64,000 bases of DNA. Origin: an uncultured Bacteroidota bacterium. Its GTDB lineage: Bacteria; Bacteroidota; Bacteroidia; Flavobacteriales; Flavobacteriaceae. Of this stretch, positions 1 to 64,000 are shown in pieces. The DNA lies in contig CACMJT010000003.1 of assembly GCA_902614065.1 (NCBI GenBank), positions 113,389 to 177,388 of the forward strand, read 5' to 3'. The first letter of the stretch is position 1; each line of letters begins with the position of its first letter. A program made the position numbers and the translations under genes. Under the pieces are notes generated by a model. The model worked only from the letters and a program-made list of their open reading frames with translations, did no database searches and was not told the origin of the DNA.

Positions 1-55
1 CTAAGCTTTTAAAATTTATATCCTTCTTTTCATTATTATTAAAATCCTCAATCAT
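1..55 (-). CDS. Start of an unidentified gene running off the left edge (partial)
   Basis: An ATG on the minus strand begins 6 bases after the DUF3108 stop codon and stays open to the window edge. The visible peptide (MIEDFNNNEKK...) is acidic and polar, about 18 residues. Position and spacing fit the next gene of the uvrC-DUF3108 operon. Too little is visible to name a family, and the ORF could be spurious. Confidence 0.4.
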   Translation of the reverse strand, partial: MIEDFNNNEKKDINFKSL

Positions 56-61
56 ATAATT

Positions 62-871
62 TTATTCTACTACAATATTAAAAGGATTTAAGATTCCTCT
101 AAACCTAAAAAGATCTGCAGTAATTGAACCAACCCTGAGATTGGCTTTTACTTTTATTGGAATTCTATTTTCATCATTTGTCACCCATAAAGATATACCC
201 TCATTATCTCTGAATACTCTTCCACTCTCCATAAATGGGATGAACTTCATGCATTCAACCAAACCAAATTTTGTTTTCAAAATTTCTTTTCCCAAATATT
301 TCATTTTAAAAGGATAGTTTTCTGCACTGAAAAATATATTTACAAAAATATAATCATTTGGTTTAAGTTTACTTATATCCAAGTGCTTTCTCAGAAAATA
401 AAATGTGGAGACTAAATCTTGAATATTATCTAATAGTTTTATTTCCTTTTCTTTACCATTTAAAATATTTTTGAAATAACCTATATTATTTGTGTGGTCA
501 AATGTCGTTTCAGAATTTCTAATATATCCTCCCTCATATATGTCTCTAATTGATTTTATTGGCCTAACAAAATCTTTTTCGAAATAGCTTTCATATAAAT
601 CTTCGACTTTGAAAAAAAGCCGAGCCATTCCAGTCGTCCTGCCGATTGCAGATGCTTTGTAAATTTTTTTTCCGTTTTGATTTATTTCATTTAAAGAAAG
701 TGACGCATAACTGGTATTAAAAAATCCGTATTTTAATTTGTATTCAAGCATTTCACCATCTGCAAATGAATTATAATTATTGTTATACAATTCTTCCTCT
801 TGAGAATTTACACTTAAGGAAAAAGTAATTAAGAAAATCGCAATTCTAATTATTAATCTAAATTTTTTCAA
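62..871 (-). CDS. DUF3108 domain secreted protein
   Basis: The protein has 269 residues and an N-terminal signal peptide (hydrophobic stretch at about residues 7-21, followed by SQEEE), so it is exported. The rest matches the DUF3108 pattern: an early GE.L.Y.LKYG motif, the middle stretch VEDLYESYF, and a C-terminal LWVTNDENRIPIKV followed by a beta-rich end. DUF3108 proteins are periplasmic or outer-membrane-associated beta proteins of unknown biochemical role. The start codon overlaps the end of uvrC by 14 bases, so the two are co-transcribed. The family call rests on these motifs; the function is unknown. Confidence 0.82.
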   Translation of the reverse strand: MKKFRLIIRIAIFLITFSLSVNSQEEELYNNNYNSFADGEMLEYKLKYGFFNTSYASLSLNEINQNGKKIYKASAIGRTTGMARLFFKVEDLYESYFEKDFVRPIKSIRDIYEGGYIRNSETTFDHTNNIGYFKNILNGKEKEIKLLDNIQDLVSTFYFLRKHLDISKLKPNDYIFVNIFFSAENYPFKMKYLGKEILKTKFGLVECMKFIPFMESGRVFRDNEGISLWVTNDENRIPIKVKANLRVGSITADLFRFRGILNPFNIVVE

Positions 872-2672
872 AGGCTTCTAAAATTTTTTTTGCTTTGTCA
901 CTCCCAATTTCTCCTTTAATTTCCTCAAATGAAAGTTTTTTTATAATTGCTAGTGACTTATACTTTTTCAGTAATTTATTCTTAGTTTTTTCACCAACTC
1001 CGTCAATATTGTCAAAAATTGAAGTCATAGCATTCTTTACTCTTTTGCTTTTATGAAACTCAATTCCAAACCTATGAGCTTCATTTCTTAAATTTTGAAT
1101 AATTTTTAATGACTCAGATTTTTTATTTAAGTAGAGAGGAATTGAATCACCTGGAAAATAAATTTCTTCAAGCCTTTTTGCAATTCCAATAATTGTTACT
1201 TTGCTTTCAATATTCAATTTTTTTAAACTCTTTACAGCTGAACTTAGTTGACCTTTACCTCCATCAATTACAATCAATTGTGGTAAAGCTTTCTTTTCGT
1301 CAATTAGTCTTCTATATCTTCTAAAAACAACTTCCTCCATAGAGGCAAAATCATTTGGCCCGCTAACTGACTTAATGTTGTATTTCCTATAATTAGATTT
1401 GGATGCTTTTGCGTTCATAAAAACAACACATGCGGCAACGGTATTAGTTCCTTGAATATTCGATATATCAAAGCACTCAATGTGAGAGGGTATATCATCC
1501 ATTTTTAAATCAATTTTTAGTTGATTCAAAATCCTATTTGAATGTTTTTCTGGATCCAATATTTGGATTTGTTTTAGTCTCTCAATTCTAAATGATTTCG
1601 CATTTTTTATTGATAAATCCAATAATTTTTTTTTGTCACCTAGCCTTGGAATTATGAACTTTGTATTTATCTTGTTTGATAAATTATAATTGGATATAAT
1701 GGTGTTAGAATTTGATTCAAATTTTTCTCTTGAATCAATGATTACCAAACTTAAAATATCACTTTCTTCTTCATCTAGTTTTTTCTTTATCTCTTTATTT
1801 TGGAATCTTACTACTCTACCGTGAGCTATTTGAAGATAATTAGTGTACGCATACTCGGAATCTGATATAATACTAAAAACATCAATATTATTTAGTTTGT
1901 TGCTTACAACAGTGGATTTAGATTGATAATTTTCAAGTAAAAGTAAATTTTCTTTAATCTTTTGTGCATCTTCATATTCAAGATTTTTAGAAAATTGTAA
2001 CATACTTTCTTTAAGTAGGCTTTTAACATCTTTTAAGTTGCCTTTTAAAATTTTCTTTACTGATGAAATATTTTCATTGTAAGCTTCTTCTGATAGAGAA
2101 TCTCTCCCTTTTTCATGAGAGAAATTTAGAATTATTGATTGCCCCTTTTTTTTATATATGTTTAGATATAATGGCAAATTAATTTTTTTAAGCTTACTTG
2201 GACTGTAGTTATAATTACTTGATCTAATGGGATATAAATTATTAATCAAGTTTAATAGAATGTATGCATATTTTACGTTTGTATATGGGCCAAAATATTT
2301 AGAGCCGTCCTTAATTATTTTCCTTGTTAAATAGACACGTGGGAACCTTTCGTTTTTAACACAAATCCATGGATAAGTTTTATCATCTCTTAGAAGAATA
2401 TTGTATTTAGGCTGATTTTTTTTAATTAAAGAATTTTCTAGAAGAAGGGCATCTGACTCTGAATAAACCACAGCGTGTTCTATTTTGTAAATATTCTTGA
2501 CAAGGTTCATTGTCTTTCTAGACTTGATGTTTTTTTGAAAATATGAGGCAACTCTTTTCTTTAAATTTTTTGCTTTGCCTACATATATTATTATATTTTC
2601 TTTATTGAAAAATTGGTAGACACCTGGCTCTTCGGGAATGGTTTTATACATTATTTTACCATCAACAGCCAT
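858..2672 (-). CDS. uvrC: Excinuclease ABC subunit C
   Basis: UvrC makes both incisions around bulky DNA lesions in nucleotide excision repair, acting with UvrA and UvrB. The 604-residue length is normal. The N-terminal GIY-YIG nuclease is clear (PEEPGVYQFF, then IIYVGKAKNLKKRV). A UVR motif lies near residues 200-245, the RNase H-like nuclease domain contains ECFDISNIQGT and VIDGGKGQL, and a C-terminal helix-hairpin-helix follows (IDGVGEKTKNKLL). Translation may start at the second Met (MYKTIPEEPG), which aligns better with other UvrC proteins. It is divergent from the 5-FCL gene and overlaps the DUF3108 gene downstream. Confidence 0.97.
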   Translation of the reverse strand: MAVDGKIMYKTIPEEPGVYQFFNKENIIIYVGKAKNLKKRVASYFQKNIKSRKTMNLVKNIYKIEHAVVYSESDALLLENSLIKKNQPKYNILLRDDKTYPWICVKNERFPRVYLTRKIIKDGSKYFGPYTNVKYAYILLNLINNLYPIRSSNYNYSPSKLKKINLPLYLNIYKKKGQSIILNFSHEKGRDSLSEEAYNENISSVKKILKGNLKDVKSLLKESMLQFSKNLEYEDAQKIKENLLLLENYQSKSTVVSNKLNNIDVFSIISDSEYAYTNYLQIAHGRVVRFQNKEIKKKLDEEESDILSLVIIDSREKFESNSNTIISNYNLSNKINTKFIIPRLGDKKKLLDLSIKNAKSFRIERLKQIQILDPEKHSNRILNQLKIDLKMDDIPSHIECFDISNIQGTNTVAACVVFMNAKASKSNYRKYNIKSVSGPNDFASMEEVVFRRYRRLIDEKKALPQLIVIDGGKGQLSSAVKSLKKLNIESKVTIIGIAKRLEEIYFPGDSIPLYLNKKSESLKIIQNLRNEAHRFGIEFHKSKRVKNAMTSIFDNIDGVGEKTKNKLLKKYKSLAIIKKLSFEEIKGEIGSDKAKKILEAFEKI

Positions 2673-2712
2673 TGGACTAAAATAATTATTTTATTTGTTA
2701 CATATTTTGAAA

Positions 2713-3276
2713 ATGAAAAAAAATCAGGCAAGAAAAAAATATAAAGCTTTTAGAAATAAATTGAGTAATCTGAAGATAAAAAAATTAAGTAATCAAATCT
2801 TTCAACAAAGCTTAAAATTAAAAATTTGGAACAAAGATACATACATGCTGTATAGACCAATAAAAGCAAAAAAAGAAGTTGATCTTTCTGGTTTTTTTGA
2901 AATTTTAAATTCAGATTCAAAAAATATTTTGTACCCTAAAATCAATTTTAAAAAAAATATCATAAATGCCTTTTTGTTCACAAACAAAACAAAATTTGAA
3001 ATAAATAAATTTGGCATTGAGGAACCATGTGGTAATATAATTTTTGAACCAAAAATGATTGAGGTGGTTTTTGTACCGCTACTTTCATTTGACATTGAAG
3101 GTAATAGGGTTGGTTATGGAGCAGGATTTTACGACAAGTTTTTAAAAGAATGTGATGACAACATATTGAAGATAGGCTTGTCTTTTTTTGAACCAGAGAC
3201 TAGGGTTGAAGATACAAACGCGAGTGATATCAAGTTAGACTATTGTATCACACCGCAAAAAGTTTTTAGTTTTTAG
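2713..3276 (+). CDS. 5-formyltetrahydrofolate cyclo-ligase
   Basis: This enzyme converts 5-formyl-THF to 5,10-methenyl-THF with ATP and so rescues folate trapped in the 5-formyl form. The diagnostic C-terminal motif VGYGAGFYDKFL (usual form GxGxGxYDR) is present, and the N-terminus is basic (MKKNQARKKYKAFR) as is usual. The ORF track begins at a TTG at 2695; the ATG at 2713 gives the standard family start and about 187 residues, so I use it. The gene is divergent from uvrC with a short shared promoter region. Its 3' end overlaps the convergent lspA by 11 bases. Confidence 0.93.
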   Translation: MKKNQARKKYKAFRNKLSNLKIKKLSNQIFQQSLKLKIWNKDTYMLYRPIKAKKEVDLSGFFEILNSDSKNILYPKINFKKNIINAFLFTNKTKFEINKFGIEEPCGNIIFEPKMIEVVFVPLLSFDIEGNRVGYGAGFYDKFLKECDDNILKIGLSFFEPETRVEDTNASDIKLDYCITPQKVFSF

Positions 3277-3907
3277 AAAAAAAGGTTTTATAATTTATAA
3301 TTATTAAGAATATTGCAATTGAAATTGATGCATCTGCAATATTAAATACTGGTTCAAAAAATACAAAATCCTCACCACCAACAAAAGGCAACCAACTAGG
3401 CCAAGTCCAATTAAACATTGGGAATTGAAACATATCAACAACGCTCCCATGAAATAAACTTTCATACCCATCCCCAATAGAAAATGTAGCTACTTTAAAA
3501 TAACTATCTGTGAAGAAATATCCGTAAAAAACAGAATCAATTGCATTACCAATTGCTCCAGCTAGGATCAGGGATAATACAATTGAATTAATATTTTTTA
3601 AACCACTTTTTATAGACTCCTTAAGCCAAAAGAAAATAAAACCTATTGCAACAATTCTAAACAATGTCAAAATTAGTTTTGCTGATCTTTCATCAATAAA
3701 GGGCAAGAAATCATTAATAGATGCCCCCCATGCCATACCTTTATTTTCAACAAATAATAATTTAAACCAGTTGTAATCAAATATAATTTGATCACTGTAA
3801 ATGGTCAGAGGAAAGTTCAGTTTTATATAGACTTTCAAAAACTGATCAAGAACTAAAATCGCAATAATTATAAATATGCAGTGATGAAACTCAAGCTTTT
3901 TTTTCAT
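3266..3907 (-). CDS. lspA: Lipoprotein signal peptidase (signal peptidase II)
   Basis: LspA is the inner-membrane aspartyl protease that cleaves prolipoproteins before the lipidated Cys. The two catalytic Asp motifs are visible: GAIGNAIDSVFYG and FNIADASISI, together with the early VLDQFLKVY helix and the ENKGMAWG loop. Four hydrophobic segments are present. At about 213 residues it is longer than proteobacterial LspA, as is common in Bacteroidota because of an insertion before the last helix. I moved the start to the internal ATG (MKKKLEFHH), which still overlaps the upstream DUF1338 gene by 17 bases. It is the last gene of the ileS operon. Confidence 0.95.
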   Translation of the reverse strand: MKKKLEFHHCIFIIIAILVLDQFLKVYIKLNFPLTIYSDQIIFDYNWFKLLFVENKGMAWGASINDFLPFIDERSAKLILTLFRIVAIGFIFFWLKESIKSGLKNINSIVLSLILAGAIGNAIDSVFYGYFFTDSYFKVATFSIGDGYESLFHGSVVDMFQFPMFNWTWPSWLPFVGGEDFVFFEPVFNIADASISIAIFLIIINYKTFFSKN

Positions 3908-4682
3908 TAGTACTCTCAAAAATATGATTTGCGGAATTTGTTATAAATCCATTAAAACCATTGTATCTATATGCAAATTCATAATAACATCCCGGTATTT
4001 CAAAATCACCATCTGAAAACCTAACAAGAATATTTTTTGCCATTATTGAAGATTGTTCCAAACCAACTTTTGATGAGCCTTTTATTTCACCACCAGAGGA
4101 ATTTATTTCAAAACCATTTTGTTTTAAAAAAAGATTTATCTGCTCAAGATTTTTGAAAAAAGTACAATCAGTTACGCTGACAGTAAAATGGTTTGTAACA
4201 TAACCATGTGATAGTACCCAAGCAGCATAATCAGATTCTTCTTGAACTTTTTTATAATCTAAGTATGATATTTTTTCCCAAGGAGTGCCATTTGTTAAGA
4301 ACAAAGGATTATTAAATTTTGTTTCATCAATACCATCTAGAATTCCATTAATTTCATTTTGAAATTCAGTTGAGAAGTCTTGAATTCTCAATTCACTGAT
4401 GAATATTCTTGGAAGTTTATTATTAGGATGAACATAGTATGAAGCATCAAGTTTTTTTTGCTCAAAATGCAAGTCCTCAACAAAATTATATCCTGAATTG
4501 ATAAAAAATTCAGCCAGCTTATTTTTGTTTACTTTTTTGTGGTTGAAGGTTCTAAGAGCAATGTGGTCATTAATGATTTTGGAACTTTCTTTTGATTCTA
4601 TTAAATCAAGGACTTCCTTGATATGTGGATTTAAACTTGTATATGTTTCCCACATATGATTTAGAAGTACTTCAATTTTCAT
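3891..4682 (-). CDS. DUF1338 family protein (2-oxoadipate dioxygenase/decarboxylase-like)
   Basis: The protein has 263 residues. NDHIALRTF near the N-terminus is the His..Arg motif of the DUF1338/HglS family, GYVTNHFTVSV carries the second candidate metal His, and GCYYEFAYR the acidic ligand near the C-terminus. Characterised HglS enzymes are Fe(II) dioxygenases that turn 2-oxoadipate into 2-hydroxyglutarate in lysine catabolism. The family is broad and the substrate here is not proven. It sits between the dksA-like gene and lspA in the ileS operon, an unrelated metabolic insertion into a common gene order. It starts 5 bases after the dksA-like stop. Confidence 0.85.
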   Translation of the reverse strand: MKIEVLLNHMWETYTSLNPHIKEVLDLIESKESSKIINDHIALRTFNHKKVNKNKLAEFFINSGYNFVEDLHFEQKKLDASYYVHPNNKLPRIFISELRIQDFSTEFQNEINGILDGIDETKFNNPLFLTNGTPWEKISYLDYKKVQEESDYAAWVLSHGYVTNHFTVSVTDCTFFKNLEQINLFLKQNGFEINSSGGEIKGSSKVGLEQSSIMAKNILVRFSDGDFEIPGCYYEFAYRYNGFNGFITNSANHIFESTNEKKA

Positions 4683-4687
4683 AAAAA

Positions 4688-5074
4688 TTAGGACATTTTA
4701 TTTTTTGCCTCGATACTTAATGTTGCATGTGGAACAAGTTCGAGCCTTTTTTTCGTAATCAATTTTCCGGTAACTCTACATATTCCATATGTTTTATTTT
4801 CAATTCTAATTAAGGCATTTTTGAGATCTCTTATAAACTTTTCTTGCCTAATTGCTAGTTGTGTATTTGCTTCTTTTGACATAGTTTGTGAGCCTTCTTC
4901 AAATGCTTTAAAGGTAGGAGAAGTGTCCTCAGTTCCATTGTTACCATCGTTCATGTAAGCACTTTTAATGAGCTCAAGATCATGTTGAGCTTTACTAATT
5001 TTTTCTTCAATAATTTTTTTGAATTTTGCAAGATCTTTATCAGAATATCTTACAACAATATTATCCTTATCCAT
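4688..5074 (-). CDS. TraR/DksA family regulator with degenerate zinc site
   Basis: This 128-residue protein has a long N-terminal coiled-coil helix pair (about residues 8-90) and ends in the DksA-type segment NKTYGICRVTGKLITKKRLE. DksA-family proteins enter the RNA polymerase secondary channel and modulate initiation, often with (p)ppGpp. Only one Cys of the usual four-Cys zinc finger remains: CxxC has become CRVTG, and the second pair is replaced by VPHATLSIEAKNK. This looks typical of Bacteroidota homologues. It sits between ileS and DUF1338, 2 bases after ileS. Confidence 0.9.
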   Translation of the reverse strand: MDKDNIVVRYSDKDLAKFKKIIEEKISKAQHDLELIKSAYMNDGNNGTEDTSPTFKAFEEGSQTMSKEANTQLAIRQEKFIRDLKNALIRIENKTYGICRVTGKLITKKRLELVPHATLSIEAKNKMS

Positions 5075-5076
5075 AA

Positions 5077-8000
5077 TTAACTTATTTTCTTTATTTCTAA
5101 TTCTAATTTTATATTATCAAACTCAAACTCTTTTGGTAAATCCAATTTATTTACAAAATTTACTTCAGCAGCTAGAGTCTCATTTTTGACATAGTCTAAA
5201 TTATCCTCTAGAGCTTTTTCAATCAAATTATTATTGACAATATTAATAATAATTTTATCACTAACATTAAAGTTTGAATCTTTTCTTAAGTTCTGAATTT
5301 TATTAACAATTTCTCTACTAATACCTTCATTTTTAAGCTTGTCGTTAATGTTGACATCCAGCGCAATCGTGTAGCCATTTTCAGACCCAACTTGCCATCC
5401 TTCAATATCTTCATAGAACACTTCGATGTCTACCAATGATAGATCAAATGAAAAATTGTCTAATTTAAATTGGAGGGTCTCACCAATTTCTAATAAATGA
5501 ATTTGTTCACCACTCAAATGAAAAATTGTCTTTGAAACAGTTTGTATATTTTTTCCAAATTTTGGACCCAAAGATTTAAAATTAGGTTTTGCTTTCTTGA
5601 CTAGAATTTCAGATGAGTCGCTAATTAATTCAACCTTTTTTACATTAATTTCGGATTTAATAAAGTCCTCAATTTCTAAAATTTCGCTCTTTTCACCTGA
5701 GTTTCTAAATGGAATTAAAACTTTATTTAGAGGCTGTCTAACCTTAATTTTCTCTCTTTTTCTAATTGAGAGAGCAATTGAACAAATAATCTGAGATTTT
5801 TTTATTTTCTTTTCAAGCTCAGAGTCAATATTGTGAATATCAACTTTTGGAAAGTTCGCCAAATGAACAGAGTTGTCATCATTAGTTAAATCTTGAAAAA
5901 GTTGGTCCATGTAAAAAGGACTTATTGGTGACGAAATAATAGCAATCTTTGTTAAACACTCATGTAGTGTTTGGAAGGCAGATATTTTTTCATCGTTATA
6001 TTCACCTTTCCAAAAAACTCTTCTTGATAATCTTACATACCAATTACTTAGGTCGTCTTGGACAAATTGAGAAATCAATCTTGACGATTTTGTTGGATCA
6101 TAGTCTGCATATGCAGATTCAACTTTTTGAATTAATGAGTTTAAACCTGAAATGATCCAGCGGTCCAGTTCTCTTCTTGACTCATAAGGAATCATAACTT
6201 CATTTTTGTCGTATCCATCAATGTTTGAGTACAAACTAAAAAAAGCGTAGATATTGTAAAGTGTACCAAAGAATTTTCTTCTAACTTCATCAATGCCATT
6301 CAAATCGAACTTTAAATTTTCCCACGGGTTTGAATTTGAAATCATGTACCATCTTGTTGCATCAGGTCCAAATTTTTCCAAGGTTTCAAAAGGATCCACT
6401 GCGTTACCAAGTCTCTTAGACATTTTTTGCCCGTTCTTGTCCAAAACCAATCCATTTGATATAACATTTTTGTATGAAATTGAATTAAATATCATTGTGC
6501 TAATTACATGCAAAGTGTAAAACCACCCTCTCGTTTGATCTACACCCTCTGCAATATAATCAGCTGGAAAATGTGATTTTGAGTCAATCATTTCTTTATT
6601 TTCAAATGGATAATGCCATTGGGCATATGGCATTGATCCAGAGTCAAACCATACATCAATTAGGTCTGCTTCTCTATACAGGGGGTTACCACTTTTTGAA
6701 ACCAAAATAATTTCATCTACAATATGCTTGTGAAGATCAATTTTTTCATAGTTGGATTCGGAGAAATCATCCACAACAAACTTAGAAAAAGGGTTTTTCT
6801 TCATAAACCCCGATTGTATTGATTTTTCAATTTCAGTATAAAGTTCTTTAACAGAACCGATAACTAATATTTCTTTACCATCCTCTGAGCACCAAATTGG
6901 TAGAGGAATTCCCCAATATCTAGATCTTGATAAATTCCAATCATTTGCATTTTCAAGCCAATTTCCAAATCTTCCAGTTCCAGTGGACTTTGGTTTCCAA
7001 TTGATTTTTTTATTATACTGAATTAAATCACTTTTTCTTTTTGTTACTGCAACAAACCAAGAATTTAGTGGATAGTAAAGAATTGGCTTGTCAGTTCTCC
7101 AACAATTTGGATAACTGTGTGTATATTTTTCAACTCTGAACGCTTTATTCTCTTCTTTTAATTTTATTGCAATTTCAACATCAACTGATTTTTCTGGTAC
7201 ATCTTTTCCATTGTAATATTGATTCTTGACATATTTTCCAGAAATTGACCCCAAACCATCTATAAATTTTCCTTGTAAGTCAACAAGCGGGGACAAATCA
7301 CCATCTTTATTTAATATAAGCATTGGTGGGACCTCAGGTTTTGCATTTTGTGCAGCTATCATATCATCTGCACCAAATGTTGGTGCTGTATGCACAATTC
7401 CAGTTCCATCATCAGTTGTTACAAAATCTCCAGATATTACGCGAAACGCATTCTCAGGATTTTGACTGGGTAAGGGTGAGTCTGTCCATAGTTTCTCATA
7501 TTTGATATTTATCAAATCACGTCCTTTAAAATGTTCACAAATTAAAAATGGAATATCATTGTTTTTTGAAAAAATCAGTTCCTTAGTTTGCTTAACTTCT
7601 CTATAATTATTCTTTAAAACTTTTTCAATCAAATTTTTTGCTAAAACGACATTTATTGCCATTTCTGTATACTGATTAAAGGTTTTGATAATTACATAAT
7701 CAATATTAGCTCCAACCGTTAGAGCTGTATTCGACGGAAGGGTCCATGGCGTAGTTGTCCACGCTAGAATATGTACAGAACCGTATTTTTTTAAAAATTC
7801 TGGCAATGATTTTTCTAAGCATTTAAACTGAGCAGTTACAGTAGTATCAGTTATGTCCTGATAAGTTCCGGGTTGATTAAGTTCATGAGAGCTTAATCCT
7901 GTTCCAGCTTTTGGTGAGTATGGTTGTATGCTATAACCTTTGTATATCAGTCCCTTTTCATGAAGCTCTTTTAAAAGCCACCAAACAGACTCAATATATT

Positions 8001-8460
8001 TTGATTTGTACGTAACATATGGGTTTTCCATATCAACCCAGTAACCGATTTTTCTTGTCAAATCATTCCATATGTTGGTATATTTCATCACAGCATCTTT
8101 ACAACTTTTATTGTAGTCTTCGATACTAATTTTAGTACCAATATCTTCTTTGCTTATACCCAGCTGTTTCTCAACACCCAGTTCAATAGGAAGCCCATGG
8201 GTATCCCAACCTGCTTTTCTTTCAACTTTGAACCCTTTTAAAGTCTTATATCGACAAAAAATATCTTTTAAAGCACGGGCCATGACATGATGAATTCCAG
8301 GCTTACCGTTTGCGGATGGAGGGCCCTCGAAGAATACAAAACGCTTTGAATCATTTCTTGATGATATACTTTTTTCGAAGGTTTTATCTTTATCCCAAAA
8401 TCTTAAAACATCATCTGAGATTTGAATTAAATCTAAACTTTTATATTCTTTAAATGACAT
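5077..8460 (-). CDS. ileS: Isoleucyl-tRNA synthetase
   Basis: IleRS charges tRNA-Ile and edits mischarged Val. The 1127-residue length fits the long IleRS type. The class I signatures are present: PSANGKPGIHHVMAR (HIGH-like) near residue 50 and KMSKRLGN near residue 690. Editing-domain motifs HILAWTTTPWTLPSN and DGTGIVHTAP are also visible. A C-terminal anticodon-binding and DUF5915-like region follows. It is the first gene of the operon ileS-dksA-like-DUF1338-lspA. The 55-bp leader shows no T-box structure. Confidence 0.98.
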   Translation of the reverse strand: MSFKEYKSLDLIQISDDVLRFWDKDKTFEKSISSRNDSKRFVFFEGPPSANGKPGIHHVMARALKDIFCRYKTLKGFKVERKAGWDTHGLPIELGVEKQLGISKEDIGTKISIEDYNKSCKDAVMKYTNIWNDLTRKIGYWVDMENPYVTYKSKYIESVWWLLKELHEKGLIYKGYSIQPYSPKAGTGLSSHELNQPGTYQDITDTTVTAQFKCLEKSLPEFLKKYGSVHILAWTTTPWTLPSNTALTVGANIDYVIIKTFNQYTEMAINVVLAKNLIEKVLKNNYREVKQTKELIFSKNNDIPFLICEHFKGRDLINIKYEKLWTDSPLPSQNPENAFRVISGDFVTTDDGTGIVHTAPTFGADDMIAAQNAKPEVPPMLILNKDGDLSPLVDLQGKFIDGLGSISGKYVKNQYYNGKDVPEKSVDVEIAIKLKEENKAFRVEKYTHSYPNCWRTDKPILYYPLNSWFVAVTKRKSDLIQYNKKINWKPKSTGTGRFGNWLENANDWNLSRSRYWGIPLPIWCSEDGKEILVIGSVKELYTEIEKSIQSGFMKKNPFSKFVVDDFSESNYEKIDLHKHIVDEIILVSKSGNPLYREADLIDVWFDSGSMPYAQWHYPFENKEMIDSKSHFPADYIAEGVDQTRGWFYTLHVISTMIFNSISYKNVISNGLVLDKNGQKMSKRLGNAVDPFETLEKFGPDATRWYMISNSNPWENLKFDLNGIDEVRRKFFGTLYNIYAFFSLYSNIDGYDKNEVMIPYESRRELDRWIISGLNSLIQKVESAYADYDPTKSSRLISQFVQDDLSNWYVRLSRRVFWKGEYNDEKISAFQTLHECLTKIAIISSPISPFYMDQLFQDLTNDDNSVHLANFPKVDIHNIDSELEKKIKKSQIICSIALSIRKREKIKVRQPLNKVLIPFRNSGEKSEILEIEDFIKSEINVKKVELISDSSEILVKKAKPNFKSLGPKFGKNIQTVSKTIFHLSGEQIHLLEIGETLQFKLDNFSFDLSLVDIEVFYEDIEGWQVGSENGYTIALDVNINDKLKNEGISREIVNKIQNLRKDSNFNVSDKIIINIVNNNLIEKALEDNLDYVKNETLAAEVNFVNKLDLPKEFEFDNIKLELEIKKIS

Positions 8461-8515
8461 TTTCTAAAAAAAGCGAATGTAATTAATTTAGCTTAAAGTT
8501 AAGATTAATTAGTGC

Positions 8516-11023
8516 TTAATTAAAAAAAGCAGAAATATTAAAATTTCTACCAGGCGAACTAATGCCCGAAGCGAATTGTTTATAGTGTATATCAAATACA
8601 TTTTCAATTGAAAAATTTAGATCAATTAGCCTTTTGAAAATTTTTACTTTATGAACAGATGTTAAATTAAAAATAGCCCATTTTGGCATTCCTAAATATT
8701 CAAAATCGCCACTATCATTAATAAAATAAGGTGTTTCATCCAATCCATCCTCACCACCTAAACTATAACTTTTGGCTTTTTTGTTCTTTGAAAACTTATA
8801 TGCTAAAACTAATTGATTGTCAGAATATTTCCACTTTAATTTAAAATCTCCGAAAAGAGGAGGAATTGATGGCATGGGGCTTCCCGAACTTAGTTTTGTC
8901 CCCTTTGTGTATGTTATATTACCATCAAGATGGATATTTTTAAAAACATTTAAATCAATATTATAGTTGAAACCATAAACTTTTGACTGACCTAGGTTAT
9001 AATTAGCCATCGTAAAAACTTCCTCATTTTGGTAAATAATTGTTGCTGTATTAGGTGTTGTTTCGTCTATACTATCATAGAAAAAATCTCTTCCTATTGT
9101 TCCATCTAAAATTGTATAATAAATATTTAATGATGAATTAAAATTATTTGAGTAATTGCTCCAACCAAGATCTATCGTATAGGCTTTTTCAGGCTTTATT
9201 TCTGTATTTGGAATTAGTAAAATACCGGCATTTTCTCGAATCTTACTTATATCATCAATATTTGGTGATCTATAACCGCTTGATAAATTAATCGAAACTT
9301 TATTATTCTTCAATATTCTCGTAACATAACCAAAGCTACCAGTCAGTGATAAGTTTCTCAAATTCAACCTTTCGAATTGATTTAAAAAAATCACATTAAT
9401 ATCGTTATTCAAAAATTCTTCTGAATTAAAATCCCACCCAAGCTTGACACTATTATTTGACAGCCTCAATCCAAAATTTAAGTTTGAATAATTATTAATT
9501 TTTTTTAAATATTTAAAATAACCCGCAAGTGATGAGTGAGTTGCTTGATCATTAGGATATCGCGTAAGCGACTTAAATTCACTTAAATACAGACTCGGGT
9601 TTGAGGTGTCAATTCTATTTGAAACAGATCTAGAGTATAGATTGTTGTGAGTGTATTCAAAGCCATATAATAACTCTGAGTCATTTATTATAGTTTTAGA
9701 AAAGTCACCATTTATAGAGTAAACATCTAGTTTTTCCGTTTGATTGTGTAAAATTTCTGAACCAAATTTTCTTTTATGCCTGGATTCTCCAATAGATTGG
9801 TAAGAAAAAATAAACCTCCCATTGTCAAAAAGTTTTGATGGACTTAAGTTTAAAATAGAGGATAACATAGTTCTTTTTTGAGGTCCATAATACCACTCAG
9901 CAAATTTTAAATCGGAGTTAGAGTCTAATTCTGATAATTTATCAAATCTGTTAATTTTTGAGGACCTAGAGACTTGAAAATTTAGAATCAAATTGGAGTC
10001 ATTCTTAAGCTTTAAATTAACTTTTGTTATAAAATCTTTCTGATCATAAGCGGTATTTCTTTGAACATTAGGGTCACTATTGACAGATGGACTTAAAAAA
10101 AAGTTATCTCTGTTATTTTCTGAAAAATGGTTAACTAATCCCCAATCCTCAAATCCATGTTTTCTATTTTTACCCATAATTATATCACCATAGTCTGAAA
10201 TTGACAGACTTGAAAATAACGCCCAATTTTTATTAGTAGTAGTAAGTTGGTAGTTTCTTGTTTTTGATTTATTTGTAAGATTATACGAACGCTTCTTTTT
10301 AAAATCAATTTCTTTTTCAACAGAAAATTCAGGAATTTTTGTAAAGTAATGCACTACGCCTCCTATAGCGTCAGATCCATAGCTTACTGATGAAGGTCCA
10401 TACAAAACCTCAATTCTTTCTAAGTAATTTGGATCAACAGTTATGGAGTTTTGTAAATGACCTGAACGGTATATTGTATTATTCATCCTAACTCCATCAA
10501 TTACTAACAATACTCTATTCGCTTCAAAACCCCTGATCACTGGGCTACCTCCACCAGATTGTGATTTTTGAACATGTATTCCACCCGCTTCATATAGAAT
10601 TTCAGCACCAGTTTTATCTACATTGGATAAAAGGTCATCGGGGCTTATTAATGTCACTTTTCTAGAAATATATTTTAAGTTTTGCTTATTTCTACCAACA
10701 GATAAAACCACTTCATCAAGCCCCATCATCGATGAATTTAGATAAATAATATTTTTGTCTTTTATATCCTTAAAAAGAACGGAATTTGATTCATATGAAA
10801 TGTGTGAGAAAAAAATCGAATCGTTAACTTTAAAAATATCCAAATCAAACTTACCCCTATTATCAGTCAGGATTGATTCTGTTTGATTTTTGTTAAAAAC
10901 CAATACTGAAGGAATTGGTTCTCCACTTGAACCATCTAATACAGAAATTTCGGTCTGGGAATAATTGAAGTTTATAATTGTAAAGCTTACTAGGAATAGT
11001 AATATTTTATGAAAATAATCCAT
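8516..11023 (-). CDS. TonB-dependent outer-membrane receptor, CirA/heme-receptor-like
   Basis: This is an 835-residue outer-membrane transporter with a signal peptide (ending ..NFNYSQTEI). A carboxypeptidase-like regulatory domain (about residues 25-105; SVLDGSSGEPIPSVLVFN) is followed by a plug domain containing GGGSPVIRGFEANRVLLVID and YGPSSVSYGSDAIGGVVHY, then a 22-strand-type barrel to the terminal aromatic residues (FNISAFFN). The plug resembles heme/siderophore or vitamin receptors more than SusC glycan receptors, and no SusD gene is adjacent. Its start overlaps recO by 17 bases, a pairing I recall from other Flavobacteria. The substrate is unknown. Confidence 0.9.
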   Translation of the reverse strand: MDYFHKILLFLVSFTIINFNYSQTEISVLDGSSGEPIPSVLVFNKNQTESILTDNRGKFDLDIFKVNDSIFFSHISYESNSVLFKDIKDKNIIYLNSSMMGLDEVVLSVGRNKQNLKYISRKVTLISPDDLLSNVDKTGAEILYEAGGIHVQKSQSGGGSPVIRGFEANRVLLVIDGVRMNNTIYRSGHLQNSITVDPNYLERIEVLYGPSSVSYGSDAIGGVVHYFTKIPEFSVEKEIDFKKKRSYNLTNKSKTRNYQLTTTNKNWALFSSLSISDYGDIIMGKNRKHGFEDWGLVNHFSENNRDNFFLSPSVNSDPNVQRNTAYDQKDFITKVNLKLKNDSNLILNFQVSRSSKINRFDKLSELDSNSDLKFAEWYYGPQKRTMLSSILNLSPSKLFDNGRFIFSYQSIGESRHKRKFGSEILHNQTEKLDVYSINGDFSKTIINDSELLYGFEYTHNNLYSRSVSNRIDTSNPSLYLSEFKSLTRYPNDQATHSSLAGYFKYLKKINNYSNLNFGLRLSNNSVKLGWDFNSEEFLNNDINVIFLNQFERLNLRNLSLTGSFGYVTRILKNNKVSINLSSGYRSPNIDDISKIRENAGILLIPNTEIKPEKAYTIDLGWSNYSNNFNSSLNIYYTILDGTIGRDFFYDSIDETTPNTATIIYQNEEVFTMANYNLGQSKVYGFNYNIDLNVFKNIHLDGNITYTKGTKLSSGSPMPSIPPLFGDFKLKWKYSDNQLVLAYKFSKNKKAKSYSLGGEDGLDETPYFINDSGDFEYLGMPKWAIFNLTSVHKVKIFKRLIDLNFSIENVFDIHYKQFASGISSPGRNFNISAFFN

Positions 11024-11726
11024 TTAAAATTTCGAGTGAGTTTGGTCTTTTAAAACCTGAAATATGATATTTATAATAATTCATTAAAAAATCTGTCATA
11101 TTTCTTCTTTGATTGGTTGTTTTTAATATCTCGAAATATTGATCAAAATTTATGCCCAAAAGTTTTTTGAACTCAATCACCAACTCACCTCCAACACAGT
11201 ACCGCGAATCATTAATTGTCTTAAAAATACCATTCTCAATATCAAAAAATTTACAATTTTCATTGCTTGCCTCCGGTTTAATTCCAAAAAATTTTAAAAG
11301 ATTTATTAAAAAATTGATATGAAAATTTTCATATTTTGAGATTTTGTCCAAAGTAACAAGAGAATCTTTAATATACTGATAAAGACTAATGTTTTCCTCT
11401 TGAAATCGTAAAACAGTACTCAAAAACTCCGCAAGAAATAGTGCTATGTTGGATTTAATAATATTAAAACGTAAATCATCATAAATAACAATACTTTTAA
11501 TATTTTTTAAATGTGATAATTCACCTTTTTTAAGTCTATTAAATTCAATCTCAACAACACTCAGGGGCTCTATGCTGCTTAACGAAAATTTTGTTCTTTT
11601 TCTACTCCTTACACCTTTAATAATAAAAGATAGAATTCCATAATTTTGAGAATAACATTTCATGATTACGCTCGTTTCAGAGTATTTTATAGAATTTAAA
11701 ATAATTGCCTCAGTAACGCTAGCCAT
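11007..11726 (-). CDS. recO: DNA repair protein RecO
   Basis: RecO anneals ssDNA and, with RecR, loads RecA at gaps. The 239-residue protein has the N-terminal OB-fold signature (EAIILNSIKYSETSVIMKCY, then GILSFIIKGVRSRK) and a helical C-terminal domain. The zinc-binding Cys quartet of some RecO proteins is incomplete; only NENCKFF and RYCVGG remain. It lies 5 bases after gdhA and overlaps the TonB receptor gene, so it is probably in the same transcript. Confidence 0.93.
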   Translation of the reverse strand: MASVTEAIILNSIKYSETSVIMKCYSQNYGILSFIIKGVRSRKRTKFSLSSIEPLSVVEIEFNRLKKGELSHLKNIKSIVIYDDLRFNIIKSNIALFLAEFLSTVLRFQEENISLYQYIKDSLVTLDKISKYENFHINFLINLLKFFGIKPEASNENCKFFDIENGIFKTINDSRYCVGGELVIEFKKLLGINFDQYFEILKTTNQRRNMTDFLMNYYKYHISGFKRPNSLEILNGLFS

Positions 11727-11731
11727 GAATT

Positions 11732-13072
<1,341 letters not shown>

Positions 13073-13104
13073 TTAGATTGATTATTGTCTAAATGTAAGC
13101 AATA

Positions 13105-14244
13105 TTAATTAATTGCTTTGTCAAGATCGTTTACTAGGTCAGCTGAATCTTCAATACCAACACTTAATCTAATTAAAGACTCTGTAATACCATTTCTTTC
13201 TCTGTCCTTTTTTGGCATTGAAGCGTGCGTCATAGTTGCAGGATGATTGACTAAACTTTCGACACCGCCCAGGGATTCAGCGAGTGTGAAAACCTTCAAT
13301 TTTTTTGTGAATTTTACAACATCGCTATACATATTCCCAGCAAAAGTAAAGGATATCATACCTCCAAATTTTTTCATCTGTTTTTTTGCTACTAAATGAT
13401 TTGGATGAGATTCTAGACCGGGCCAATATATTTTTTCAACTTTTTTACATTGCTTTAAATATTCAAAAACTTTTTCCCCATTAGAGCAATGTCTATCCAT
13501 CCTGACATGAAGTGTTTTTATTCCCCTTAGGGTGAGGAATGCATCCATTGGTCCACATATTGCACCACTAGAATTTTGTATAAAAAATAGATTCTCGGCT
13601 ATTTTTTCATCATTTAATGCAATTAACCCAATTATAACATCACTATGCCCAGCTAAATATTTTGTTCCCGAGTGCATAACTATATCAGCTCCTAAATCTA
13701 AAGGTCTTTGAAGATAAGGGGTAGAGAATGTATTATCAACTCCAAGTAGAATATTATTTTTTTTGCATAATTCGGATATCGCAGCAATATCAATAACATT
13801 AATCATGGGGTTTGTGGGGGTTTCAACCCATATCAACTTTGTTTTGGGGGTAATTAATTTTTCAACTTTTTCTAGATCTTTTAAATCCTCAAAAATAAAC
13901 TTAAGACCATATTTCTTATAAATTTTGTTAAATAATCTGTAAGATCCACCATACAGATCGTGAGTACTAATTATTTCGTCCCCAGGTTTAAATAATTTTA
14001 AAATTGCATCGATTGCACTTAGCCCAGAGCTGAACGCAAGACCATACTTTGCATTTTCTAAGCTTGCAATGGAGTTTTCAAGTGCATGCCTTGTCGGATT
14101 TTGTGTTCTGCTATACTCGTAACCTTCATGAACACCAGGCTCAGATTGAGCATAAGTAGATGTTTGGTATATAGGTGGCATTACGGCACCATACCCTTTT
14201 TCTTTTATCTGTCCACCGTGAATAACCTTTGTGTTAAATTTCAT
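13105..14244 (-). CDS. Cystathionine gamma-synthase/lyase family PLP enzyme
   Basis: Trans-sulfuration enzyme of the Cys/Met metabolism PLP family. The PLP-binding Lys lies in HSGTKYLAGHSDV. Other signatures are YSRTQNPTRHALE, the GLAFSSGLSAIDA loop and the substrate-binding end LAESLGGVESLVNHPATMTHAS. The track ORF starts at 14298, but the ATG at 14244 (MKFNTKVIHGG) matches the family and shares one base with the azurin stop codon (TAATG), so I use it; this gives 379 residues. Synthase (Met synthesis) versus lyase (Cys synthesis) cannot be decided from sequence alone. It is translationally coupled to the azurin gene. Confidence 0.93.
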   Translation of the reverse strand: MKFNTKVIHGGQIKEKGYGAVMPPIYQTSTYAQSEPGVHEGYEYSRTQNPTRHALENSIASLENAKYGLAFSSGLSAIDAILKLFKPGDEIISTHDLYGGSYRLFNKIYKKYGLKFIFEDLKDLEKVEKLITPKTKLIWVETPTNPMINVIDIAAISELCKKNNILLGVDNTFSTPYLQRPLDLGADIVMHSGTKYLAGHSDVIIGLIALNDEKIAENLFFIQNSSGAICGPMDAFLTLRGIKTLHVRMDRHCSNGEKVFEYLKQCKKVEKIYWPGLESHPNHLVAKKQMKKFGGMISFTFAGNMYSDVVKFTKKLKVFTLAESLGGVESLVNHPATMTHASMPKKDRERNGITESLIRLSVGIEDSADLVNDLDKAIN

Positions 14245-14738
14245 TATTCTATTGTTAATTCCCCTTGCATGATTTGATAATGTCCTGGAAATGTACATAC
14301 ATATGTGTAAATACCCGGCTCTTCAATTGTGAAATTTATTGTCTCACTTTCACCACCACCAAGCATTTTTGTATGAACAATGAGGTCATTGTTTTCAGGA
14401 ATGTATTCATTCTCCTTAAAATCAAGTGCAAGCATTGCAAAATCATCAACGTCAACATCTTTTTTCAGTAAAACAAAATTATGTCCCATAAATTCTTTTC
14501 CGATTTTACCTGTATGATTTAAAGTAAGCCTTATATTTTTCCCAGCCTTTGCCGACAATGATGTTTTGTCAAAAAGCATGAGGTCATTTGAATTTAAAAC
14601 AATAATTGTTTGTTCAGCACTTTCAATTTTTTCCACATCTTCCTGAACCCTTTCGTAACTAAATTTTTCCTTGGCAGGTTCATTTTTACATGATACTATA
14701 AATAGCATTAATAATAGAGGAATAATTTTAATTTTCAT
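14244..14738 (-). CDS. Azurin-like blue copper lipoprotein
   Basis: Small periplasmic electron carrier. From the ATG at 14738 the protein has 164 residues and begins with a lipoprotein signal (MKIKIIPLLLMLFIVSCKNE; lipobox IVSC). The type 1 copper site is complete: His in MGHNFVLL, then Cys-x4-His-x3-Met in CTFPGHYQIM, the spacing of azurin. The track ORF begins at 14903, upstream of the signal peptide, and is over-extended. It probably passes electrons to an oxidase or reductase, but no partner is adjacent; SCO1 lies 46 kb away. The plus-strand sugar cluster diverges from this gene over about 73 bp. Confidence 0.94.
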   Translation of the reverse strand: MKIKIIPLLLMLFIVSCKNEPAKEKFSYERVQEDVEKIESAEQTIIVLNSNDLMLFDKTSLSAKAGKNIRLTLNHTGKIGKEFMGHNFVLLKKDVDVDDFAMLALDFKENEYIPENNDLIVHTKMLGGGESETINFTIEEPGIYTYVCTFPGHYQIMQGELTIE

Positions 14739-14811
14739 CAAAGGATTTATTTTTATAAAGTTACAATTCATAATTAAATTTTTATATTTAGAAGAACTTA
14801 AAATATTTATT

Positions 14812-15747
14812 TTGAATAGAAGAAATTTTTCAAGTTTGTTATCATCATCATTATTAGGTTTGGCTTCTTTAGATGCAATTAAAACAAACAATTTTAGTGC
14901 CAAAAAATATAAAATTTCATTGGCTCAGTGGTCAATTAATGGTTCCATATCTAGGGGTAAAATTTCTCCAGTAGATTTTGCAATAAAGGCAAGAGAGTTG
15001 GAAATTGATGCTATTGAACATGTAAACACATTGTATTCGGATCGTTCAGATTATTTATCAAAAAATTCGATGAAAACTCTTGTTAAGGATTTAAATTCAA
15101 GGGCTAATGATAATGGAGTTAAAAACTTATTGATTATGATTTCCCAAGAAGGTGAATTAGCATCTGGTACTCAAAATTCAAGAACAAAAGCTATAGATAA
15201 TCACAAGGCCTGGATTGATGTTGCTAATGAAATTGGTTGTGAGTCTGTCAGAGTAGATTTAAGGGGAGGTAATAGTTTTGATCAATGGAAAGAAAACTCT
15301 ATTCTGTCCTTAAATACTTTGTGCGAGTATTCACCTAACCTAAATATTACCGTAGAGAATCACGGTGGTTTTTCATCAAACGGGAAGTATTTGGCTGATG
15401 TAATGAAATCAATCACTAAAGAAAATTGTGGAACATTACCTGATTTTGGAAACTTTTGTATTAATGGAAAACCTAATCCTACAGGTTTAGAACCTTGTTT
15501 TGAGTGGTATGATAGGTACGAAGGAATTAATGATTTAATGCCATTTGCTAAAGCTCTCAGTGCTAAATCTTATGATTTTCTAGACAATGGTGATGAAAAA
15601 TATATTGATTATTATAAAATGATGAAAATAGTTAATAATCATCCATATGAGGGATACATTGGAATCGAATATGAAGGAAATCGATTGAGTGAAGACGAAG
15701 GAATTATTGCAACAAAAAAGTTATTAGAAAAAATTATAAACTCATGA
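14812..15747 (+). CDS. Sugar phosphate isomerase/epimerase-like TIM barrel, probable Tat substrate
   Basis: I place the start at a TTG (14812), giving 311 residues with the N-terminus MNRRNFSSLLSSSLLGLAS, a twin-arginine-type signal. The track ORF begins 141 bases earlier inside the antisense azurin gene and would lose this signal. The body is an AP-endonuclease-2/xylose-isomerase-like TIM barrel (KISLAQWSINGSI; NITVENHGG; YIGIEYEG). Such proteins act as sugar isomerases or epimerases, often in the metabolism of unusual or oxidised sugars. The stop codon overlaps the next isomerase gene (ATGA). The substrate is unknown. Confidence 0.85.
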   Translation: MNRRNFSSLLSSSLLGLASLDAIKTNNFSAKKYKISLAQWSINGSISRGKISPVDFAIKARELEIDAIEHVNTLYSDRSDYLSKNSMKTLVKDLNSRANDNGVKNLLIMISQEGELASGTQNSRTKAIDNHKAWIDVANEIGCESVRVDLRGGNSFDQWKENSILSLNTLCEYSPNLNITVENHGGFSSNGKYLADVMKSITKENCGTLPDFGNFCINGKPNPTGLEPCFEWYDRYEGINDLMPFAKALSAKSYDFLDNGDEKYIDYYKMMKIVNNHPYEGYIGIEYEGNRLSEDEGIIATKKLLEKIINS

Positions 15748-16793
15748 AAACCATTAAAGGTCCTGCAATTTTCTTGGCTCAGTTTTTAGGAGATGATAAG
15801 CCATTTAATAATCTAGATAGTATTTCAAAATGGGCAAAAGATCTTGGTTACAAGGCCATACAAATTCCTACTTGGGATAGTAGAGTTTTTGACTTAGAAA
15901 CTGCGGGAAAAAGTAAAACCTATTGTGACGAAATAAAAGGGATTGTCTCTGATAACGGTCTTGAAATTAGTGAACTCTCAACTCATCTACAGGGTCAATT
16001 GATAGCTACACACCCAAGTTATGATATTATGTTTGACTCATTTGCCCCAAAAAATTTACATGGAAAAGTTGGTGAAAGAACAATGTGGGCAAAAAGTCAG
16101 ATGATCAATGCAATAAATGCAAGCAGTTTTTTAGAAATAAAACCAATGGCTTCTTTTTCAGGTTCACTCATGTTTCATACTATGTATCCTTGGCCACAAA
16201 GACCCTCAGGACTAGTCGATGCAGGTTTTAAAGAACTTGCAAAAAGATGGGTTCCTATCCTAGATCACGCAAAGGACAAAGGTGTACAAATTTGTTATGA
16301 AATACACCCTGGGGAGGACCTACACGACGGTATAACGTTTGAAAGATTTTTAGCCGCAACAAAAAATCATTCTTCTGTAAAAATGCTATATGATCCCAGC
16401 CATTTTATTTTGCAACAATTGGATTATTTACAATACATTGATTTTTATCATGATTACATAAAAATGTTTCATGTAAAAGATGCAGAATTCAATCCAACAG
16501 GAAAGTCTGGTGTTTATGGCGGATATCAAGACTGGATTGATAGACCGGGACGATTTAGATCATTGGGTGATGGTCAAATTGATTTTAAAACAATTTTCTC
16601 AAAGTTAAGTCAATATGGATTTGATGGTTGGGCTGTATTAGAATGGGAATGTTGCATAAAGAGTCCAGAGCAAGGAGCAAAAGAAGGTTCAAAATTCATT
16701 GATAATCACATCATTCAAGTTACTTCAAAGACCTTTGATGATTTTGCAGGGGGAGATGACGATAACATAAATAAAATTTTGGGTATTGATTAG
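15744..16793 (+). CDS. Sugar phosphate isomerase/epimerase (TIM barrel), cytoplasmic
   Basis: This 349-residue AP_endonuc_2-family barrel has no signal peptide. Metal-site-like motifs are visible: STHLQGQLIATHP, ICYEIHPGED, MLYDPSHF, MFHVKDAEF and WAVLEWECC. These match the Bacteroidota isomerases that travel with Gfo/Idh oxidoreductases and DUF1080 proteins. It is coupled to the upstream paralogue by an ATGA overlap and to the DUF1080 gene by an 8-base overlap, so the three act as one operon. A role in 3-keto-sugar or inositol-like catabolism is inferred from context only. Confidence 0.9.
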   Translation: MKTIKGPAIFLAQFLGDDKPFNNLDSISKWAKDLGYKAIQIPTWDSRVFDLETAGKSKTYCDEIKGIVSDNGLEISELSTHLQGQLIATHPSYDIMFDSFAPKNLHGKVGERTMWAKSQMINAINASSFLEIKPMASFSGSLMFHTMYPWPQRPSGLVDAGFKELAKRWVPILDHAKDKGVQICYEIHPGEDLHDGITFERFLAATKNHSSVKMLYDPSHFILQQLDYLQYIDFYHDYIKMFHVKDAEFNPTGKSGVYGGYQDWIDRPGRFRSLGDGQIDFKTIFSKLSQYGFDGWAVLEWECCIKSPEQGAKEGSKFIDNHIIQVTSKTFDDFAGGDDDNINKILGID

Positions 16794-17619
16794 AAAATTC
16801 ATTTACTGTTTTTTAATCCCTTGTATTTTATTTTCACAAACTCCACAAGATACTGAATTGTGGGGGCCAGTTCCTAAAAAAATCAATTCTGTCAATTTTA
16901 CTACGCCACCTAGCGATGCAATAATTCTATTTGATGGTAAAGACCTCAAGAACTGGTCACAAAGATGGTCAAACGAAAAATCCAATTGGAAAATCTCTGA
17001 TGATGGTTCAATGTTTTCTGAAAATCCAGGTGAGGGAATTCAAACAATTGAAAATTTTGGTTCTGTTCAATTTCATATTGAATGGAAAACATCATCCGAG
17101 ATTGATACAGAATCTGACAGAGATGAAGATGGTATTTTAGACTTCGAGGATTTGTGTCCTGATCAGTTTGGTTTAAAAAGATTTTGGGGCTGTAGCGAGT
17201 TAAAATACAAGGACAGATCACAATATCAATCAAACAGTGGCATCTTTTTCCATAATTTATATGAGCTTCAAATTTTGAACAGCTTTGATAATGAGACGTA
17301 CGTTAATGGGATGGCAGGATCAGTTTATAAGCAACACATACCACTTGTTAATGCATCAAGGGCGAATGACCAATGGCAATCATATGATATAGTTTTTGTA
17401 TCCCCAAAGTTTGATGAGTATGGTAAAAAATTTAGGGAGGGATCAATTACAGTCTTTCATAATGGAATTTTAATCCATAATAGCGTCAAAATTTTAGGTT
17501 CCACAGAAAACGTAGGGCCACCAAAAAACATAGTCCACGGAGATGGTCCCATTGCCATTCAAGAACATTGTTGTACTAAAGTAAGCTTCAGAAATATTTG
17601 GGTCAGAGAAATTGAGTAA
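16786..17619 (+). CDS. DUF1080 (3-keto-disaccharide hydrolase-like) secreted protein with a TSP3-like insert
   Basis: The 277-residue protein starts at a TTG overlapping the preceding stop, and a signal peptide (FIYCFLIPCILFSQT) exports it. The jelly-roll DUF1080 domain is recognisable from AIILFDGKDLKNW, VQFHIEWKT, SGIFFHNLYELQILNS and the terminal SFRNIWVREI. Members of the family cleave or bind 3-keto-glycosides or glycans. Unusually, about 42 residues (about 107-148) interrupt the domain between two core strands. They contain DRDEDGILDFEDLCPD and a closing GC, a thrombospondin type-3-like calcium motif. The gene is last in the sugar cluster. Confidence 0.88.
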   Translation: MIRKFIYCFLIPCILFSQTPQDTELWGPVPKKINSVNFTTPPSDAIILFDGKDLKNWSQRWSNEKSNWKISDDGSMFSENPGEGIQTIENFGSVQFHIEWKTSSEIDTESDRDEDGILDFEDLCPDQFGLKRFWGCSELKYKDRSQYQSNSGIFFHNLYELQILNSFDNETYVNGMAGSVYKQHIPLVNASRANDQWQSYDIVFVSPKFDEYGKKFREGSITVFHNGILIHNSVKILGSTENVGPPKNIVHGDGPIAIQEHCCTKVSFRNIWVREIE

Positions 17620-17649
17620 AATACTCAAAAAGATTTTCTAATTTTGTAC

Positions 17650-18507
17650 ATGCTTCAGTCAATGACCGGATACGGGTCAAAGTCTTTTAAAATTGATGAT
17701 TTCGAAATTAATATCGAATTAAGAACATTGAATAGCCGATATTTTGATTCAAAAATATCGTTACCACCCACTTTGTATAAACACGAGTTAGAAATTAATA
17801 ATCTTCTTAAAAAGTTTTTGTTAAGAGGTAAAGTTGAATTAAATATTAAGCTTCTAGGAATTTCAGATGACTCATTTAGTTTCAACAAAAATGTTATCAA
17901 AAACTACTTTAAGGATTTAAATGATATTTCAAAATTTGACAAATCACAATTGTTAAATTCAATTTTAAATCTTCCAAATACTATTAGCAAAAGTGAAAAC
18001 AAGATACCTGAAAAAGTATCAAAAAAGATAATAGTCTTACTGAATTCAGTTATTAAACAATTGATTTCATTTAGAACAAAAGAGGGCCAAAACACAAAAA
18101 AAGATTTGTTAGAAAATATCAAAATAATTAATATATGCTCTGAAAAAATAAAAAGAGAGAGTAAGTATCATAAAAAGTCCATTGAGGAAAACTTAGAAAA
18201 AAAAGCCAGAAATTTAAATGTTGAATATGACCACGGAAAATTTGAACAAGAGATGTTTTATTATTTGGAAAAAATAGATATAAATGAGGAGTTAGTAAGG
18301 TTAGGCAGTCATATTAATTTTTTTAATGAAACATTAAAAAACAAGTTAGTTGAAAAAGGAAAAAAACTTGGATTTATATGTCAAGAAATGGGTAGAGAAA
18401 TAAATACAATTGGATCAAAATCCAACAATGCATTGATTCAAAACCATGTTGTAGAGATGAAGTCAAGTGTAGAAAAAATTAGAGAACAATTATTAAACAT
18501 TCTATAA
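17650..18507 (+). CDS. yicC: YicC/YloC family endoribonuclease
   Basis: The 285-residue protein starts MLQSMTGYGSK, the classic YicC N-terminus. The ATG at 17650 is preferred over the TTG at 17644. The C-terminal signature GKKLGFICQEMGREINTIGSKSN is diagnostic. YicC proteins are stress-linked endoribonucleases. The gene is followed directly by gmk with a TAATG overlap, a common order. Confidence 0.95.
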   Translation: MLQSMTGYGSKSFKIDDFEINIELRTLNSRYFDSKISLPPTLYKHELEINNLLKKFLLRGKVELNIKLLGISDDSFSFNKNVIKNYFKDLNDISKFDKSQLLNSILNLPNTISKSENKIPEKVSKKIIVLLNSVIKQLISFRTKEGQNTKKDLLENIKIINICSEKIKRESKYHKKSIEENLEKKARNLNVEYDHGKFEQEMFYYLEKIDINEELVRLGSHINFFNETLKNKLVEKGKKLGFICQEMGREINTIGSKSNNALIQNHVVEMKSSVEKIREQLLNIL

Positions 18508-19070
18508 TGGCAGGTAAGGTAGTTATATTGAGTGCACCCTCAGGAAGTGGAAAAACCACTCTCGCCCGACACCTAATTTCTGTTCAAAAACTAAACTTTA
18601 AATTTTCTGTCTCTGCAACAACAAGAAAAAAAAGAGATCATGAAATTAATGGAAAGGATTATTTCTTTTATTCACCTGAAGAATTTAAAAATAGTATTGA
18701 AAACCAAGACTTTATTGAGTACGAAAGAGTTTATGAAAATATGTATTATGGGACTCTAAAGTCAGAAGTAAACAATCTGATTGTTAATCACAATGTAGTC
18801 TTTGATGTTGATGTATTAGGTGCACTATCATTAAAAAAGTACTTTAAAAGTCTTGCGATTTCAATTTTTATTAAACCTCCCAGTATTGATGTTTTAGAGA
18901 AGAGATTAATTGATAGAAAAAAGAATGACCCTAGTGAAATAAAAGAAAGAATCAGAAAAGCGGAAATTGAAATGAAAACGGAAGCTGATTTTGATACAGT
19001 AATTATTAATAAAGACCTGGATGTTGCAAAACAAGAATTAATTGATAAAGTTGAAAAATTCCTAAAATGA
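18507..19070 (+). CDS. gmk: Guanylate kinase
   Basis: Gmk phosphorylates GMP to GDP. The 187-residue length is standard. The P-loop is VILSAPSGSGKTT, the GMP-binding segment VSATTRKKRDHEINGKDYFF follows, and the lid Arg cluster ERIRKAEIEM is present. It shares one base with yicC and four bases with nadD. Confidence 0.98.
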   Translation: MAGKVVILSAPSGSGKTTLARHLISVQKLNFKFSVSATTRKKRDHEINGKDYFFYSPEEFKNSIENQDFIEYERVYENMYYGTLKSEVNNLIVNHNVVFDVDVLGALSLKKYFKSLAISIFIKPPSIDVLEKRLIDRKKNDPSEIKERIRKAEIEMKTEADFDTVIINKDLDVAKQELIDKVEKFLK

Positions 19071-19642
19071 AAGTTGGTTTATTTTTTGGCACCTTTGATC
19101 CTCTTCATATTGGGCATGACCAAATTGCATCATATTTTTTAGAAAATTACTTTGATCAAATTTGGTTTGTTGTTACACCCCACAACCCACATAAAGAAAA
19201 ACTAGTTTTAACGGATGAAAAAATTAGGCTTGAAATGGTTAAAAAGTTTTGTGATGGAAATCTAAATTTTATTTGTTCGGATGTTGAGTTTTCTTTGAAG
19301 CAACCCAACCACACATCTGATACAGTTTCAAAACTTTTAGAGATGCACCCCAACATTGATTTTTCCGTAATTATTGGTCAAGACAACTTGATGCATCTTG
19401 ATCAATGGAAAAATTATGAGAGAATTTTAGACATAGGGGTTTATGTTTATCCTAGAGATATTGAATCAGAATCAAATGGTACTCTTGAATCTCACCCAAA
19501 TGTAAAAATCTGTGATTGTAAACTAATGGAAATTTCCTCCTCCGAGATAAGAGATAATATTAGCAAGGGATTAAACATTAACCACCTGGTTCCAGATCAA
19601 GTCATAGAGCTTATTAATAAAAATAAACTCTATACACCTTAA
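19067..19642 (+). CDS. nadD: Nicotinate-nucleotide adenylyltransferase
   Basis: NadD forms nicotinic acid adenine dinucleotide in NAD synthesis. The 191-residue protein has the nucleotidyltransferase motif GTFDPLHIGHDQIA at the N-terminus and the SSSEIRDNI (ISSTxIR) motif near the C-terminus. The ATGA overlap shows coupling with gmk. Tiny membrane-protein genes begin 19 bases downstream. Confidence 0.97.
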   Translation: MKVGLFFGTFDPLHIGHDQIASYFLENYFDQIWFVVTPHNPHKEKLVLTDEKIRLEMVKKFCDGNLNFICSDVEFSLKQPNHTSDTVSKLLEMHPNIDFSVIIGQDNLMHLDQWKNYERILDIGVYVYPRDIESESNGTLESHPNVKICDCKLMEISSSEIRDNISKGLNINHLVPDQVIELINKNKLYTP

Positions 19643-19661
19643 TTGAAGCTTAATATAAACT

Positions 19662-19832
19662 ATGAAAAAACATCTAAAAAGAAATTGGACTGTATATACA
19701 ATCGGTGCTTTTGGTGGATTGATTTCTTTAGAAAAACCAGATTATTGGTGGGTCTATATTATTGTTTTTGGTTTTGTAGTTGGTGCTATTGATATATATT
19801 TCACAAAGGATAAAAAGAAAGATGATAAATAA
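19662..19832 (+). CDS. Tiny two-helix membrane protein A (56 aa), not in the ORF track
   Basis: An ATG-started frame 19 bases after nadD encodes 56 residues. The architecture is a basic N-terminus (MKKHLKRNW), two hydrophobic segments (about residues 11-23 and 29-47) and a charged tail (KDKKKDDK). It aligns by eye with the next ORF over its whole length (N-terminal K/R then N.W, a G-containing first helix, I.YF then Lys-rich end), suggesting tandem duplication. I recognise no family. The signal-free, Lys-capped hairpin suggests an inner-membrane protein. Confidence 0.6.
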   Translation: MKKHLKRNWTVYTIGAFGGLISLEKPDYWWVYIIVFGFVVGAIDIYFTKDKKKDDK

Positions 19833-19877
19833 CCTAGAACTTTCTAGTAAACTACTTTCTTTTTAATTTTGTTTTAT

Positions 19878-20045
19878 ATGAAAGAATCTTTTAGAAAAAA
19901 TGCTTGGAGATTTTTTGTTGCTTTTGTTATTGGCCTCACATTAAGCAGTTATGGAATGTCAATTTGGGAGACAATGTCGATAATTTTCGTAATTGCCATA
20001 ATCGTAGAATCCATAATTTATTTCAAAACCAAGAAAAAGAAATGA
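19878..20045 (+). CDS. Tiny two-helix membrane protein B (55 aa), not in the ORF track
   Basis: This ATG frame encodes 55 residues starting MKESFRKNAWRF, with two hydrophobic segments (about 11-27 and 30-48) and the tail YFKTKKKK. It resembles the preceding ORF and overlaps the following one by ATGA. The ORF track instead shows an over-extended frame (19904-20242) running through it in another frame. No family is recognised; the coupling and conserved layout make it likely to be real. Confidence 0.58.
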   Translation: MKESFRKNAWRFFVAFVIGLTLSSYGMSIWETMSIIFVIAIIVESIIYFKTKKKK

Positions 20046-20242
20046 ATAAATATTTAAGAAAATTTTTAAAAACATTAATTGTAATGATTTTGGTATTTAT
20101 TCCCTTAATCATTGCTAAAGAAATATTTGATTTTGAACTAAAATGGTGGCAATTTTTGATATATTTTTTAATTGCTTTTGAGATTTGGGATTTTATTTTT
20201 GATGTAATTAAAGAATTTACAAACGGAGATTTTTCTAAATAA
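20042..20242 (+). CDS. Tiny membrane protein C (66 aa)
   Basis: The correct start of track ORF 19904-20242 is probably the internal ATG at 20042, which forms an ATGA junction with the preceding gene. The product has 66 residues: basic N-terminus (MNKYLRKFLK), a first helix (about 11-28), a Trp-containing second helix (KWWQFLIYFLIAFEIWDFIF) and a short acidic/basic tail. It is the third member of the small-protein string after nadD. Function unknown. Confidence 0.62.
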   Translation: MNKYLRKFLKTLIVMILVFIPLIIAKEIFDFELKWWQFLIYFLIAFEIWDFIFDVIKEFTNGDFSK

Positions 20243-20255
20243 TTGACTTAAATTC

Positions 20256-20302
20256 TTTAACCATTATTTAACACTTTACCTGAACATTTTTTAATAAAAT
20301 TG
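20256..20302 (+). promoter_or_regulatory. Possible promoter/operator of the moxR-bat operon
   Basis: Two TTAAC-containing hexamers 11 bp apart (TTAACC at 20257 and TTAACA at 20268) precede TAAAATTG (20295-20302), a 7/8 match to the Bacteroidota -7 box, with a 21-bp gap. The layout resembles the phosphate-island promoters but has only two units in AT-rich DNA. It could be chance or another regulator. Confidence 0.3.
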
Positions 20303-20321
20303 CTTACCAGAAATATATCTT

Positions 20322-21320
20322 ATGGAAAATAATAATGTTGACATTAATAAAATTAATGCTCAAATAAAAAAAGACAGTGAATTCATAGACCTTTTACTTA
20401 TTGAAATTAATAAAGTAATAGTTGGTCAAAAATACATGCTTGAAAGGTTATTAATTGGACTGCTTGGTAAAGGCCATATTCTTCTAGAAGGAGTACCTGG
20501 GCTTGCAAAAACCCTTGCTATTAATACACTAAGTCAAGCAGTTAAAGGAACATTTAGCAGAATCCAATTTACACCCGACTTGTTACCAGCTGATGTTGTT
20601 GGAACAATGATTTACAATATAAAGCAGAATGATTTTTCGATCAAGAAAGGGCCAATTTTTGCAAATTTTGTGTTGGCAGATGAAATTAACAGAGCACCTG
20701 CAAAAGTCCAATCGGCTTTACTTGAATCTATGCAAGAAAAGCAAGTTACAATTGGGGATAGTACTTTTAAATTACAATTACCCTTCCTAGTAATGGCTAC
20801 CCAGAACCCGATTGAGCAGGAAGGAACTTATCCGCTTCCGGAAGCTCAAATGGACAGATTCATGTTAAAGTGTGTGATATCTTATCCTGAGTTTCACGAT
20901 GAGCAATTGATAGTTAGATCAAATATCAATGAATCATTTAGCAAAGTAAAAGCGGTTGTTTCAATTAAAGACATTATTAAGGCGCAGGAATCCGTAAAGC
21001 AAGTCTACATGGATGAAAAAATTGAAAAATATATTTTAAAGTTAATTTTTGCAACTCGTTACCCTGAACAAAATAATTTAGAAGATTTAAAACCCTTAAT
21101 TAGTTTTGGTTCATCACCGAGAGGAAGTATCAATTTAGCACAAGCAGCAAAATGTCATGCGTTTATCCAAAGAAGAGGCTATGTTATTCCAGAGGATATC
21201 AAGGCTGTCATTCATGATGTATTAAGGCACAGAATTGGATTGACTTATGAAGCTGAAGCGGAAAATATAAGTTCCACAGATATCATAGATAAAATTGTTA
21301 ATTCAGTTGAGGTTCCCTAG
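20322..21320 (+). CDS. MoxR-family AAA+ ATPase
   Basis: The 332-residue chaperone-like AAA+ protein has Walker A in ILLEGVPGLAKT, Walker B in VLADEINRAPAKVQSALLE, the sensor loop MATQNPIEQEGTYPLPEAQ and a C-terminal lid domain. MoxR ATPases are thought to act on or with the vWA proteins encoded beside them (here BatA and BatB). It is the first gene of the aerotolerance operon and is followed 7 bases later by the DUF58 gene. Confidence 0.96.
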   Translation: MENNNVDINKINAQIKKDSEFIDLLLIEINKVIVGQKYMLERLLIGLLGKGHILLEGVPGLAKTLAINTLSQAVKGTFSRIQFTPDLLPADVVGTMIYNIKQNDFSIKKGPIFANFVLADEINRAPAKVQSALLESMQEKQVTIGDSTFKLQLPFLVMATQNPIEQEGTYPLPEAQMDRFMLKCVISYPEFHDEQLIVRSNINESFSKVKAVVSIKDIIKAQESVKQVYMDEKIEKYILKLIFATRYPEQNNLEDLKPLISFGSSPRGSINLAQAAKCHAFIQRRGYVIPEDIKAVIHDVLRHRIGLTYEAEAENISSTDIIDKIVNSVEVP

Positions 21321-21327
21321 TCAATAG

Positions 21328-22194
21328 ATGGATACAAAAGAGATCATAAAAAAGGTAAGAAAGGTTGAAATAAAGACTAAAAAACTTACCAACAATGTAT
21401 TTGGTGGTGAATACCAAAGTACTTTCAAGGGAAGGGGTATGACCTTTAGTGAGGTTAGGTCCTACGAATTTGGAGATGATGTAAGAACCATTGATTGGAA
21501 TGTAACTGCTAGATACAATGAGCCTTTTGTAAAAGTTTTTGAGGAGGAAAGAGAACTTACTCTAATGCTTATGGTTGATATAAGTGGTTCAAAACTTTTC
21601 GGATCTGAGGATCAGATAAAGAAAAATATTGTCACTGAGATTTCAGCTACTTTGGCTTTTTCTGCAATACAGAATAACGATAAAGTAGGTTTAATTCTCT
21701 TTACTGATCAAATTGAGTTATTCATTCCCCCAAGTAAAGGAAGATCACACATTTTAAGAATTATCAGAGAACTTATAGAATTTAAACCTAAAAACTCCAA
21801 GACTGATATTTCAGTTGCACTAGAGTTTTTTTCTAGTATAATAAAAAAGAAATCAATTGCTTTTGTGATCTCTGACTTTAATTCTGATGATTATGAAAAG
21901 CCTTTATCAATTGTTGCTAAGAAACACGACTTGACAGGTATAAGAATCTTTGACAAGTTTGAAGAAGAGTTCCCTGAAATTGGTTTTATTTCCATGTATG
22001 ATCAGGAATCAAAAAATTATAAACTGGTTGATACTTCATCAAGAAAAATTAGAAACTTTTTCAAGTCAGAGTATTTAAAAAAGAGAGATTTTTTTGAAAA
22101 GTTATTTAAAAAGTCAGGAGCTGGCGTAATTAGTTGTAGAACGGATGAAGACTATGTAAAGTTATTATTGGGTTATTTTAAAAATCGTGGTTAA
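21328..22194 (+). CDS. DUF58 domain protein (vWA-like)
   Basis: The protein has 288 residues. The DUF58 signature YEFGDDVRTIDWNVTARYNEPFVK is intact and a degenerate vWA fold follows (MLMVDISGSKLFG). There is no membrane segment, so it is probably a cytoplasmic partner of the MoxR ATPase. The gene lies between moxR and the BatD-like gene, the usual order in Bacteroidota. Confidence 0.94.
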   Translation: MDTKEIIKKVRKVEIKTKKLTNNVFGGEYQSTFKGRGMTFSEVRSYEFGDDVRTIDWNVTARYNEPFVKVFEEERELTLMLMVDISGSKLFGSEDQIKKNIVTEISATLAFSAIQNNDKVGLILFTDQIELFIPPSKGRSHILRIIRELIEFKPKNSKTDISVALEFFSSIIKKKSIAFVISDFNSDDYEKPLSIVAKKHDLTGIRIFDKFEEEFPEIGFISMYDQESKNYKLVDTSSRKIRNFFKSEYLKKRDFFEKLFKKSGAGVISCRTDEDYVKLLLGYFKNRG

Positions 22195-23740
22195 TTTTTC
22201 TCTAAAGACTGTAATCTGCTTATTTATTTTTCAGCTTAGTTATTCTCAGGATAGCACTCTCGTGAGTTCTGTGGTTGACACAACTTCAATTAAAGTGGGT
22301 GAACAGTTTTCTTATAAAATAATTATAGAAAGCGATAGCTTTCAGGAAATCAATTTTCCTGAGACTTTTAATTTTAGTCCTTTCACAATTGCTGATCAAT
22401 TTCCATCTGACACCAACTATTTAAAGAGTAAAAAAATTATAAGTAAAAAGTTTAATTTGACCCATTTTGATGAAGGCTCCTATTCAATAAGTCCTCAAAA
22501 ATTATCCATTGGGAAGGATATTTATACGACAGAAAAAATTGATATTGACGTCATAACAATAAAAGTTGATACTGTATCAAAAAAGTTTTTTGATATTAAA
22601 GAAATAAAATTTACCGATGATCCCAATAGTTCAATATTTAAAATTATAACCCCACTTGCTCTGTTTATTTTAGGATGTTTGGTTTTATTTTTCATTTACA
22701 GATCATATAAAAAGTTAAAGTCCACAGAATTCTTTTTTCAGACACCCTTTGAAAAAGCAGTTCTAAGTTTACAAGAAATTGAGAAATCAAAACTTGATAA
22801 TCAAAAGGATCTAAAAGAATTTTATACCAGATTAATTGAAATTGTAAAAAGGTATTTTGAAGATGACTCTATTGATCCAAATGCAATGGAGAGCACATCC
22901 AATCAACTTATAAGTAAATTAAAACTCCTAAAAACATCAAAAAAAATAAATCTATCTGAAAACACCATTAATTCACTGGCTGAAGTATTAGGTAATTCTG
23001 ATCTTGTGAAGTTTGCAAGATTAGAAATGGACCAAAATACTATTACTAGTGATCAAATTAAAATCAAGGAAATAATTTCCTCCACAAAAAAATCAATACC
23101 CAATAATGAGCAGAGGGATAATGAAAAAAGAAAAGAAGAAGAGCTCAAGTTTCAAAAAAAACTTAAGAATAAAAAGATTAGATATATTGTATCATCTGCT
23201 TTAACAGTTATTCTCACAATATTAGCTATTGTAATCTTTTTATTTGGCGCACCAAAATCAATAGATTCTTTAAGCCTTAACTCAGATAAAAAATTACTAA
23301 ATCAAGATTGGGTTGAGAGTGTATATACTGAATTCAATCTCGGACTACAAACACCTGATGCATTGGTCAGATCATCAGATTCACTTTCTAAGGATTTAAA
23401 TTATATTTCTAAAAATGGATCTATTAGTATAAGCCTTTATGTAAAAACTAAAACTGAGAATCAAGATGTTTTAAATGATTTATTGGAGGATTTTCAAATA
23501 AGAAACTTTATAAATATTATAACAAAAGAGGAACAGCTTGAGCTTGGTGATGGAATTAAGGCTAATAAAATATTTGGGTCATTCAATGATAATAATATAA
23601 ATGCAAAGAAAAATTATAATGTCATAATTTTTGATTTTAACAACAAACTTCTTTTTTTAGAAATGATTTTTGAAATTGAAAATAATATACAAAGTCAAAT
23701 CATTGACAAGGTTATAAACTCTTTAAAATTCGAAAAATGA
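22187..23740 (+). CDS. BatD-like/DUF4381-type membrane protein with an extra C-terminal domain
   Basis: The start is GTG (22187), overlapping the DUF58 gene by 8 bases; the product has 517 residues. After a signal peptide (ending QLSYSQD) there is a beta-rich periplasmic domain (about 25-145), a TM segment (about 152-170) and a cytoplasmic helical segment (PFEKAVLSLQEIEKS...), as in BatD/DUF4381 proteins. A highly charged linker (NEQRDNEKRKEEE), a second TM (about 330-352) and a C-terminal domain of about 160 residues follow. I could not identify that last domain. Confidence 0.78.
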   Translation: MVNFSLKTVICLFIFQLSYSQDSTLVSSVVDTTSIKVGEQFSYKIIIESDSFQEINFPETFNFSPFTIADQFPSDTNYLKSKKIISKKFNLTHFDEGSYSISPQKLSIGKDIYTTEKIDIDVITIKVDTVSKKFFDIKEIKFTDDPNSSIFKIITPLALFILGCLVLFFIYRSYKKLKSTEFFFQTPFEKAVLSLQEIEKSKLDNQKDLKEFYTRLIEIVKRYFEDDSIDPNAMESTSNQLISKLKLLKTSKKINLSENTINSLAEVLGNSDLVKFARLEMDQNTITSDQIKIKEIISSTKKSIPNNEQRDNEKRKEEELKFQKKLKNKKIRYIVSSALTVILTILAIVIFLFGAPKSIDSLSLNSDKKLLNQDWVESVYTEFNLGLQTPDALVRSSDSLSKDLNYISKNGSISISLYVKTKTENQDVLNDLLEDFQIRNFINIITKEEQLELGDGIKANKIFGSFNDNNINAKKNYNVIIFDFNNKLLFLEMIFEIENNIQSQIIDKVINSLKFEK

Positions 23741-24732
23741 CAGACTTAAAATTTCAAAATCCTGAATTTTTATGGTTACTGGTTTTAATACCTGTCATGG
23801 CCTATTTCTTTTATAACACAAGCAATAAAAGAAAGAGTTTTATGAAGTTTTCATCAATAACTGATTTTAAACCAAGTCTAAAATCAAAGCTTCACCCCTT
23901 TCTGGATATCATGCGTTTACTTTCAATCTTTTTCATTATTCTTTCTATTGCCCGTCCTCAGGAAGTAAGCAACTCCATTAGATCAAAGTCGAGCAGTGGA
24001 ATCGATATTGTCATTGCTGTTGATATATCATCGAGTATGTTAGCAAGAGACTTAAAGCCCAACAGATTAGATGCATTAAAAAATGTAGCATCAGAATTTG
24101 TCAAGGGGAGGTTAAATGACAGAATTGGAATTGTAATTTATGCTGGTGAAAGCTATACCAAAACACCTGTCACATCTGATGAAAAATTAATTCTTTCATC
24201 TTTACAGGATATTGTGTTTGATGGCGTTATTCAAGACGGAACAGCTATAGGAATGGGTTTAGCAACATCGGTCAACCGATTGAAAGACAGTAAAGCAAAA
24301 AGTAAAGTAATTATCCTTTTCACTGACGGAGTAAATAATACGGGTGTTATAGATCCTGAAACAGCTTCAGATTTGGCCCTAAATTATGGAATCAAAACTT
24401 ACACAATTGGTCTTGGAACCAATGGGAATGCGTTAGCGCCTGTTGCTTTAAATAGAGATGGATCCTTTCGATTTGGAATGACTAAAGTTGAAATTGATGA
24501 GGAATTACTTAGGGGAATTGCTGAAAAAACAGGTGGACTTTATTTTAGAGCCACTGATAACAAAAGCTTGGAGAGTATTTACAAGGAAATCGATAAACTT
24601 GAAAAGACAGAAATAGAAGAGATTAGGTATTCAGAAAAAGATGAAAAATATCGTTTCCTAGTAATTCTAGCTCTATCACTTTTTACAATAGAGTATTTAA
24701 CAAGAAAATTAATTTATAAAAGTGCTTTTTGA
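23737..24732 (+). CDS. batA: BatA, vWA membrane protein of the aerotolerance operon
   Basis: The 331-residue protein has an N-terminal membrane segment with the F.NPEFLWLL start typical of BatA, a second TM near residue 55, then a vWA domain with the MIDAS motif AVDISSSML, and a C-terminal TM. Bat proteins are linked to oxidative stress tolerance in Bacteroides fragilis; the molecular role is unknown. ATGA overlap with the upstream gene, TGATG with batB. Confidence 0.94.
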   Translation: MTDLKFQNPEFLWLLVLIPVMAYFFYNTSNKRKSFMKFSSITDFKPSLKSKLHPFLDIMRLLSIFFIILSIARPQEVSNSIRSKSSSGIDIVIAVDISSSMLARDLKPNRLDALKNVASEFVKGRLNDRIGIVIYAGESYTKTPVTSDEKLILSSLQDIVFDGVIQDGTAIGMGLATSVNRLKDSKAKSKVIILFTDGVNNTGVIDPETASDLALNYGIKTYTIGLGTNGNALAPVALNRDGSFRFGMTKVEIDEELLRGIAEKTGGLYFRATDNKSLESIYKEIDKLEKTEIEEIRYSEKDEKYRFLVILALSLFTIEYLTRKLIYKSAF

Positions 24733-25769
24733 TGTATCAATTAGATGAAATAAAATTTTTCTATTTCCTTTTAATTATCCCTATAATTATAATGGTTTTT
24801 GTTTACAATAAATATTGGAAAAATAGGGTTATTAAAAATAATTTTTCAAAGGCTAGCCTAAATTATTTAGTTCCTGAATTCTCTAAAACTAAAGATTCAT
24901 TAAAATTAATTGTTCAGCTATTGGCAATTATATTCTTAATAATTGGATTAGTCAATCCTAAAATTGGAACAGAATTAAAAACAGTTACTAGAGAAGGGGT
25001 TGATATTGTTTTTGCTGTTGATGTGTCAAAAAGTATGTTGGCTGAGGATATTGCACCAAACAGGATCGAAAAGTCCAAGAGAATAGTATCTCAGTTAATA
25101 AATCAACTGGGCTCTGACAGAGTTGGATTAGTTGCATACGCTTCTTCAGCAATTCCTGTATTGCCAATTACATCTGATTTCTCATCTGCAAGAATGTTTT
25201 TGGAGAGTTTAGATACTGATATGATTTCTTCGCAAGGAACCTCAATTGTAGATGCAATCCAACTTTCAAGTACATATTTTGATGACGAAAATCAAACCAA
25301 TAGAATAGTTTGTATACTTTCAGACGGAGAGGATCATGAGTTTCAAGAAAACCTAATAAATACCACAATTGATGATTCAGGTATTATTATTTTTTCAATA
25401 GGTGTTGGAAGTGAAAAGGGGTCGCCAATACCAATTAGAGAAAAAAATATTATACAGTCTTATAAAAAAGATGAAAAGGGTGATGTTGTTATTACAAAAC
25501 TTAATTCAGAACTTCTAAAAAAATTGGCTGATCAATCTCAGGGAAAATACATTGAAGGAGATATAACCAGCAAGGTGGTTGAAGAAATAATTTTACAGCT
25601 GAAAGATATGGATAAAAAAGAATTCGAGGCTAAAGAATTCACAAGTTTTAAAGATCAATTCCAATGGTTTTTAGCTCTTTCATTATTTTTAATTTTATTA
25701 GATAGTTTTTTATTTGAGAAAAAAACAAAATGGATTGAAAAACTAAATTTATTTGATGATGATAAATAA
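24732..25769 (+). CDS. batB: BatB, vWA membrane protein of the aerotolerance operon
   Basis: This 345-residue paralogue of BatA carries TM segments at about 12-30 and 57-75, a vWA domain with MIDAS AVDVSKSML, and a C-terminal TM (FQWFLALSLFLILLDS). I use the ATG at 24732 rather than the TTG of the track. The MIDAS DxSxS is intact, as in BatA. Confidence 0.94.
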   Translation: MYQLDEIKFFYFLLIIPIIIMVFVYNKYWKNRVIKNNFSKASLNYLVPEFSKTKDSLKLIVQLLAIIFLIIGLVNPKIGTELKTVTREGVDIVFAVDVSKSMLAEDIAPNRIEKSKRIVSQLINQLGSDRVGLVAYASSAIPVLPITSDFSSARMFLESLDTDMISSQGTSIVDAIQLSSTYFDDENQTNRIVCILSDGEDHEFQENLINTTIDDSGIIIFSIGVGSEKGSPIPIREKNIIQSYKKDEKGDVVITKLNSELLKKLADQSQGKYIEGDITSKVVEEIILQLKDMDKKEFEAKEFTSFKDQFQWFLALSLFLILLDSFLFEKKTKWIEKLNLFDDDK

Positions 25770-26493
25770 AACTATTTTTCTTTTAATTCCCTTTTTCATT
25801 TTTTCACAAAATGTCAAGGAAAATATTGATTCAAAAAAGCTTCTTTTTGATGGCAACACATACTTTGAAAATCAAGATTTCAATACAGCTGAGTATAATT
25901 ACAGAAAATCATATTCCAAGGATTCGTTAAACTCAAGCGCACCTTATAACCTAGGTAATTCATTGTACAAAAACAATCTCAGCCCTGAAGCAAGATTTAA
26001 TTATAGTCAATCAATAAAAAAATTGAGTGACAAAGAAAGTCTGCACAAAGCATATCATAATTTAGGTAACACATATATGCAGGAAGAAAATTATCAGGGA
26101 GCTGTAGATGCATTTAAAAGATCTTTATTAAACAATCCCAATGATGAAGAAACTAGGTATAATTACGTATTAGCCAAAGAATTATTAAAAAATCAGAAAA
26201 ACAATCAAAACAATAATAAAGACAACAAAGACAATAAAGACAACAAGGACAATAAGGACGATCAGCAAAACAAGGACGATAAATCTGATCAGCAGAATAA
26301 AAACAACGATGATCAAAAAAATAAATCTGACTCAAAAGAAAAGAAAGAAAAGCAAAAAAAACCTGAAATATCACCACAACAATTGAAAAACATTTTAGAG
26401 GCGATGAATAAAGAGGAAAAAAAGGTGCAAGAAAAAGTAAACAAGAAAAAGATGAAAGGATCACCAAAAAAATCAAATAAAAAAGATTGGTAA
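25759..26493 (+). CDS. batC: BatC, TPR protein with an Asn/Lys/Asp-rich tail
   Basis: The 244-residue protein has a signal peptide (MINKTIFLLIPFFIFSQN; ATG at 25759 preferred, 25756 is possible) and two or three TPR repeats (about 35-135: YNLGNSLYKN, YHNLGNTYMQ). A low-complexity tail follows, made of NKD-type tetrapeptides and then Lys-rich sequence. The tail is encoded by an imperfect 12-bp tandem repeat. BatC is thought to be a periplasmic scaffold for the Bat proteins. It overlaps batB by 11 bases. Confidence 0.9.
   Translation: MINKTIFLLIPFFIFSQNVKENIDSKKLLFDGNTYFENQDFNTAEYNYRKSYSKDSLNSSAPYNLGNSLYKNNLSPEARFNYSQSIKKLSDKESLHKAYHNLGNTYMQEENYQGAVDAFKRSLLNNPNDEETRYNYVLAKELLKNQKNNQNNNKDNKDNKDNKDNKDDQQNKDDKSDQQNKNNDDQKNKSDSKEKKEKQKKPEISPQQLKNILEAMNKEEKKVQEKVNKKKMKGSPKKSNKKDW
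26215..26275 (+). repeat. Imperfect 12-bp tandem repeat inside batC
   Basis: Units close to AAAGACAACAAAGACAAT repeat in register and encode an Asn-Lys-Asp tetrapeptide ladder. Because the unit is a multiple of 3 bases, copy-number change would alter tail length without shifting the frame. Confidence 0.75.
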
Positions 26494-28250
26494 TGAAAAA
26501 GGTAATTTTAATTATTTCTATTCTTTTTACAAACTTGACAATGTCTCAAGTAAAATTTGAGGCAAATGTCAGTAAAGAAACTCTGGGTATCAATGAAAAT
26601 TTAAGAGTTGATTTTAAAATGAACAAAGATGGAGATAACTTTACTCCTCCTGATTTTTCGGGGTTTGAAGTTGTTGGTGGTCCAAATCAATCCGTAAGTA
26701 ATAGTTGGATTAATGGTGTTAGGAGTTTCTCAAAAACTTATACTTATTTCCTTACTCCAATAAAAAGAGGAAGATTTACAATTGGTCAAGCTTCTATTGA
26801 AATTGAGGGAGATATTTATAAAACTAGCACAGTTGATATTTTAGTAACTGAGGCTGTTAGTTCTTCATTATCGCCAAATAATCCTGATACTATTGTCAGT
26901 GATGACTTAGAATTAATTGCAGAAGTTTCAAAACGTTCGCCATATCTCAATGAGCCAATTTCTGTTGTTTATAAATTACTGTTCAGCCCGAAAATTAACG
27001 TCACAAATTTAAGTGAGGTTGATGCTCCGGATTTTAAAAACTTCTGGTCCCAAAATATAAAAATCCCAAGACTTGAAATAAATAGAACATCTCACAATGG
27101 GAAGAGCTATAATTATGTGACTTGGAAAAAAATGCTTCTTTATCCTCAAAAAGCTGGAGATATTGATATTGATCCAATGACACTAGATGTAACAATTGAT
27201 GTTCCTACTAATAGGAGAGATTTCTTTGGAAATGTAATTTATTCCCAAACCTCCAATAAGGTTTCATCAGAAAAAGTAAAAATTATCACAAAACCTTTTC
27301 CTGAAGAAAATAAGCCAGATGAATTCAATGGAGCCGTTGGAGATTTTAAAATATTTGCAGAATCAAATAAAAGTGAGTTATCTTCAAACGAATCATTCCA
27401 AGTTGAATTAAAAATTACGGGGAGCGGAAATCTTAAGTTATTTTCCATTCCTGATCTTGTTGTCCCATCATCATTGGAAAAGTATGATCCAGAGTTTAAT
27501 GAAAACGTTAAAGTTGGTCTTTCTGGAATGAATGGTTCAATATCAAATACCTATACTATTGTTCCACAGTTTCAAGGAAAGTATCCAATACCATCTACTG
27601 AGTTTGTTTATTTTAATCCACTGGAAAAAAAATATATTAAAATTTTAAGTGAAGAATTGGTTGTTAATATTATAGACGGCCCAACATCATCAATTACTGC
27701 AAACACTAATGATCTAAGTAGCTCAACAAAAAATATTTTAAACTCAAAAGGCCAGTTTAATTTTATTGAACTTGAAACAAATCTTTTTGAAATAACAAAA
27801 AAACAGTCAGTAATTGATCAGTATTTCAAATATATAATAATCTTAATTTTCCTATTTCTTCTCTTTTCAGTCTTATCTATAAAATTCATCTTATTTAAAA
27901 AATCTAAATCCATTGATAATAATAAAATTGCTAATAGAATGGCCGTTAAATCTTTGGAAAATGCAAAAAAATATCTTAGCGAAAAGGAACTTTTTTATGA
28001 GACATTAGAAAAATGCATTACTGGTTTTCTTGTAACAAAATTTGATTTTAAAAATACTGATCTTGTTTCTGAAAGTATAAATAAAAAATTATCAAAAATT
28101 GGAGTTGATAAAAACACGACGGATGATTTGATAAACATACTTAATACATGTCAATATTTTAAATTCACACCAAACTCAGAATTCGATACAACCAATGATT
28201 ATAATAAATCAGTTGAAATAATTATGAACCTTCAAAATTTCAAATTATGA
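26493..28250 (+). CDS. batD: BatD, oxygen-tolerance protein
   Basis: The 585-residue protein has a signal peptide (ending NLTMSQVKF), two or three Ig-like periplasmic beta domains (VDFKMNKDGDNFTPPDF; ITGSGNLKLFSIPDL), one TM at about 450-470 and a cytoplasmic helical tail. This is the normal BatD plan. The ATG at 26493 (TAATG junction with batC) is preferred to the upstream TTG. The paralogous gene at 22187 is shorter in its periplasmic part. Confidence 0.92.
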   Translation: MKKVILIISILFTNLTMSQVKFEANVSKETLGINENLRVDFKMNKDGDNFTPPDFSGFEVVGGPNQSVSNSWINGVRSFSKTYTYFLTPIKRGRFTIGQASIEIEGDIYKTSTVDILVTEAVSSSLSPNNPDTIVSDDLELIAEVSKRSPYLNEPISVVYKLLFSPKINVTNLSEVDAPDFKNFWSQNIKIPRLEINRTSHNGKSYNYVTWKKMLLYPQKAGDIDIDPMTLDVTIDVPTNRRDFFGNVIYSQTSNKVSSEKVKIITKPFPEENKPDEFNGAVGDFKIFAESNKSELSSNESFQVELKITGSGNLKLFSIPDLVVPSSLEKYDPEFNENVKVGLSGMNGSISNTYTIVPQFQGKYPIPSTEFVYFNPLEKKYIKILSEELVVNIIDGPTSSITANTNDLSSSTKNILNSKGQFNFIELETNLFEITKKQSVIDQYFKYIIILIFLFLLFSVLSIKFILFKKSKSIDNNKIANRMAVKSLENAKKYLSEKELFYETLEKCITGFLVTKFDFKNTDLVSESINKKLSKIGVDKNTTDDLINILNTCQYFKFTPNSEFDTTNDYNKSVEIIMNLQNFKL

Positions 28251-28987
28251 GGCTCCTTTTTTTAATATTAGTAATTAACTATTCTTATTCACAGAATAGC
28301 GAATTTGATGAGGCAAATATGCTCTACAATGAAGGTAGGTATATTGATGCTATCGATGTTTACAACAAGATACTTGACAGTGGACTGCATTCTAGTGATT
28401 TATATTTCAATATGGGAAATTCATATTATAAAATTAATGACACTCCCAATTCTATTTTTTATTATGAAAAAGCTCTATTGCTTGAACCAGATAATGAAAG
28501 CGTAAAAAATAACTTAGCATATGCCCAAAATATGTTAATTGATAAAATTGAAAGCTTGCCTAAAAATCAAATAACCACTCTATTTGATTCAATTTTATCA
28601 ATTTTTAGTTACGAGTATTGGCAATTTTTTACAATTTTTTTTCAGTTGCTATTAGTTGGCTTCTTTATATTATTTTTTATTTCAAAAACCTCTAGTCGAA
28701 AAAGAAAGTTTTTTACATATTCAATTATTAGTCTTTTCATTTTTATAATCACATTTATTATGTCAATTAATTCCAAAAGCAATTATTTTGAGAGTGATCC
28801 TGCTATATTATATGACAAAGAGGTTTCCTTTAGAAGCGAACCTAACTTAAGATCAGAAGAGATATTTAAATTACACGAAGGGTTAAAGATAAATGTTAAA
28901 GAAACTATAAATGATTGGACTTTAATTCGACTCTCAAATGGCAGTGAAGGATGGGTTCCTACTTCGTCATTTAGAAAGATTAAATAA
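28247..28987 (+). CDS. batE: BatE, TPR-SH3 protein
   Basis: The 246-residue protein has a signal peptide (ending NYSYSQN), an N-terminal TPR unit pair (ANMLYNEGRYIDAIDVYN; YFNMGNSYYKI), two TM segments (about 122-144 and 153-172) and a C-terminal SH3b-like domain (VSFRSEPNLRSEE, GSEGWVPTSS). This is the standard BatE layout and the last gene of the Bat operon. Its 3' end overlaps convergent cvpA by 8 bases. Confidence 0.92.
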   Translation: MRLLFLILVINYSYSQNSEFDEANMLYNEGRYIDAIDVYNKILDSGLHSSDLYFNMGNSYYKINDTPNSIFYYEKALLLEPDNESVKNNLAYAQNMLIDKIESLPKNQITTLFDSILSIFSYEYWQFFTIFFQLLLVGFFILFFISKTSSRKRKFFTYSIISLFIFIITFIMSINSKSNYFESDPAILYDKEVSFRSEPNLRSEEIFKLHEGLKINVKETINDWTLIRLSNGSEGWVPTSSFRKIK

Positions 28988-29474
28988 AATAATCGGCATT
29001 AAAATTTTTAATAATAGACTCACCTAATCTAATCATTAATTGATATGAATTTGAGGATTCAACATAACCATTTGATAATAGTTCAGGATAAATTTGAACA
29101 AAGTTTTTATAGATAATTGCGATTGTTGTAAATACAATAATATACTTTACTGAACTGAAAATACCACCTGTCAATCTATTCAGTACACCAAGTGAAATAA
29201 ACTTGATTAATTTTGTCAATCCCTTTCCAAACACTTTAAATACAAGTGCAATTAATATGAACAACACTATGAGGCAAATTATATTGAGAATTTTTTTATC
29301 AATTTCAACAAAATCAATTAATAAATTGGAAAGTGGCCCAGAAAAATTATATGATACAAAGGCAGCAATTAGAAAACCTATAAATGAAGAAATTTCATTA
29401 ATAAAACCGTTGAAAAATCCTTTTAAAAATGCATAAAGTAGAACAATGATGATTATAATATCAATAATATTCAA
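28980..29474 (-). CDS. CvpA family membrane protein
   Basis: The 164-residue protein has four hydrophobic segments and the CvpA N-terminus pattern (IIDIIIIIVLLYAFLKGFFNGFINE) with the Gly-rich turn after helix 1. CvpA is needed for colicin V production in E. coli and is linked to envelope functions; the mechanism is unclear. It is divergent from pheS, as commonly seen in Flavobacteria, and convergent with batE. Confidence 0.88.
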   Translation of the reverse strand: MNIIDIIIIIVLLYAFLKGFFNGFINEISSFIGFLIAAFVSYNFSGPLSNLLIDFVEIDKKILNIICLIVLFILIALVFKVFGKGLTKLIKFISLGVLNRLTGGIFSSVKYIIVFTTIAIIYKNFVQIYPELLSNGYVESSNSYQLMIRLGESIIKNFNADYFI

Positions 29475-29536
29475 AATGAAGATTTTATGTTTACGGTTTT
29501 AAAATTAAATTTAATTAGAATATTTTAGCCAAAGTT

Positions 29537-30553
29537 ATGTTAAAAGAAATTGATAATCATTTATCAGATATAAAAAAAATTTCCATCAAAAGTTCTGATG
29601 AGCTAGAGAAGTTCAGAATAAAATATATTTCAAAAAAAGGAATTGTTCCGAGTCTTTTTTCAAAACTTAAAGATGTTGATAGTGATAAACGAAAAAAGTT
29701 TGGATTTAAGATCAATGAATTAAAAATAAAGGTTGGTCAAATAATCGATAAATCAAAAGCAGAACTTTCATCTTTTTCAAAAAAAGAAAGTACGATTGAT
29801 TACAGCTTACCAGCCGATTTTTTGAAATTAGGCTCAAGACACCCTATTTCAATTGTGAAAAATAAGATTATTGATATATTTTCTAGAATTGGATTTGACA
29901 TTTCTGAAGGTCCCGAAATTGAAGATGATTGGCATAATTTTACTGCCTTGAACTTGCCTGAGTATCACCCTGCAAGAGATATGCAGGATACATTCTATGT
30001 TTCAAAAGATCCTGATTATTTGTTGAGAACACACACTTCCTCAGTCCAAATTAGACATATGGAAAATAATGAACCACCCATAAGAACTATTTCACCAGGA
30101 AGAGTTTACAGAAACGAGGATATTTCAGCAAGATCTCATTGTTTTTTTCATCAAATTGAAGGATTGTATGTTGATGAAAATGTTTCATTTGTTGATTTAA
30201 AGCAAACTTTATTACATTTCACAAAGGAGTTATTTGGTAAAAGTAAAATAAGACTCAGACCATCATATTTTCCCTTTACAGAGCCTAGTGCAGAACTTGA
30301 TATTTATTGGGGCCTAAACTCTGAGGCTGACCATAGAATTACAAAGGGTACAGGTTGGTTGGAGATTCTAGGCTGCGGTATGGTTGATCCAAATGTTTTG
30401 GAAAATTGTAAAATTGATCCCAAAAAATTTTCCGGTTATGCATTTGGTATGGGTATCGAAAGAATTACAATGTTATTGTATCAAATTGAGGATATTAGAA
30501 CATTTTACGAAAATGATGTTAGATTTTTACAACAATTTAAATCCTCAATATAG
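29537..30553 (+). CDS. pheS: Phenylalanyl-tRNA synthetase alpha subunit
   Basis: The 338-residue class II synthetase alpha chain has an N-terminal coiled coil, the motif 2 region ([34 protein letters not shown]) and motif 3 ([18 protein letters not shown]). The beta subunit gene is not in this window. The 3' end overlaps convergent gpsA by 9 bases. Confidence 0.98.
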
Positions 30554-31537
30554 ATTTTTTGAGAGCTCTTTCATTTGTCTGCTAGCACTTTTGTTTTCAA
30601 ATAATATTTTATAGCAGAAATCAATAATTAAAAATTTCGTGGATAATTTCTTTGAAAGCATGAAAGCATTTTTGGTTGCGTAATAACCCTCAACGATCAT
30701 ATTCATTTCAGCTTTTGCTGATTTGATGGAATATCCTTTACCAATCATATTTCCAAATGTTCGATTTCTGCTAAAAGATGAGTATGTAGTAACTAGCAAA
30801 TCACCAAGATATGCAGATTGATTAATTTTTCTACTTGTTTTGTGAACATCTTTTATAAAATCACTCATCTCTTTTGAGCAGTGGCTAATTAATACACTTA
30901 GAAAGTTATCTCCGTATCCCAAACCATGCGCAATACCTACCATTATTGAATAAATATTTTTTAAACTTGAACTGTATTCGATACCGATCATATCATTAGA
31001 AACCGTAGAAATAATATATCTTGTCTTTAAAAGTTCAGACATATATTTGCCAAGTTTTGAATTTTTTGTTCCAACAGTCAGATACGTGAGTTTTTCTTGT
31101 GCAACTTCTTCTGCGTGGCTTGGGCCACTAATTATTGCTAAGTTTTTCTTTGGAATATTATATTCTTGATTCAAATGTTCACTGATTGTCAAAAATGACT
31201 CAGGAATTATTCCTTTTGATGCAGACACTAAAAATTTATTTGAAAGTAATTTTTTTGATGAAATCAGTGATGATTCAATAAAGGGAGATGGAATAGCAAT
31301 TATGATTATATCGCTTTCCTGAATGATTTGATCAATTTCTGAAGATATGTGAAGCTTATTTAAATTTAAATCTACATAACTTAAATATTTAGGATTCTTT
31401 TTATCTGTTTTAATCTGTTCAATTACATCAGAACTCCTTATGTACCAGTTTATATTTGATGTATTTTCTGAAAGTATTTTTACAAGAGCTGTTGCCCAGC
31501 TACCCGATCCCAAAACACCAATACTTTTCTTTTTCAT
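30545..31537 (-). CDS. gpsA: NAD(P)-dependent glycerol-3-phosphate dehydrogenase
   Basis: GpsA makes sn-glycerol-3-phosphate for phospholipids from dihydroxyacetone phosphate. The 330-residue protein has the Rossmann motif [16 protein letters not shown] at the N-terminus, AIPSPF, SASKGI and the active-site Lys region [16 protein letters not shown]. The overlap with pheS is at the 3' ends. Confidence 0.96.
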
Positions 31538-31611
31538 TTTAACAGATTTTTAATAAATCAAGGCTCAAAAATAAGTTAATTTTAATTATTAATTTTTTCA
31601 TAATTATTATA

Positions 31612-31643
31612 AAAAGCATTCATTCGTGAATGCTTTTGTTTTT
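31612..31643 (-). terminator. Rho-independent terminator (bidirectional)
   Basis: A perfect 11-bp stem (AAAAGCATTCA / TGAATGCTTTT) with a TTCG loop is followed by T-rich sequence on both strands. It lies between the membrane-protein gene 31643-31984 and gpsA and terminates the minus-strand ABC operon. Confidence 0.9.
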
Positions 31644-31984
31644 TACGCAGTACTAAACAAAGAACATGCTAGTGCAACGCTAAAAAAAATAAAAAGTCTA
31701 AAGAATTTTCTCTCTTTCTTCAATTGTTCATTGTGAGAAATTAAACCCAAAATTGAAGCAACCAATCCAATAGCTAAAGCCATAGATAATGTTTCATTTT
31801 TTATTGCATTTAAAATCAAATCAATACCATAAAAAATTACGCTGAAAATGGTAACCCTAAAAACAAATAAACTATACTCACTTTTTCTTATGTATTTAAT
31901 CAAGGATAAAAAGCATAGATAGATTAAAATTAAAATTGATAAAAAATGAAAAAAAGGTTCGACAAGAGAAAACGGTAAATTCAT
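31643..31984 (-). CDS. Four-helix membrane protein, unknown
   Basis: The 113-residue protein has four strongly hydrophobic segments (about 10-28, 40-58, 65-83 and 93-111) and no recognisable motif. It begins directly after the ABC ATPase stop, so it is probably co-transcribed with it; it is too small to be a normal permease of that system. Function unknown. Confidence 0.7.
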   Translation of the reverse strand: MNLPFSLVEPFFHFLSILILIYLCFLSLIKYIRKSEYSLFVFRVTIFSVIFYGIDLILNAIKNETLSMALAIGLVASILGLISHNEQLKKERKFFRLFIFFSVALACSLFSTA

Positions 31985-33502
31985 TTAAAAAGATGATTGA
32001 ATGAGTTTTTTTACATATTCATTTTTGGATTTAAATAGATTTGATTGTAGCTGATTCTCAATAATCCTACCATTTTTAAGTACAATAATTTTATCACACA
32101 TTGATTTCACAACAGATAAGTTATGCGAAATAAAAATCATTGAAAAATTTAAATTTTTTTTCAACTCAATCAATAATTCCAAAATTGCAAATCTCGTCGA
32201 ATTATCAAGGGCTGAAACACACTCATCACAAATTAAAATTTTTGGTCTTAGTGATATTGCAGCCGCTATCACTACTCTTTGCCTCTCACCACCCGATAGC
32301 TGTTTGGGATACTTGTGAAATAAACTTTCATCTAATTTTACCATTGATAAATATTCTTTTGCCAAATTCATTGATTCAGTATTTGAATGATTAAAATGAA
32401 ATTTTAAGATTTGCTGAATATGACGGACAACTTTAATTTTAGGATCGAGTGATGAATAGGGATCCTGAAAAATTAACTGAATTTCCTTGCTGAGAAATTT
32501 CCTGCCATAGCTTTTTATATTTACACCTTTATATTTTATTACACCAGTGTAATCTTCATAATAACCGATTATGCATTTGGAAATTGAGCTTTTACCAGAT
32601 CCAGACTCTCCAATAATACCAATCGAATCCCTTTCACTTAAAATTAAATTAATTTCATTTAAAATGCTGCTTGAGCCCAATTCTAATTGAATATTTTCTA
32701 AGCACAGAATTTCTTTATTTGCTAAACTTTTAGGCCTGAGAAATTTTATTTTGGAGCTCTTTATCAAATTTTTACCATAGTCAGTTTTTGGATTCTTAAA
32801 GAACGATTTTGTTGAACCAGCTTCACAAATCTCCCCATTTTTTATAACCATTATTCTTTCAGAAATATTTTTTATAAGATTTAAATTATGTGTTACAATT
32901 ATTAGGCTTGAGTCAAGCTCAGATTTAAGTTTAACTATAAGGTTAATAATCTCTTTTTTTATAATTGTGTCTAGTGATGATGTAGCCTCATCAGCTATTA
33001 AAATTTTTGGTTTTTTTGCCAATGCCATCGCAATCATGACTCTTTGCTGCTGACCCCCACTCAGTTCGTGAGGATATTTGTTTAAAGATTTTTCTGGCTC
33101 ATCTATCATAACCTTTTTGAGCAGTTTAAGAGCTTGATCCAATTTATCTTCATTACCAACAATAGACTCCATAATTTGAGATCCACATTTCATAGATGGA
33201 TTTAAATAACTTGCTGGATCTTGAAAAATAATTGCAATTTCACTCTTTTTTGCCCTTGAATTTTCTTCCTTTTCTGTTTCAATTAAATTAGGATTGAACA
33301 CGATTTCTCCTTCTTGTTTCAAACCTTTGTATTTGATTAAATCAATTATTGAGAGTGCAGTTAGTGATTTTCCGCTGCCAGATTCCCCAATAATTCCTAA
33401 AATTTCATTTGGCATGACTTTGAATGATAAGTCACGAATCAAATAATTATTATTTGAAGATATTTTTAAATTTTTTACTTCTACAATTGGTTTTTTACTC
33501 AT
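31985..33502 (-). CDS. ABC transporter, two fused ATPase domains (Opp/Dpp-type)
   Basis: The 505-residue protein contains two complete nucleotide-binding domains. Domain 1 has GIIGESGSGKSLT, LSGGQQQR and ILIADEATSSLD; domain 2 has GIIGESGSGKSSI, LSGGERQR and ILICDECVSALD. Each half resembles the OppD/OppF or GsiA/YejF group of peptide importers. No permease or binding-protein gene is adjacent, so the membrane partner must lie elsewhere. The next gene downstream is a tiny membrane protein. Confidence 0.93.
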   Translation of the reverse strand: MSKKPIVEVKNLKISSNNNYLIRDLSFKVMPNEILGIIGESGSGKSLTALSIIDLIKYKGLKQEGEIVFNPNLIETEKEENSRAKKSEIAIIFQDPASYLNPSMKCGSQIMESIVGNEDKLDQALKLLKKVMIDEPEKSLNKYPHELSGGQQQRVMIAMALAKKPKILIADEATSSLDTIIKKEIINLIVKLKSELDSSLIIVTHNLNLIKNISERIMVIKNGEICEAGSTKSFFKNPKTDYGKNLIKSSKIKFLRPKSLANKEILCLENIQLELGSSSILNEINLILSERDSIGIIGESGSGKSSISKCIIGYYEDYTGVIKYKGVNIKSYGRKFLSKEIQLIFQDPYSSLDPKIKVVRHIQQILKFHFNHSNTESMNLAKEYLSMVKLDESLFHKYPKQLSGGERQRVVIAAAISLRPKILICDECVSALDNSTRFAILELLIELKKNLNFSMIFISHNLSVVKSMCDKIIVLKNGRIIENQLQSNLFKSKNEYVKKLIQSSF

Positions 33503-33601
33503 TTTAGGAGATATTAAAGTATAGAATCTTGATTAAAGTATCAAAAATAAAATAATAGAAAGGAACAATTATTGTTTCTTGTAAATTTGAATAAAAAATT
33601 A

Positions 33602-35101
33602 ATGAAACCACCAAAGTTGTTTTTGAGAACAAGAATTTTTCTGTCTATGATTTTTCTTGTTTTGATTTCTTTTCTATTGACTGGTATTGTGACAAATTAT
33701 CAAATTCGGGAAAGTTCCGATTATTACCATGGTTTGAGATTGGAAAGAAAAGAAGCCCAAATTCAACGAGCACTTAGGAGTTTATTAGAGGAAAGATCAT
33801 TGCTAGAAGACAATCAATTGTCTTTTTTATTTAATCAGAGACTAGAACAAAATATTAGCATCAATACAGTTCTTGATTCAATCTTAACAAATGAAATTGT
33901 AAAGATCTCTGAAATTCAAAATATAAACTTTACACTTTACGACATTGATGGTTCTCTAATTGGTTCGACCGTTAGTGATGAAGAAACAGAGTCATTATCA
34001 AATCAAGTTTTAACAGATTTGGAAAAGAGTGAAGATTCAAAGATTGTGATTACAAAAAGCGGTGATGAAACCTTATTAAGATCCTCATTCTCATATATTT
34101 TTAATATTAATGAAAAACCAATTTGGATTCTTAATTTCCCTTACATCGATGACGATAGACTAAACACTTATGAGATTAATTCTTACATATTGAATTTAGT
34201 TCAGGTTTATTTTTTACTTTTTGTCCTAGCCATCATGATATCCTACTTGGTTTCAAGTTATATCACCAACCCCATATCTGCTTTAATTTTTAAGATGAAG
34301 CAAATGAGATTGGATAAAATCAATAAAAAAATTGATCTTAAAGTTAATAGTAAAGAGATGTATTCTTTGGTCAATTCATACAACAATATGGTTACTCAAA
34401 TAGATAATAATGTCAAAAAATTATCAAAATCACAAAGAGAGTTAGCATGGAGAGAGATGGCTAAACAGGTTGCTCATGAGATAAAAAATCCATTAACCCC
34501 TATGAAACTAAGTGTTCAAAATTTTAAACTAAAATTTGACCCTAATGATCCAAAAATGATTAGCAAGGTTAATGAGTTCAGTAAAACAATTATTCAACAA
34601 ATTGATGTATTAAGTTCTATATCAACTGCTTTTTCAAATTTTGCTGATTTACCAACCCAAAAAAATGAAAAAATTGATTTAGTAAAAACCATCAAGTTAG
34701 CCCTTGAAATATTTAATGATAAGAATATTATTTATGAACCAAGGGAGGAGGTTATTGAGGTCATAATTGACAGAACAAGCCTGATAAGAATCATAACAAA
34801 TCTTGTGAAAAATTCAATCCAAGCAACAAAATCATTGGAAACCCCCTCAATTAAAGTTTCTGTATACCAAAATGATAAAAATGCCATTATTGATGTATCT
34901 GATAATGGCGATGGTATACCATCAAATTTAAAAGAAAAGATTTTTGAGCCCCGTTTTACAACAAAATCCAAAGGAATGGGATTAGGGCTTAGCATAATTA
35001 ATAACCTTGTGACTGCCCACTCTGGTAAAATCACTTTTACATCTAAAAAGGGAAAAACAAATTTTAGAGTTTCTTTCCCAAAAATTAGTAAAAAAGATTA
35101 G
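33602..35101 (+). CDS. Sensor histidine kinase (NtrY-like), orphan
   Basis: From the ATG at 33602 the protein has 499 residues. It has a TM near residues 10-30, an extracytoplasmic sensor region of about 160 residues, a second TM near 200-222, a HAMP-like linker, and the H-box QVAHEIKNPLTPMKLSV. The ATPase motifs are N-box NLVKNSIQAT, G1 DNGDGIPSN and G2 KGMGLGLSI. The H-box PLTP is of the NtrY/PAS kinase group. No response regulator is adjacent. A TAAATTTG box (33582-33589) lies just upstream. The 3' end overlaps the bacilliredoxin gene by 4 bases. Confidence 0.92.
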   Translation: MKPPKLFLRTRIFLSMIFLVLISFLLTGIVTNYQIRESSDYYHGLRLERKEAQIQRALRSLLEERSLLEDNQLSFLFNQRLEQNISINTVLDSILTNEIVKISEIQNINFTLYDIDGSLIGSTVSDEETESLSNQVLTDLEKSEDSKIVITKSGDETLLRSSFSYIFNINEKPIWILNFPYIDDDRLNTYEINSYILNLVQVYFLLFVLAIMISYLVSSYITNPISALIFKMKQMRLDKINKKIDLKVNSKEMYSLVNSYNNMVTQIDNNVKKLSKSQRELAWREMAKQVAHEIKNPLTPMKLSVQNFKLKFDPNDPKMISKVNEFSKTIIQQIDVLSSISTAFSNFADLPTQKNEKIDLVKTIKLALEIFNDKNIIYEPREEVIEVIIDRTSLIRIITNLVKNSIQATKSLETPSIKVSVYQNDKNAIIDVSDNGDGIPSNLKEKIFEPRFTTKSKGMGLGLSIINNLVTAHSGKITFTSKKGKTNFRVSFPKISKKD

Positions 35102-35505
35102 CAGTATTCGTTATACGCTTCTTTGAGATTTTCTGAAATAATGTCTGCATTTCTGCCCTCGATATGGTGTCTTTCGAGCATGTGAACGATTTCACCATCT
35201 TTAAATATAGCCATACAAGGTGAGGATGGGGGAAAAGGAAACATCAGCTCTCTTGCATTATTTGTGGCAACCTTATCTACACCTGCAAATGATGTAAATA
35301 GCTGATCTGGTTTCTTTTCATTTTCGAGTGACTTTATAACACCGGGTCTGGCGTTTGCAGCAGCGCAACCGCAAATTGAATTTATAACTATTAGAGTGGT
35401 TCCTTTCTTAACCAAGTTTTCAATATTATCATCTGAATTCAATTGAACAAAACCTTTTGAGGTTAGCTCTGACTTCATTGGATTTACAATTTCTGGTGGA
35501 TACAT
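35098..35505 (-). CDS. BrxA/BrxB family bacilliredoxin
   Basis: The 135-residue protein carries the CGC active-site motif (INSICGCAAANARPG), the LFTSFAGVDKVATN segment and SPCMAIFKDGEIVHMLERHHIEG. Bacilliredoxins remove bacillithiol from mixed disulfides; some Bacteroidota use bacillithiol-like thiols, so a thiol-redox role is likely. It is divergent from the TerB-DnaJ gene over about 59 bp. A TATATTTG-type -7 box (minus strand, 35513-35520) lies just upstream of the ATG. Confidence 0.93.
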   Translation of the reverse strand: MYPPEIVNPMKSELTSKGFVQLNSDDNIENLVKKGTTLIVINSICGCAAANARPGVIKSLENEKKPDQLFTSFAGVDKVATNNARELMFPFPPSSPCMAIFKDGEIVHMLERHHIEGRNADIISENLKEAYNEYC

Positions 35506-35564
35506 ATTTTTTCAAATATACTAAACAAGATATATACCACATTTGTAAATTTGATTTTAATTTT

Positions 35565-36275
35565 ATGAGATTCATTGGAGCATTAATTGGAATGTTTATT
35601 ATGAAGAGCTGGCTGGGTCTTTTCATAGGCTATTTTGTGGGTCTTTTTATTGAAAAGAACTTTACTTTCTCAAGTAAAAATTTATCGACTAGCTCAGGAA
35701 AATTTGAATTGAATTTGCTTGGTTTAGCTGCAATTTTAATTAAATCAGATGGAGAGGTTTCGCAGAATGAATTAGACTATGTCAGAAAATATTTCGTATC
35801 AGTTTTTGGAAAAAACAGAGCCAACAACATTTTTAAAATTTTCAATGAAAATATTAACAAACAGAAAATTTCATCGACGGAGATATGTCGTTTTTTCCTT
35901 TTAAGGTCAAATTATGAAACACGACTTCAATTAATACACTTTCTGTTTTCAGTAGCCAAAGCAGACGGAATGGTGTCCAATAATGAATTGTCAAAGCTGA
36001 AAGAATTTTCTAATTTGTTTAAAATTTCTATGGCAGACTTTGATAGTATCAAAGCAATGTTTGTTGATCAGATTGGTTCAGCTTACAAAATACTGGAAGT
36101 TAGTAGTGATGCAACTAATGAACAAATTAAAAGTTCATACAGAAGATTGGTTAAAATTCACCATCCTGATAAAATTCAAAACCTAGGTGATAGTTATAAA
36201 AAAATTGCCAAAGAAAAATTTCAGAAAATTCAAGATGCGTACGAGAAAATTAAAAAAGAAAGAGCAATAAAATAA
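35565..36275 (+). CDS. TerB-DnaJ (DjlA-like) membrane co-chaperone
   Basis: The true start is probably ATG 35565 (MRFIGALIGMFIM), giving 236 residues. The track ORF extends into the bacilliredoxin gene on the other strand. A short Gly-rich TM (about 2-30) anchors it, then a TerB-like domain (about 45-160; KSDGEVSQNELDYV, KADGMVSNNELSKL), then a C-terminal J-domain with the HPD motif (KIHHPDKI). This matches DjlA-type proteins that recruit DnaK to membranes. A TAAATTTG box lies at 35546-35553. It overlaps the HupE-like gene by one base. Confidence 0.92.
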   Translation: MRFIGALIGMFIMKSWLGLFIGYFVGLFIEKNFTFSSKNLSTSSGKFELNLLGLAAILIKSDGEVSQNELDYVRKYFVSVFGKNRANNIFKIFNENINKQKISSTEICRFFLLRSNYETRLQLIHFLFSVAKADGMVSNNELSKLKEFSNLFKISMADFDSIKAMFVDQIGSAYKILEVSSDATNEQIKSSYRRLVKIHHPDKIQNLGDSYKKIAKEKFQKIQDAYEKIKKERAIK

Positions 36276-36835
36276 TGGACACATTTTTGTTTTATTTAAA
36301 AGTAGGTATTAATCACATTTTAGACATTAATGCTTATGATCATTTGCTATTTCTAAGCTCAATTACACTTCCTTACACATTTAAAAAATATTATAGTTTA
36401 TTTTGGATTGTCACTTTTTTCACAATTGGTCACACATTTTCCTTATTTATCTCAACCTACGGCATATACAATCCCAACTTGAATATTATTGAGTTTTTAA
36501 TTCCAATAACGATTCTATTTTCAGCAGTGAGTAATTTGTTCTTAAAAGTTCAAGTAAAAAAGTCATCATTAAGCTACTTAGTATCGTTATTGTTTGGTTT
36601 AATTCACGGATTTGGATTTGCAGGCTTCTATGATCAAATCACTTTTTCTGATAAAATTGAATTTACACCACTTATAGGTTTCACAATTGGGGTTGAAATA
36701 GCTCAAATCATTATTGTATTTTTTGTATTACTACTTTCCACAATATTAAATTCAAGACGTAACTTTTTCTCAAAAAACTTCATAAAAATTATGTCAATTC
36801 TAATTTGTTTACTAACTATACTAATATTTTTTTAG
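36275..36835 (+). CDS. HupE/UreJ-like membrane protein
   Basis: The 186-residue protein has six hydrophobic segments and conserved His residues near TM ends (DAYDHLLFL-like NAYDHLLFLSS, FFTIGHTFSL, GLIHGFGFAGFY). This His pattern is that of the HupE/UreJ_2 family, of which some members transport nickel or cobalt; others have unknown roles. No hydrogenase or urease gene is nearby, so the substrate is open. It is coupled to the TerB-DnaJ gene (one-base overlap) and directly abuts the dCMP deaminase gene. Confidence 0.86.
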   Translation: MDTFLFYLKVGINHILDINAYDHLLFLSSITLPYTFKKYYSLFWIVTFFTIGHTFSLFISTYGIYNPNLNIIEFLIPITILFSAVSNLFLKVQVKKSSLSYLVSLLFGLIHGFGFAGFYDQITFSDKIEFTPLIGFTIGVEIAQIIIVFFVLLLSTILNSRRNFFSKNFIKIMSILICLLTILIFF

Positions 36836-37261
36836 GTGAAAAGTAAGGAGAACAAATACGATAAAGCATACTTAAAAATGGCTAGAGAATGGGGTAACCT
36901 GTCCTATTGCGAAAGAAGAAAAGTCGGGGCTCTGATTGTCAAGGACAGAATGATAATCTCGGATGGCTATAACGGTACTCCCACAGGTATGGAGAATATA
37001 TGTGAGGATGAAGAAAACTACACGAAGTGGTATGTGCTTCATGCAGAGGCAAATGCAATAATGAAAGTTGCCTCTTCAACACAATCATGCTCAGGAGCAA
37101 CATTATATGTTACTCTTTCACCTTGCAAGGATTGTAGTAAATTGATTTATCAAGCTGGTATTGTGAGAGTGGTTTATATAGACCAGTATAAGGATACCAC
37201 AGGAATTGATTTTTTAAAAGATGCTGGTGTTGAGGTGGTTCAAATCCCTAATCCTTATTGA
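36836..37261 (+). CDS. dCMP deaminase family protein
   Basis: The 141-residue protein has the zinc-site motifs LHAEANAI and SPCKDCSKLI and the early Cys/Gly pattern SYCERRKVGALIV, SDGYNGTP. It converts dCMP to dUMP for dTMP synthesis. The start is a GTG immediately after the preceding stop. The 3' end overlaps a convergent small gene by 14 bases. Its closeness to the nrd genes fits a nucleotide-metabolism role. Confidence 0.93.
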   Translation: MKSKENKYDKAYLKMAREWGNLSYCERRKVGALIVKDRMIISDGYNGTPTGMENICEDEENYTKWYVLHAEANAIMKVASSTQSCSGATLYVTLSPCKDCSKLIYQAGIVRVVYIDQYKDTTGIDFLKDAGVEVVQIPNPY

Positions 37262-37442
37262 TTTTACCAACTTTTTCGGATAGTATAAAGATTATAATTA
37301 ATAGCGCAGCACAAGATGTTGCTAGCATTCCGATCAATGAAATCCTATTTTCCGCTGAAAGCAATGCGTAATTAAAGTCATAATAAAAAATATTAATACC
37401 AAGCACAATTAGACATAAGGATAGTATTAAATATTTAATCAT
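37248..37442 (-). CDS. Small two-helix membrane protein (64 aa)
   Basis: The 64-residue protein has two TM segments (about 2-22 and 33-56) and a charged tail (SEKVGKINKD). It lies downstream of nrdA with about 42 bases between them. Its 3' end overlaps the dCMP deaminase gene by 14 bases. Family unknown; it resembles the other tiny hairpin proteins of the window only in layout. Confidence 0.6.
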   Translation of the reverse strand: MIKYLILSLCLIVLGINIFYYDFNYALLSAENRISLIGMLATSCAALLIIIFILSEKVGKINKD

Positions 37443-37484
37443 TGAAATTGGTGATGATATGTAGATTGATAAACTTTAGACAGA

Positions 37485-39188
37485 TTAACCCTCACAGCTT
37501 TCACACTCCTTTTTCTGTTTGAACTTTTGTGCTGCATTCATACTATGCTGATAGTAGAGAGACTTTAGTCCTAGTTTCCATGCTGTAACGTGAATTTTGT
37601 TAACTTCTTTGGTTGGGGTATCTGGATGAATGATTATGTTGAGTGATTGACCTTGATCTATATAGTTTTGTCTATTGGCTGCTTGATATATAATTGATAA
37701 TTGGTCAATTTCTGGATATGTTTTAAAGACCTCTTTTTCATTTTCAGATAAGAAATCTAGACCTTGGACAGAACCATCCATGTCTCTAATTTCTTTCCAA
37801 ACCTCTGGTGTATTCATGCCTTTATCTTCAAGAAGTTTTACCAAAAAAGGGTTTTTAATAGTTGTTTTAATTTTTGCAATATCCTTAACATAAATGTTTG
37901 ACCATATTGGCTCTATACCTTGAGATACTTGACCCAATATAAAGGCAGATGATGTGGTTGGAGCGATTGCGTTGAGAGTCGTATTCCTTCTTCCATAGCC
38001 TTTGAGTAGTTCTGGTTCCCCAAATTTTTCTGCTAGGTGTTTGGATGCTATGTTTGAGCGTTTTTGGATTAGCTTAAAAACCTCACTATTTAAATTGTAT
38101 GCTTCTTGACTGTCAAAGGGTAACATTTTAGACTGTAGCAAGGAATGCCATCCCAAAGCCCCCATTCCAAGAGCACGGTTGTCCTTGGAAAAGTTATATG
38201 CTCTTTCCATAAAAAGGAAAGTTTGTTGATCATCTAAGTTTGGAGAGTTTTTATATCTCTCAAGTTTTTCAAGGAACTCTGTTATTACCGCATCTAGAAA
38301 ATAAATCATTGTTTCAACAGCATCCGTATCCTTCCACTTATCGTAATGCAATACATTGATGCTTGACAAAACACAAACAAAAGACCATTTGTGATCTGAG
38401 GGTAGCATAATTTCTGTACATAAATTACTTGCATAAATCGGCAATTTCTTGTCCTTGTATACATCAGCTGCATTGTTGTTTGCGTTGTCTGTGAAGAAAA
38501 TATATGGATAGCCCATTTCTCCACGGCTTTGCAATACCTTAGCCCAAACAGTCCTTTTATCATTGTCCCCGTCAATCATTTCTTGCATCCAATCATTGGT
38601 TACTGTGACTCCGTGTGTTAGTTCTTGTATTGGGTTTCCCTCGGTTCCTATTTCTAGGAATTCCATAATGTCTGGATGATCAATTGGAAGATATGGAGAA
38701 AAACGACCTCTTCTGACAGACCCTTGACTGACAACATCAACCATGGACTCAAAGAGTTTCATCAAATGAACAGCACCTGATGCTTGTCCATTGTCTTTTA
38801 TTTCAGCTCCTCGGTGTCTGATTTTTCCAAAGTAGCCAGATGTTCCCCCGCCTAATTTGGACATCATTCCAACTTCTGATTGAGAATATAAAATATTTCC
38901 AATGTCATCATCAATGTGAGAACCAAAACAACTAATTGGGAGCCCTCGTTCTTTCCCAAAGTTTGACCAAACAGGTGAGGCTAAGGAATAGTAGCCTTGT
39001 GACATGTAATGATAAAATTTTTCAGCATACCCCGGCATTTGGAGTATTTCTTCAGCTCTTTTAGCAATATTTGCAATACGTTCTTCGGCTGTAATCCCTT
39101 CACCTAAGTACCCGGCAGCAAGAAACTTTCTGCTATTTTCGTTAAGCCAAGCAAATGTTTTTTCGGTAGTTAGGTTGTCGGTTTGCAT
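37485..39188 (-). CDS. nrdA: Ribonucleotide reductase large subunit lacking the ATP-cone
   Basis: Catalytic subunit of class I RNR. Active-site residues are present: Cys in GLPISCFGS, the N-x-C-x-E motif in SNLCTEIMLPSD, the partner Cys in FVCVLSSIN, the radical-path Tyr pair (GLKSLYYQHS) and a C-terminal redox Cys pair (KKECESC). At 567 residues it is much shorter than NrdA with an ATP-cone (about 750 aa); the N-terminus starts directly with the helical domain. The cone is on NrdB, 3 bases upstream. This is the NrdA/NrdB type known from Leeuwenhoekiella and Flavobacterium. Confidence 0.95.
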   Translation of the reverse strand: MQTDNLTTEKTFAWLNENSRKFLAAGYLGEGITAEERIANIAKRAEEILQMPGYAEKFYHYMSQGYYSLASPVWSNFGKERGLPISCFGSHIDDDIGNILYSQSEVGMMSKLGGGTSGYFGKIRHRGAEIKDNGQASGAVHLMKLFESMVDVVSQGSVRRGRFSPYLPIDHPDIMEFLEIGTEGNPIQELTHGVTVTNDWMQEMIDGDNDKRTVWAKVLQSRGEMGYPYIFFTDNANNNAADVYKDKKLPIYASNLCTEIMLPSDHKWSFVCVLSSINVLHYDKWKDTDAVETMIYFLDAVITEFLEKLERYKNSPNLDDQQTFLFMERAYNFSKDNRALGMGALGWHSLLQSKMLPFDSQEAYNLNSEVFKLIQKRSNIASKHLAEKFGEPELLKGYGRRNTTLNAIAPTTSSAFILGQVSQGIEPIWSNIYVKDIAKIKTTIKNPFLVKLLEDKGMNTPEVWKEIRDMDGSVQGLDFLSENEKEVFKTYPEIDQLSIIYQAANRQNYIDQGQSLNIIIHPDTPTKEVNKIHVTAWKLGLKSLYYQHSMNAAQKFKQKKECESCEG

Positions 39189-39191
39189 ACT

Positions 39192-40466
39192 TTAGAATAG
39201 GTCGTCGCTTGTTATACTTTGTGTTTTTTTACTGTAATTTATCGATCTCTTAACAAAAAAGTCACCGTGTTTGGTTCCTATGATTTCATCATCAAACCAT
39301 TCTGTCTCTGAGACCAAATCTTGATCCACATCAAACACTTTTTCGATGCCAATGCTCTCTAAGGAATTGTTAAATCTGTTTTTTAGGAATTCGTTGACAA
39401 CCGCTTTTGGTAAAAAATCTAGTTCACCATTCTCGAAAATCCAGTCAACAACTTCACTTTCTGCTTCAAAAGCATCTTTGCACATTTGTTGTATGCTCTC
39501 GTGATAATTTTTTGTGAACCAATCTGGATTTTCTTTTTGCAAGATTTTTATTAAGTCAATTCCAAAGTCTCCGTGGATTTGTTCCTCCTTGGATGTTGCT
39601 TCAACTACATTTGAAATTCCTTTCAACATGTTTTTGTGTTTGTTAAATGCCATTATAATCAAAAACTGAGAGAATAAGGAAACATGTTCAATAAATAAAG
39701 AGAAGAGAAGGATTGATTCCGCGTATTCTCTGTTGTCATCACTCTTTGAGTTTTTGAGTGCTGTTTCTAAATAGCGTACTCGTTTCATGATGGCAGGTTT
39801 TTTCTTTAATTCTTTAAATTCAGAATTTAGTCCAAGTATTTCTAGTAAGTGTGAGTAGGCATCGGCATGGCGGACTTCACTTTCGGCAAAAGTTGATCCT
39901 ACTGAGCCAATTTCTGGTTTAGGAATCCTGTGATATATGTCTCCCCAGAAGGATTTAACTGCGACCTCTATTTGTGAGATTGCTAACATTGTGTTTTTTA
40001 TTGCGCTGCGCTCTGAGTCCGTAAGCTGGATTTTAAAGTCTTGTATGTCACTGGTGAAATTAAATTCTGAGTGAATCCAGTACGAGTGTCTGATTGCAGG
40101 AACATATTCATAGAGGTGGGGATACTCATAGGGTTTTAGGTTAATACGTTTTTCGAAAATATCAGTTTGCCTTTGTTGGGTTCTTTTGTTTCTGTAAAGG
40201 ATGTACGCTTTTGCAACTTCTTTAAACTTGCTTTCCATTAATTCATTCTCTACAATATCTTGTACCTCTTCAATTGTTGGGACATAGGTCTGATCGTTGT
40301 CTTTTCTGCCGATTAACTTTTGATAAACCGACAAGGCAACGTCCTGTGCATTTTCCTGCGTGCCATTTCCAACAGCATTCATGGCTTTATGGATTGCTCC
40401 AGTGATCTTGTCCAAGCTGAAAGGTTTGGTGCTGAAGTCTCTCTTGATAATATATTCTATCTCCAT
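39192..40466 (-). CDS. nrdB: Ribonucleotide reductase radical subunit with N-terminal ATP-cone (class Id-like)
   Basis: The 424-residue protein is about 80-90 residues longer than most NrdB. Residues 1 to about 95 form an ATP-cone (IIKRDFSTKPFSLDKITGAI, EVQDIVENELMES, YILYRNKR), followed by the ferritin-like domain. Metal ligands are visible in FAESEVRHADAYSHLL and EEQIHGDFG. The Tyr equivalent to the E. coli radical site is retained (RHADAY). In the characterised relatives the cofactor is dimanganese and allosteric inhibition by dATP acts through this NrdB cone. It is upstream of nrdA in one operon. Confidence 0.95.
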   Translation of the reverse strand: MEIEYIIKRDFSTKPFSLDKITGAIHKAMNAVGNGTQENAQDVALSVYQKLIGRKDNDQTYVPTIEEVQDIVENELMESKFKEVAKAYILYRNKRTQQRQTDIFEKRINLKPYEYPHLYEYVPAIRHSYWIHSEFNFTSDIQDFKIQLTDSERSAIKNTMLAISQIEVAVKSFWGDIYHRIPKPEIGSVGSTFAESEVRHADAYSHLLEILGLNSEFKELKKKPAIMKRVRYLETALKNSKSDDNREYAESILLFSLFIEHVSLFSQFLIIMAFNKHKNMLKGISNVVEATSKEEQIHGDFGIDLIKILQKENPDWFTKNYHESIQQMCKDAFEAESEVVDWIFENGELDFLPKAVVNEFLKNRFNNSLESIGIEKVFDVDQDLVSETEWFDDEIIGTKHGDFFVKRSINYSKKTQSITSDDLF

Positions 40467-40781
40467 AATGTATAATAATAATTTAAAGGCAAACGGTAAA
40501 TTCTAAAATTTTACCACAAGTGAAGTTCTAACTTATTTTACCTGCTTCAAAAGGTGGTCTAGTAACTTTTTCAACAAAGTTTTCAACATGCACATTTTTA
40601 AAAAAAGTTATTGTAATGTACGCAATAATTCACATATTTTAGAGTAATTTAAACCTGTCACGTTTAAAATATTTTTAAAATCTGAAAATAAATTGAAATA
40701 TACATTTTTATGATTAGTAAACAATTATTTTTCTGATTATGCAATTTATTTAAAAAAATAAAAATCGCTTTTTTAAAAAAT
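40467..40781. other. 315-bp AT-rich intergenic region, nrdBA promoter area
   Basis: This gap lies between the end of arsC and the start of nrdB (both minus strand). The only ORF listed in it (61 aa) overlaps arsC out of frame and has Lys/Phe-rich random-looking composition, so I do not call it. An interrupted inverted repeat AACTTT-TTCAAC-AAAGTT lies at 40564-40581. I see no NrdR box (no ACACWATATATWGTGT-like pair) and no confident -7 box. The nrdBA promoter is expected here but is not resolved. Confidence 0.5.
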
Positions 40782-41195
40782 TTAAAAATATGTCGCACAA
40801 AATTCTTGGCAAAACTTTTTGATTTCATTTCTGGACTTTTCAAAACCAAAAATTAGTCTTTCTTCATCCTCAATTTTTGACGGATCAAAGAAATTTTTAT
40901 GAATTCTAACAGCTTTTTTTGAAAAATAACTAGGACATGTTTCGTTCGCATGATCACAAACTGTGATAATAAAATCAAAATCAATTTTTTCAAACTCTGA
41001 TATATGATTACTTTCATTTTGGGAAATATCAACACCATCATCTTTCATAATTTTTATTGCGTTTTCATTAATAGCATGGTTTTCTACACCAGCACTATAA
41101 ACCTGAGCTTTTCCGATTAAAAATCCTTTCAAGTATCCCTCTGCCATTTGACTCCTGCAAGAATTACCAGTACATAACACCAATACTTTTTTCAC
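40782..41195 (-). CDS. arsC: Arsenate reductase, thioredoxin-dependent (LMW-phosphatase fold)
   Basis: The 137-residue protein starts with the P-loop MKKVLVLCTGNSCRSQMAEG (CX5R) and has the second Cys region DFIITVCDHANETCPSY, matching ArsC of the Staphylococcus type. It reduces arsenate to arsenite. No arsenite exporter is visible. It is 20 bases downstream of the PiT phosphate transporter gene, so it is likely co-transcribed; arsenate enters through phosphate transporters, which gives the pairing sense. Confidence 0.92.
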   Translation of the reverse strand: MKKVLVLCTGNSCRSQMAEGYLKGFLIGKAQVYSAGVENHAINENAIKIMKDDGVDISQNESNHISEFEKIDFDFIITVCDHANETCPSYFSKKAVRIHKNFFDPSKIEDEERLIFGFEKSRNEIKKFCQEFCATYF

Positions 41196-41215
41196 AGTCT
41201 GAGATTAATGAATTA

Positions 41216-43492
41216 CTATTCCTTTATTTTTTTGTCGTATTTGTCTGAGTACAATTCTAAAATTTTTAAGTACTCACTTACTATGTTTTGGGTCTTATTT
41301 AAAAACTCAAAATATAATCGTGTGTTTCTAGGGCCTGAATCTTTGTCCTTGGTTTGTGACACCTGTGATTTAATCTTCTTATTCAATGATTTTATTAAGG
41401 ATTCTTTTATTGTGAAAATACTTTTAATTTCCTCATATTCTTGCTTTTCAAATGTTTGAACTATTTTTTTAAAAAAATTATTCATATCATCTTCCAATTC
41501 TTTTAACTCTCTCAGCTGATTGTACGTAAGTCCTCTATGATTGTTATTAAAGTGTTTATATATGGACTTAGTAATAGTCTGCATAGATAAGGTAATATTT
41601 TCCAGCCCACCCAGAATTTTCATATGAAAATCAGATGCTGATTCTTTAGACCCTTCATCTAAATTTTTAATAAAATAGAATACATTGTTTGCAATCAGGT
41701 CAACATCTTTGTCTAGTTTTGATACTGTTGTCTGATTTTCTTTAAGTGTTGAAATATCTTTAGAAGCTAGACCTTCAAATGTTTTCTGAAATAGTTTATT
41801 TATCCTTTTTGAAAATTTTGTGATATTTTTTGAGCTTTCAAAGATTACTCCTTTGATAGATTTGCTTTCAATCATTTCAAGTTCTTCTTCCTCAATTTCT
41901 TTTATTCTTCTTTCTTTATGTAAAAAATAATTCTTAGTTAAGACGTAACCCACTAAAATCACCAATACGATTAGTCCAACTTCTTCAAAGTAGTAGAGCA
42001 TGGATACGATTATTCCAGAAGCAGTGAAGGCGATTAGAGCTGTCATTAACCATCCACCGATTACATTTATAACACCTGCAACCCTGTAAACAGCGCTTTC
42101 ACTTCCCCATGCTTTATCTGCGAGTGAAGTTCCCATTGCTACCATGAATGTTACATATGTTGTAGATAGTGGAAGTTTATATGATGTTGCCACAGAAATT
42201 AAAATTGCAGCGACTACTAAATTTACAGAAGCTCTTATCTTATCAAAAGCTGGTCTGTCTTTTCTAAGTATTAGTGTATTGATTTTAGGTTTTATGTATT
42301 GACTATCTACAAAATCAAGTATTGGTTTTGGTGTTATTTTTGAAAAATTTTCTGCAAATGCTGATCCAGCTCTAACAAGAAACCTTGATAGAAAATTTGG
42401 TTCAAATCTTTCAATTGTTTCCTCTTGCCTTGAAAGATCAATAGATGTTTTAATTACAGATTTTGCTTTTGATGACGTCCATAAAGTAAGTACCATGATT
42501 ATTCCTGCACCTAATAATATAAATGTTGGAGCAGAAACTTTTTCGCTCAAAATTTCCATTGTAAAACTCTCAGCTGAGACTCCACTTGCAGACCACGCCA
42601 AGAAGGACTCATAACCAGCAATCGGAACCCCTATGAAATTTACTAGATCATTTCCTGCAAATGCCAATGCAAGTGCAAAGGTTCCAACACAAATAATTAG
42701 TGTATAAATATTTAATTTAAAAACAGAGTTGAATAGATATGATAGCAATGTTAAAGTTAGCAGCGATAGTAAGACAATCATGTTAAGGTTAATATCAATG
42801 AAGTTGGAGATGGATAAGCCACCTAAGATATCATATTGATTCTCAGAATATGGTGTCCCTTTAAGACCTTTGATAACAATAAAATAAAATATGGATGTCA
42901 ATGCTATTCCACCAAACAAAGAACCCATCCATTTTGCTTTTTCCTCAAATTCGAACGATAAAATAATTCTTGATATAAATTGTATTAGCGCACCTATTGA
43001 AAAAGCAACTATAACAGAGAAGAAAATCCCAAAAATAATTTGAGTTGCTTTTGATGTATTGATATAATCACTTAGTTCTACAAAGCTTAAATCCAAAGCT
43101 GATAATTTAATTAATGAGATAACAACAGCAGCACCAAGCAACTCAAAAACTATTGAGACTGTTGTGGAAGTAGGAAGTCCATAAGAATTAAAAACATCCA
43201 ATAATAATATGTCAGTAATCATTACTGCCATAAAAATTATCATGATCTCCGAAAAAACGAACATTTCTGGATTAAAAATTCCTTTCCTTGCAACTTCCAT
43301 CATCCCACTTGATGATATTGCTCCAAAAGCAACGCCTAATGATGCAATTACCATGAGAGTTTTGAATGAGACAACTTTTGACCCAATTGCTGAGTTTAAA
43401 AAATTCACAGCATCGTTACTGACACCAACCACTAAGTCAGCAATCGCGAGAAGACCTAATATTACGACAAGAATTAAGTAAAAATCTGACAT
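41216..43492 (-). CDS. PiT family inorganic phosphate transporter with PhoU-like C-terminal domain
   Basis: The 758-residue protein has two PiT repeat halves with the conserved GVSNDAVNFLNSAIGSK near the N-terminus and FAGNDLVNFIGVPIAG in the second repeat, plus LSTTYVTFMVAMGTSLAD. About ten hydrophobic helices run to residue 530. A helical cytoplasmic tail (about 560-758) resembles DUF47/PhoU, a typical Bacteroidota extension. It imports phosphate with a cation. The gene starts 23 bases after the TonB receptor stop and is followed by arsC: TonB receptor-PiT-arsC is one unit. Confidence 0.94.
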   Translation of the reverse strand: MSDFYLILVVILGLLAIADLVVGVSNDAVNFLNSAIGSKVVSFKTLMVIASLGVAFGAISSSGMMEVARKGIFNPEMFVFSEIMIIFMAVMITDILLLDVFNSYGLPTSTTVSIVFELLGAAVVISLIKLSALDLSFVELSDYINTSKATQIIFGIFFSVIVAFSIGALIQFISRIILSFEFEEKAKWMGSLFGGIALTSIFYFIVIKGLKGTPYSENQYDILGGLSISNFIDINLNMIVLLSLLTLTLLSYLFNSVFKLNIYTLIICVGTFALALAFAGNDLVNFIGVPIAGYESFLAWSASGVSAESFTMEILSEKVSAPTFILLGAGIIMVLTLWTSSKAKSVIKTSIDLSRQEETIERFEPNFLSRFLVRAGSAFAENFSKITPKPILDFVDSQYIKPKINTLILRKDRPAFDKIRASVNLVVAAILISVATSYKLPLSTTYVTFMVAMGTSLADKAWGSESAVYRVAGVINVIGGWLMTALIAFTASGIIVSMLYYFEEVGLIVLVILVGYVLTKNYFLHKERRIKEIEEEELEMIESKSIKGVIFESSKNITKFSKRINKLFQKTFEGLASKDISTLKENQTTVSKLDKDVDLIANNVFYFIKNLDEGSKESASDFHMKILGGLENITLSMQTITKSIYKHFNNNHRGLTYNQLRELKELEDDMNNFFKKIVQTFEKQEYEEIKSIFTIKESLIKSLNKKIKSQVSQTKDKDSGPRNTRLYFEFLNKTQNIVSEYLKILELYSDKYDKKIKE

Positions 43493-43515
43493 TAAAAGAA
43501 CTAAGTTAAAAATAA

Positions 43516-46308
43516 TTACAGGTTAATAGAGTAGCCCAATGAAAATTTTACTCCTGGGTCTCTAAATGTATAAATTTGATCAATTGATCTGAATGACTCT
43601 GCAAAACTCTCTCTTTTGCTGCCCAGTATATTTTCAACTTTTAAATTAATTGATTTTTTACTCTCTTGACCAAAGCTTTTTGAAAAAGTGAAGTTCAAAC
43701 TTTCAAATGGATGAGTATATATATCAGGATTATAACCAGCACCAACGACCTCCAAAGTTTTACCTTGCATGTTAAAGTACAGGCCGGCTCTTGTTCCATT
43801 TTGATTGTTAAAATCTAAACTAGCGTTAATCAAATATGGTGATTGACCCTGAAGTTGTCTTGAACCTGTAAGCGTTTCACCATCTCTGAGTGCAAGTGTT
43901 CTTAAGTTCGTTTCAACTTGCCCATAAGTTTGTTTGGATTCAATCAATGAAGCATTAATATTCGCATTAAAAAAATTGTTCAAATTTTTTCTAAATTCAA
44001 TTTCAAGCCCATAGACTTTGGCTTCACCTAGATTTCTTGGTTGAAATGTTTCACGAGCCTGCTCATAATAACTAAGTTCAATAGGGTCTTTAAAAACTTT
44101 ATAAAAAGCACTTATTGCAAACAATTCATTTCCTTCTCCAAAATTTTCAAATCTTAAATCTATATTATCAATATAGGTTGGTTTTAAATTTAAATTTCCA
44201 ATGAAAGTTATGTTTGAAAGGGGATCAAAAATTTCTGCAATAGAAGCTTCTTTAAAAGAGGGTCTAGCAGTTGTTTTTGAATAGGATAATCTATAATTGC
44301 TGTTCTCTGTGATAGCAAAAATGAAATTTGCAGAAGGAAAAACATCAAATTTATCAATTACTTTTTCATCAACTAAGTTTTGAAACCCAGAGCTATCCTG
44401 ACCTGTGTAAATTGTAAAATAATTTTCAGCTCTGAGCCCTATGATTGATCTAAAACTTGGACTTATTTTAAATTCAAGTGAACTGTACCCTGCATAATTA
44501 TTTTGACTTGCATCAAAAGATTTACCTTGTTGGATAAGGTTATATGTCAAATCAATATGATTTCCATTTGTGTTAGTAAGTGACCAAATATTTTCCGGAA
44601 AAAGTAATTCATCAGCATTGCCTGTGACCCCAGAGTTAACGGTAATTTGCGTACTATATATGTCATAATCTCTTTGCTTATAAGAACCAAATAAACCAAA
44701 CTTAAAAAGAGCATCGTTACCAAATAATGAAAGTTTATTGGTAATATCTATTTTAGAAACAACATTAATTTCATTTAAATCACGCCAGATTCTTGTTGGT
44801 CGTGTGTTCGTTGGAACTCTATATCCTCCATCATCAGTTAATTGAAAAGATGTGGTTCTTGCATCCTTGTCTTGTATCGATGATCTTGTTGGTGATAACT
44901 TCCATTCAATTTTCCAATCTCCATTATCCAAGCTGTGGGTTCCAGAAAATAAAAGATTTGAAATTGCCCTTTCAGTATACTCTAAATTGTCTTTCTTCAA
45001 ATCAATAAAATCTGTATCAAATCTTGATTGAAAAAAACTGCCTGCAGAAGATTCTCCGTTTTGAATGTGCAGCAGATTTAACTTTAATTTTGAATTATTA
45101 GTCTTATAAGAAACACCACCCATTCCGCTTAAAATAACATTATTAATGCCTAGATCGCCGTTCTGAGTATTTGAAGGATCCAGTTCATAAATACTTGAAT
45201 TAGTGTTCTTGAAATAATTATTATTTTGAGCATTTTCGTAATATTCCGTTTCGTTCTTGTAGGAAACAGAACCAAAATAACCTATTTTATTTTCACCATC
45301 TTTTCCAACATTTTTTTGATTTCCACCTGAAATTGAAAAACTATAATCACCCAAACTCGATTGACGTAAAGCAGATAGATTGGAAGAGTATTTGTTGGTA
45401 ATCTCAGTTTGAATCGGCTGATTAAAAACTTCTAAAAAAGTATAGTTCTTTTTTGGATGAACCGGAAGAGACCTAGTGCCATCATCAAAACCAAGGAAAT
45501 CTGTACTTCCACCAGAATATCCAAGGTAATCATTGTTGTAATGCATATCAGGATTGTAAGCCGTTCCAATGGAAATTGACAATTGTTTACTCGTAGGAAA
45601 TTCTTTTGTTACTACGTCAACAATACCCCCAGTAAAATCGGCTGGCATTTCAGCAGTAGAAGATTTTATAACGATAACGTTATCCAAAATATTTGTGGGA
45701 AATAAATCCATTTGTACTGTATTTCTATCTGGATCAAGCCCCGGAATATCAATTCCATTTAAAATAGACTTGGTATAACGATCTCCCAAACCTCTAACAT
45801 AAACATACTTTCCACCTTGTACTGAAACTCCAGGAACAGATTTAACTGCAGATGCGATATCGGATGCACCTGTACTTTTTATTCTTTGAGAGGAAAGACC
45901 ATCCACGAGACTAGCAGATTTTTTTTGAAATGATAAAACAGCGGATTCGGTATTTTTTCTAGCACTGACAGTAACAACAACCTCATCCAACCCTTCCGCT
46001 AAAACTTCCATAATGACATTCACCTCTTTTGGGCTTAAACTATTAATTTCTACTTCACTAATTTCAATGGTTTTATAACCCAGGTAACTAAATTGAAGAG
46101 TGTATATTCCTTCATCTAAAAAAATCTCAAAATTTCCATCAAAATCTGATGTTGTTCCCGTCCCGGTTTCTTTAATAAGAATATTGGCAAAAGGAACAGG
46201 GTCTTGGAAATCAGCATCTGTTATTGTTCCTCTTACAATCCCGCCTTGTGAATAGGATAAATAAGAAATAAAAAATGCAATTAATGCAAGAATTGTGTAT
46301 CGCTTCAT
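43516..46308 (-). CDS. TonB-dependent outer-membrane receptor of the phosphate island (minus strand)
   Basis: The 930-residue receptor has a signal peptide (ending FISYLSYSQG), a carboxypeptidase-like domain (DADFQDPVPFANILIKETG; TLQFSYLGYKTIEI), a plug domain (KSVPGVSVQGGKYVYVRGLG; MPADFTGGIVDVVTKEFP) and a long barrel ending VKFSLGYSINL. The RGLGDRYTKSILNG signature belongs to the TBDT subgroup without SusD. Co-transcription with PiT and arsC suggests uptake of a phosphorus source; the exact ligand is unknown. It has its own promoter with TTAAC repeats. Confidence 0.92.
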   Translation of the reverse strand: MKRYTILALIAFFISYLSYSQGGIVRGTITDADFQDPVPFANILIKETGTGTTSDFDGNFEIFLDEGIYTLQFSYLGYKTIEISEVEINSLSPKEVNVIMEVLAEGLDEVVVTVSARKNTESAVLSFQKKSASLVDGLSSQRIKSTGASDIASAVKSVPGVSVQGGKYVYVRGLGDRYTKSILNGIDIPGLDPDRNTVQMDLFPTNILDNVIVIKSSTAEMPADFTGGIVDVVTKEFPTSKQLSISIGTAYNPDMHYNNDYLGYSGGSTDFLGFDDGTRSLPVHPKKNYTFLEVFNQPIQTEITNKYSSNLSALRQSSLGDYSFSISGGNQKNVGKDGENKIGYFGSVSYKNETEYYENAQNNNYFKNTNSSIYELDPSNTQNGDLGINNVILSGMGGVSYKTNNSKLKLNLLHIQNGESSAGSFFQSRFDTDFIDLKKDNLEYTERAISNLLFSGTHSLDNGDWKIEWKLSPTRSSIQDKDARTTSFQLTDDGGYRVPTNTRPTRIWRDLNEINVVSKIDITNKLSLFGNDALFKFGLFGSYKQRDYDIYSTQITVNSGVTGNADELLFPENIWSLTNTNGNHIDLTYNLIQQGKSFDASQNNYAGYSSLEFKISPSFRSIIGLRAENYFTIYTGQDSSGFQNLVDEKVIDKFDVFPSANFIFAITENSNYRLSYSKTTARPSFKEASIAEIFDPLSNITFIGNLNLKPTYIDNIDLRFENFGEGNELFAISAFYKVFKDPIELSYYEQARETFQPRNLGEAKVYGLEIEFRKNLNNFFNANINASLIESKQTYGQVETNLRTLALRDGETLTGSRQLQGQSPYLINASLDFNNQNGTRAGLYFNMQGKTLEVVGAGYNPDIYTHPFESLNFTFSKSFGQESKKSINLKVENILGSKRESFAESFRSIDQIYTFRDPGVKFSLGYSINL

Positions 46309-46326
46309 GGTAGTTTATTGTTTTAA

Positions 46327-46372
46327 CAAATATCCAAGTTCATTATGAATGTCCTGTTAAGAAATGGTTAAT
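46327..46372 (-). promoter_or_regulatory. Promoter of TonB receptor-PiT-arsC with two 11-bp-spaced hexamers
   Basis: On the minus strand TTAACC and TTAACA occur 11 bp apart (plus coordinates about 46355-46371). After exactly 20 bp comes GATATTTG (46327-46334), a 7/8 match to the TAnnTTTG -7 box, 18 bases before the ATG. The same geometry occurs at two other promoters of this island. Proposed as a Pho-type operator; the regulator is not shown. Confidence 0.55.
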
Positions 46373-46374
46373 AA

Positions 46375-46402
46375 AAAACCCACTCATAAGAGTGGGTTTT
46401 TC
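46375..46402 (-). terminator. Rho-independent terminator of the beta-helix lipoprotein gene
   Basis: Perfect 11-bp stem AAAACCCACTC / GAGTGGGTTTT with an ATAA loop and T-rich flanks on both strands. It separates the lipoprotein gene from the TonB receptor gene, so the two are not one obligate transcript. Confidence 0.92.
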
Positions 46403-46442
46403 TACAACTAATAATAATAATTATTTAACTAAACTCATATTT

Positions 46443-47720
46443 TTATAATCCGGTTGCACCTCTGGCTGCTGCCAAGGTCCATGAGAATACTGAAGCATCA
46501 GCACCAACTGTTTGTGAACCTGCCGCCACAGAACTAGCAAAACTTGATCCACCAGGATTTTTTCCATCATTAAAATCTGCGTTCGGTGTAGGTGTACCAG
46601 TTGAGGATCCACCTTCTCTTGTCGTGTCATTAAAGATTTGACCGCCAGTTAATGAATCACCTGAGGGAACAACTACTTGGATGTTTGAAAAGCTTAGCTC
46701 TCCAGACAAAAAGTGTGCCTGAACATCTCTTCTGTAATCTAGCTCAAAATCATTTCCAGCAGGGAAATTAAATGCATATATGTTGTTGTTTGCGCCCATT
46801 GCATATGATCTGAAATCGGCGTAATCTCCAACAACACCATCAGCTCCAACCAAAGTAATGTTGTTAAGCGTGTAAGTATCTTCCATTGTACCTTCTGGTC
46901 CATCAATTTCTAAAGCATGATCACTGTTAGAACCGAGAATTACCATTGAATTTGAAACTGTACCTGAATATGATTGATCAATGTCTAGACCATCATCACC
47001 CTGCGCCCAAACTAATAAATTTGAAGCATTTACTGTTCCTCCAAAAAATTCGATACCATCGTCAACATTAGCGACAACTTCAATGTTGCTAACTTGTGTT
47101 CCTGTTCCTACACCGCCAAATGTTACACCATTGATTTCGTTTCCTTCACCAATTGATGTTCCACCATGTCTGACGGAAATGTAATTGTAAATACCAGAAT
47201 TATCTGAAGCATCAGATCCACCATAAAGTCCATTTGTATCCGAAGCAGGTATGCCTTCAATTTGTGCAGTTGCTCCTCCACTTACAGATATTGGGGCTCT
47301 ACCAAGTACAATTAAACCTCCCCAAAGACCTTGTTGAAGTGTTAAATTAGATCCAACGAGTTGTCCAGGTTGAATATCATCAGCAACTGATGTCATTATA
47401 ATTGGTGCAGTAGCAGTACCATTGGCTATTAGCTTACCTCCCTGTGCAACGCAAAGAAAAGAAGCATTTGTTCCTGTACCACCCTCAGCTTTTAGAATTG
47501 TTCCAGCTGGAATTGTCATTGTGGCTCCGTTAGACACATAAACTCTTCCACGGATTGTCCAAATATTATTAGCATCTAAGCTAATATCACTTGTATATAC
47601 ACCACTAAGAACATATTGATCAGGATCAACTACATCTGCAGTAGTGTCGTCATCGTCACTACAAGCAACAAATAAAAACATTGAAGCAAGTAATAATAAA
47701 TTTATTTTGAAAATTTTCAT
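46443..47720 (-). CDS. Parallel beta-helix-like lipoprotein next to the TonB receptor
   Basis: The 425-residue protein has a lipoprotein signal (LLLLASMFLFVACSDDDD; lipobox FVAC) and a low-charge, Gly/Ser/Asn/Thr-rich body with repeated N-x-I/V strands (GVTFGGVGTGTQVSNIEVVA, NASNLLVWAQGDDG), typical of a right-handed beta-helix. The DDDD stretch after the Cys is common for surface-exposed lipoproteins in Bacteroidota. Codon use is richer in GC than that of its neighbours, as in highly expressed genes. Homologues commonly sit beside this TBDT type; the function is unknown. I infer ligand capture for the receptor. Confidence 0.85.
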   Translation of the reverse strand: MKIFKINLLLLASMFLFVACSDDDDTTADVVDPDQYVLSGVYTSDISLDANNIWTIRGRVYVSNGATMTIPAGTILKAEGGTGTNASFLCVAQGGKLIANGTATAPIIMTSVADDIQPGQLVGSNLTLQQGLWGGLIVLGRAPISVSGGATAQIEGIPASDTNGLYGGSDASDNSGIYNYISVRHGGTSIGEGNEINGVTFGGVGTGTQVSNIEVVANVDDGIEFFGGTVNASNLLVWAQGDDGLDIDQSYSGTVSNSMVILGSNSDHALEIDGPEGTMEDTYTLNNITLVGADGVVGDYADFRSYAMGANNNIYAFNFPAGNDFELDYRRDVQAHFLSGELSFSNIQVVVPSGDSLTGGQIFNDTTREGGSSTGTPTPNADFNDGKNPGGSSFASSVAAGSQTVGADASVFSWTLAAARGATGL

Positions 47721-47743
47721 ATTGTTTATTTAATTTATTGGAA

Positions 47744-47822
47744 CAAATATGGACAAGTCATATTATTACAACATCAACTTAATATCAACTTAGTCTTAAC
47801 TAAGTGTTAAGCTAATGTTATC
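47744..47822 (-). promoter_or_regulatory. Five-unit 11-bp hexamer array and -7 box upstream of the lipoprotein gene
   Basis: Read on the minus strand, ATAACA, TTAACA, TTAAGA, TTGATA and TTGATG follow each other with an exact 11-bp period (plus 47772-47822). Twenty bp after the last unit is CATATTTG (47744-47751), a 7/8 -7 box, 23 bases before the ATG. An 11-bp period of TTAACA-like units is the form of Bacillus Pho boxes and is similar in period to E. coli pho boxes. This is the best array in the window. Confidence 0.65.
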
Positions 47823-47894
47823 TAAAAAAAGGTATTTTTCTTTAAAATAACATATATATCAAATATTTGATTATGAAGTGATTATAAGCTTATT

Positions 47895-47948
47895 GTTAAT
47901 TTAAAGTTAACTAAATGTAAATAAATTGTAAATAAATATCTATATTTA
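47895..47948 (+). promoter_or_regulatory. Four-unit 11-bp array upstream of the MORN-like gene
   Basis: On the plus strand GTTAAT, GTTAAC, GTAAAT and GTAAAT start at 47895, 47906, 47917 and 47928, an exact 11-bp period. TATATTTA (47941-47948), a 7/8 -7 box, follows; the spacing to it differs from the other promoters (6 bp from the last unit, 17 from the third). The ATG is at 47962. Confidence 0.55.
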
Positions 47949-47961
47949 AAAAAAATAATTT

Positions 47962-48342
47962 ATGAAAAAATATATATTATTAACACTCAGTTTTTTTTCC
48001 TTTTCTATGTATTCACAAGTAGAAGTAGAGTCAGAAAATATCAATTTAAATGAGCTACAAAGCAAATCTGCTCAAATCACAGAAATAAAACTCTATCATG
48101 ATAATGGCAATATTTATCAAACGGGATCCTTGAAAAATAACAAATTACACGGAAGATGGGAATCTTATGATATTAATGGCAACTTATCAGTTGTAGGTGA
48201 ATTTCTTCGTGGTAAAAAACAAGGTAGGTGGTTTTTTTGGACGAAAGATAAGTTTATTGAAGTTAATTTTAAAAATAATAAAATTCAGAATCACTTCGAG
48301 TGGGATAAGGCGATAAATTCAATTGCTGTGAGTACGAATTAA
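47962..48342 (+). CDS. Small secreted MORN/YwqK-like protein
   Basis: The 126-residue protein has a signal peptide (MKKYILLTLSFFSFSMYSQV) and two MORN-like repeats (YHDNGNIYQTGSLKNNKLHG; YDINGNLSVVGEFLRGKKQG) followed by WFFWTKD. YwqK-type proteins of this kind are often misnamed antitoxins; their role in Bacteroidota is unknown. Its promoter carries four 11-bp-period repeats and it sits between the two TonB receptor loci, so I infer phosphate-linked regulation. Confidence 0.8.
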   Translation: MKKYILLTLSFFSFSMYSQVEVESENINLNELQSKSAQITEIKLYHDNGNIYQTGSLKNNKLHGRWESYDINGNLSVVGEFLRGKKQGRWFFWTKDKFIEVNFKNNKIQNHFEWDKAINSIAVSTN

Positions 48343-48363
48343 GTGTTTATATACCTGCTAATT

Positions 48364-48409
48364 GTTAACCTTATCTTAACTTGAGAGAATAACAATTAAA
48401 ATAATTTAG
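48364..48409 (+). promoter_or_regulatory. Two-unit array and -7 box upstream of TonB receptor-phytase operon
   Basis: TTAACC (48365) and TTAACT (48376) lie 11 bp apart. Exactly 20 bp later comes TAATTTAG (48402-48409), a 7/8 match to TAnnTTTG, 30 bases before the ATG of the receptor gene. The geometry equals that of the two minus-strand promoters of the island. Confidence 0.52.
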
Positions 48410-48439
48410 TGGTCATATACTAAATATGATCATTAAATT

Positions 48440-51154
48440 ATGAAAAATTACTTTTTACTACTTATAACTTTATTATTTACAAGTTATTCTTTTGCTCAAT
48501 TATCTTCCCTAAAAGGTCGTGTGCTTGATTCAAATGGCTTTGCACTCCCTGGTGCAACAATTCAGGCCTCTCCCTCAGGAAAAGCTGTTGTAACAGACTT
48601 TAACGGATTCTACACCATTGTTGGGATCGAAGGGAATCAAACAGTTAAGGTATCTTACATTGGCTTTGAAACAGTTGAAGAATCAGTTTCTGTTAGCGCA
48701 GGAACTACATCTACGTTGGATTTTACTCTTGAAACTGCTGTTAGCGAATTGGCTGAGGTCGTCGTCTCTGGTTTTCAGAGTGGAATCATCAAAGGATTGA
48801 ATAAACAAAAATCTGACCTTAATGTGACCAATGTTGTTTCTGCTGATCAAATTGGAAAATTTCCTGATGATAATGTTGGGGATGTAATTAAAAGAATTGC
48901 AGGAGTAAGTATGCAAGGTGACCAGGGTGAAGCTAGAAATATTGTAATGAGAGGTCTTGGCCCAAGTCAAAATTCTGTAACACTAAATGGCGATAGAATT
49001 CCTTCTGCCGAGGGGGATAATAGAAACGTACAGTTGGATCTAATACCTTCTGCCATGATTCAATCCATTGAGGTAAATAAGACGCTAACTCCTGACATGG
49101 AAGCTGACGCAATAGGAGGTTCTGTGAATTTAATTACAAGATCCAACCCGAGCGGTTTTAGAGCTTCAGCAACACTTGCTGGTGGTGGGCAACCTGTTAG
49201 GGAGAATGGTTTTAACTCAAACTTTTCATTTGTTGTAGGAAATGAAGTTTCTGATAAATTTAGCTACACATTGGCAGGTACTGTCCAAACAAAAGATTAT
49301 GGTTCAGACAATATTGAATTTGAATGGAATGATCCAGCTGATTGGGCAGAGGACGGTGCTATCGGAGAAATGGACATTAGAAGATATGATGTAAAAAGAA
49401 CAAGAAGAAGTCTAAGTTTAAACTTAGATTATAACATTGATGATAACAACCAATTATTCTTAAAAACTATTTACAACCATAGAGACGATTGGGAAAATAG
49501 ATTTAGACTAAGAGTTGGATCGATTGATATGGAGGACATGACAGCTAGAATTAGAAAACAAACCAAAGGTGGTATTTCTGATAGCAACAATAAAGGTACT
49601 CGACTTGAGGATCAAAGAACTCAAAAATATTCTATTGGTGGTGATCATCTTTTGGGTGATTTAAAATTAGACTGGAAAGTTAGTTATTCAGAGGCTAGCG
49701 AAGACAGACCTGACGAGAGGTATGTGAGATACGAGCAGCGTGATGTTCCCTTTTCATCTCTCAATATTTCAAATCCTGAAAGACCATATTTTGCTTGGAC
49801 TGGTGATGCATGGAACAATCCAAGTGATTACCGATATAGAAAAACAGAGCAGGCATTTAAAACTACTGATGAGACAAACACTTCTTTTTCTATTAATTTG
49901 GAAAAACCATATAGTGACAATGATGTTTGGAAAATAGGGTTTAAATTCAAGGATAAGACCAAGATGAGAGATGATATTTGGTATGAATACGATAATGATC
50001 TTTCCAATATGGATGGCGTAAGCTATTTTGACGCTTCTATTCCTGATTATTTAGCTGGAGATATTTATCAAAGTGGATATTTTGTAACCGCAAACACTTT
50101 AGGATTGTTATCACTATCCGGTCCTGAAGATCCGAATTTTGATTCGTATGTTATGGACGAATTTGCTGGAGGAAACTATGATGCTGAAGAACAAATTGCA
50201 GCTTTTTATGCCATGATAGTTGATAAGCTGGGTGATGATGTAACATTAATTGCGGGTGCAAGATTTGAATCTACATCAATAAATTATACTGGACAAGTAT
50301 TTGATGAAGAGGAAGATGAACTTCCCTCAGATATTGGCTCTGTTAGTGGAGGAAATGATTATTATAATATTCTTCCTAATTTAACCCTGCAATGGGATGT
50401 TAATGATGAATTAAATTTCAATTTTGCCTTTACTCAATCCATTGCCAGACCATCTTATTATGATCTAGTTCCCTACGAATATTCCAACTCTGACGATCAA
50501 GAATTGGCACTAGGAAATCCTGATTTGAAAGCATCCCTATCAACTAACTTTGACATTATGGGTGAGTGGTATTTTGGTGGTTTAAGTTTGTTGTCTTTTG
50601 GATATTTCAGCAAAGACATCAAGGATTGGATTTATCAGTATACCACAAACAACTATACTTATGCTGGTGTAAACGGATATGAATTATCACAGCTAAGAAA
50701 TGGAGAAAAAGCAAGCGTAAGCGGATTTGAGCTTGGTTTTCAAACTAAGTTTTTAAAGAACTTTACTTTTATGGGCAACTACACATCTACTGATTCATCA
50801 ACAAATAATGTTGAAGGAAGGGATGATGTTCCTTTGACAGGTCAAGTTGATGATATGTATAATTTGTCATTGGCATTTGAAAATAGTAAGTTTTTTGTCA
50901 GAGCATCTATGAACTATGCAAGTGAAGCACTTGATGAGTTGAGTGGTGATGCCTATGAGGATAGATATTATGATGAGCAAACATTTGTAGATGTTAATGC
51001 GAATTATAAAGTTAATGACAAACTAAGTATATTTGCGGAAGGCAAAAACCTAACGAATCAACCACTAAGGTACTACCAAGGTATACAGCAAAGAACTATG
51101 CAAATTGAGTACTATAATTTAAGTTGGACATTAGGTTTGAAATATGACTTTTAA
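48440..51154 (+). CDS. TonB-dependent receptor coupled to phytase
   Basis: The 904-residue receptor has a signal peptide (ending FTSYSFAQL), a carboxypeptidase-like domain (LKGRVLDSNGFALPGATIQA), a plug domain of the TIGR01782 type (KFPDDNVGDVIKRIAGVSMQ; NIVMRGLGPSQNSVTLNGDR; EADAIGGSVNLITRS) and a barrel ending YNLSWTLGLKYDF. The stop and the phytase start share one base. BPP phytase genes beside TonB receptor genes are known from other Gram-negatives, so the ligand is probably a (lower) inositol phosphate or other organic phosphate; not proven. Confidence 0.93.
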   Translation: MKNYFLLLITLLFTSYSFAQLSSLKGRVLDSNGFALPGATIQASPSGKAVVTDFNGFYTIVGIEGNQTVKVSYIGFETVEESVSVSAGTTSTLDFTLETAVSELAEVVVSGFQSGIIKGLNKQKSDLNVTNVVSADQIGKFPDDNVGDVIKRIAGVSMQGDQGEARNIVMRGLGPSQNSVTLNGDRIPSAEGDNRNVQLDLIPSAMIQSIEVNKTLTPDMEADAIGGSVNLITRSNPSGFRASATLAGGGQPVRENGFNSNFSFVVGNEVSDKFSYTLAGTVQTKDYGSDNIEFEWNDPADWAEDGAIGEMDIRRYDVKRTRRSLSLNLDYNIDDNNQLFLKTIYNHRDDWENRFRLRVGSIDMEDMTARIRKQTKGGISDSNNKGTRLEDQRTQKYSIGGDHLLGDLKLDWKVSYSEASEDRPDERYVRYEQRDVPFSSLNISNPERPYFAWTGDAWNNPSDYRYRKTEQAFKTTDETNTSFSINLEKPYSDNDVWKIGFKFKDKTKMRDDIWYEYDNDLSNMDGVSYFDASIPDYLAGDIYQSGYFVTANTLGLLSLSGPEDPNFDSYVMDEFAGGNYDAEEQIAAFYAMIVDKLGDDVTLIAGARFESTSINYTGQVFDEEEDELPSDIGSVSGGNDYYNILPNLTLQWDVNDELNFNFAFTQSIARPSYYDLVPYEYSNSDDQELALGNPDLKASLSTNFDIMGEWYFGGLSLLSFGYFSKDIKDWIYQYTTNNYTYAGVNGYELSQLRNGEKASVSGFELGFQTKFLKNFTFMGNYTSTDSSTNNVEGRDDVPLTGQVDDMYNLSLAFENSKFFVRASMNYASEALDELSGDAYEDRYYDEQTFVDVNANYKVNDKLSIFAEGKNLTNQPLRYYQGIQQRTMQIEYYNLSWTLGLKYDF

Positions 51155-52164
51155 TGCATAAAAAAATAATCTCTGTTGCTATTTTCTTTTACACCGCATT
51201 AGTTTTTTCACAAGAGCCCAATAATTTGGGCTCTTTGTTTTATAAAGAAGTGACGGCTGATATTGAAACTGAACCAGTATTTGTTGCGGACGATGCTGCT
51301 GATGATATGTGTGTTCTTGAAAATAAAACTGACCCAGACAAATCACTCATTATTTCATCCGATAAAAAATATGGAATTATCGTTTATAATTTGGATGGAA
51401 AAAAATTATATGACTATCCTGTAGGTAGGGTAAATAATGTAGATATTATTGAATCTAAAGGCAGGTTTTATGTTGCAGGAACAAATCGAACAAAGAATAA
51501 TATTGAAATTTATGAATTTGGTATTGACGGGCAATTGCAAAGTACTTTAATTTCTGAAAATGTTCAATCCCTTAAAGATGTATACGGAATTACTTTCTAC
51601 AATGGTAAACAAGAAAAATATTTATTTGTTAGTGATAAAAAAGGAAATGTTGAACAATGGAGGATTGAATTAGACAGATCTGACCCAAAAATTTATTTAA
51701 CAAGAAAATTAAGATTTTCATCACTTGTTGAAGGTATTGTTTCGGATGAAAAAAACAAAGTTGTTTTTATAGGACAAGAAAAAAAGGGTATATGGAAAAT
51801 AGATCCAATCAATCCTTATGTTGATAAAGAGCTTATCTATAAAAAAAATAAATTCATGCGTCCAGATTTTGAGGGTTTAGCTCTAAGGGAAGATGAAAAT
51901 AATAATGGATATATCATTGCATCAGTTCAAGGCTCAAACGGATACTTATTGTTGGACAGATTGGATTATACTCCAAAACTTTTCTTTAGAGTTGTTGATT
52001 CTGCTGAAATTGATGGCACAACTGAAACGGACGGAATTGAGGTTTCAAACATCAAGACAAAAAAATTTCCTAATGGGTTTTTTATTGCTCAAGATGATGA
52101 TAATGATGGATTGAATCAAAATTTTAAAATTGTAGATTGGAATAAAATAAAACTGAATGAATAA
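51154..52164 (+). CDS. Beta-propeller phytase
   Basis: The 336-residue protein has a signal peptide (ending ALVFSQEP) and matches Bacillus-type BPP along its length: VADDAADD, KKYGIIVYNLDGK, GRVNNVDI, NRTKNNIEIYEFG, VYGITFYNG, DFEGLAL, VQGSNGYLLLDR, TDGIE and LNQNFKIVDW. It cleaves phosphate from calcium-phytate outside the cytoplasm. The usual DDPAIW has become DDMCVL, so the N-terminal calcium/phosphate loop has changed, although both Asp remain. It shares one base with the receptor gene and 8 bases with the next gene. Confidence 0.93.
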   Translation: MHKKIISVAIFFYTALVFSQEPNNLGSLFYKEVTADIETEPVFVADDAADDMCVLENKTDPDKSLIISSDKKYGIIVYNLDGKKLYDYPVGRVNNVDIIESKGRFYVAGTNRTKNNIEIYEFGIDGQLQSTLISENVQSLKDVYGITFYNGKQEKYLFVSDKKGNVEQWRIELDRSDPKIYLTRKLRFSSLVEGIVSDEKNKVVFIGQEKKGIWKIDPINPYVDKELIYKKNKFMRPDFEGLALREDENNNGYIIASVQGSNGYLLLDRLDYTPKLFFRVVDSAEIDGTTETDGIEVSNIKTKKFPNGFFIAQDDDNDGLNQNFKIVDWNKIKLNE

Positions 52165-52981
52165 AATAACTCTCTTCATAATTGTTTTAATATCTTCCAA
52201 TTGTTTTTCTCAAAAGGTTCAAAAAGATTTCCAATTATCTAAAATATTAGATGAAACATCAGGTCTAGAAATTGTTGACGACTTATTTATTACACAAAAT
52301 GATTCAGGAAACGATCCTGTAATATATTATATGGATTTCAAAGGAAAAATTGTCAATCAAAGGAAAATTACTGGTTTTGAAAATAATGATTGGGAAGATT
52401 TAGCTGTAGATGATCAATTTATTTACATAGCGGATATGGGCAACAATTATGATACAAGAAAAAATTTATCTATCATAAAGATTCCAAAAAAATTAGACTC
52501 AAATGATACTTTCGAAAGTATAAATTTTAAATATCCGGAACAATCAGATTTTAGCTACAAAAGACTCTCAGAGTTTGATGCAGAGGCGTTAATATCCATT
52601 GAAAACAATCTGTTAATTTTTACAAAAAACAGAGCAAAAAAAATTTCGGACTTATACATACTCCCAAAAACCAAGGGCGAATATGATGCAAAAAAAATTG
52701 GTTCCCTAAACACAAAATCAATTGTTACAGGTGGAGATTTTAATTCTGAACTAAACCTTTTGGCACTTACATCTACAATCAGTTTTGATGAATATTATAT
52801 GTTAATAATCAAGAATTTTTCACTTTCAGTTAAGAATGATTATGAGATTGACATGTATGAAATTCCAATTGGTAAGACTCAGGTTGAGGCAATAAAAATT
52901 ATTGATGAAAATACATTTTGGATAACCTCCGAAGATGAGAGCAGCAGCTCCAGTGCTAGACTCATGAAAATTAAATTATAA
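52157..52981 (+). CDS. Secreted beta-propeller-like protein
   Basis: The 274-residue protein has a signal peptide (ending SSNCFSQKV). The body is beta-rich with propeller-like motifs: SGLEIVDDLFITQNDSG, NDWEDLAVDDQFIYIADMGN, SEFDAEALISIENN and TQVEAIKIIDENTFWITSED. This pattern (WEDLA, AEAL, EA-I at regular spacing) resembles esterase-like/SMP-30-like propellers. It overlaps the phytase gene by 8 bases, so it is part of the operon. I infer a phosphatase or binding partner for the phytase; the function is unknown. Confidence 0.78.
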   Translation: MNKITLFIIVLISSNCFSQKVQKDFQLSKILDETSGLEIVDDLFITQNDSGNDPVIYYMDFKGKIVNQRKITGFENNDWEDLAVDDQFIYIADMGNNYDTRKNLSIIKIPKKLDSNDTFESINFKYPEQSDFSYKRLSEFDAEALISIENNLLIFTKNRAKKISDLYILPKTKGEYDAKKIGSLNTKSIVTGGDFNSELNLLALTSTISFDEYYMLIIKNFSLSVKNDYEIDMYEIPIGKTQVEAIKIIDENTFWITSEDESSSSSARLMKIKL

Positions 52982-53031
52982 AACATTCTTTTTTAAATAT
53001 ACCTCTTCCTAAAAATATTTAAATTGCATCA

Positions 53032-54351
53032 ATGAAATGGGAAGACCTACTATCTCTTAAAAGACATGGCGACAATGTCAAAAGACTAAGGGCTGAACAG
53101 GATGATACAAGAGTTGGATTTGATGTCGATTATGATAGAATCATTTTTTCTTCCTTTTTTAGAAGCCTACAAGACAAAACACAAGTAGTACCATTTTCTA
53201 AAACAAGTTTCGTTCACACTCGACTAACACATAGCCTCGAAGTTTCTGTTGTTGGTAGAAGTTTAGGCAGGATTATCGGCAAACACATATTAAATAAATA
53301 TCCCCAACTAGACCATATCCACAAATTCCAGATTAATGATTTTGGAAGCATTGTAGCTGCTGCATGTTTGGCTCACGATATAGGCAACCCACCATTCGGT
53401 CATAGTGGTGAATCCTCCATTGGCGATTTTTTTAAAATTGGGGATGGAAAAAAATACAAAGATTTACTGACAGAGATTCAGTATAATGATCTGTGTAAGT
53501 TTGAAGGAAATGCAAATGGGTTTAAAATATTGACAGAATCAAAAATAGGTTCACCAGGTGGTTTGAGATTAAGTTATGCAACACTGGGAGCTTTTACAAA
53601 ATACCCAAAACTTTCCCTGCCCGACGACAAAACAGGAAACATTAAGGATAAAAAATATGGATTCTTTTCAAATCAAGCGAAATTCTTTGATGATGTTGCT
53701 AGTGAATTGGGATTGAAAATATCAGAGTCAAATTACATGAGACACCCTTTGGCATTTTTGGTTGAAGCTGCTGATGATATTTGTTACACCTTAATTGACT
53801 TTGAAGATGGAATAAATTTAGGATGGATTCCCGAAGAATATGCTTTGGAATTTTTGGTAAAACTCGTTGCGGATTCAATTGACAAGGAAAAATACAATAA
53901 GATGAATTTAAAGTCACAAAGAGTTTCTTACTTACGAGCTTTAGCCATCAATACACTTATCAAAGAAGCTGTCCAAATTTTTGTTGAAAACGAAGAAGAA
54001 ATTTTAAATGGAAATTTTGAATCTTCACTATTATCAAAAAGCAAGTTTAAATCACAAATGAAAAGCATAATTGAAGTTAGTGTTGAAAAAGTATACAAGT
54101 CTTCTGAGGTCATTGAAAAAGAACTCACGGGTTACAAGGTTTTAAATTTTCTTTTAAAAACCTTTACAAATTCTGTCATGAATTGGAGAGATGACAATCT
54201 CAACGCTTTTGATGAACTTGCTCTTGAGTGCATTCCAAAAGATTATTTAAATAAAGATGTGGATGTGTACACCAACCTTTTAGACGTTAGTTGTTTTATT
54301 GCAAGTCTAACGGATGGTCTTGCATTGGAATGGTATGAAAAACTGAGTTGA
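53032..54351 (+). CDS. dgt: dGTP triphosphohydrolase (HD domain)
   Basis: The 439-residue protein has the HD-domain signature SFVHTRLTHSLEVSVVGR, AHDIGNPPFGHSGE and the downstream Asp region VEAADDICYTLIDFEDG. It hydrolyses dGTP (or other dNTPs) to the nucleoside and triphosphate. The length is normal. It shares one base with tadA (TGATG). Confidence 0.95.
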   Translation: MKWEDLLSLKRHGDNVKRLRAEQDDTRVGFDVDYDRIIFSSFFRSLQDKTQVVPFSKTSFVHTRLTHSLEVSVVGRSLGRIIGKHILNKYPQLDHIHKFQINDFGSIVAAACLAHDIGNPPFGHSGESSIGDFFKIGDGKKYKDLLTEIQYNDLCKFEGNANGFKILTESKIGSPGGLRLSYATLGAFTKYPKLSLPDDKTGNIKDKKYGFFSNQAKFFDDVASELGLKISESNYMRHPLAFLVEAADDICYTLIDFEDGINLGWIPEEYALEFLVKLVADSIDKEKYNKMNLKSQRVSYLRALAINTLIKEAVQIFVENEEEILNGNFESSLLSKSKFKSQMKSIIEVSVEKVYKSSEVIEKELTGYKVLNFLLKTFTNSVMNWRDDNLNAFDELALECIPKDYLNKDVDVYTNLLDVSCFIASLTDGLALEWYEKLS

Positions 54352-54803
54352 TGGATCAAAAAGAAAAAGATATTTTTTTTATGAAAAAGGCAATTCAGGA
54401 AGCGAAATTTGCCTTTGAAAAAAATGAGGTTCCCGTTGGAGCAGTCATTGTTGCTCAAGAAAATATCATTGCCAGAGCTCATAATTTAACAGAACTTTTA
54501 AATGATGTAACTGCGCATGCGGAAATGCAGGCAATAACATCAGCCTCTAGCTATTTGGGTGGTAAATATTTAAAAGAGTGTACAATTTACGTAACACTAG
54601 AGCCGTGTCAAATGTGTGCTGGAGCGCTTGCTTGGGCTCAAATTGGTAGAATTGTTTTTGGTGCAAGTGACCCCCACAGAGGATATAGAAAACTAAACAC
54701 AAAACTACATCCAAAAACAAAAGTTTCTGGCGGCATACTTTCAAAAGAATGTAAACTGCTGATAGATGCTTTTTTCATAAAGCAAAGAAAACTCAAGTCT
54801 TAG
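54351..54803 (+). CDS. tadA: tRNA-specific adenosine deaminase
   Basis: The 150-residue deaminase makes inosine at the wobble position of tRNA-Arg. Zinc motifs TAHAEMQAI and LEPCQMCAGAL are present, together with VPVGAVIV at the N-terminus and FGASDPHRGY. The ATG at 54351 (TGATG junction with dgt) is used in place of the TTG at 54348. The 3' end overlaps a convergent small gene by 4 bases. Confidence 0.95.
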   Translation: MDQKEKDIFFMKKAIQEAKFAFEKNEVPVGAVIVAQENIIARAHNLTELLNDVTAHAEMQAITSASSYLGGKYLKECTIYVTLEPCQMCAGALAWAQIGRIVFGASDPHRGYRKLNTKLHPKTKVSGGILSKECKLLIDAFFIKQRKLKS

Positions 54804-55006
54804 TCCTTATATATATAGTCTTCAATATTTTTATTTCTGTATCTGTAGTATAGAAAAAGCGGTAAAAAAATGAAGCAAAAAATCAAAACCCCAGCTCCAA
54901 CGATTTTCTCACCACTCCCATAAACTTGGTTGTTTAGGTAAATGCCATAGAATATCATTGAGAGATTGGCAATGAAAATTATGTAAAGGATTATTTTGTA
55001 GAGCAA
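54800..55006 (-). CDS. Small two-helix membrane protein (68 aa)
   Basis: The 68-residue protein has two TM segments (about 2-22 and 34-53) and a charged tail (RYRNKNIEDYIYKD). It follows aspS after one base and so is translated from the same message. Family unknown; a similar gene after aspS may exist in relatives but I cannot check. Confidence 0.62.
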   Translation of the reverse strand: MLYKIILYIIFIANLSMIFYGIYLNNQVYGSGEKIVGAGVLIFCFIFLPLFLYYRYRNKNIEDYIYKD

Positions 55007-55007
55007 T

Positions 55008-56744
55008 TTATTTCAACTTTATGTTAAGTTCATCGAGTTGATCATTATCAATTGGAGAGGGACTGTCAATCATTACATCTCTTCCGCTATTATTTTTTGG
55101 AAAAGCTATATAATCTCGTATTGAATTATCACCATTCATTACTGCAACAAGTCTGTCGAGCCCCAATGCTATACCACCATGAGGAGGAGCTCCATATTCA
55201 AATGCATTCATTAAAAATCCAAATTGCTCTTTGGCTTCCTTTTCACTAAATCCTAATATTGAAAAAATTTGATTTTGCAAATCTCTGTTGTGAATCCTAA
55301 TAGATCCACCACCAATTTCATTTCCATTAATAACTAGGTCATAAGCATCTGCAACGACATTAGAGGGTTCTTTAATGTCATGGATGTTTTTGTCTTTTGG
55401 TGAGGTAAATGGGTGATGAATGGAATGATATTTCTTATCGTCTTCATCCCAATCAAAAAGTGGGAAGTCATTTACCCAGAGAGGACAGAATTTTTTTGGA
55501 TCGATTAATTTTAAATCATCCGCAATTTTTAACCTAAGCTGTCCAAGCTGAGTCAAAGATTTCATTTTATTTCCAGAAATTAAAAATGTAGTGGAGTCTT
55601 CTGAAAAATTTCCAACAATCTTTAAAAGGTCATCGTGATTGTAAAACTTATCGATTGAGGATTTAAAACTACCATCATTATTGTGCTTGATCCATATTAA
55701 TCCTTTTGCACCAATTTGAGGTTGTTTAACCCAATCCGTGTATTGATCGATTTGTTTTCTGGATAGGGGTTCAGCCGAATTAACTGTAATCCCGCAAACA
55801 TATTCACTATCATCCAATATTTTAAAACCTTTTCCTTTGCTGCTTTTAGTACAATCAAAAATTTTCATATCAAACCTCGTGTCGGGCTTATCAGAACCAT
55901 AATTTTCAATTGCTTCCCAGTATGAAATTTTGGGGAAGTCATCCAACTCTACACCAATGCATTTTTTGAAAATATTTTTAATTAGGTTTTCAAACACCAA
56001 TAAAACATCATTTTGATTAACAAAAGACATTTCACAATCGATTTGAGTAAATTCAGGCTGACGATCTGATCTCAAATCTTCATCTCTGAAACATTTAACC
56101 ACCTGACAATACTTATCAATCCCACCAACCATTAAAAGTTGTTTGAATGTTTGGGGAGATTGAGGGAGGGCATAAAATTCACCTTTGTTTATCCTGGATG
56201 GAACAACAAAATCTCTTGCTCCCTCGGGAGTGGATTTGATTAAATAAGGTGTTTCAACATCGATAAATCCCAACTCATTCAAGTACTTCCTAATCTCTAG
56301 TGTAACAGAATTTCTAAAGATTAAATTATTTTTAATGGAGTTTCTTCTAATATCTAGATAACGAAATTTCATTCTTAGTTCATCACCACCATCAGTATTC
56401 TCATCCAAAGTAAATGGAGGAACTTTCGATTTGTTGAGTATTTCAATTTCTGTAAGGGTTATTTCAACATCCCCAGTTCCAATGTTAGGATTTTTGGATT
56501 CTCTTTCTTTGACTGATCCTGTTACTGAAACCACATACTCTCTTCCGACTTTTTTAACTTGTTCAATAAGGTTTTTGGATGATTCATTTGTGTCTATAAT
56601 TATTTGAGTAATTCCATATCTATCTCTTAAATCAATCCATATCAATGAACCCTTGTCCCTTATTTTATGAATCCATCCTGAAAGTTTAACCTCTTGTCCG
56701 ACATGTTTAATTCGGAGTTCTCCACAATTGTGACTTCTATACAT
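55008..56744 (-). CDS. aspS: Aspartyl-tRNA synthetase
   Basis: The 578-residue class II synthetase has an N-terminal OB-fold (VKLSGWIHKIRDKGSLIWID) and motif 2 (QVVKCFRDEDLRSDRQPEFTQ). An AspRS insertion domain is present, and motif 3 reads FEYGAPPHGGIALGLDRL. It has the bacterial-type length and starts MYRSHNCGEL. Whether it also charges tRNA-Asn cannot be told here. Confidence 0.98.
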   Translation of the reverse strand: MYRSHNCGELRIKHVGQEVKLSGWIHKIRDKGSLIWIDLRDRYGITQIIIDTNESSKNLIEQVKKVGREYVVSVTGSVKERESKNPNIGTGDVEITLTEIEILNKSKVPPFTLDENTDGGDELRMKFRYLDIRRNSIKNNLIFRNSVTLEIRKYLNELGFIDVETPYLIKSTPEGARDFVVPSRINKGEFYALPQSPQTFKQLLMVGGIDKYCQVVKCFRDEDLRSDRQPEFTQIDCEMSFVNQNDVLLVFENLIKNIFKKCIGVELDDFPKISYWEAIENYGSDKPDTRFDMKIFDCTKSSKGKGFKILDDSEYVCGITVNSAEPLSRKQIDQYTDWVKQPQIGAKGLIWIKHNNDGSFKSSIDKFYNHDDLLKIVGNFSEDSTTFLISGNKMKSLTQLGQLRLKIADDLKLIDPKKFCPLWVNDFPLFDWDEDDKKYHSIHHPFTSPKDKNIHDIKEPSNVVADAYDLVINGNEIGGGSIRIHNRDLQNQIFSILGFSEKEAKEQFGFLMNAFEYGAPPHGGIALGLDRLVAVMNGDNSIRDYIAFPKNNSGRDVMIDSPSPIDNDQLDELNIKLK

Positions 56745-56826
56745 TGATACAAATATCTAATAAATAAATTAAATAATTGTTCGGATTTTAATCTATACCA
56801 TTAATGATGTATTTTTGATTTGACTA

Positions 56827-57795
56827 ATGATAAAATTCAAATCTCAGATAGAGTTGATAGAAAATGAAATTGATAAATACATCAACTCTTTAAAAGAAAA
56901 TTCTTTATACGAATCCGTAAAGTATTTTTTGAAACTGCCGTCAAAAAGAGTCAGACCTTTGTTCACACTTTTAACCAATTCATTGTATAATAGTGATCAT
57001 TCATTTGCAATTCCTGCAGCGCTTTCAAACGAAATGTTTCATAATTTCACTTTGCTTCACGATGATATCATGGATTCATCAAAGAAAAGAAGAGGTTTTG
57101 AAACCGTGCACGAAAAGTGGAATGTCAATCAAGCAATACTTTCTGGGGATTCAATGTTGATAATGGCTACAGAATTTCTTGATTTTTATGATCCAAAAAT
57201 CCAAAAAGATCTCTTAAAACTTTTCAACTCCACAGCTTTGGAGGTTTGTGAAGGTCAGCAACTTGATATTGAATTTGAAAAAAAGACTGATATTGATTTT
57301 GATGATTACATAGAAATGATCAAGAAAAAAACTTCAGTTTTAATTGCATCCTCAATAAAGATGGGAGGAATTATCAATCAACTTGATTCAGGAGAGTTAG
57401 ATATTTTGTATGATATCGGCTTAAATCTTGGAATTGCTTTTCAAATTCAGGACGATTATTTGGATCTTTTTGGAGATGAAAAAATAATTGGAAAAAAAGT
57501 TGGTCAGGATGTGGTCAACAACAAAAAAACAGCACTTCATCACTTGTTTGTGAATACCGCATCAGAAGCACAATTAAGTAAATACCATGATTACATAAAC
57601 ATCAATAATGATGATGAAAAAATTGAAAAAATCAAGTCTTTATTTATTGGAAGTGATGTTGAGAAATCTCTCAAAAAATTGATTCAGGAGTACTCAAATA
57701 ATGCAACATCTGCTATCGAATCTTTAAATCCAAAATTTTCTAAAACCTCCGACTTAATATTGCTCAGTGAGTTTTTATTAAAAAGAAATTATTAG
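56827..57795 (+). CDS. Polyprenyl (trans-isoprenyl) diphosphate synthase
   Basis: The 322-residue all-alpha prenyltransferase has both Asp-rich motifs: FARM LLHDDIMDSSKKRRG near residue 78 and SARM FQIQDDYLDLFGD near residue 212. It elongates allylic diphosphates, for menaquinone side chains or as a farnesyl/geranylgeranyl synthase; chain length is not deducible with confidence. The ATG start is clean. A ZIP transporter follows. Confidence 0.94.
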   Translation: MIKFKSQIELIENEIDKYINSLKENSLYESVKYFLKLPSKRVRPLFTLLTNSLYNSDHSFAIPAALSNEMFHNFTLLHDDIMDSSKKRRGFETVHEKWNVNQAILSGDSMLIMATEFLDFYDPKIQKDLLKLFNSTALEVCEGQQLDIEFEKKTDIDFDDYIEMIKKKTSVLIASSIKMGGIINQLDSGELDILYDIGLNLGIAFQIQDDYLDLFGDEKIIGKKVGQDVVNNKKTALHHLFVNTASEAQLSKYHDYININNDDEKIEKIKSLFIGSDVEKSLKKLIQEYSNNATSAIESLNPKFSKTSDLILLSEFLLKRNY

Positions 57796-57799
57796 TTGT

Positions 57800-57807
57800 T
57801 ATATTTG
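57800..57807 (+). promoter_or_regulatory. Perfect -7 box (TATATTTG) ahead of the ZIP transporter
   Basis: TATATTTG matches TAnnTTTG 8/8. It lies inside the 5' end of track ORF 57796-58713 and so argues for a start downstream of it, at the TTG at 57853. Confidence 0.5.
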
Positions 57808-57852
57808 CTGAGTGAGCGAAAGAAAACCAAGTTTTCTTTAAAATTTTATCAA

Positions 57853-58713
57853 TTGGAAAATCTATTAAATTCAATTTTAGAGTTTTTTGAACAACAAAAC
57901 AGCCCAATTTTAATGGCATTGTATGCTGGGCTTTTTACCTGGATACTAACAGCTTGTGGAGCCGCTTTGGTTTTTTTCTTTAAATCAACAAATAGAAAAT
58001 TTTTGGATATGGCTTTGGGATTTACAGCTGGAGTTATGATAGCTGCAAGCTTCTGGTCTTTGATTGCACCTGCAATCACAGCTGTTGAGATTCAAAATGA
58101 ATTGGGACAATCTTCCCTTCCCTCATTTTTACCACCTGCCATTGGATTTTTTTTAGGTGCTGTATTTATGTTTATTTTGGATAAATCTATCCCTCATCTA
58201 CATATTTTTGGAAAATTGAAAGAAGCAGAAGGACCAAAGACTGACCTTAAAAAAACCTCTTTACTAGTTCTAGCCATAGCAATTCATAATATTCCTGAAG
58301 GCTTAGCAGTTGGTGTTGCCTTTGGTGCACTTTTCATTCCTGAGTTTGCAAATGTTTATACTTTGGGTGCTGCTGTTGCACTTGGAATTGGAATCGGTTT
58401 ACAAAACTTCCCTGAGGGTTTTGCTGTTTCTATGCCAGTTCGAAGAGCTGGATTATCTAGAAGAAAATCTTGGTTTTGGGGTCAACTTTCAGCGATTGTT
58501 GAACCAATATTTGCTGTAATTGGGGCAGCTCTTGTGATGCTGGTTTGGCCTATTCTTCCTTATGCATTATCGTTTGCTGCAGGAGCAATGATTTTTATTG
58601 TTGTTGAAGAGGTAATTCCTGAAAGTCAAAGGGGTGGAAATACTGATCTGGCAACAATGGGTCTTATTGCAGGATTTATTGTTATGATGTCTCTGGATGT
58701 AGCACTAGGTTAG
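57853..58713 (+). CDS. ZIP family metal transporter (ZupT-like)
   Basis: The protein has eight predicted TM segments and the two metal-site motifs HNIPEGLAVGVAFG and NFPEGFAVSMPV, plus the loop IVVEEVIPESQRGG. It imports zinc or other divalent metals. The track start at 57796 (TTG) lies at or before a promoter-like box, so I choose the TTG at 57853 (L/MENLLNS...), which yields about 286 residues. No ATG is available before the first TM. Start uncertain, family secure. Confidence 0.9.
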   Translation: MENLLNSILEFFEQQNSPILMALYAGLFTWILTACGAALVFFFKSTNRKFLDMALGFTAGVMIAASFWSLIAPAITAVEIQNELGQSSLPSFLPPAIGFFLGAVFMFILDKSIPHLHIFGKLKEAEGPKTDLKKTSLLVLAIAIHNIPEGLAVGVAFGALFIPEFANVYTLGAAVALGIGIGLQNFPEGFAVSMPVRRAGLSRRKSWFWGQLSAIVEPIFAVIGAALVMLVWPILPYALSFAAGAMIFIVVEEVIPESQRGGNTDLATMGLIAGFIVMMSLDVALG

Positions 58714-58717
58714 TAAA

Positions 58718-59170
58718 ATGAAAAAGTTGTCAAAAATTCCTCCACCAGTCGTAGTCTTAATTTTAGTGATTTCTACTTTTTTTTCATCAAAAAAAATTGA
58801 TTTGATTCACATACCTTTCCAAACCTTAATATCAATTTTTATACTTTGTATTGGCATACTTATTTTAATAAATCCAGTATTGAAATTTAAGAAATCAAAA
58901 ACCACGATTAATCCAATCAAGTTCAAGAAAGTCAACAAGCTAGTGACATCAGGAATTTATAAATACACAAGGAATCCCATGTACCTAGGTTTGTTAATGA
59001 TCGTTATATCTTCCTCAATTTTTTATTTAAACTTTTATTCAATTTTAACTCCTCTCTTTTTTTATCTATGGATTAATAGATTCCAAATAAAAAGAGAGGA
59101 GATTTTTCTTACAGAAAAATTTGGTAAAGAGTACCTATCATACAAAAACAAGACTCGAAGATGGATTTAA
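58718..59170 (+). CDS. Isoprenylcysteine carboxyl-methyltransferase-like membrane protein
   Basis: The 150-residue protein has four TM segments and the family motif LVTSGIYKYTRNPMYLGLLM (xSGxYxxxRNPMY), then the C-terminal EEIFLTEKFGKEYLSYKNKTRRW. Members of this ICMT/PEMT-like family are SAM-dependent methyltransferases acting on lipids or prenylated substrates. Substrate unknown. It starts 4 bases after the ZIP gene. Confidence 0.88.
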   Translation: MKKLSKIPPPVVVLILVISTFFSSKKIDLIHIPFQTLISIFILCIGILILINPVLKFKKSKTTINPIKFKKVNKLVTSGIYKYTRNPMYLGLLMIVISSSIFYLNFYSILTPLFFYLWINRFQIKREEIFLTEKFGKEYLSYKNKTRRWI

Positions 59171-59173
59171 CGA

Positions 59174-60013
59174 CTAATCATTCAGCTCACTCAACCTCCC
59201 ATTCGCAACTGTTGCAGCATAATATTTTTCAACAGCCTTGCTATAATAAAGTTTAGCACTTTCTAAATCACCTTCATTGTAATAATACTCACCCATTGAA
59301 TCGTATGGATTGTACCCATTTGGATACAACTCAATGTATTCTTCAAAAAGTGATTTAGCTTTTTCTTTATCGCCTGTACCATAATAAAAGTAACCCAGTA
59401 CATTAACAATTGGTGCAATCATGTATGAATGATCTCCACTAACAGCCAGTGATTCGCTATCACCAACACCATCCCTTAGCTCAGCTAACAAAGATTCCAT
59501 TTCACTTATTTTATTTTCCATTCCAGGAATACTAAAAGCGTAATAATAATGAATGAGTTTTCCTTTAGGCTCCAAAGTTCTCATTTCAGACCATTTGTCA
59601 TGAGCACCAGGACCAATTAGAGGCCACCAACGAGATTGTCTAGGCAGATCCAGCAGAGAAACAAAAACTTTTGATGTTTCGTTTTTTTCAGCAACATTTT
59701 CTTTTGCTTTTTCTACATGCATGGCTTCCTTTTCCGATCCGGCTGGAGCCAAACCTGCGAGCACCACATGCGGTCCAAAAAGAGATGGATCGTATTCCAA
59801 TGCTTTTTCAAAGAACACATTTGCTTTTTCATATTCGACATTGTAAAGATGACCAAAAGCAGCATTTGTCATCTCATTAGCAAAATCATTTTCGCTTTGC
59901 CATTCAATATAATCACCAGTTGATGCATCAAATGACCAAGTGGCATTGTCTTTATTGTTTTGAGTTTCACATCCAATAAAAATAATGGATAGAATAAATA
60001 ATATTTTTTTCAT
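59174..60013 (-). CDS. TPR-repeat lipoprotein
   Basis: The 279-residue protein has a lipoprotein signal (MKKILFILSIIFIGCETQ) and several TPR units: EYEKANVFFEKALEYDPSL, KEKAKSLFEEYIELYPNG and DLESAKLYYSKAVEKYY. It probably scaffolds envelope protein complexes. It lies about 50 bases downstream of the Tp34-like gene, possibly in the same operon as SCO1. Confidence 0.85.
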   Translation of the reverse strand: MKKILFILSIIFIGCETQNNKDNATWSFDASTGDYIEWQSENDFANEMTNAAFGHLYNVEYEKANVFFEKALEYDPSLFGPHVVLAGLAPAGSEKEAMHVEKAKENVAEKNETSKVFVSLLDLPRQSRWWPLIGPGAHDKWSEMRTLEPKGKLIHYYYAFSIPGMENKISEMESLLAELRDGVGDSESLAVSGDHSYMIAPIVNVLGYFYYGTGDKEKAKSLFEEYIELYPNGYNPYDSMGEYYYNEGDLESAKLYYSKAVEKYYAATVANGRLSELND

Positions 60014-60064
60014 TTTTAATTTTTTATGTAAACTAAAATTAATGAAAAAAGATTGAAATAACTT

Positions 60065-60625
60065 TTACTTCCTCGTTGCTTTTGCTATCTCTTCAAAATC
60101 TATTTGTGTGTATTTAAATTCGGAATTATTAAATAGATTTTTACCGTAGAGTTTTAGCCAGTCGTTGTGTAGGGCCAAGTCAAACTCATGTGGAGGATTA
60201 ACTTTAAAGACTACAGTGTATTTATCATCAATTTTACCTGGAAGTGAAATATTTCTTGCATAATGAAAATTATCGATGAGATTTATATGCGGAATTAAAT
60301 CCACAAAAGTTTTCAATCCATTGGTTTCATTGTAAACAGTAGAACTAATTCTTAAATATGGTATAAATCCGTCGGGTATAGCACCCTCTGGAATATTTGT
60401 GGCATCCCAATTGACTCTTGCTTCAATGTGAACATTTGTTTCATCTTCCGATAAATTTGTTGATTCAGGGTGAACAGTATCCTTAATGGCACCTTCAAAA
60501 ATGAACACGATGCCAGGCTCCACTCTTTCCTCACCAATTATAAGTTCTTGAGAGCTAACATTATTTAATGCAAAAAAGAAAATGGTAAATAATAATATGG
60601 AAACAACGTTGTTAAATTTCTTCAT
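60065..60625 (-). CDS. Tp34/P19-like periplasmic metal-binding protein
   Basis: From the internal ATG at 60625 the product has 186 residues, with a signal peptide (ending ALNNVSSQEL). The core matches the Tp34/P19 (FetP) iron/copper-binding fold: ETNVHIEARVNW, PHINLIDNFHYARNISLPG and YTVVFKVNPP, with His residues in each that are candidate metal ligands. The start overlaps the SCO1 gene by 14 bases. A metal-carrier role in oxidase assembly or iron uptake is inferred from this pairing. Confidence 0.8.
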   Translation of the reverse strand: MKKFNNVVSILLFTIFFFALNNVSSQELIIGEERVEPGIVFIFEGAIKDTVHPESTNLSEDETNVHIEARVNWDATNIPEGAIPDGFIPYLRISSTVYNETNGLKTFVDLIPHINLIDNFHYARNISLPGKIDDKYTVVFKVNPPHEFDLALHNDWLKLYGKNLFNNSEFKYTQIDFEEIAKATRK

Positions 60626-61289
60626 AGGACTTTTTAAGTATTTCAATATCTGCCAAGAGTTTTTCCATCTCCTCTAATTTTGTTCCATCATAGTATCCTC
60701 TGATTCTTTTTTCTTTATCTATAAGAACAAAATTTTCTGTATGAATCATTTGATTTTCACCTCCCAATGGATCTTCTTTTGCAACCAAAAATGATTTTCT
60801 GGCAAGGTTATAAATTTGTTCACGATCTCCTGTCATCAAATTCCATTTTTCATCATTGACTCCTTTGTCTAAAGAATATTCTTTTAGAACTTCAACAGTA
60901 TCAATTTCTGGAGTTACACTGAAGGATGCTAGCATAATGTCATCTTCTTTTAATTTTTCTTGTATGTATAACATATTTGCGGTCATCATTGGGCAAATAT
61001 TTGGACAGGTTGTAAAGAAAAAATCAGCAACATATATTTTATCAGAGTAATCCATTTCAGTGACTGTTTCACCATTTTGGTTAACCATTGAAAATGGATT
61101 TATTCTATGATATTTTTTTACATATCGAATTTCTTCTTCCACCAATTCTTCACTTACCATTGATGGACTATAAACAGGTAGTTTTTTTTCTGGAGTCTGT
61201 GCTTCAGTCAATAATCGAATGCCGACAACAGAAAAAATGAATAAAAATAAAATTATTGGCCAGTACCTCTTAAAAAACTTTTTATACAT
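60612..61289 (-). CDS. SCO1/SenC family copper chaperone-like protein
   Basis: The protein of about 225 residues has an N-terminal TM anchor (YWPIILFLFIFSVVGIRLL) and a thioredoxin-like domain with the copper motif CPNIC (FFFTTCPNICPMMTANML) and the later His in MIHTENFVLID. SCO proteins deliver copper to the CuA site of cytochrome oxidase. The second Met (61289) is a good start. It is the first gene of a short operon with the Tp34-like gene. Confidence 0.92.
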   Translation of the reverse strand: MYKKFFKRYWPIILFLFIFSVVGIRLLTEAQTPEKKLPVYSPSMVSEELVEEEIRYVKKYHRINPFSMVNQNGETVTEMDYSDKIYVADFFFTTCPNICPMMTANMLYIQEKLKEDDIMLASFSVTPEIDTVEVLKEYSLDKGVNDEKWNLMTGDREQIYNLARKSFLVAKEDPLGGENQMIHTENFVLIDKEKRIRGYYDGTKLEEMEKLLADIEILKKSYEEI

Positions 61290-61385
61290 CAATTCAAAAT
61301 TAGTTGATTACAATTGTTTCAATCAATAATCATACAGTTTTTTTCTAAAGTTAAAAAAGATTATTTTTGAGCTCATTTTTATTAA

Positions 61386-62696
61386 GTGGAAGTAATTTTA
61401 ATTAAAGCCTTTCAGCTAATTCTTAGCTTATCAATCCTTGTTGTTCTGCATGAGCTGGGTCATTTCATACCCGCAAAACTATTTGGTTGTAGGGTAGAAA
61501 AGTTTTATCTATTTTTTGACTGGCCGTTCAGTCTTCTTAAGAAAAAAGTTGGTGATACCGAATATGGTGTTGGTGTTCTTCCTTTGGGCGGATATGTTAA
61601 AATTTCTGGTATTATTGATGAAAGTTTTGATACAGATCATGTTAAAACTGAACCCAAACCTTGGGAATTTAGATCAAAACCACCTTGGCAAAGATTAATT
61701 ATATTGATTGGTGGAGTAACAGTAAACTTAATCCTAGGATTTTTAATTTACTCAATGGTTTTATTTGTTTGGGGAAAAAATGTGATTACTGCTGAAGACT
61801 TAAACTCGGGTTTCACAGTTTCTGAATCAATGAAAAAAATTGGATTTGAAGATGGAGATAGAATTTTAAAAATTGATGGAAAGGATTTAGAGGACCAATA
61901 TCAAATTAACAATATCTTAGTTTCCAGATCTATTGATGTTGTTGAAGTCATAAGATCAAACGAGTCCAGGGAAATCATCAATATACCTGAAAATATTGGA
62001 CTTGAAATCATCACTGCAGGCGTAGCACCCTTTACCCTCAATGGAAATATTGTAATTGACTCTGTTTATGCTAACTCCCCTGCAGATTTTAGTGATATTA
62101 AAAAAGGGGATATTATTAATAAAGTTAATGGTAATAAAATTTTGTCATTTGAAGAGTTTGAAGGACTTAAGGAAATTAATTCTGATTATGTTGAGTTAGA
62201 GCTTATTAGAAATGGTAGTGAATTTTCTACAATCGTACCATTTGAATCCATGGATAAATTAATTGGTATTGCAATAAAATCAGATTTAAATATTACAACA
62301 AAAAAGTATGGTTTTTTTGAAAGCATTGGAGCGGGTTATGATGAGGCATACTGGAAGTTGAATGATTATATATACCAATTTGGATATCTTTTCACCAAAG
62401 AGGGTGCTTCTCAACTAGGTGGATTTGGAACAATTGGAAATATTTTTCCAGCCATGTGGGATTGGAAAAGGTTTTGGGAAATGACGGCTTTTCTTTCAAT
62501 TATTTTAGCTTTCATGAATTTCCTCCCTATACCCGCTTTGGATGGAGGACATATAATGTTCGTCTTGTATGAAATGGTTTCAGGAAAAAAGCCAAGTGAT
62601 AAGTTTTTGGAATATGCTCACGGGGCCGGATTCATTTTATTGATAAGTCTATTTTTATATGCAAATGGGATGGATGTCATTAGAGCATTTTCTTAA
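61386..62696 (+). CDS. rseP: RIP zinc metalloprotease (site-2 protease)
   Basis: The 436-residue protein starts at GTG. TM1 carries the zinc motif HELGH (VLHELGHFIPAKLF), the second motif NFLPIPALDGGHIMF carries the Asp ligand, and one to two PDZ domains lie between (about 130-290). RseP cleaves membrane-bound anti-sigma factors and signal peptides. In Bacteroidota it often sits downstream of dxr, which is not here. Confidence 0.95.
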   Translation: MEVILIKAFQLILSLSILVVLHELGHFIPAKLFGCRVEKFYLFFDWPFSLLKKKVGDTEYGVGVLPLGGYVKISGIIDESFDTDHVKTEPKPWEFRSKPPWQRLIILIGGVTVNLILGFLIYSMVLFVWGKNVITAEDLNSGFTVSESMKKIGFEDGDRILKIDGKDLEDQYQINNILVSRSIDVVEVIRSNESREIINIPENIGLEIITAGVAPFTLNGNIVIDSVYANSPADFSDIKKGDIINKVNGNKILSFEEFEGLKEINSDYVELELIRNGSEFSTIVPFESMDKLIGIAIKSDLNITTKKYGFFESIGAGYDEAYWKLNDYIYQFGYLFTKEGASQLGGFGTIGNIFPAMWDWKRFWEMTAFLSIILAFMNFLPIPALDGGHIMFVLYEMVSGKKPSDKFLEYAHGAGFILLISLFLYANGMDVIRAFS

Positions 62697-62712
62697 ATAA
62701 ACTTATCACAAG

Positions 62713-62744
62713 TTTGAGTTAAAAAAAATAATAATTTATATTTG
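62713..62744 (+). promoter_or_regulatory. Bacteroidota-type promoter of tRNA-Asn
   Basis: TTTG (62713-62716, -33) and TATATTTG (62737-62744, -7) with a 20-bp spacer match the TTTG/TAnnTTTG consensus perfectly. It lies 13 bases upstream of the tRNA. Confidence 0.85.
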
Positions 62745-62757
62745 CCCTCACTAAAAT

Positions 62758-62831
62758 TCCTCCTTAGCTCAGTTGGTTAGAGCATCTGACTGTTAATCAG
62801 AGGGTCCTTGGTTCGAGCCCAAGAGGAGGAG
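62758..62831 (+). tRNA. tRNA-Asn(GTT)
   Basis: Acceptor stem TCCTCCT/AGGAGGA, D arm TAGCTCAGTTGGTTAGAGCA, and anticodon stem TCTGA/TCAGA around the loop CTGTTAA (anticodon GTT). The T-arm is CTTGG-TTCGAGC-CCAAG. Length 74 with discriminator G; CCA is not encoded. Confidence 0.97.
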
Positions 62832-62860
62832 CAAGCGAAACCGCTACACTGCATATTCTT

Positions 62861-62887
62861 AAAGCCCACTGAAAAGGTGGGTTTTTT
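62861..62887 (+). terminator. Rho-independent terminator of tRNA-Asn
   Basis: Stem AAAGCCCAC/GTGGGTTTT (9 bp including one G-T pair) with a 7-base loop, followed by T residues. It lies 29 bases after the tRNA. Confidence 0.85.
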
Positions 62888-62952
62888 CTTTATCAGTACT
62901 TTATATTGAACGTAACTTAAAAGTATAAAATTCTTGGCAACTATATGGCAAT

Positions 62953-62998
62953 TGAAAAAACTTGATTATTCAAGATTGAAAAACTTTGATTAATCAAA
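62953..62998 (-). terminator. Tandem hairpins ending the small-protein operon
   Basis: Read on the minus strand, the palindrome TTTGATTAATCAAA is followed by GTTTTT, then CTTGA-ATAA-TCAAG is followed by TTTTTT. The second is a clear intrinsic-terminator shape. Both lie downstream of the last tiny ORF (ends at 63050). Confidence 0.7.
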
Positions 62999-63049
62999 CT
63001 TTAACTTAAATATTTTTATCTGTAAATGAAACTTTTTTTCAAAATTATG

Positions 63050-63196
63050 TTAATCCTTTTTGGAATTCTTTTCTAATTGGTGTATCATCATACAAATTAG
63101 GGAAACTATTAAGGCATATACATACTCTTGACTAGTAAGAGAATAGAGAAAGATTATGATTAGCAGAACCCACAATGCATTTTTGACAATCTTCAC
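63050..63196 (-). CDS. Tiny membrane protein E (48 aa), not in the ORF track
   Basis: A GTG-started frame of 48 residues begins MKIVKNALWVLL, with two hydrophobic segments (about 8-20 and 25-39) and a charged tail (EKNSKKD). It begins 17 bases after the previous stop. A short motif (EYVYA) recalls EKYIYAEA of the first member of this string. No family recognised; the last gene before the tandem hairpins. Confidence 0.5.
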   Translation of the reverse strand: MKIVKNALWVLLIIIFLYSLTSQEYVYALIVSLICMMIHQLEKNSKKD

Positions 63197-63213
63197 AAAT
63201 CAGATTTTTTCAT

Positions 63214-63360
63214 TTACAACCAAGATTTAACCTCAATATTCAGTTGAATAGCATTATACAAGAGTATTAGCATCCAAATTAGAAATAAGAATGCTAACCA
63301 CTGTTTCCAGTACGTTCTGAGACAGAGCTTGACTTTAAAGTAGTTGTATATTTTTTTCAC
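63214..63360 (-). CDS. Tiny membrane protein D (48 aa), not in the ORF track
   Basis: A GTG-started frame of 48 residues, coupled to the preceding gene by a GTGA overlap. It has a basic N-terminus (MKKIYNYFKVKLCLRTYWKQ), one TM (about 21-37) and a short tail. Position, overlap and composition support it; no family recognised. Confidence 0.5.
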   Translation of the reverse strand: MKKIYNYFKVKLCLRTYWKQWLAFLFLIWMLILLYNAIQLNIEVKSWL

Positions 63361-63515
63361 AATATTAAGTTTGCAAACCAATACCCAAATTTTGCACCAA
63401 GTTCAAATGCCCATTGTATAATACCAAACCACCATAAAATTGAAAAAGTTATTGCACCCAATAACAAGTTTAGCCAAAAGTCTTTACTTGTAAAATCTGG
63501 GATTAGTTTTTTCAT
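63357..63515 (-). CDS. Tiny membrane protein C2 (52 aa), not in the ORF track
   Basis: An ATG-started frame of 52 residues (MKKLIPDFTSKDFW) overlapping the upstream 71-aa ORF by ATGA. It has a hydrophobic segment (about 15-32) and a Trp/Phe-rich amphipathic second half (WWFGIIQWAFELG). No family recognised. Confidence 0.55.
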   Translation of the reverse strand: MKKLIPDFTSKDFWLNLLLGAITFSILWWFGIIQWAFELGAKFGYWFANLIL

Positions 63516-63727
63516 TTTTTCCAATTGTAATTTTTCATTCTGCTTTGAGAACCTTTCTTTCGTTTTGGTTGTTTCTCTCTTTCATTTGAGTGGTTTCTTG
63601 AGTAGTAGTATTTGTTGTCCAATAACTCTTTCTCTTTTCGAATATTCTCCTGTTTCATTTCCCATACAAAAGACATTAAATAGACCAGGGATATAATCAC
63701 ACCTATTAAAAAGATTATTATATTCAT
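63512..63727 (-). CDS. Small single-TM protein with basic tail (71 aa)
   Basis: This is the only member of the right-hand string listed in the ORF track. It has a TM at about 2-20 and then a strongly basic, polar tail (KQPKRKKGSQSRMKN) that could bind nucleic acid or phospholipid. It joins both neighbours by ATGA overlaps. No family recognised. Confidence 0.62.
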   Translation of the reverse strand: MNIIIFLIGVIISLVYLMSFVWEMKQENIRKEKELLDNKYYYSRNHSNEREKQPKRKKGSQSRMKNYNWKK

Positions 63728-63900
63728 TTTTTCTTTTTCTTTAAATAGTATTCATATGCATTAGCAAAACAAAGAATTGAAATTCCAAACATATTTATGG
63801 CCTCAGCATATATATACTTTTCCTTGTAAATGCCAAAAAAACCATTTGCAAGAAGAGCAATTAGAAGTGTAATATAAAACATAAACCACTTTTTATTCAT
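63724..63900 (-). CDS. Tiny two-helix membrane protein (58 aa), not in the ORF track
   Basis: An ATG-started frame of 58 residues: MNKKWFMFYITLLIALL, a second hydrophobic segment (about 35-50) and the tail YYLKKKKK. It has the same basic-hairpin-Lys tail layout as the three ORFs at 19.66-20.24 kb. It overlaps the 71-aa ORF by ATGA. Confidence 0.58.
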   Translation of the reverse strand: MNKKWFMFYITLLIALLANGFFGIYKEKYIYAEAINMFGISILCFANAYEYYLKKKKK

Positions 63901-63915
63901 ATAATCATTATTTTT

Positions 63916-64000
63916 TTATTTAGTTAACCAACTAAAAGTATTTAAAACAAAGTTTTTCCAATCATATCCCACAGTGTTCATTCCAGCATACATTTTATTA
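63916..64000 (-). CDS. Possible 3' end of a gene running off the right edge (partial)
   Basis: A minus-strand frame open from the window edge to a TAA at 63916 encodes ..MYAGMNTVGYDWKNFVLN.. and ends SWLTK. Aromatic-rich, about 28 residues visible; the family is not recognised. It would be the gene upstream of the small-protein string. Confidence 0.4.
   Translation of the reverse strand, partial: NKMYAGMNTVGYDWKNFVLNTFSWLTK

Follow-up and report, generated by a model that had tools for sequence, protein, structure and literature searches.

The five tiny membrane-protein genes that lie end to end at 63050-63900 (-) of the window, the 64,000-nt stretch of DNA analysed here, are probably a mosaic of single-gene cassettes exchanged by recombination at short repeats around their start codons. 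By comparison with related genomes the five are real and conserved genes, and the string that they form is built of single-gene blocks that occur at differing places and in differing orders in relatives. The window lies at the end of a contig of 177 kb from a draft genome (G000) of 1.36 Mb, and the string has rseP and tRNA-Asn as neighbours. The tRNA-Asn(GTT) gene (62758..62832, +), downstream of rseP, is the fixed edge of a variable slot.

The five reading frames

The five minus-strand frames of 48-71 residues that an earlier note on this DNA had described were confirmed at their exact coordinates. Frame o1 (63724..63900, -) encodes 58 aa with two predicted helices and a K-rich C-terminus, and o2 (63512..63727, -) encodes 71 aa with one membrane helix and a basic tail. 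Frame o3 (63357..63515, -) has 52 aa when read from the overlapping ATG; in the ORF list it has 55 aa, from an upstream TTG. Frame o4 (63214..63360, -; 48 aa) takes its GTG start from the TTGTGA end of o3, and o5 (63050..63196, -; 48 aa) also starts with GTG. The overlaps ATGA (o1/o2, 63724..63727, -), ATGA (o2/o3, within AAAAAATGAAAAAACT, 63505..63520, -) and GTGA (o3/o4, 63357..63360, -) were found as reported, as was the gap of 17 nt that separates o4 from o5. This gap is spanned by a mini-ORF of six codons, MKKSDL* (63193..63213, -; ATGAAAAAATCTGATTTGTGA), which abuts the TAA of o4, overlaps the GTG of o5, and is likely the remnant of a gene start; G013 carries a similar remnant, TAAATGAAAAAACTGATCAT, after o4. 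All five frames contain the hydrophobic segment ascribed to them; its hydropathy over 19 residues is 1.9-2.9, and its length suffices for a membrane helix. The 3' end of a further minus-strand ORF (63917-64000, -; ending in NTVGYDWKNFVLNTFSWLTK*) lies about 16 nt upstream of o1, and the rest of this ORF is cut off by the contig end. Because the window stops at the contig end and another minus-strand ORF lies upstream, the string may be longer than five genes.

When chains were defined as runs of ORFs on one strand, each 45 aa or longer and separated by gaps of -10 to +20, the observed chain had five members, and the longest in 5000 dinucleotide shuffles had three (2 shuffles). Chains of at least four ORFs occurred in 0 of the 5000, in agreement with the claim that such a series of couplings is not expected by chance. 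Two AT-rich terminator-like hairpins with T-runs (62985-62998 and 62961-62974, -) close the string in the sequence. The tandem hairpins of the earlier note are visible with their T-runs, but a terminator scan that requires G+C lists only the tRNA terminator (62861-62885) near the string end, and the stretch that holds the hairpins (62940-63049) folds with a z-score of only -1.6.

Homologues, selection and structure

Where homologues were compared, the frames are kept open in congeneric marine Flavobacteriaceae. The most widespread is o2, present in ten genomes at 71-92% identity; the GTDB relatives that carry it are genomes from marine single cells and metagenomes (AG-..., MED-G60, MED-G118). 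Frame o1 is known from three genomes, with 84-86% identity in G011 and G019, where it stands in other contexts, and o3 from two, with 94% identity in G011 only. Between the window and G011, o3 differs by 3 nt and the adjoining o2 by 20 (Fisher p 0.004). Frame o4 occurs in two genomes at full or near-full length, besides partial copies: the homologue in G013 (L031) is 94% identical, has an ATG start and lies elsewhere in the genome, and G021 (L036) has the C-terminal half of o4 on a different N-terminus. Fusion to the TTGTGA end of o3 accounts for the change of the o4 start from ATG in G013 to GTG in the window. Frame o5 is found in four genomes and is 79-81% identical to an ORF directly behind nadD in G009, G013 and G021.

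Pairwise dN/dS was 0.12-0.38 for o1 and 0.07-0.17 for o2, and o5 gave 0.24-0.30 when compared with its copies behind nadD; these are rough Nei-Gojobori values on 48-71 codons, with o3 and o4 offering too few differences for a selection test. Frames o1, o2 and o5 thus show purifying selection, and for these three the support that the earlier note had hoped for, homologues with dN/dS below 1 in related genomes, was obtained. Frameshifts or stops in relatives, named there as refuting evidence, are absent from the full-length homologues of o1, o2, o3 and o5; for o4 an in-frame stop was seen in two weak partial matches. Matches to o2 and o5 from a family-wide search outside the genus were weak or contained stops, and were not trusted as homologues.

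AlphaFold2 predicted two helices for o1 (3-23 and 28-57, pLDDT 73) and a single long helix for o2 (2-51, pLDDT 71) with a loose basic tail, moderate-confidence models that support helices only. As had been said of the family, which was not recognised, none of the five proteins had a match above cut-off in Pfam, NCBIfam, PHROGs or PADLOC; weak scores of LapA, holin, SP24 and YxzE type fell below cut-off and look like single-helix noise. Small bacterial membrane-protein families have fewer than 80 aa and one or two membrane helices, are usually unannotated and are often horizontally mobile. The string is unlike the known families in its tandem array and its start-codon junctions.

Gene order and insertion sites

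The five-gene order of the window was found in no relative, and only the pair o2-o3 recurs (G011); all the genomes are drafts from single cells or metagenomes, with a completeness of 55-87%, and absences of genes or recombinases from them are soft. Since no relative shares the order and o1, o4 and o5 stand elsewhere in other company, the genes do not form a conserved five-gene operon. The tRNA-Asn slot of G011 holds o1, a 175-aa DUF2911 protein, o2, o3 and a different 65-aa membrane ORF; the 528-nt DUF2911 gene (Pfam), absent from the window, is placed exactly at the o1/o2 ATGA. A sister genome has a different gene at the o3/o4 GTGA, after GTGAAAAAAA, and the sequence at the o2/o3 junction is a recurrent cassette boundary. 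G019 has o1 and o2 in its tRNA-Asn slot, 2 kb apart among other cargo. In G009, G013 and G021, o2 stands immediately in front of an S9 peptidase, close to tRNA-Arg, and the o5 homologue directly behind nadD. Several further families of tiny membrane ORFs behave in the same way in these slots, and another genus has a distant o1 homologue (L099) with similar tiny ORFs in a comparable island behind rseP. Similarity among the scattered homologues is bounded by the ORF ends.

The string had been called an operon, and what stands of that description is a set of real, same-strand membrane-type genes coupled by start and stop, but not a conserved five-gene unit in relatives. A true functional operon, in which five small membrane subunits work together and are co-translated through the ATGA couplings, would agree with the common strand, the couplings, a chain beyond chance and the o2-o3 pair kept in G011, but the full set is present in no other genome and o5, o4, o2 and o1 occur singly or in other company, which makes this reading quite unlikely. 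The ATGA and GTGA overlaps are better read as being partly recombination junctions, left by insertion of gene-sized segments at ATGAAAAA starts. Consecutive frames in different phases, all hydrophobic, could also be what frameshifts have left of a single larger membrane protein in decay; against this, every frame is conserved with a start and a stop of its own, and most are found elsewhere without the others. Such decay is very improbable in general, and for o1, o2 and o5 it is refuted by their scattered homologues and by purifying selection. Least probable of all are chance ORFs in AT-rich intergenic DNA, for which the high A+T content and a hydrophobic codon bias would speak, but which are ruled out by the shuffles and by dN/dS well under 1 for three of the five frames.

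Single-gene cassettes, the preferred reading, can be followed at empty and occupied sites. The slot behind nadD is empty in G011, G018, G010, G006 and G017, where the intergenic sequence is uninterrupted, and is occupied by o5 in G009, G013 and G021 and by three other tiny membrane ORFs in G000. The latter form a second string in the window (19662..20242, +), before a MoxR ATPase, with ORFs of 56, 55 and 66 aa (19662-19832, 19878-20045 and 20042-20242, +). The 66-aa ORF resembles an ORF beside the o4 homologue in G021 (L036 4906-5154). The start of the S9 peptidase is empty in G000 and G011, reading CGAATTTATTACATTTATACGT-ATGAAAAAATTTGCA, and is occupied in G021, reading CGAATTTATTACATTTATAACA-ATGAAAAAACTCCTTTTTAA-[o2]-ATGAAAAAACTGTTC. 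Direct repeats ATGAAAAAAyT flank o2 at this site in G013 and G021, and G009 has the same insertion with a diverged downstream copy, ATGAGGGGATT. Comparison of the empty and occupied sites therefore places o2 exactly at the start codon of the host gene, in sense, between direct repeats. In seven relatives (L046, L047, L014, L048, L052, L025 and L037) a seven-codon mini-ORF, MKKLLxK*, precedes o2 and its TGA overlaps the ATG of o2; we take these mini-ORFs to be remnants of interrupted gene starts, with a leader function possible. Beside tRNA-Arg in G009, AATTTATTACATTTATAACAATGAAAAAACT is present twice, 1.6 kb apart (L048 ~5890-5922 and ~7530-7565), bracketing small ORFs as if it had been duplicated by insertion.

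A stop/start overlap around A-TGAAAAA(AcT) forms the boundary between units. Of 69 slot genes, hand-picked by eye from variable regions, 24 start with ATGAAAAAA, vs 2 of 43 window genes outside this set (Fisher p 1.6e-4). As ATGAAAAAA is also a natural start in AT-rich flavobacterial genomes, the junction pattern may partly reflect selection on translation signals together with illegitimate breakpoints. Several secreted proteins of the cargo have no relationship to each other after residue 25 and yet share signal-peptide DNA, for example ATGAAAAAACTAATTCTACTATTACTATTTATTCC. In non-homologous pairs that agree at 11-15 of 15 residues, the codon was identical at 202 of 282 positions with the same residue vs 112 predicted from codon usage (ratio 1.80), and control pairs with few identical residues gave a ratio of 1.03; the start region is therefore shared at the DNA level and not by convergence alone. 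This sharing among unrelated secreted proteins suggests exchange of the 5' ends of genes. Near-identical signal peptides (MKKLILLLLFIPLVSFGQ) were seen at L033 3148-8328, L043 2258-3082, L036 3963-4787 and L052 14321-15001. The strict signal-peptide pattern had few matches across the genus, because the repeat varies. In G078, of another genus, an island behind rseP (L191 6308-14009) contains many tiny membrane ORFs, and each of four unrelated genes there stands behind a longer 5' module, ACCAACATACGATATGAAAAA.

Routes of exchange and significance

Under the cassette reading each unit would encode a small integral membrane protein and occupy a flexible slot between tRNA-Asn and the neighbouring cargo, and recombination at the start-codon repeats is well supported. 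Imported or rearranged gene-sized DNA would be gained, lost or swapped at the repeats A-TGAAAAA(AcT) around the starts, which are often extended into a repeat that codes for a signal peptide. Since the repeat holds both the previous stop (A-TGA) and the next start (ATG-A), exchange can leave the stop-start junction intact: a new unit would land in sense, its stop forming part of the next start (ATGA or GTGA), and the array would stay translatable by termination-reinitiation. RecA-dependent or microhomology-mediated exchange of imported DNA is the most likely route, favoured because the tyrosine recombinases found in G000 are limited to XerC- and XerD-like ones. A more specialised cassette system of marine Flavobacteriaceae, with the coding start as the recombination site and an unknown recombinase or dedicated uptake, is unlikely; its repeat would extend from the stop of the preceding gene, across ATGAAAAAACT, to the signal-peptide codons, and whole genes would be inserted singly, frame-neutral and translationally coupled.

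Also unlikely is an integron-like array, in which a dedicated site-specific recombinase would recognise the start-codon repeat and move the cassettes. The units are gene-sized and share one orientation, direct repeats flank one of them, the repeat is common to unrelated genes, and the longer module of G078 stands before four different genes; against this, the boundary repeat is short and variable, and the only PF00589 genes of G000, two in number, score best as XerC and XerD. No integron integrase (IntI) was found in the G000 draft (87% complete); the two genes scored 114.5 and 103 bits against integrase_gron (cut-off 265). There are no RYYYAAC...GTTRRRY pairs, as in attC sites, in 62841-64000, and the junctions fold no better than shuffles. 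A classical integron is thus unsupported. Like integron gene cassettes, the units of the string are single-gene, co-oriented and exchangeable; unlike them, they abut by overlapping stop and start, without intergenic recombination sites.

Tycheposons were first described in Prochlorococcus. The string resembles them in its variable slot flanked by a tRNA gene, its turnover of cargo and the small marine genomes concerned, but the mobile unit here is a single tiny gene, found also at slots without a tRNA (nadD), the junctions lie at start codons and not at tRNA ends, and no element integrase was found in the G000 draft. Among streamlined marine bacteria, the Methylophilaceae are described as having flexible islands and tycheposons at their tRNA genes (PMC10872708). 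Variable cargo adjoins tRNA-Asn in G000, as in a tRNA element; an element tyrosine recombinase is absent from the part of the slot within the contig and could lie beyond the contig end, as does the far border of the slot. G014 and G016 have a tyrosine-integrase gene at tRNA-Asn and a duplicate of the 3' part of the tRNA 9-10 kb away, so larger tRNA-targeting elements use the locus too. These elements of 9-10 kb lie at L034 ~7700-15575 (G014) and L033 2795-12995 (G016), and the cargo of the G014 element seems to include a type I restriction-modification system. Relatives of o1, o2, o3 and o5 were not found in IMG/VR, phages and plasmids had no DNA match to the string, and the signal-peptide repeat was absent from viral contigs; a viral origin was rejected on these searches.

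With regard to the role of the proteins, our best guess, a tentative one, is that they are dispensable accessory proteins of the inner membrane, of an exclusion, stress or immunity type. Their neighbours among the slot cargo include a PspC-domain protein, hydrolases and TPR proteins, and in G014 the putative restriction system, which fits a general flexible-island role. The open-access literature contained no description of start-codon cassettes, of strings of small membrane ORFs or of the exact signal peptide, although such descriptions may exist elsewhere. Insertion at the start codon that supplies the previous stop would be a simple route by which an operon is extended without being broken, and many stop-start overlaps now taken as translational coupling may be recombination scars. 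If a dedicated recombinase took part, gene arrays would be built in a novel way. Here, tiny, unannotated membrane-protein genes of genome-reduced ocean bacteria behave as mobile cargo of the smallest kind.
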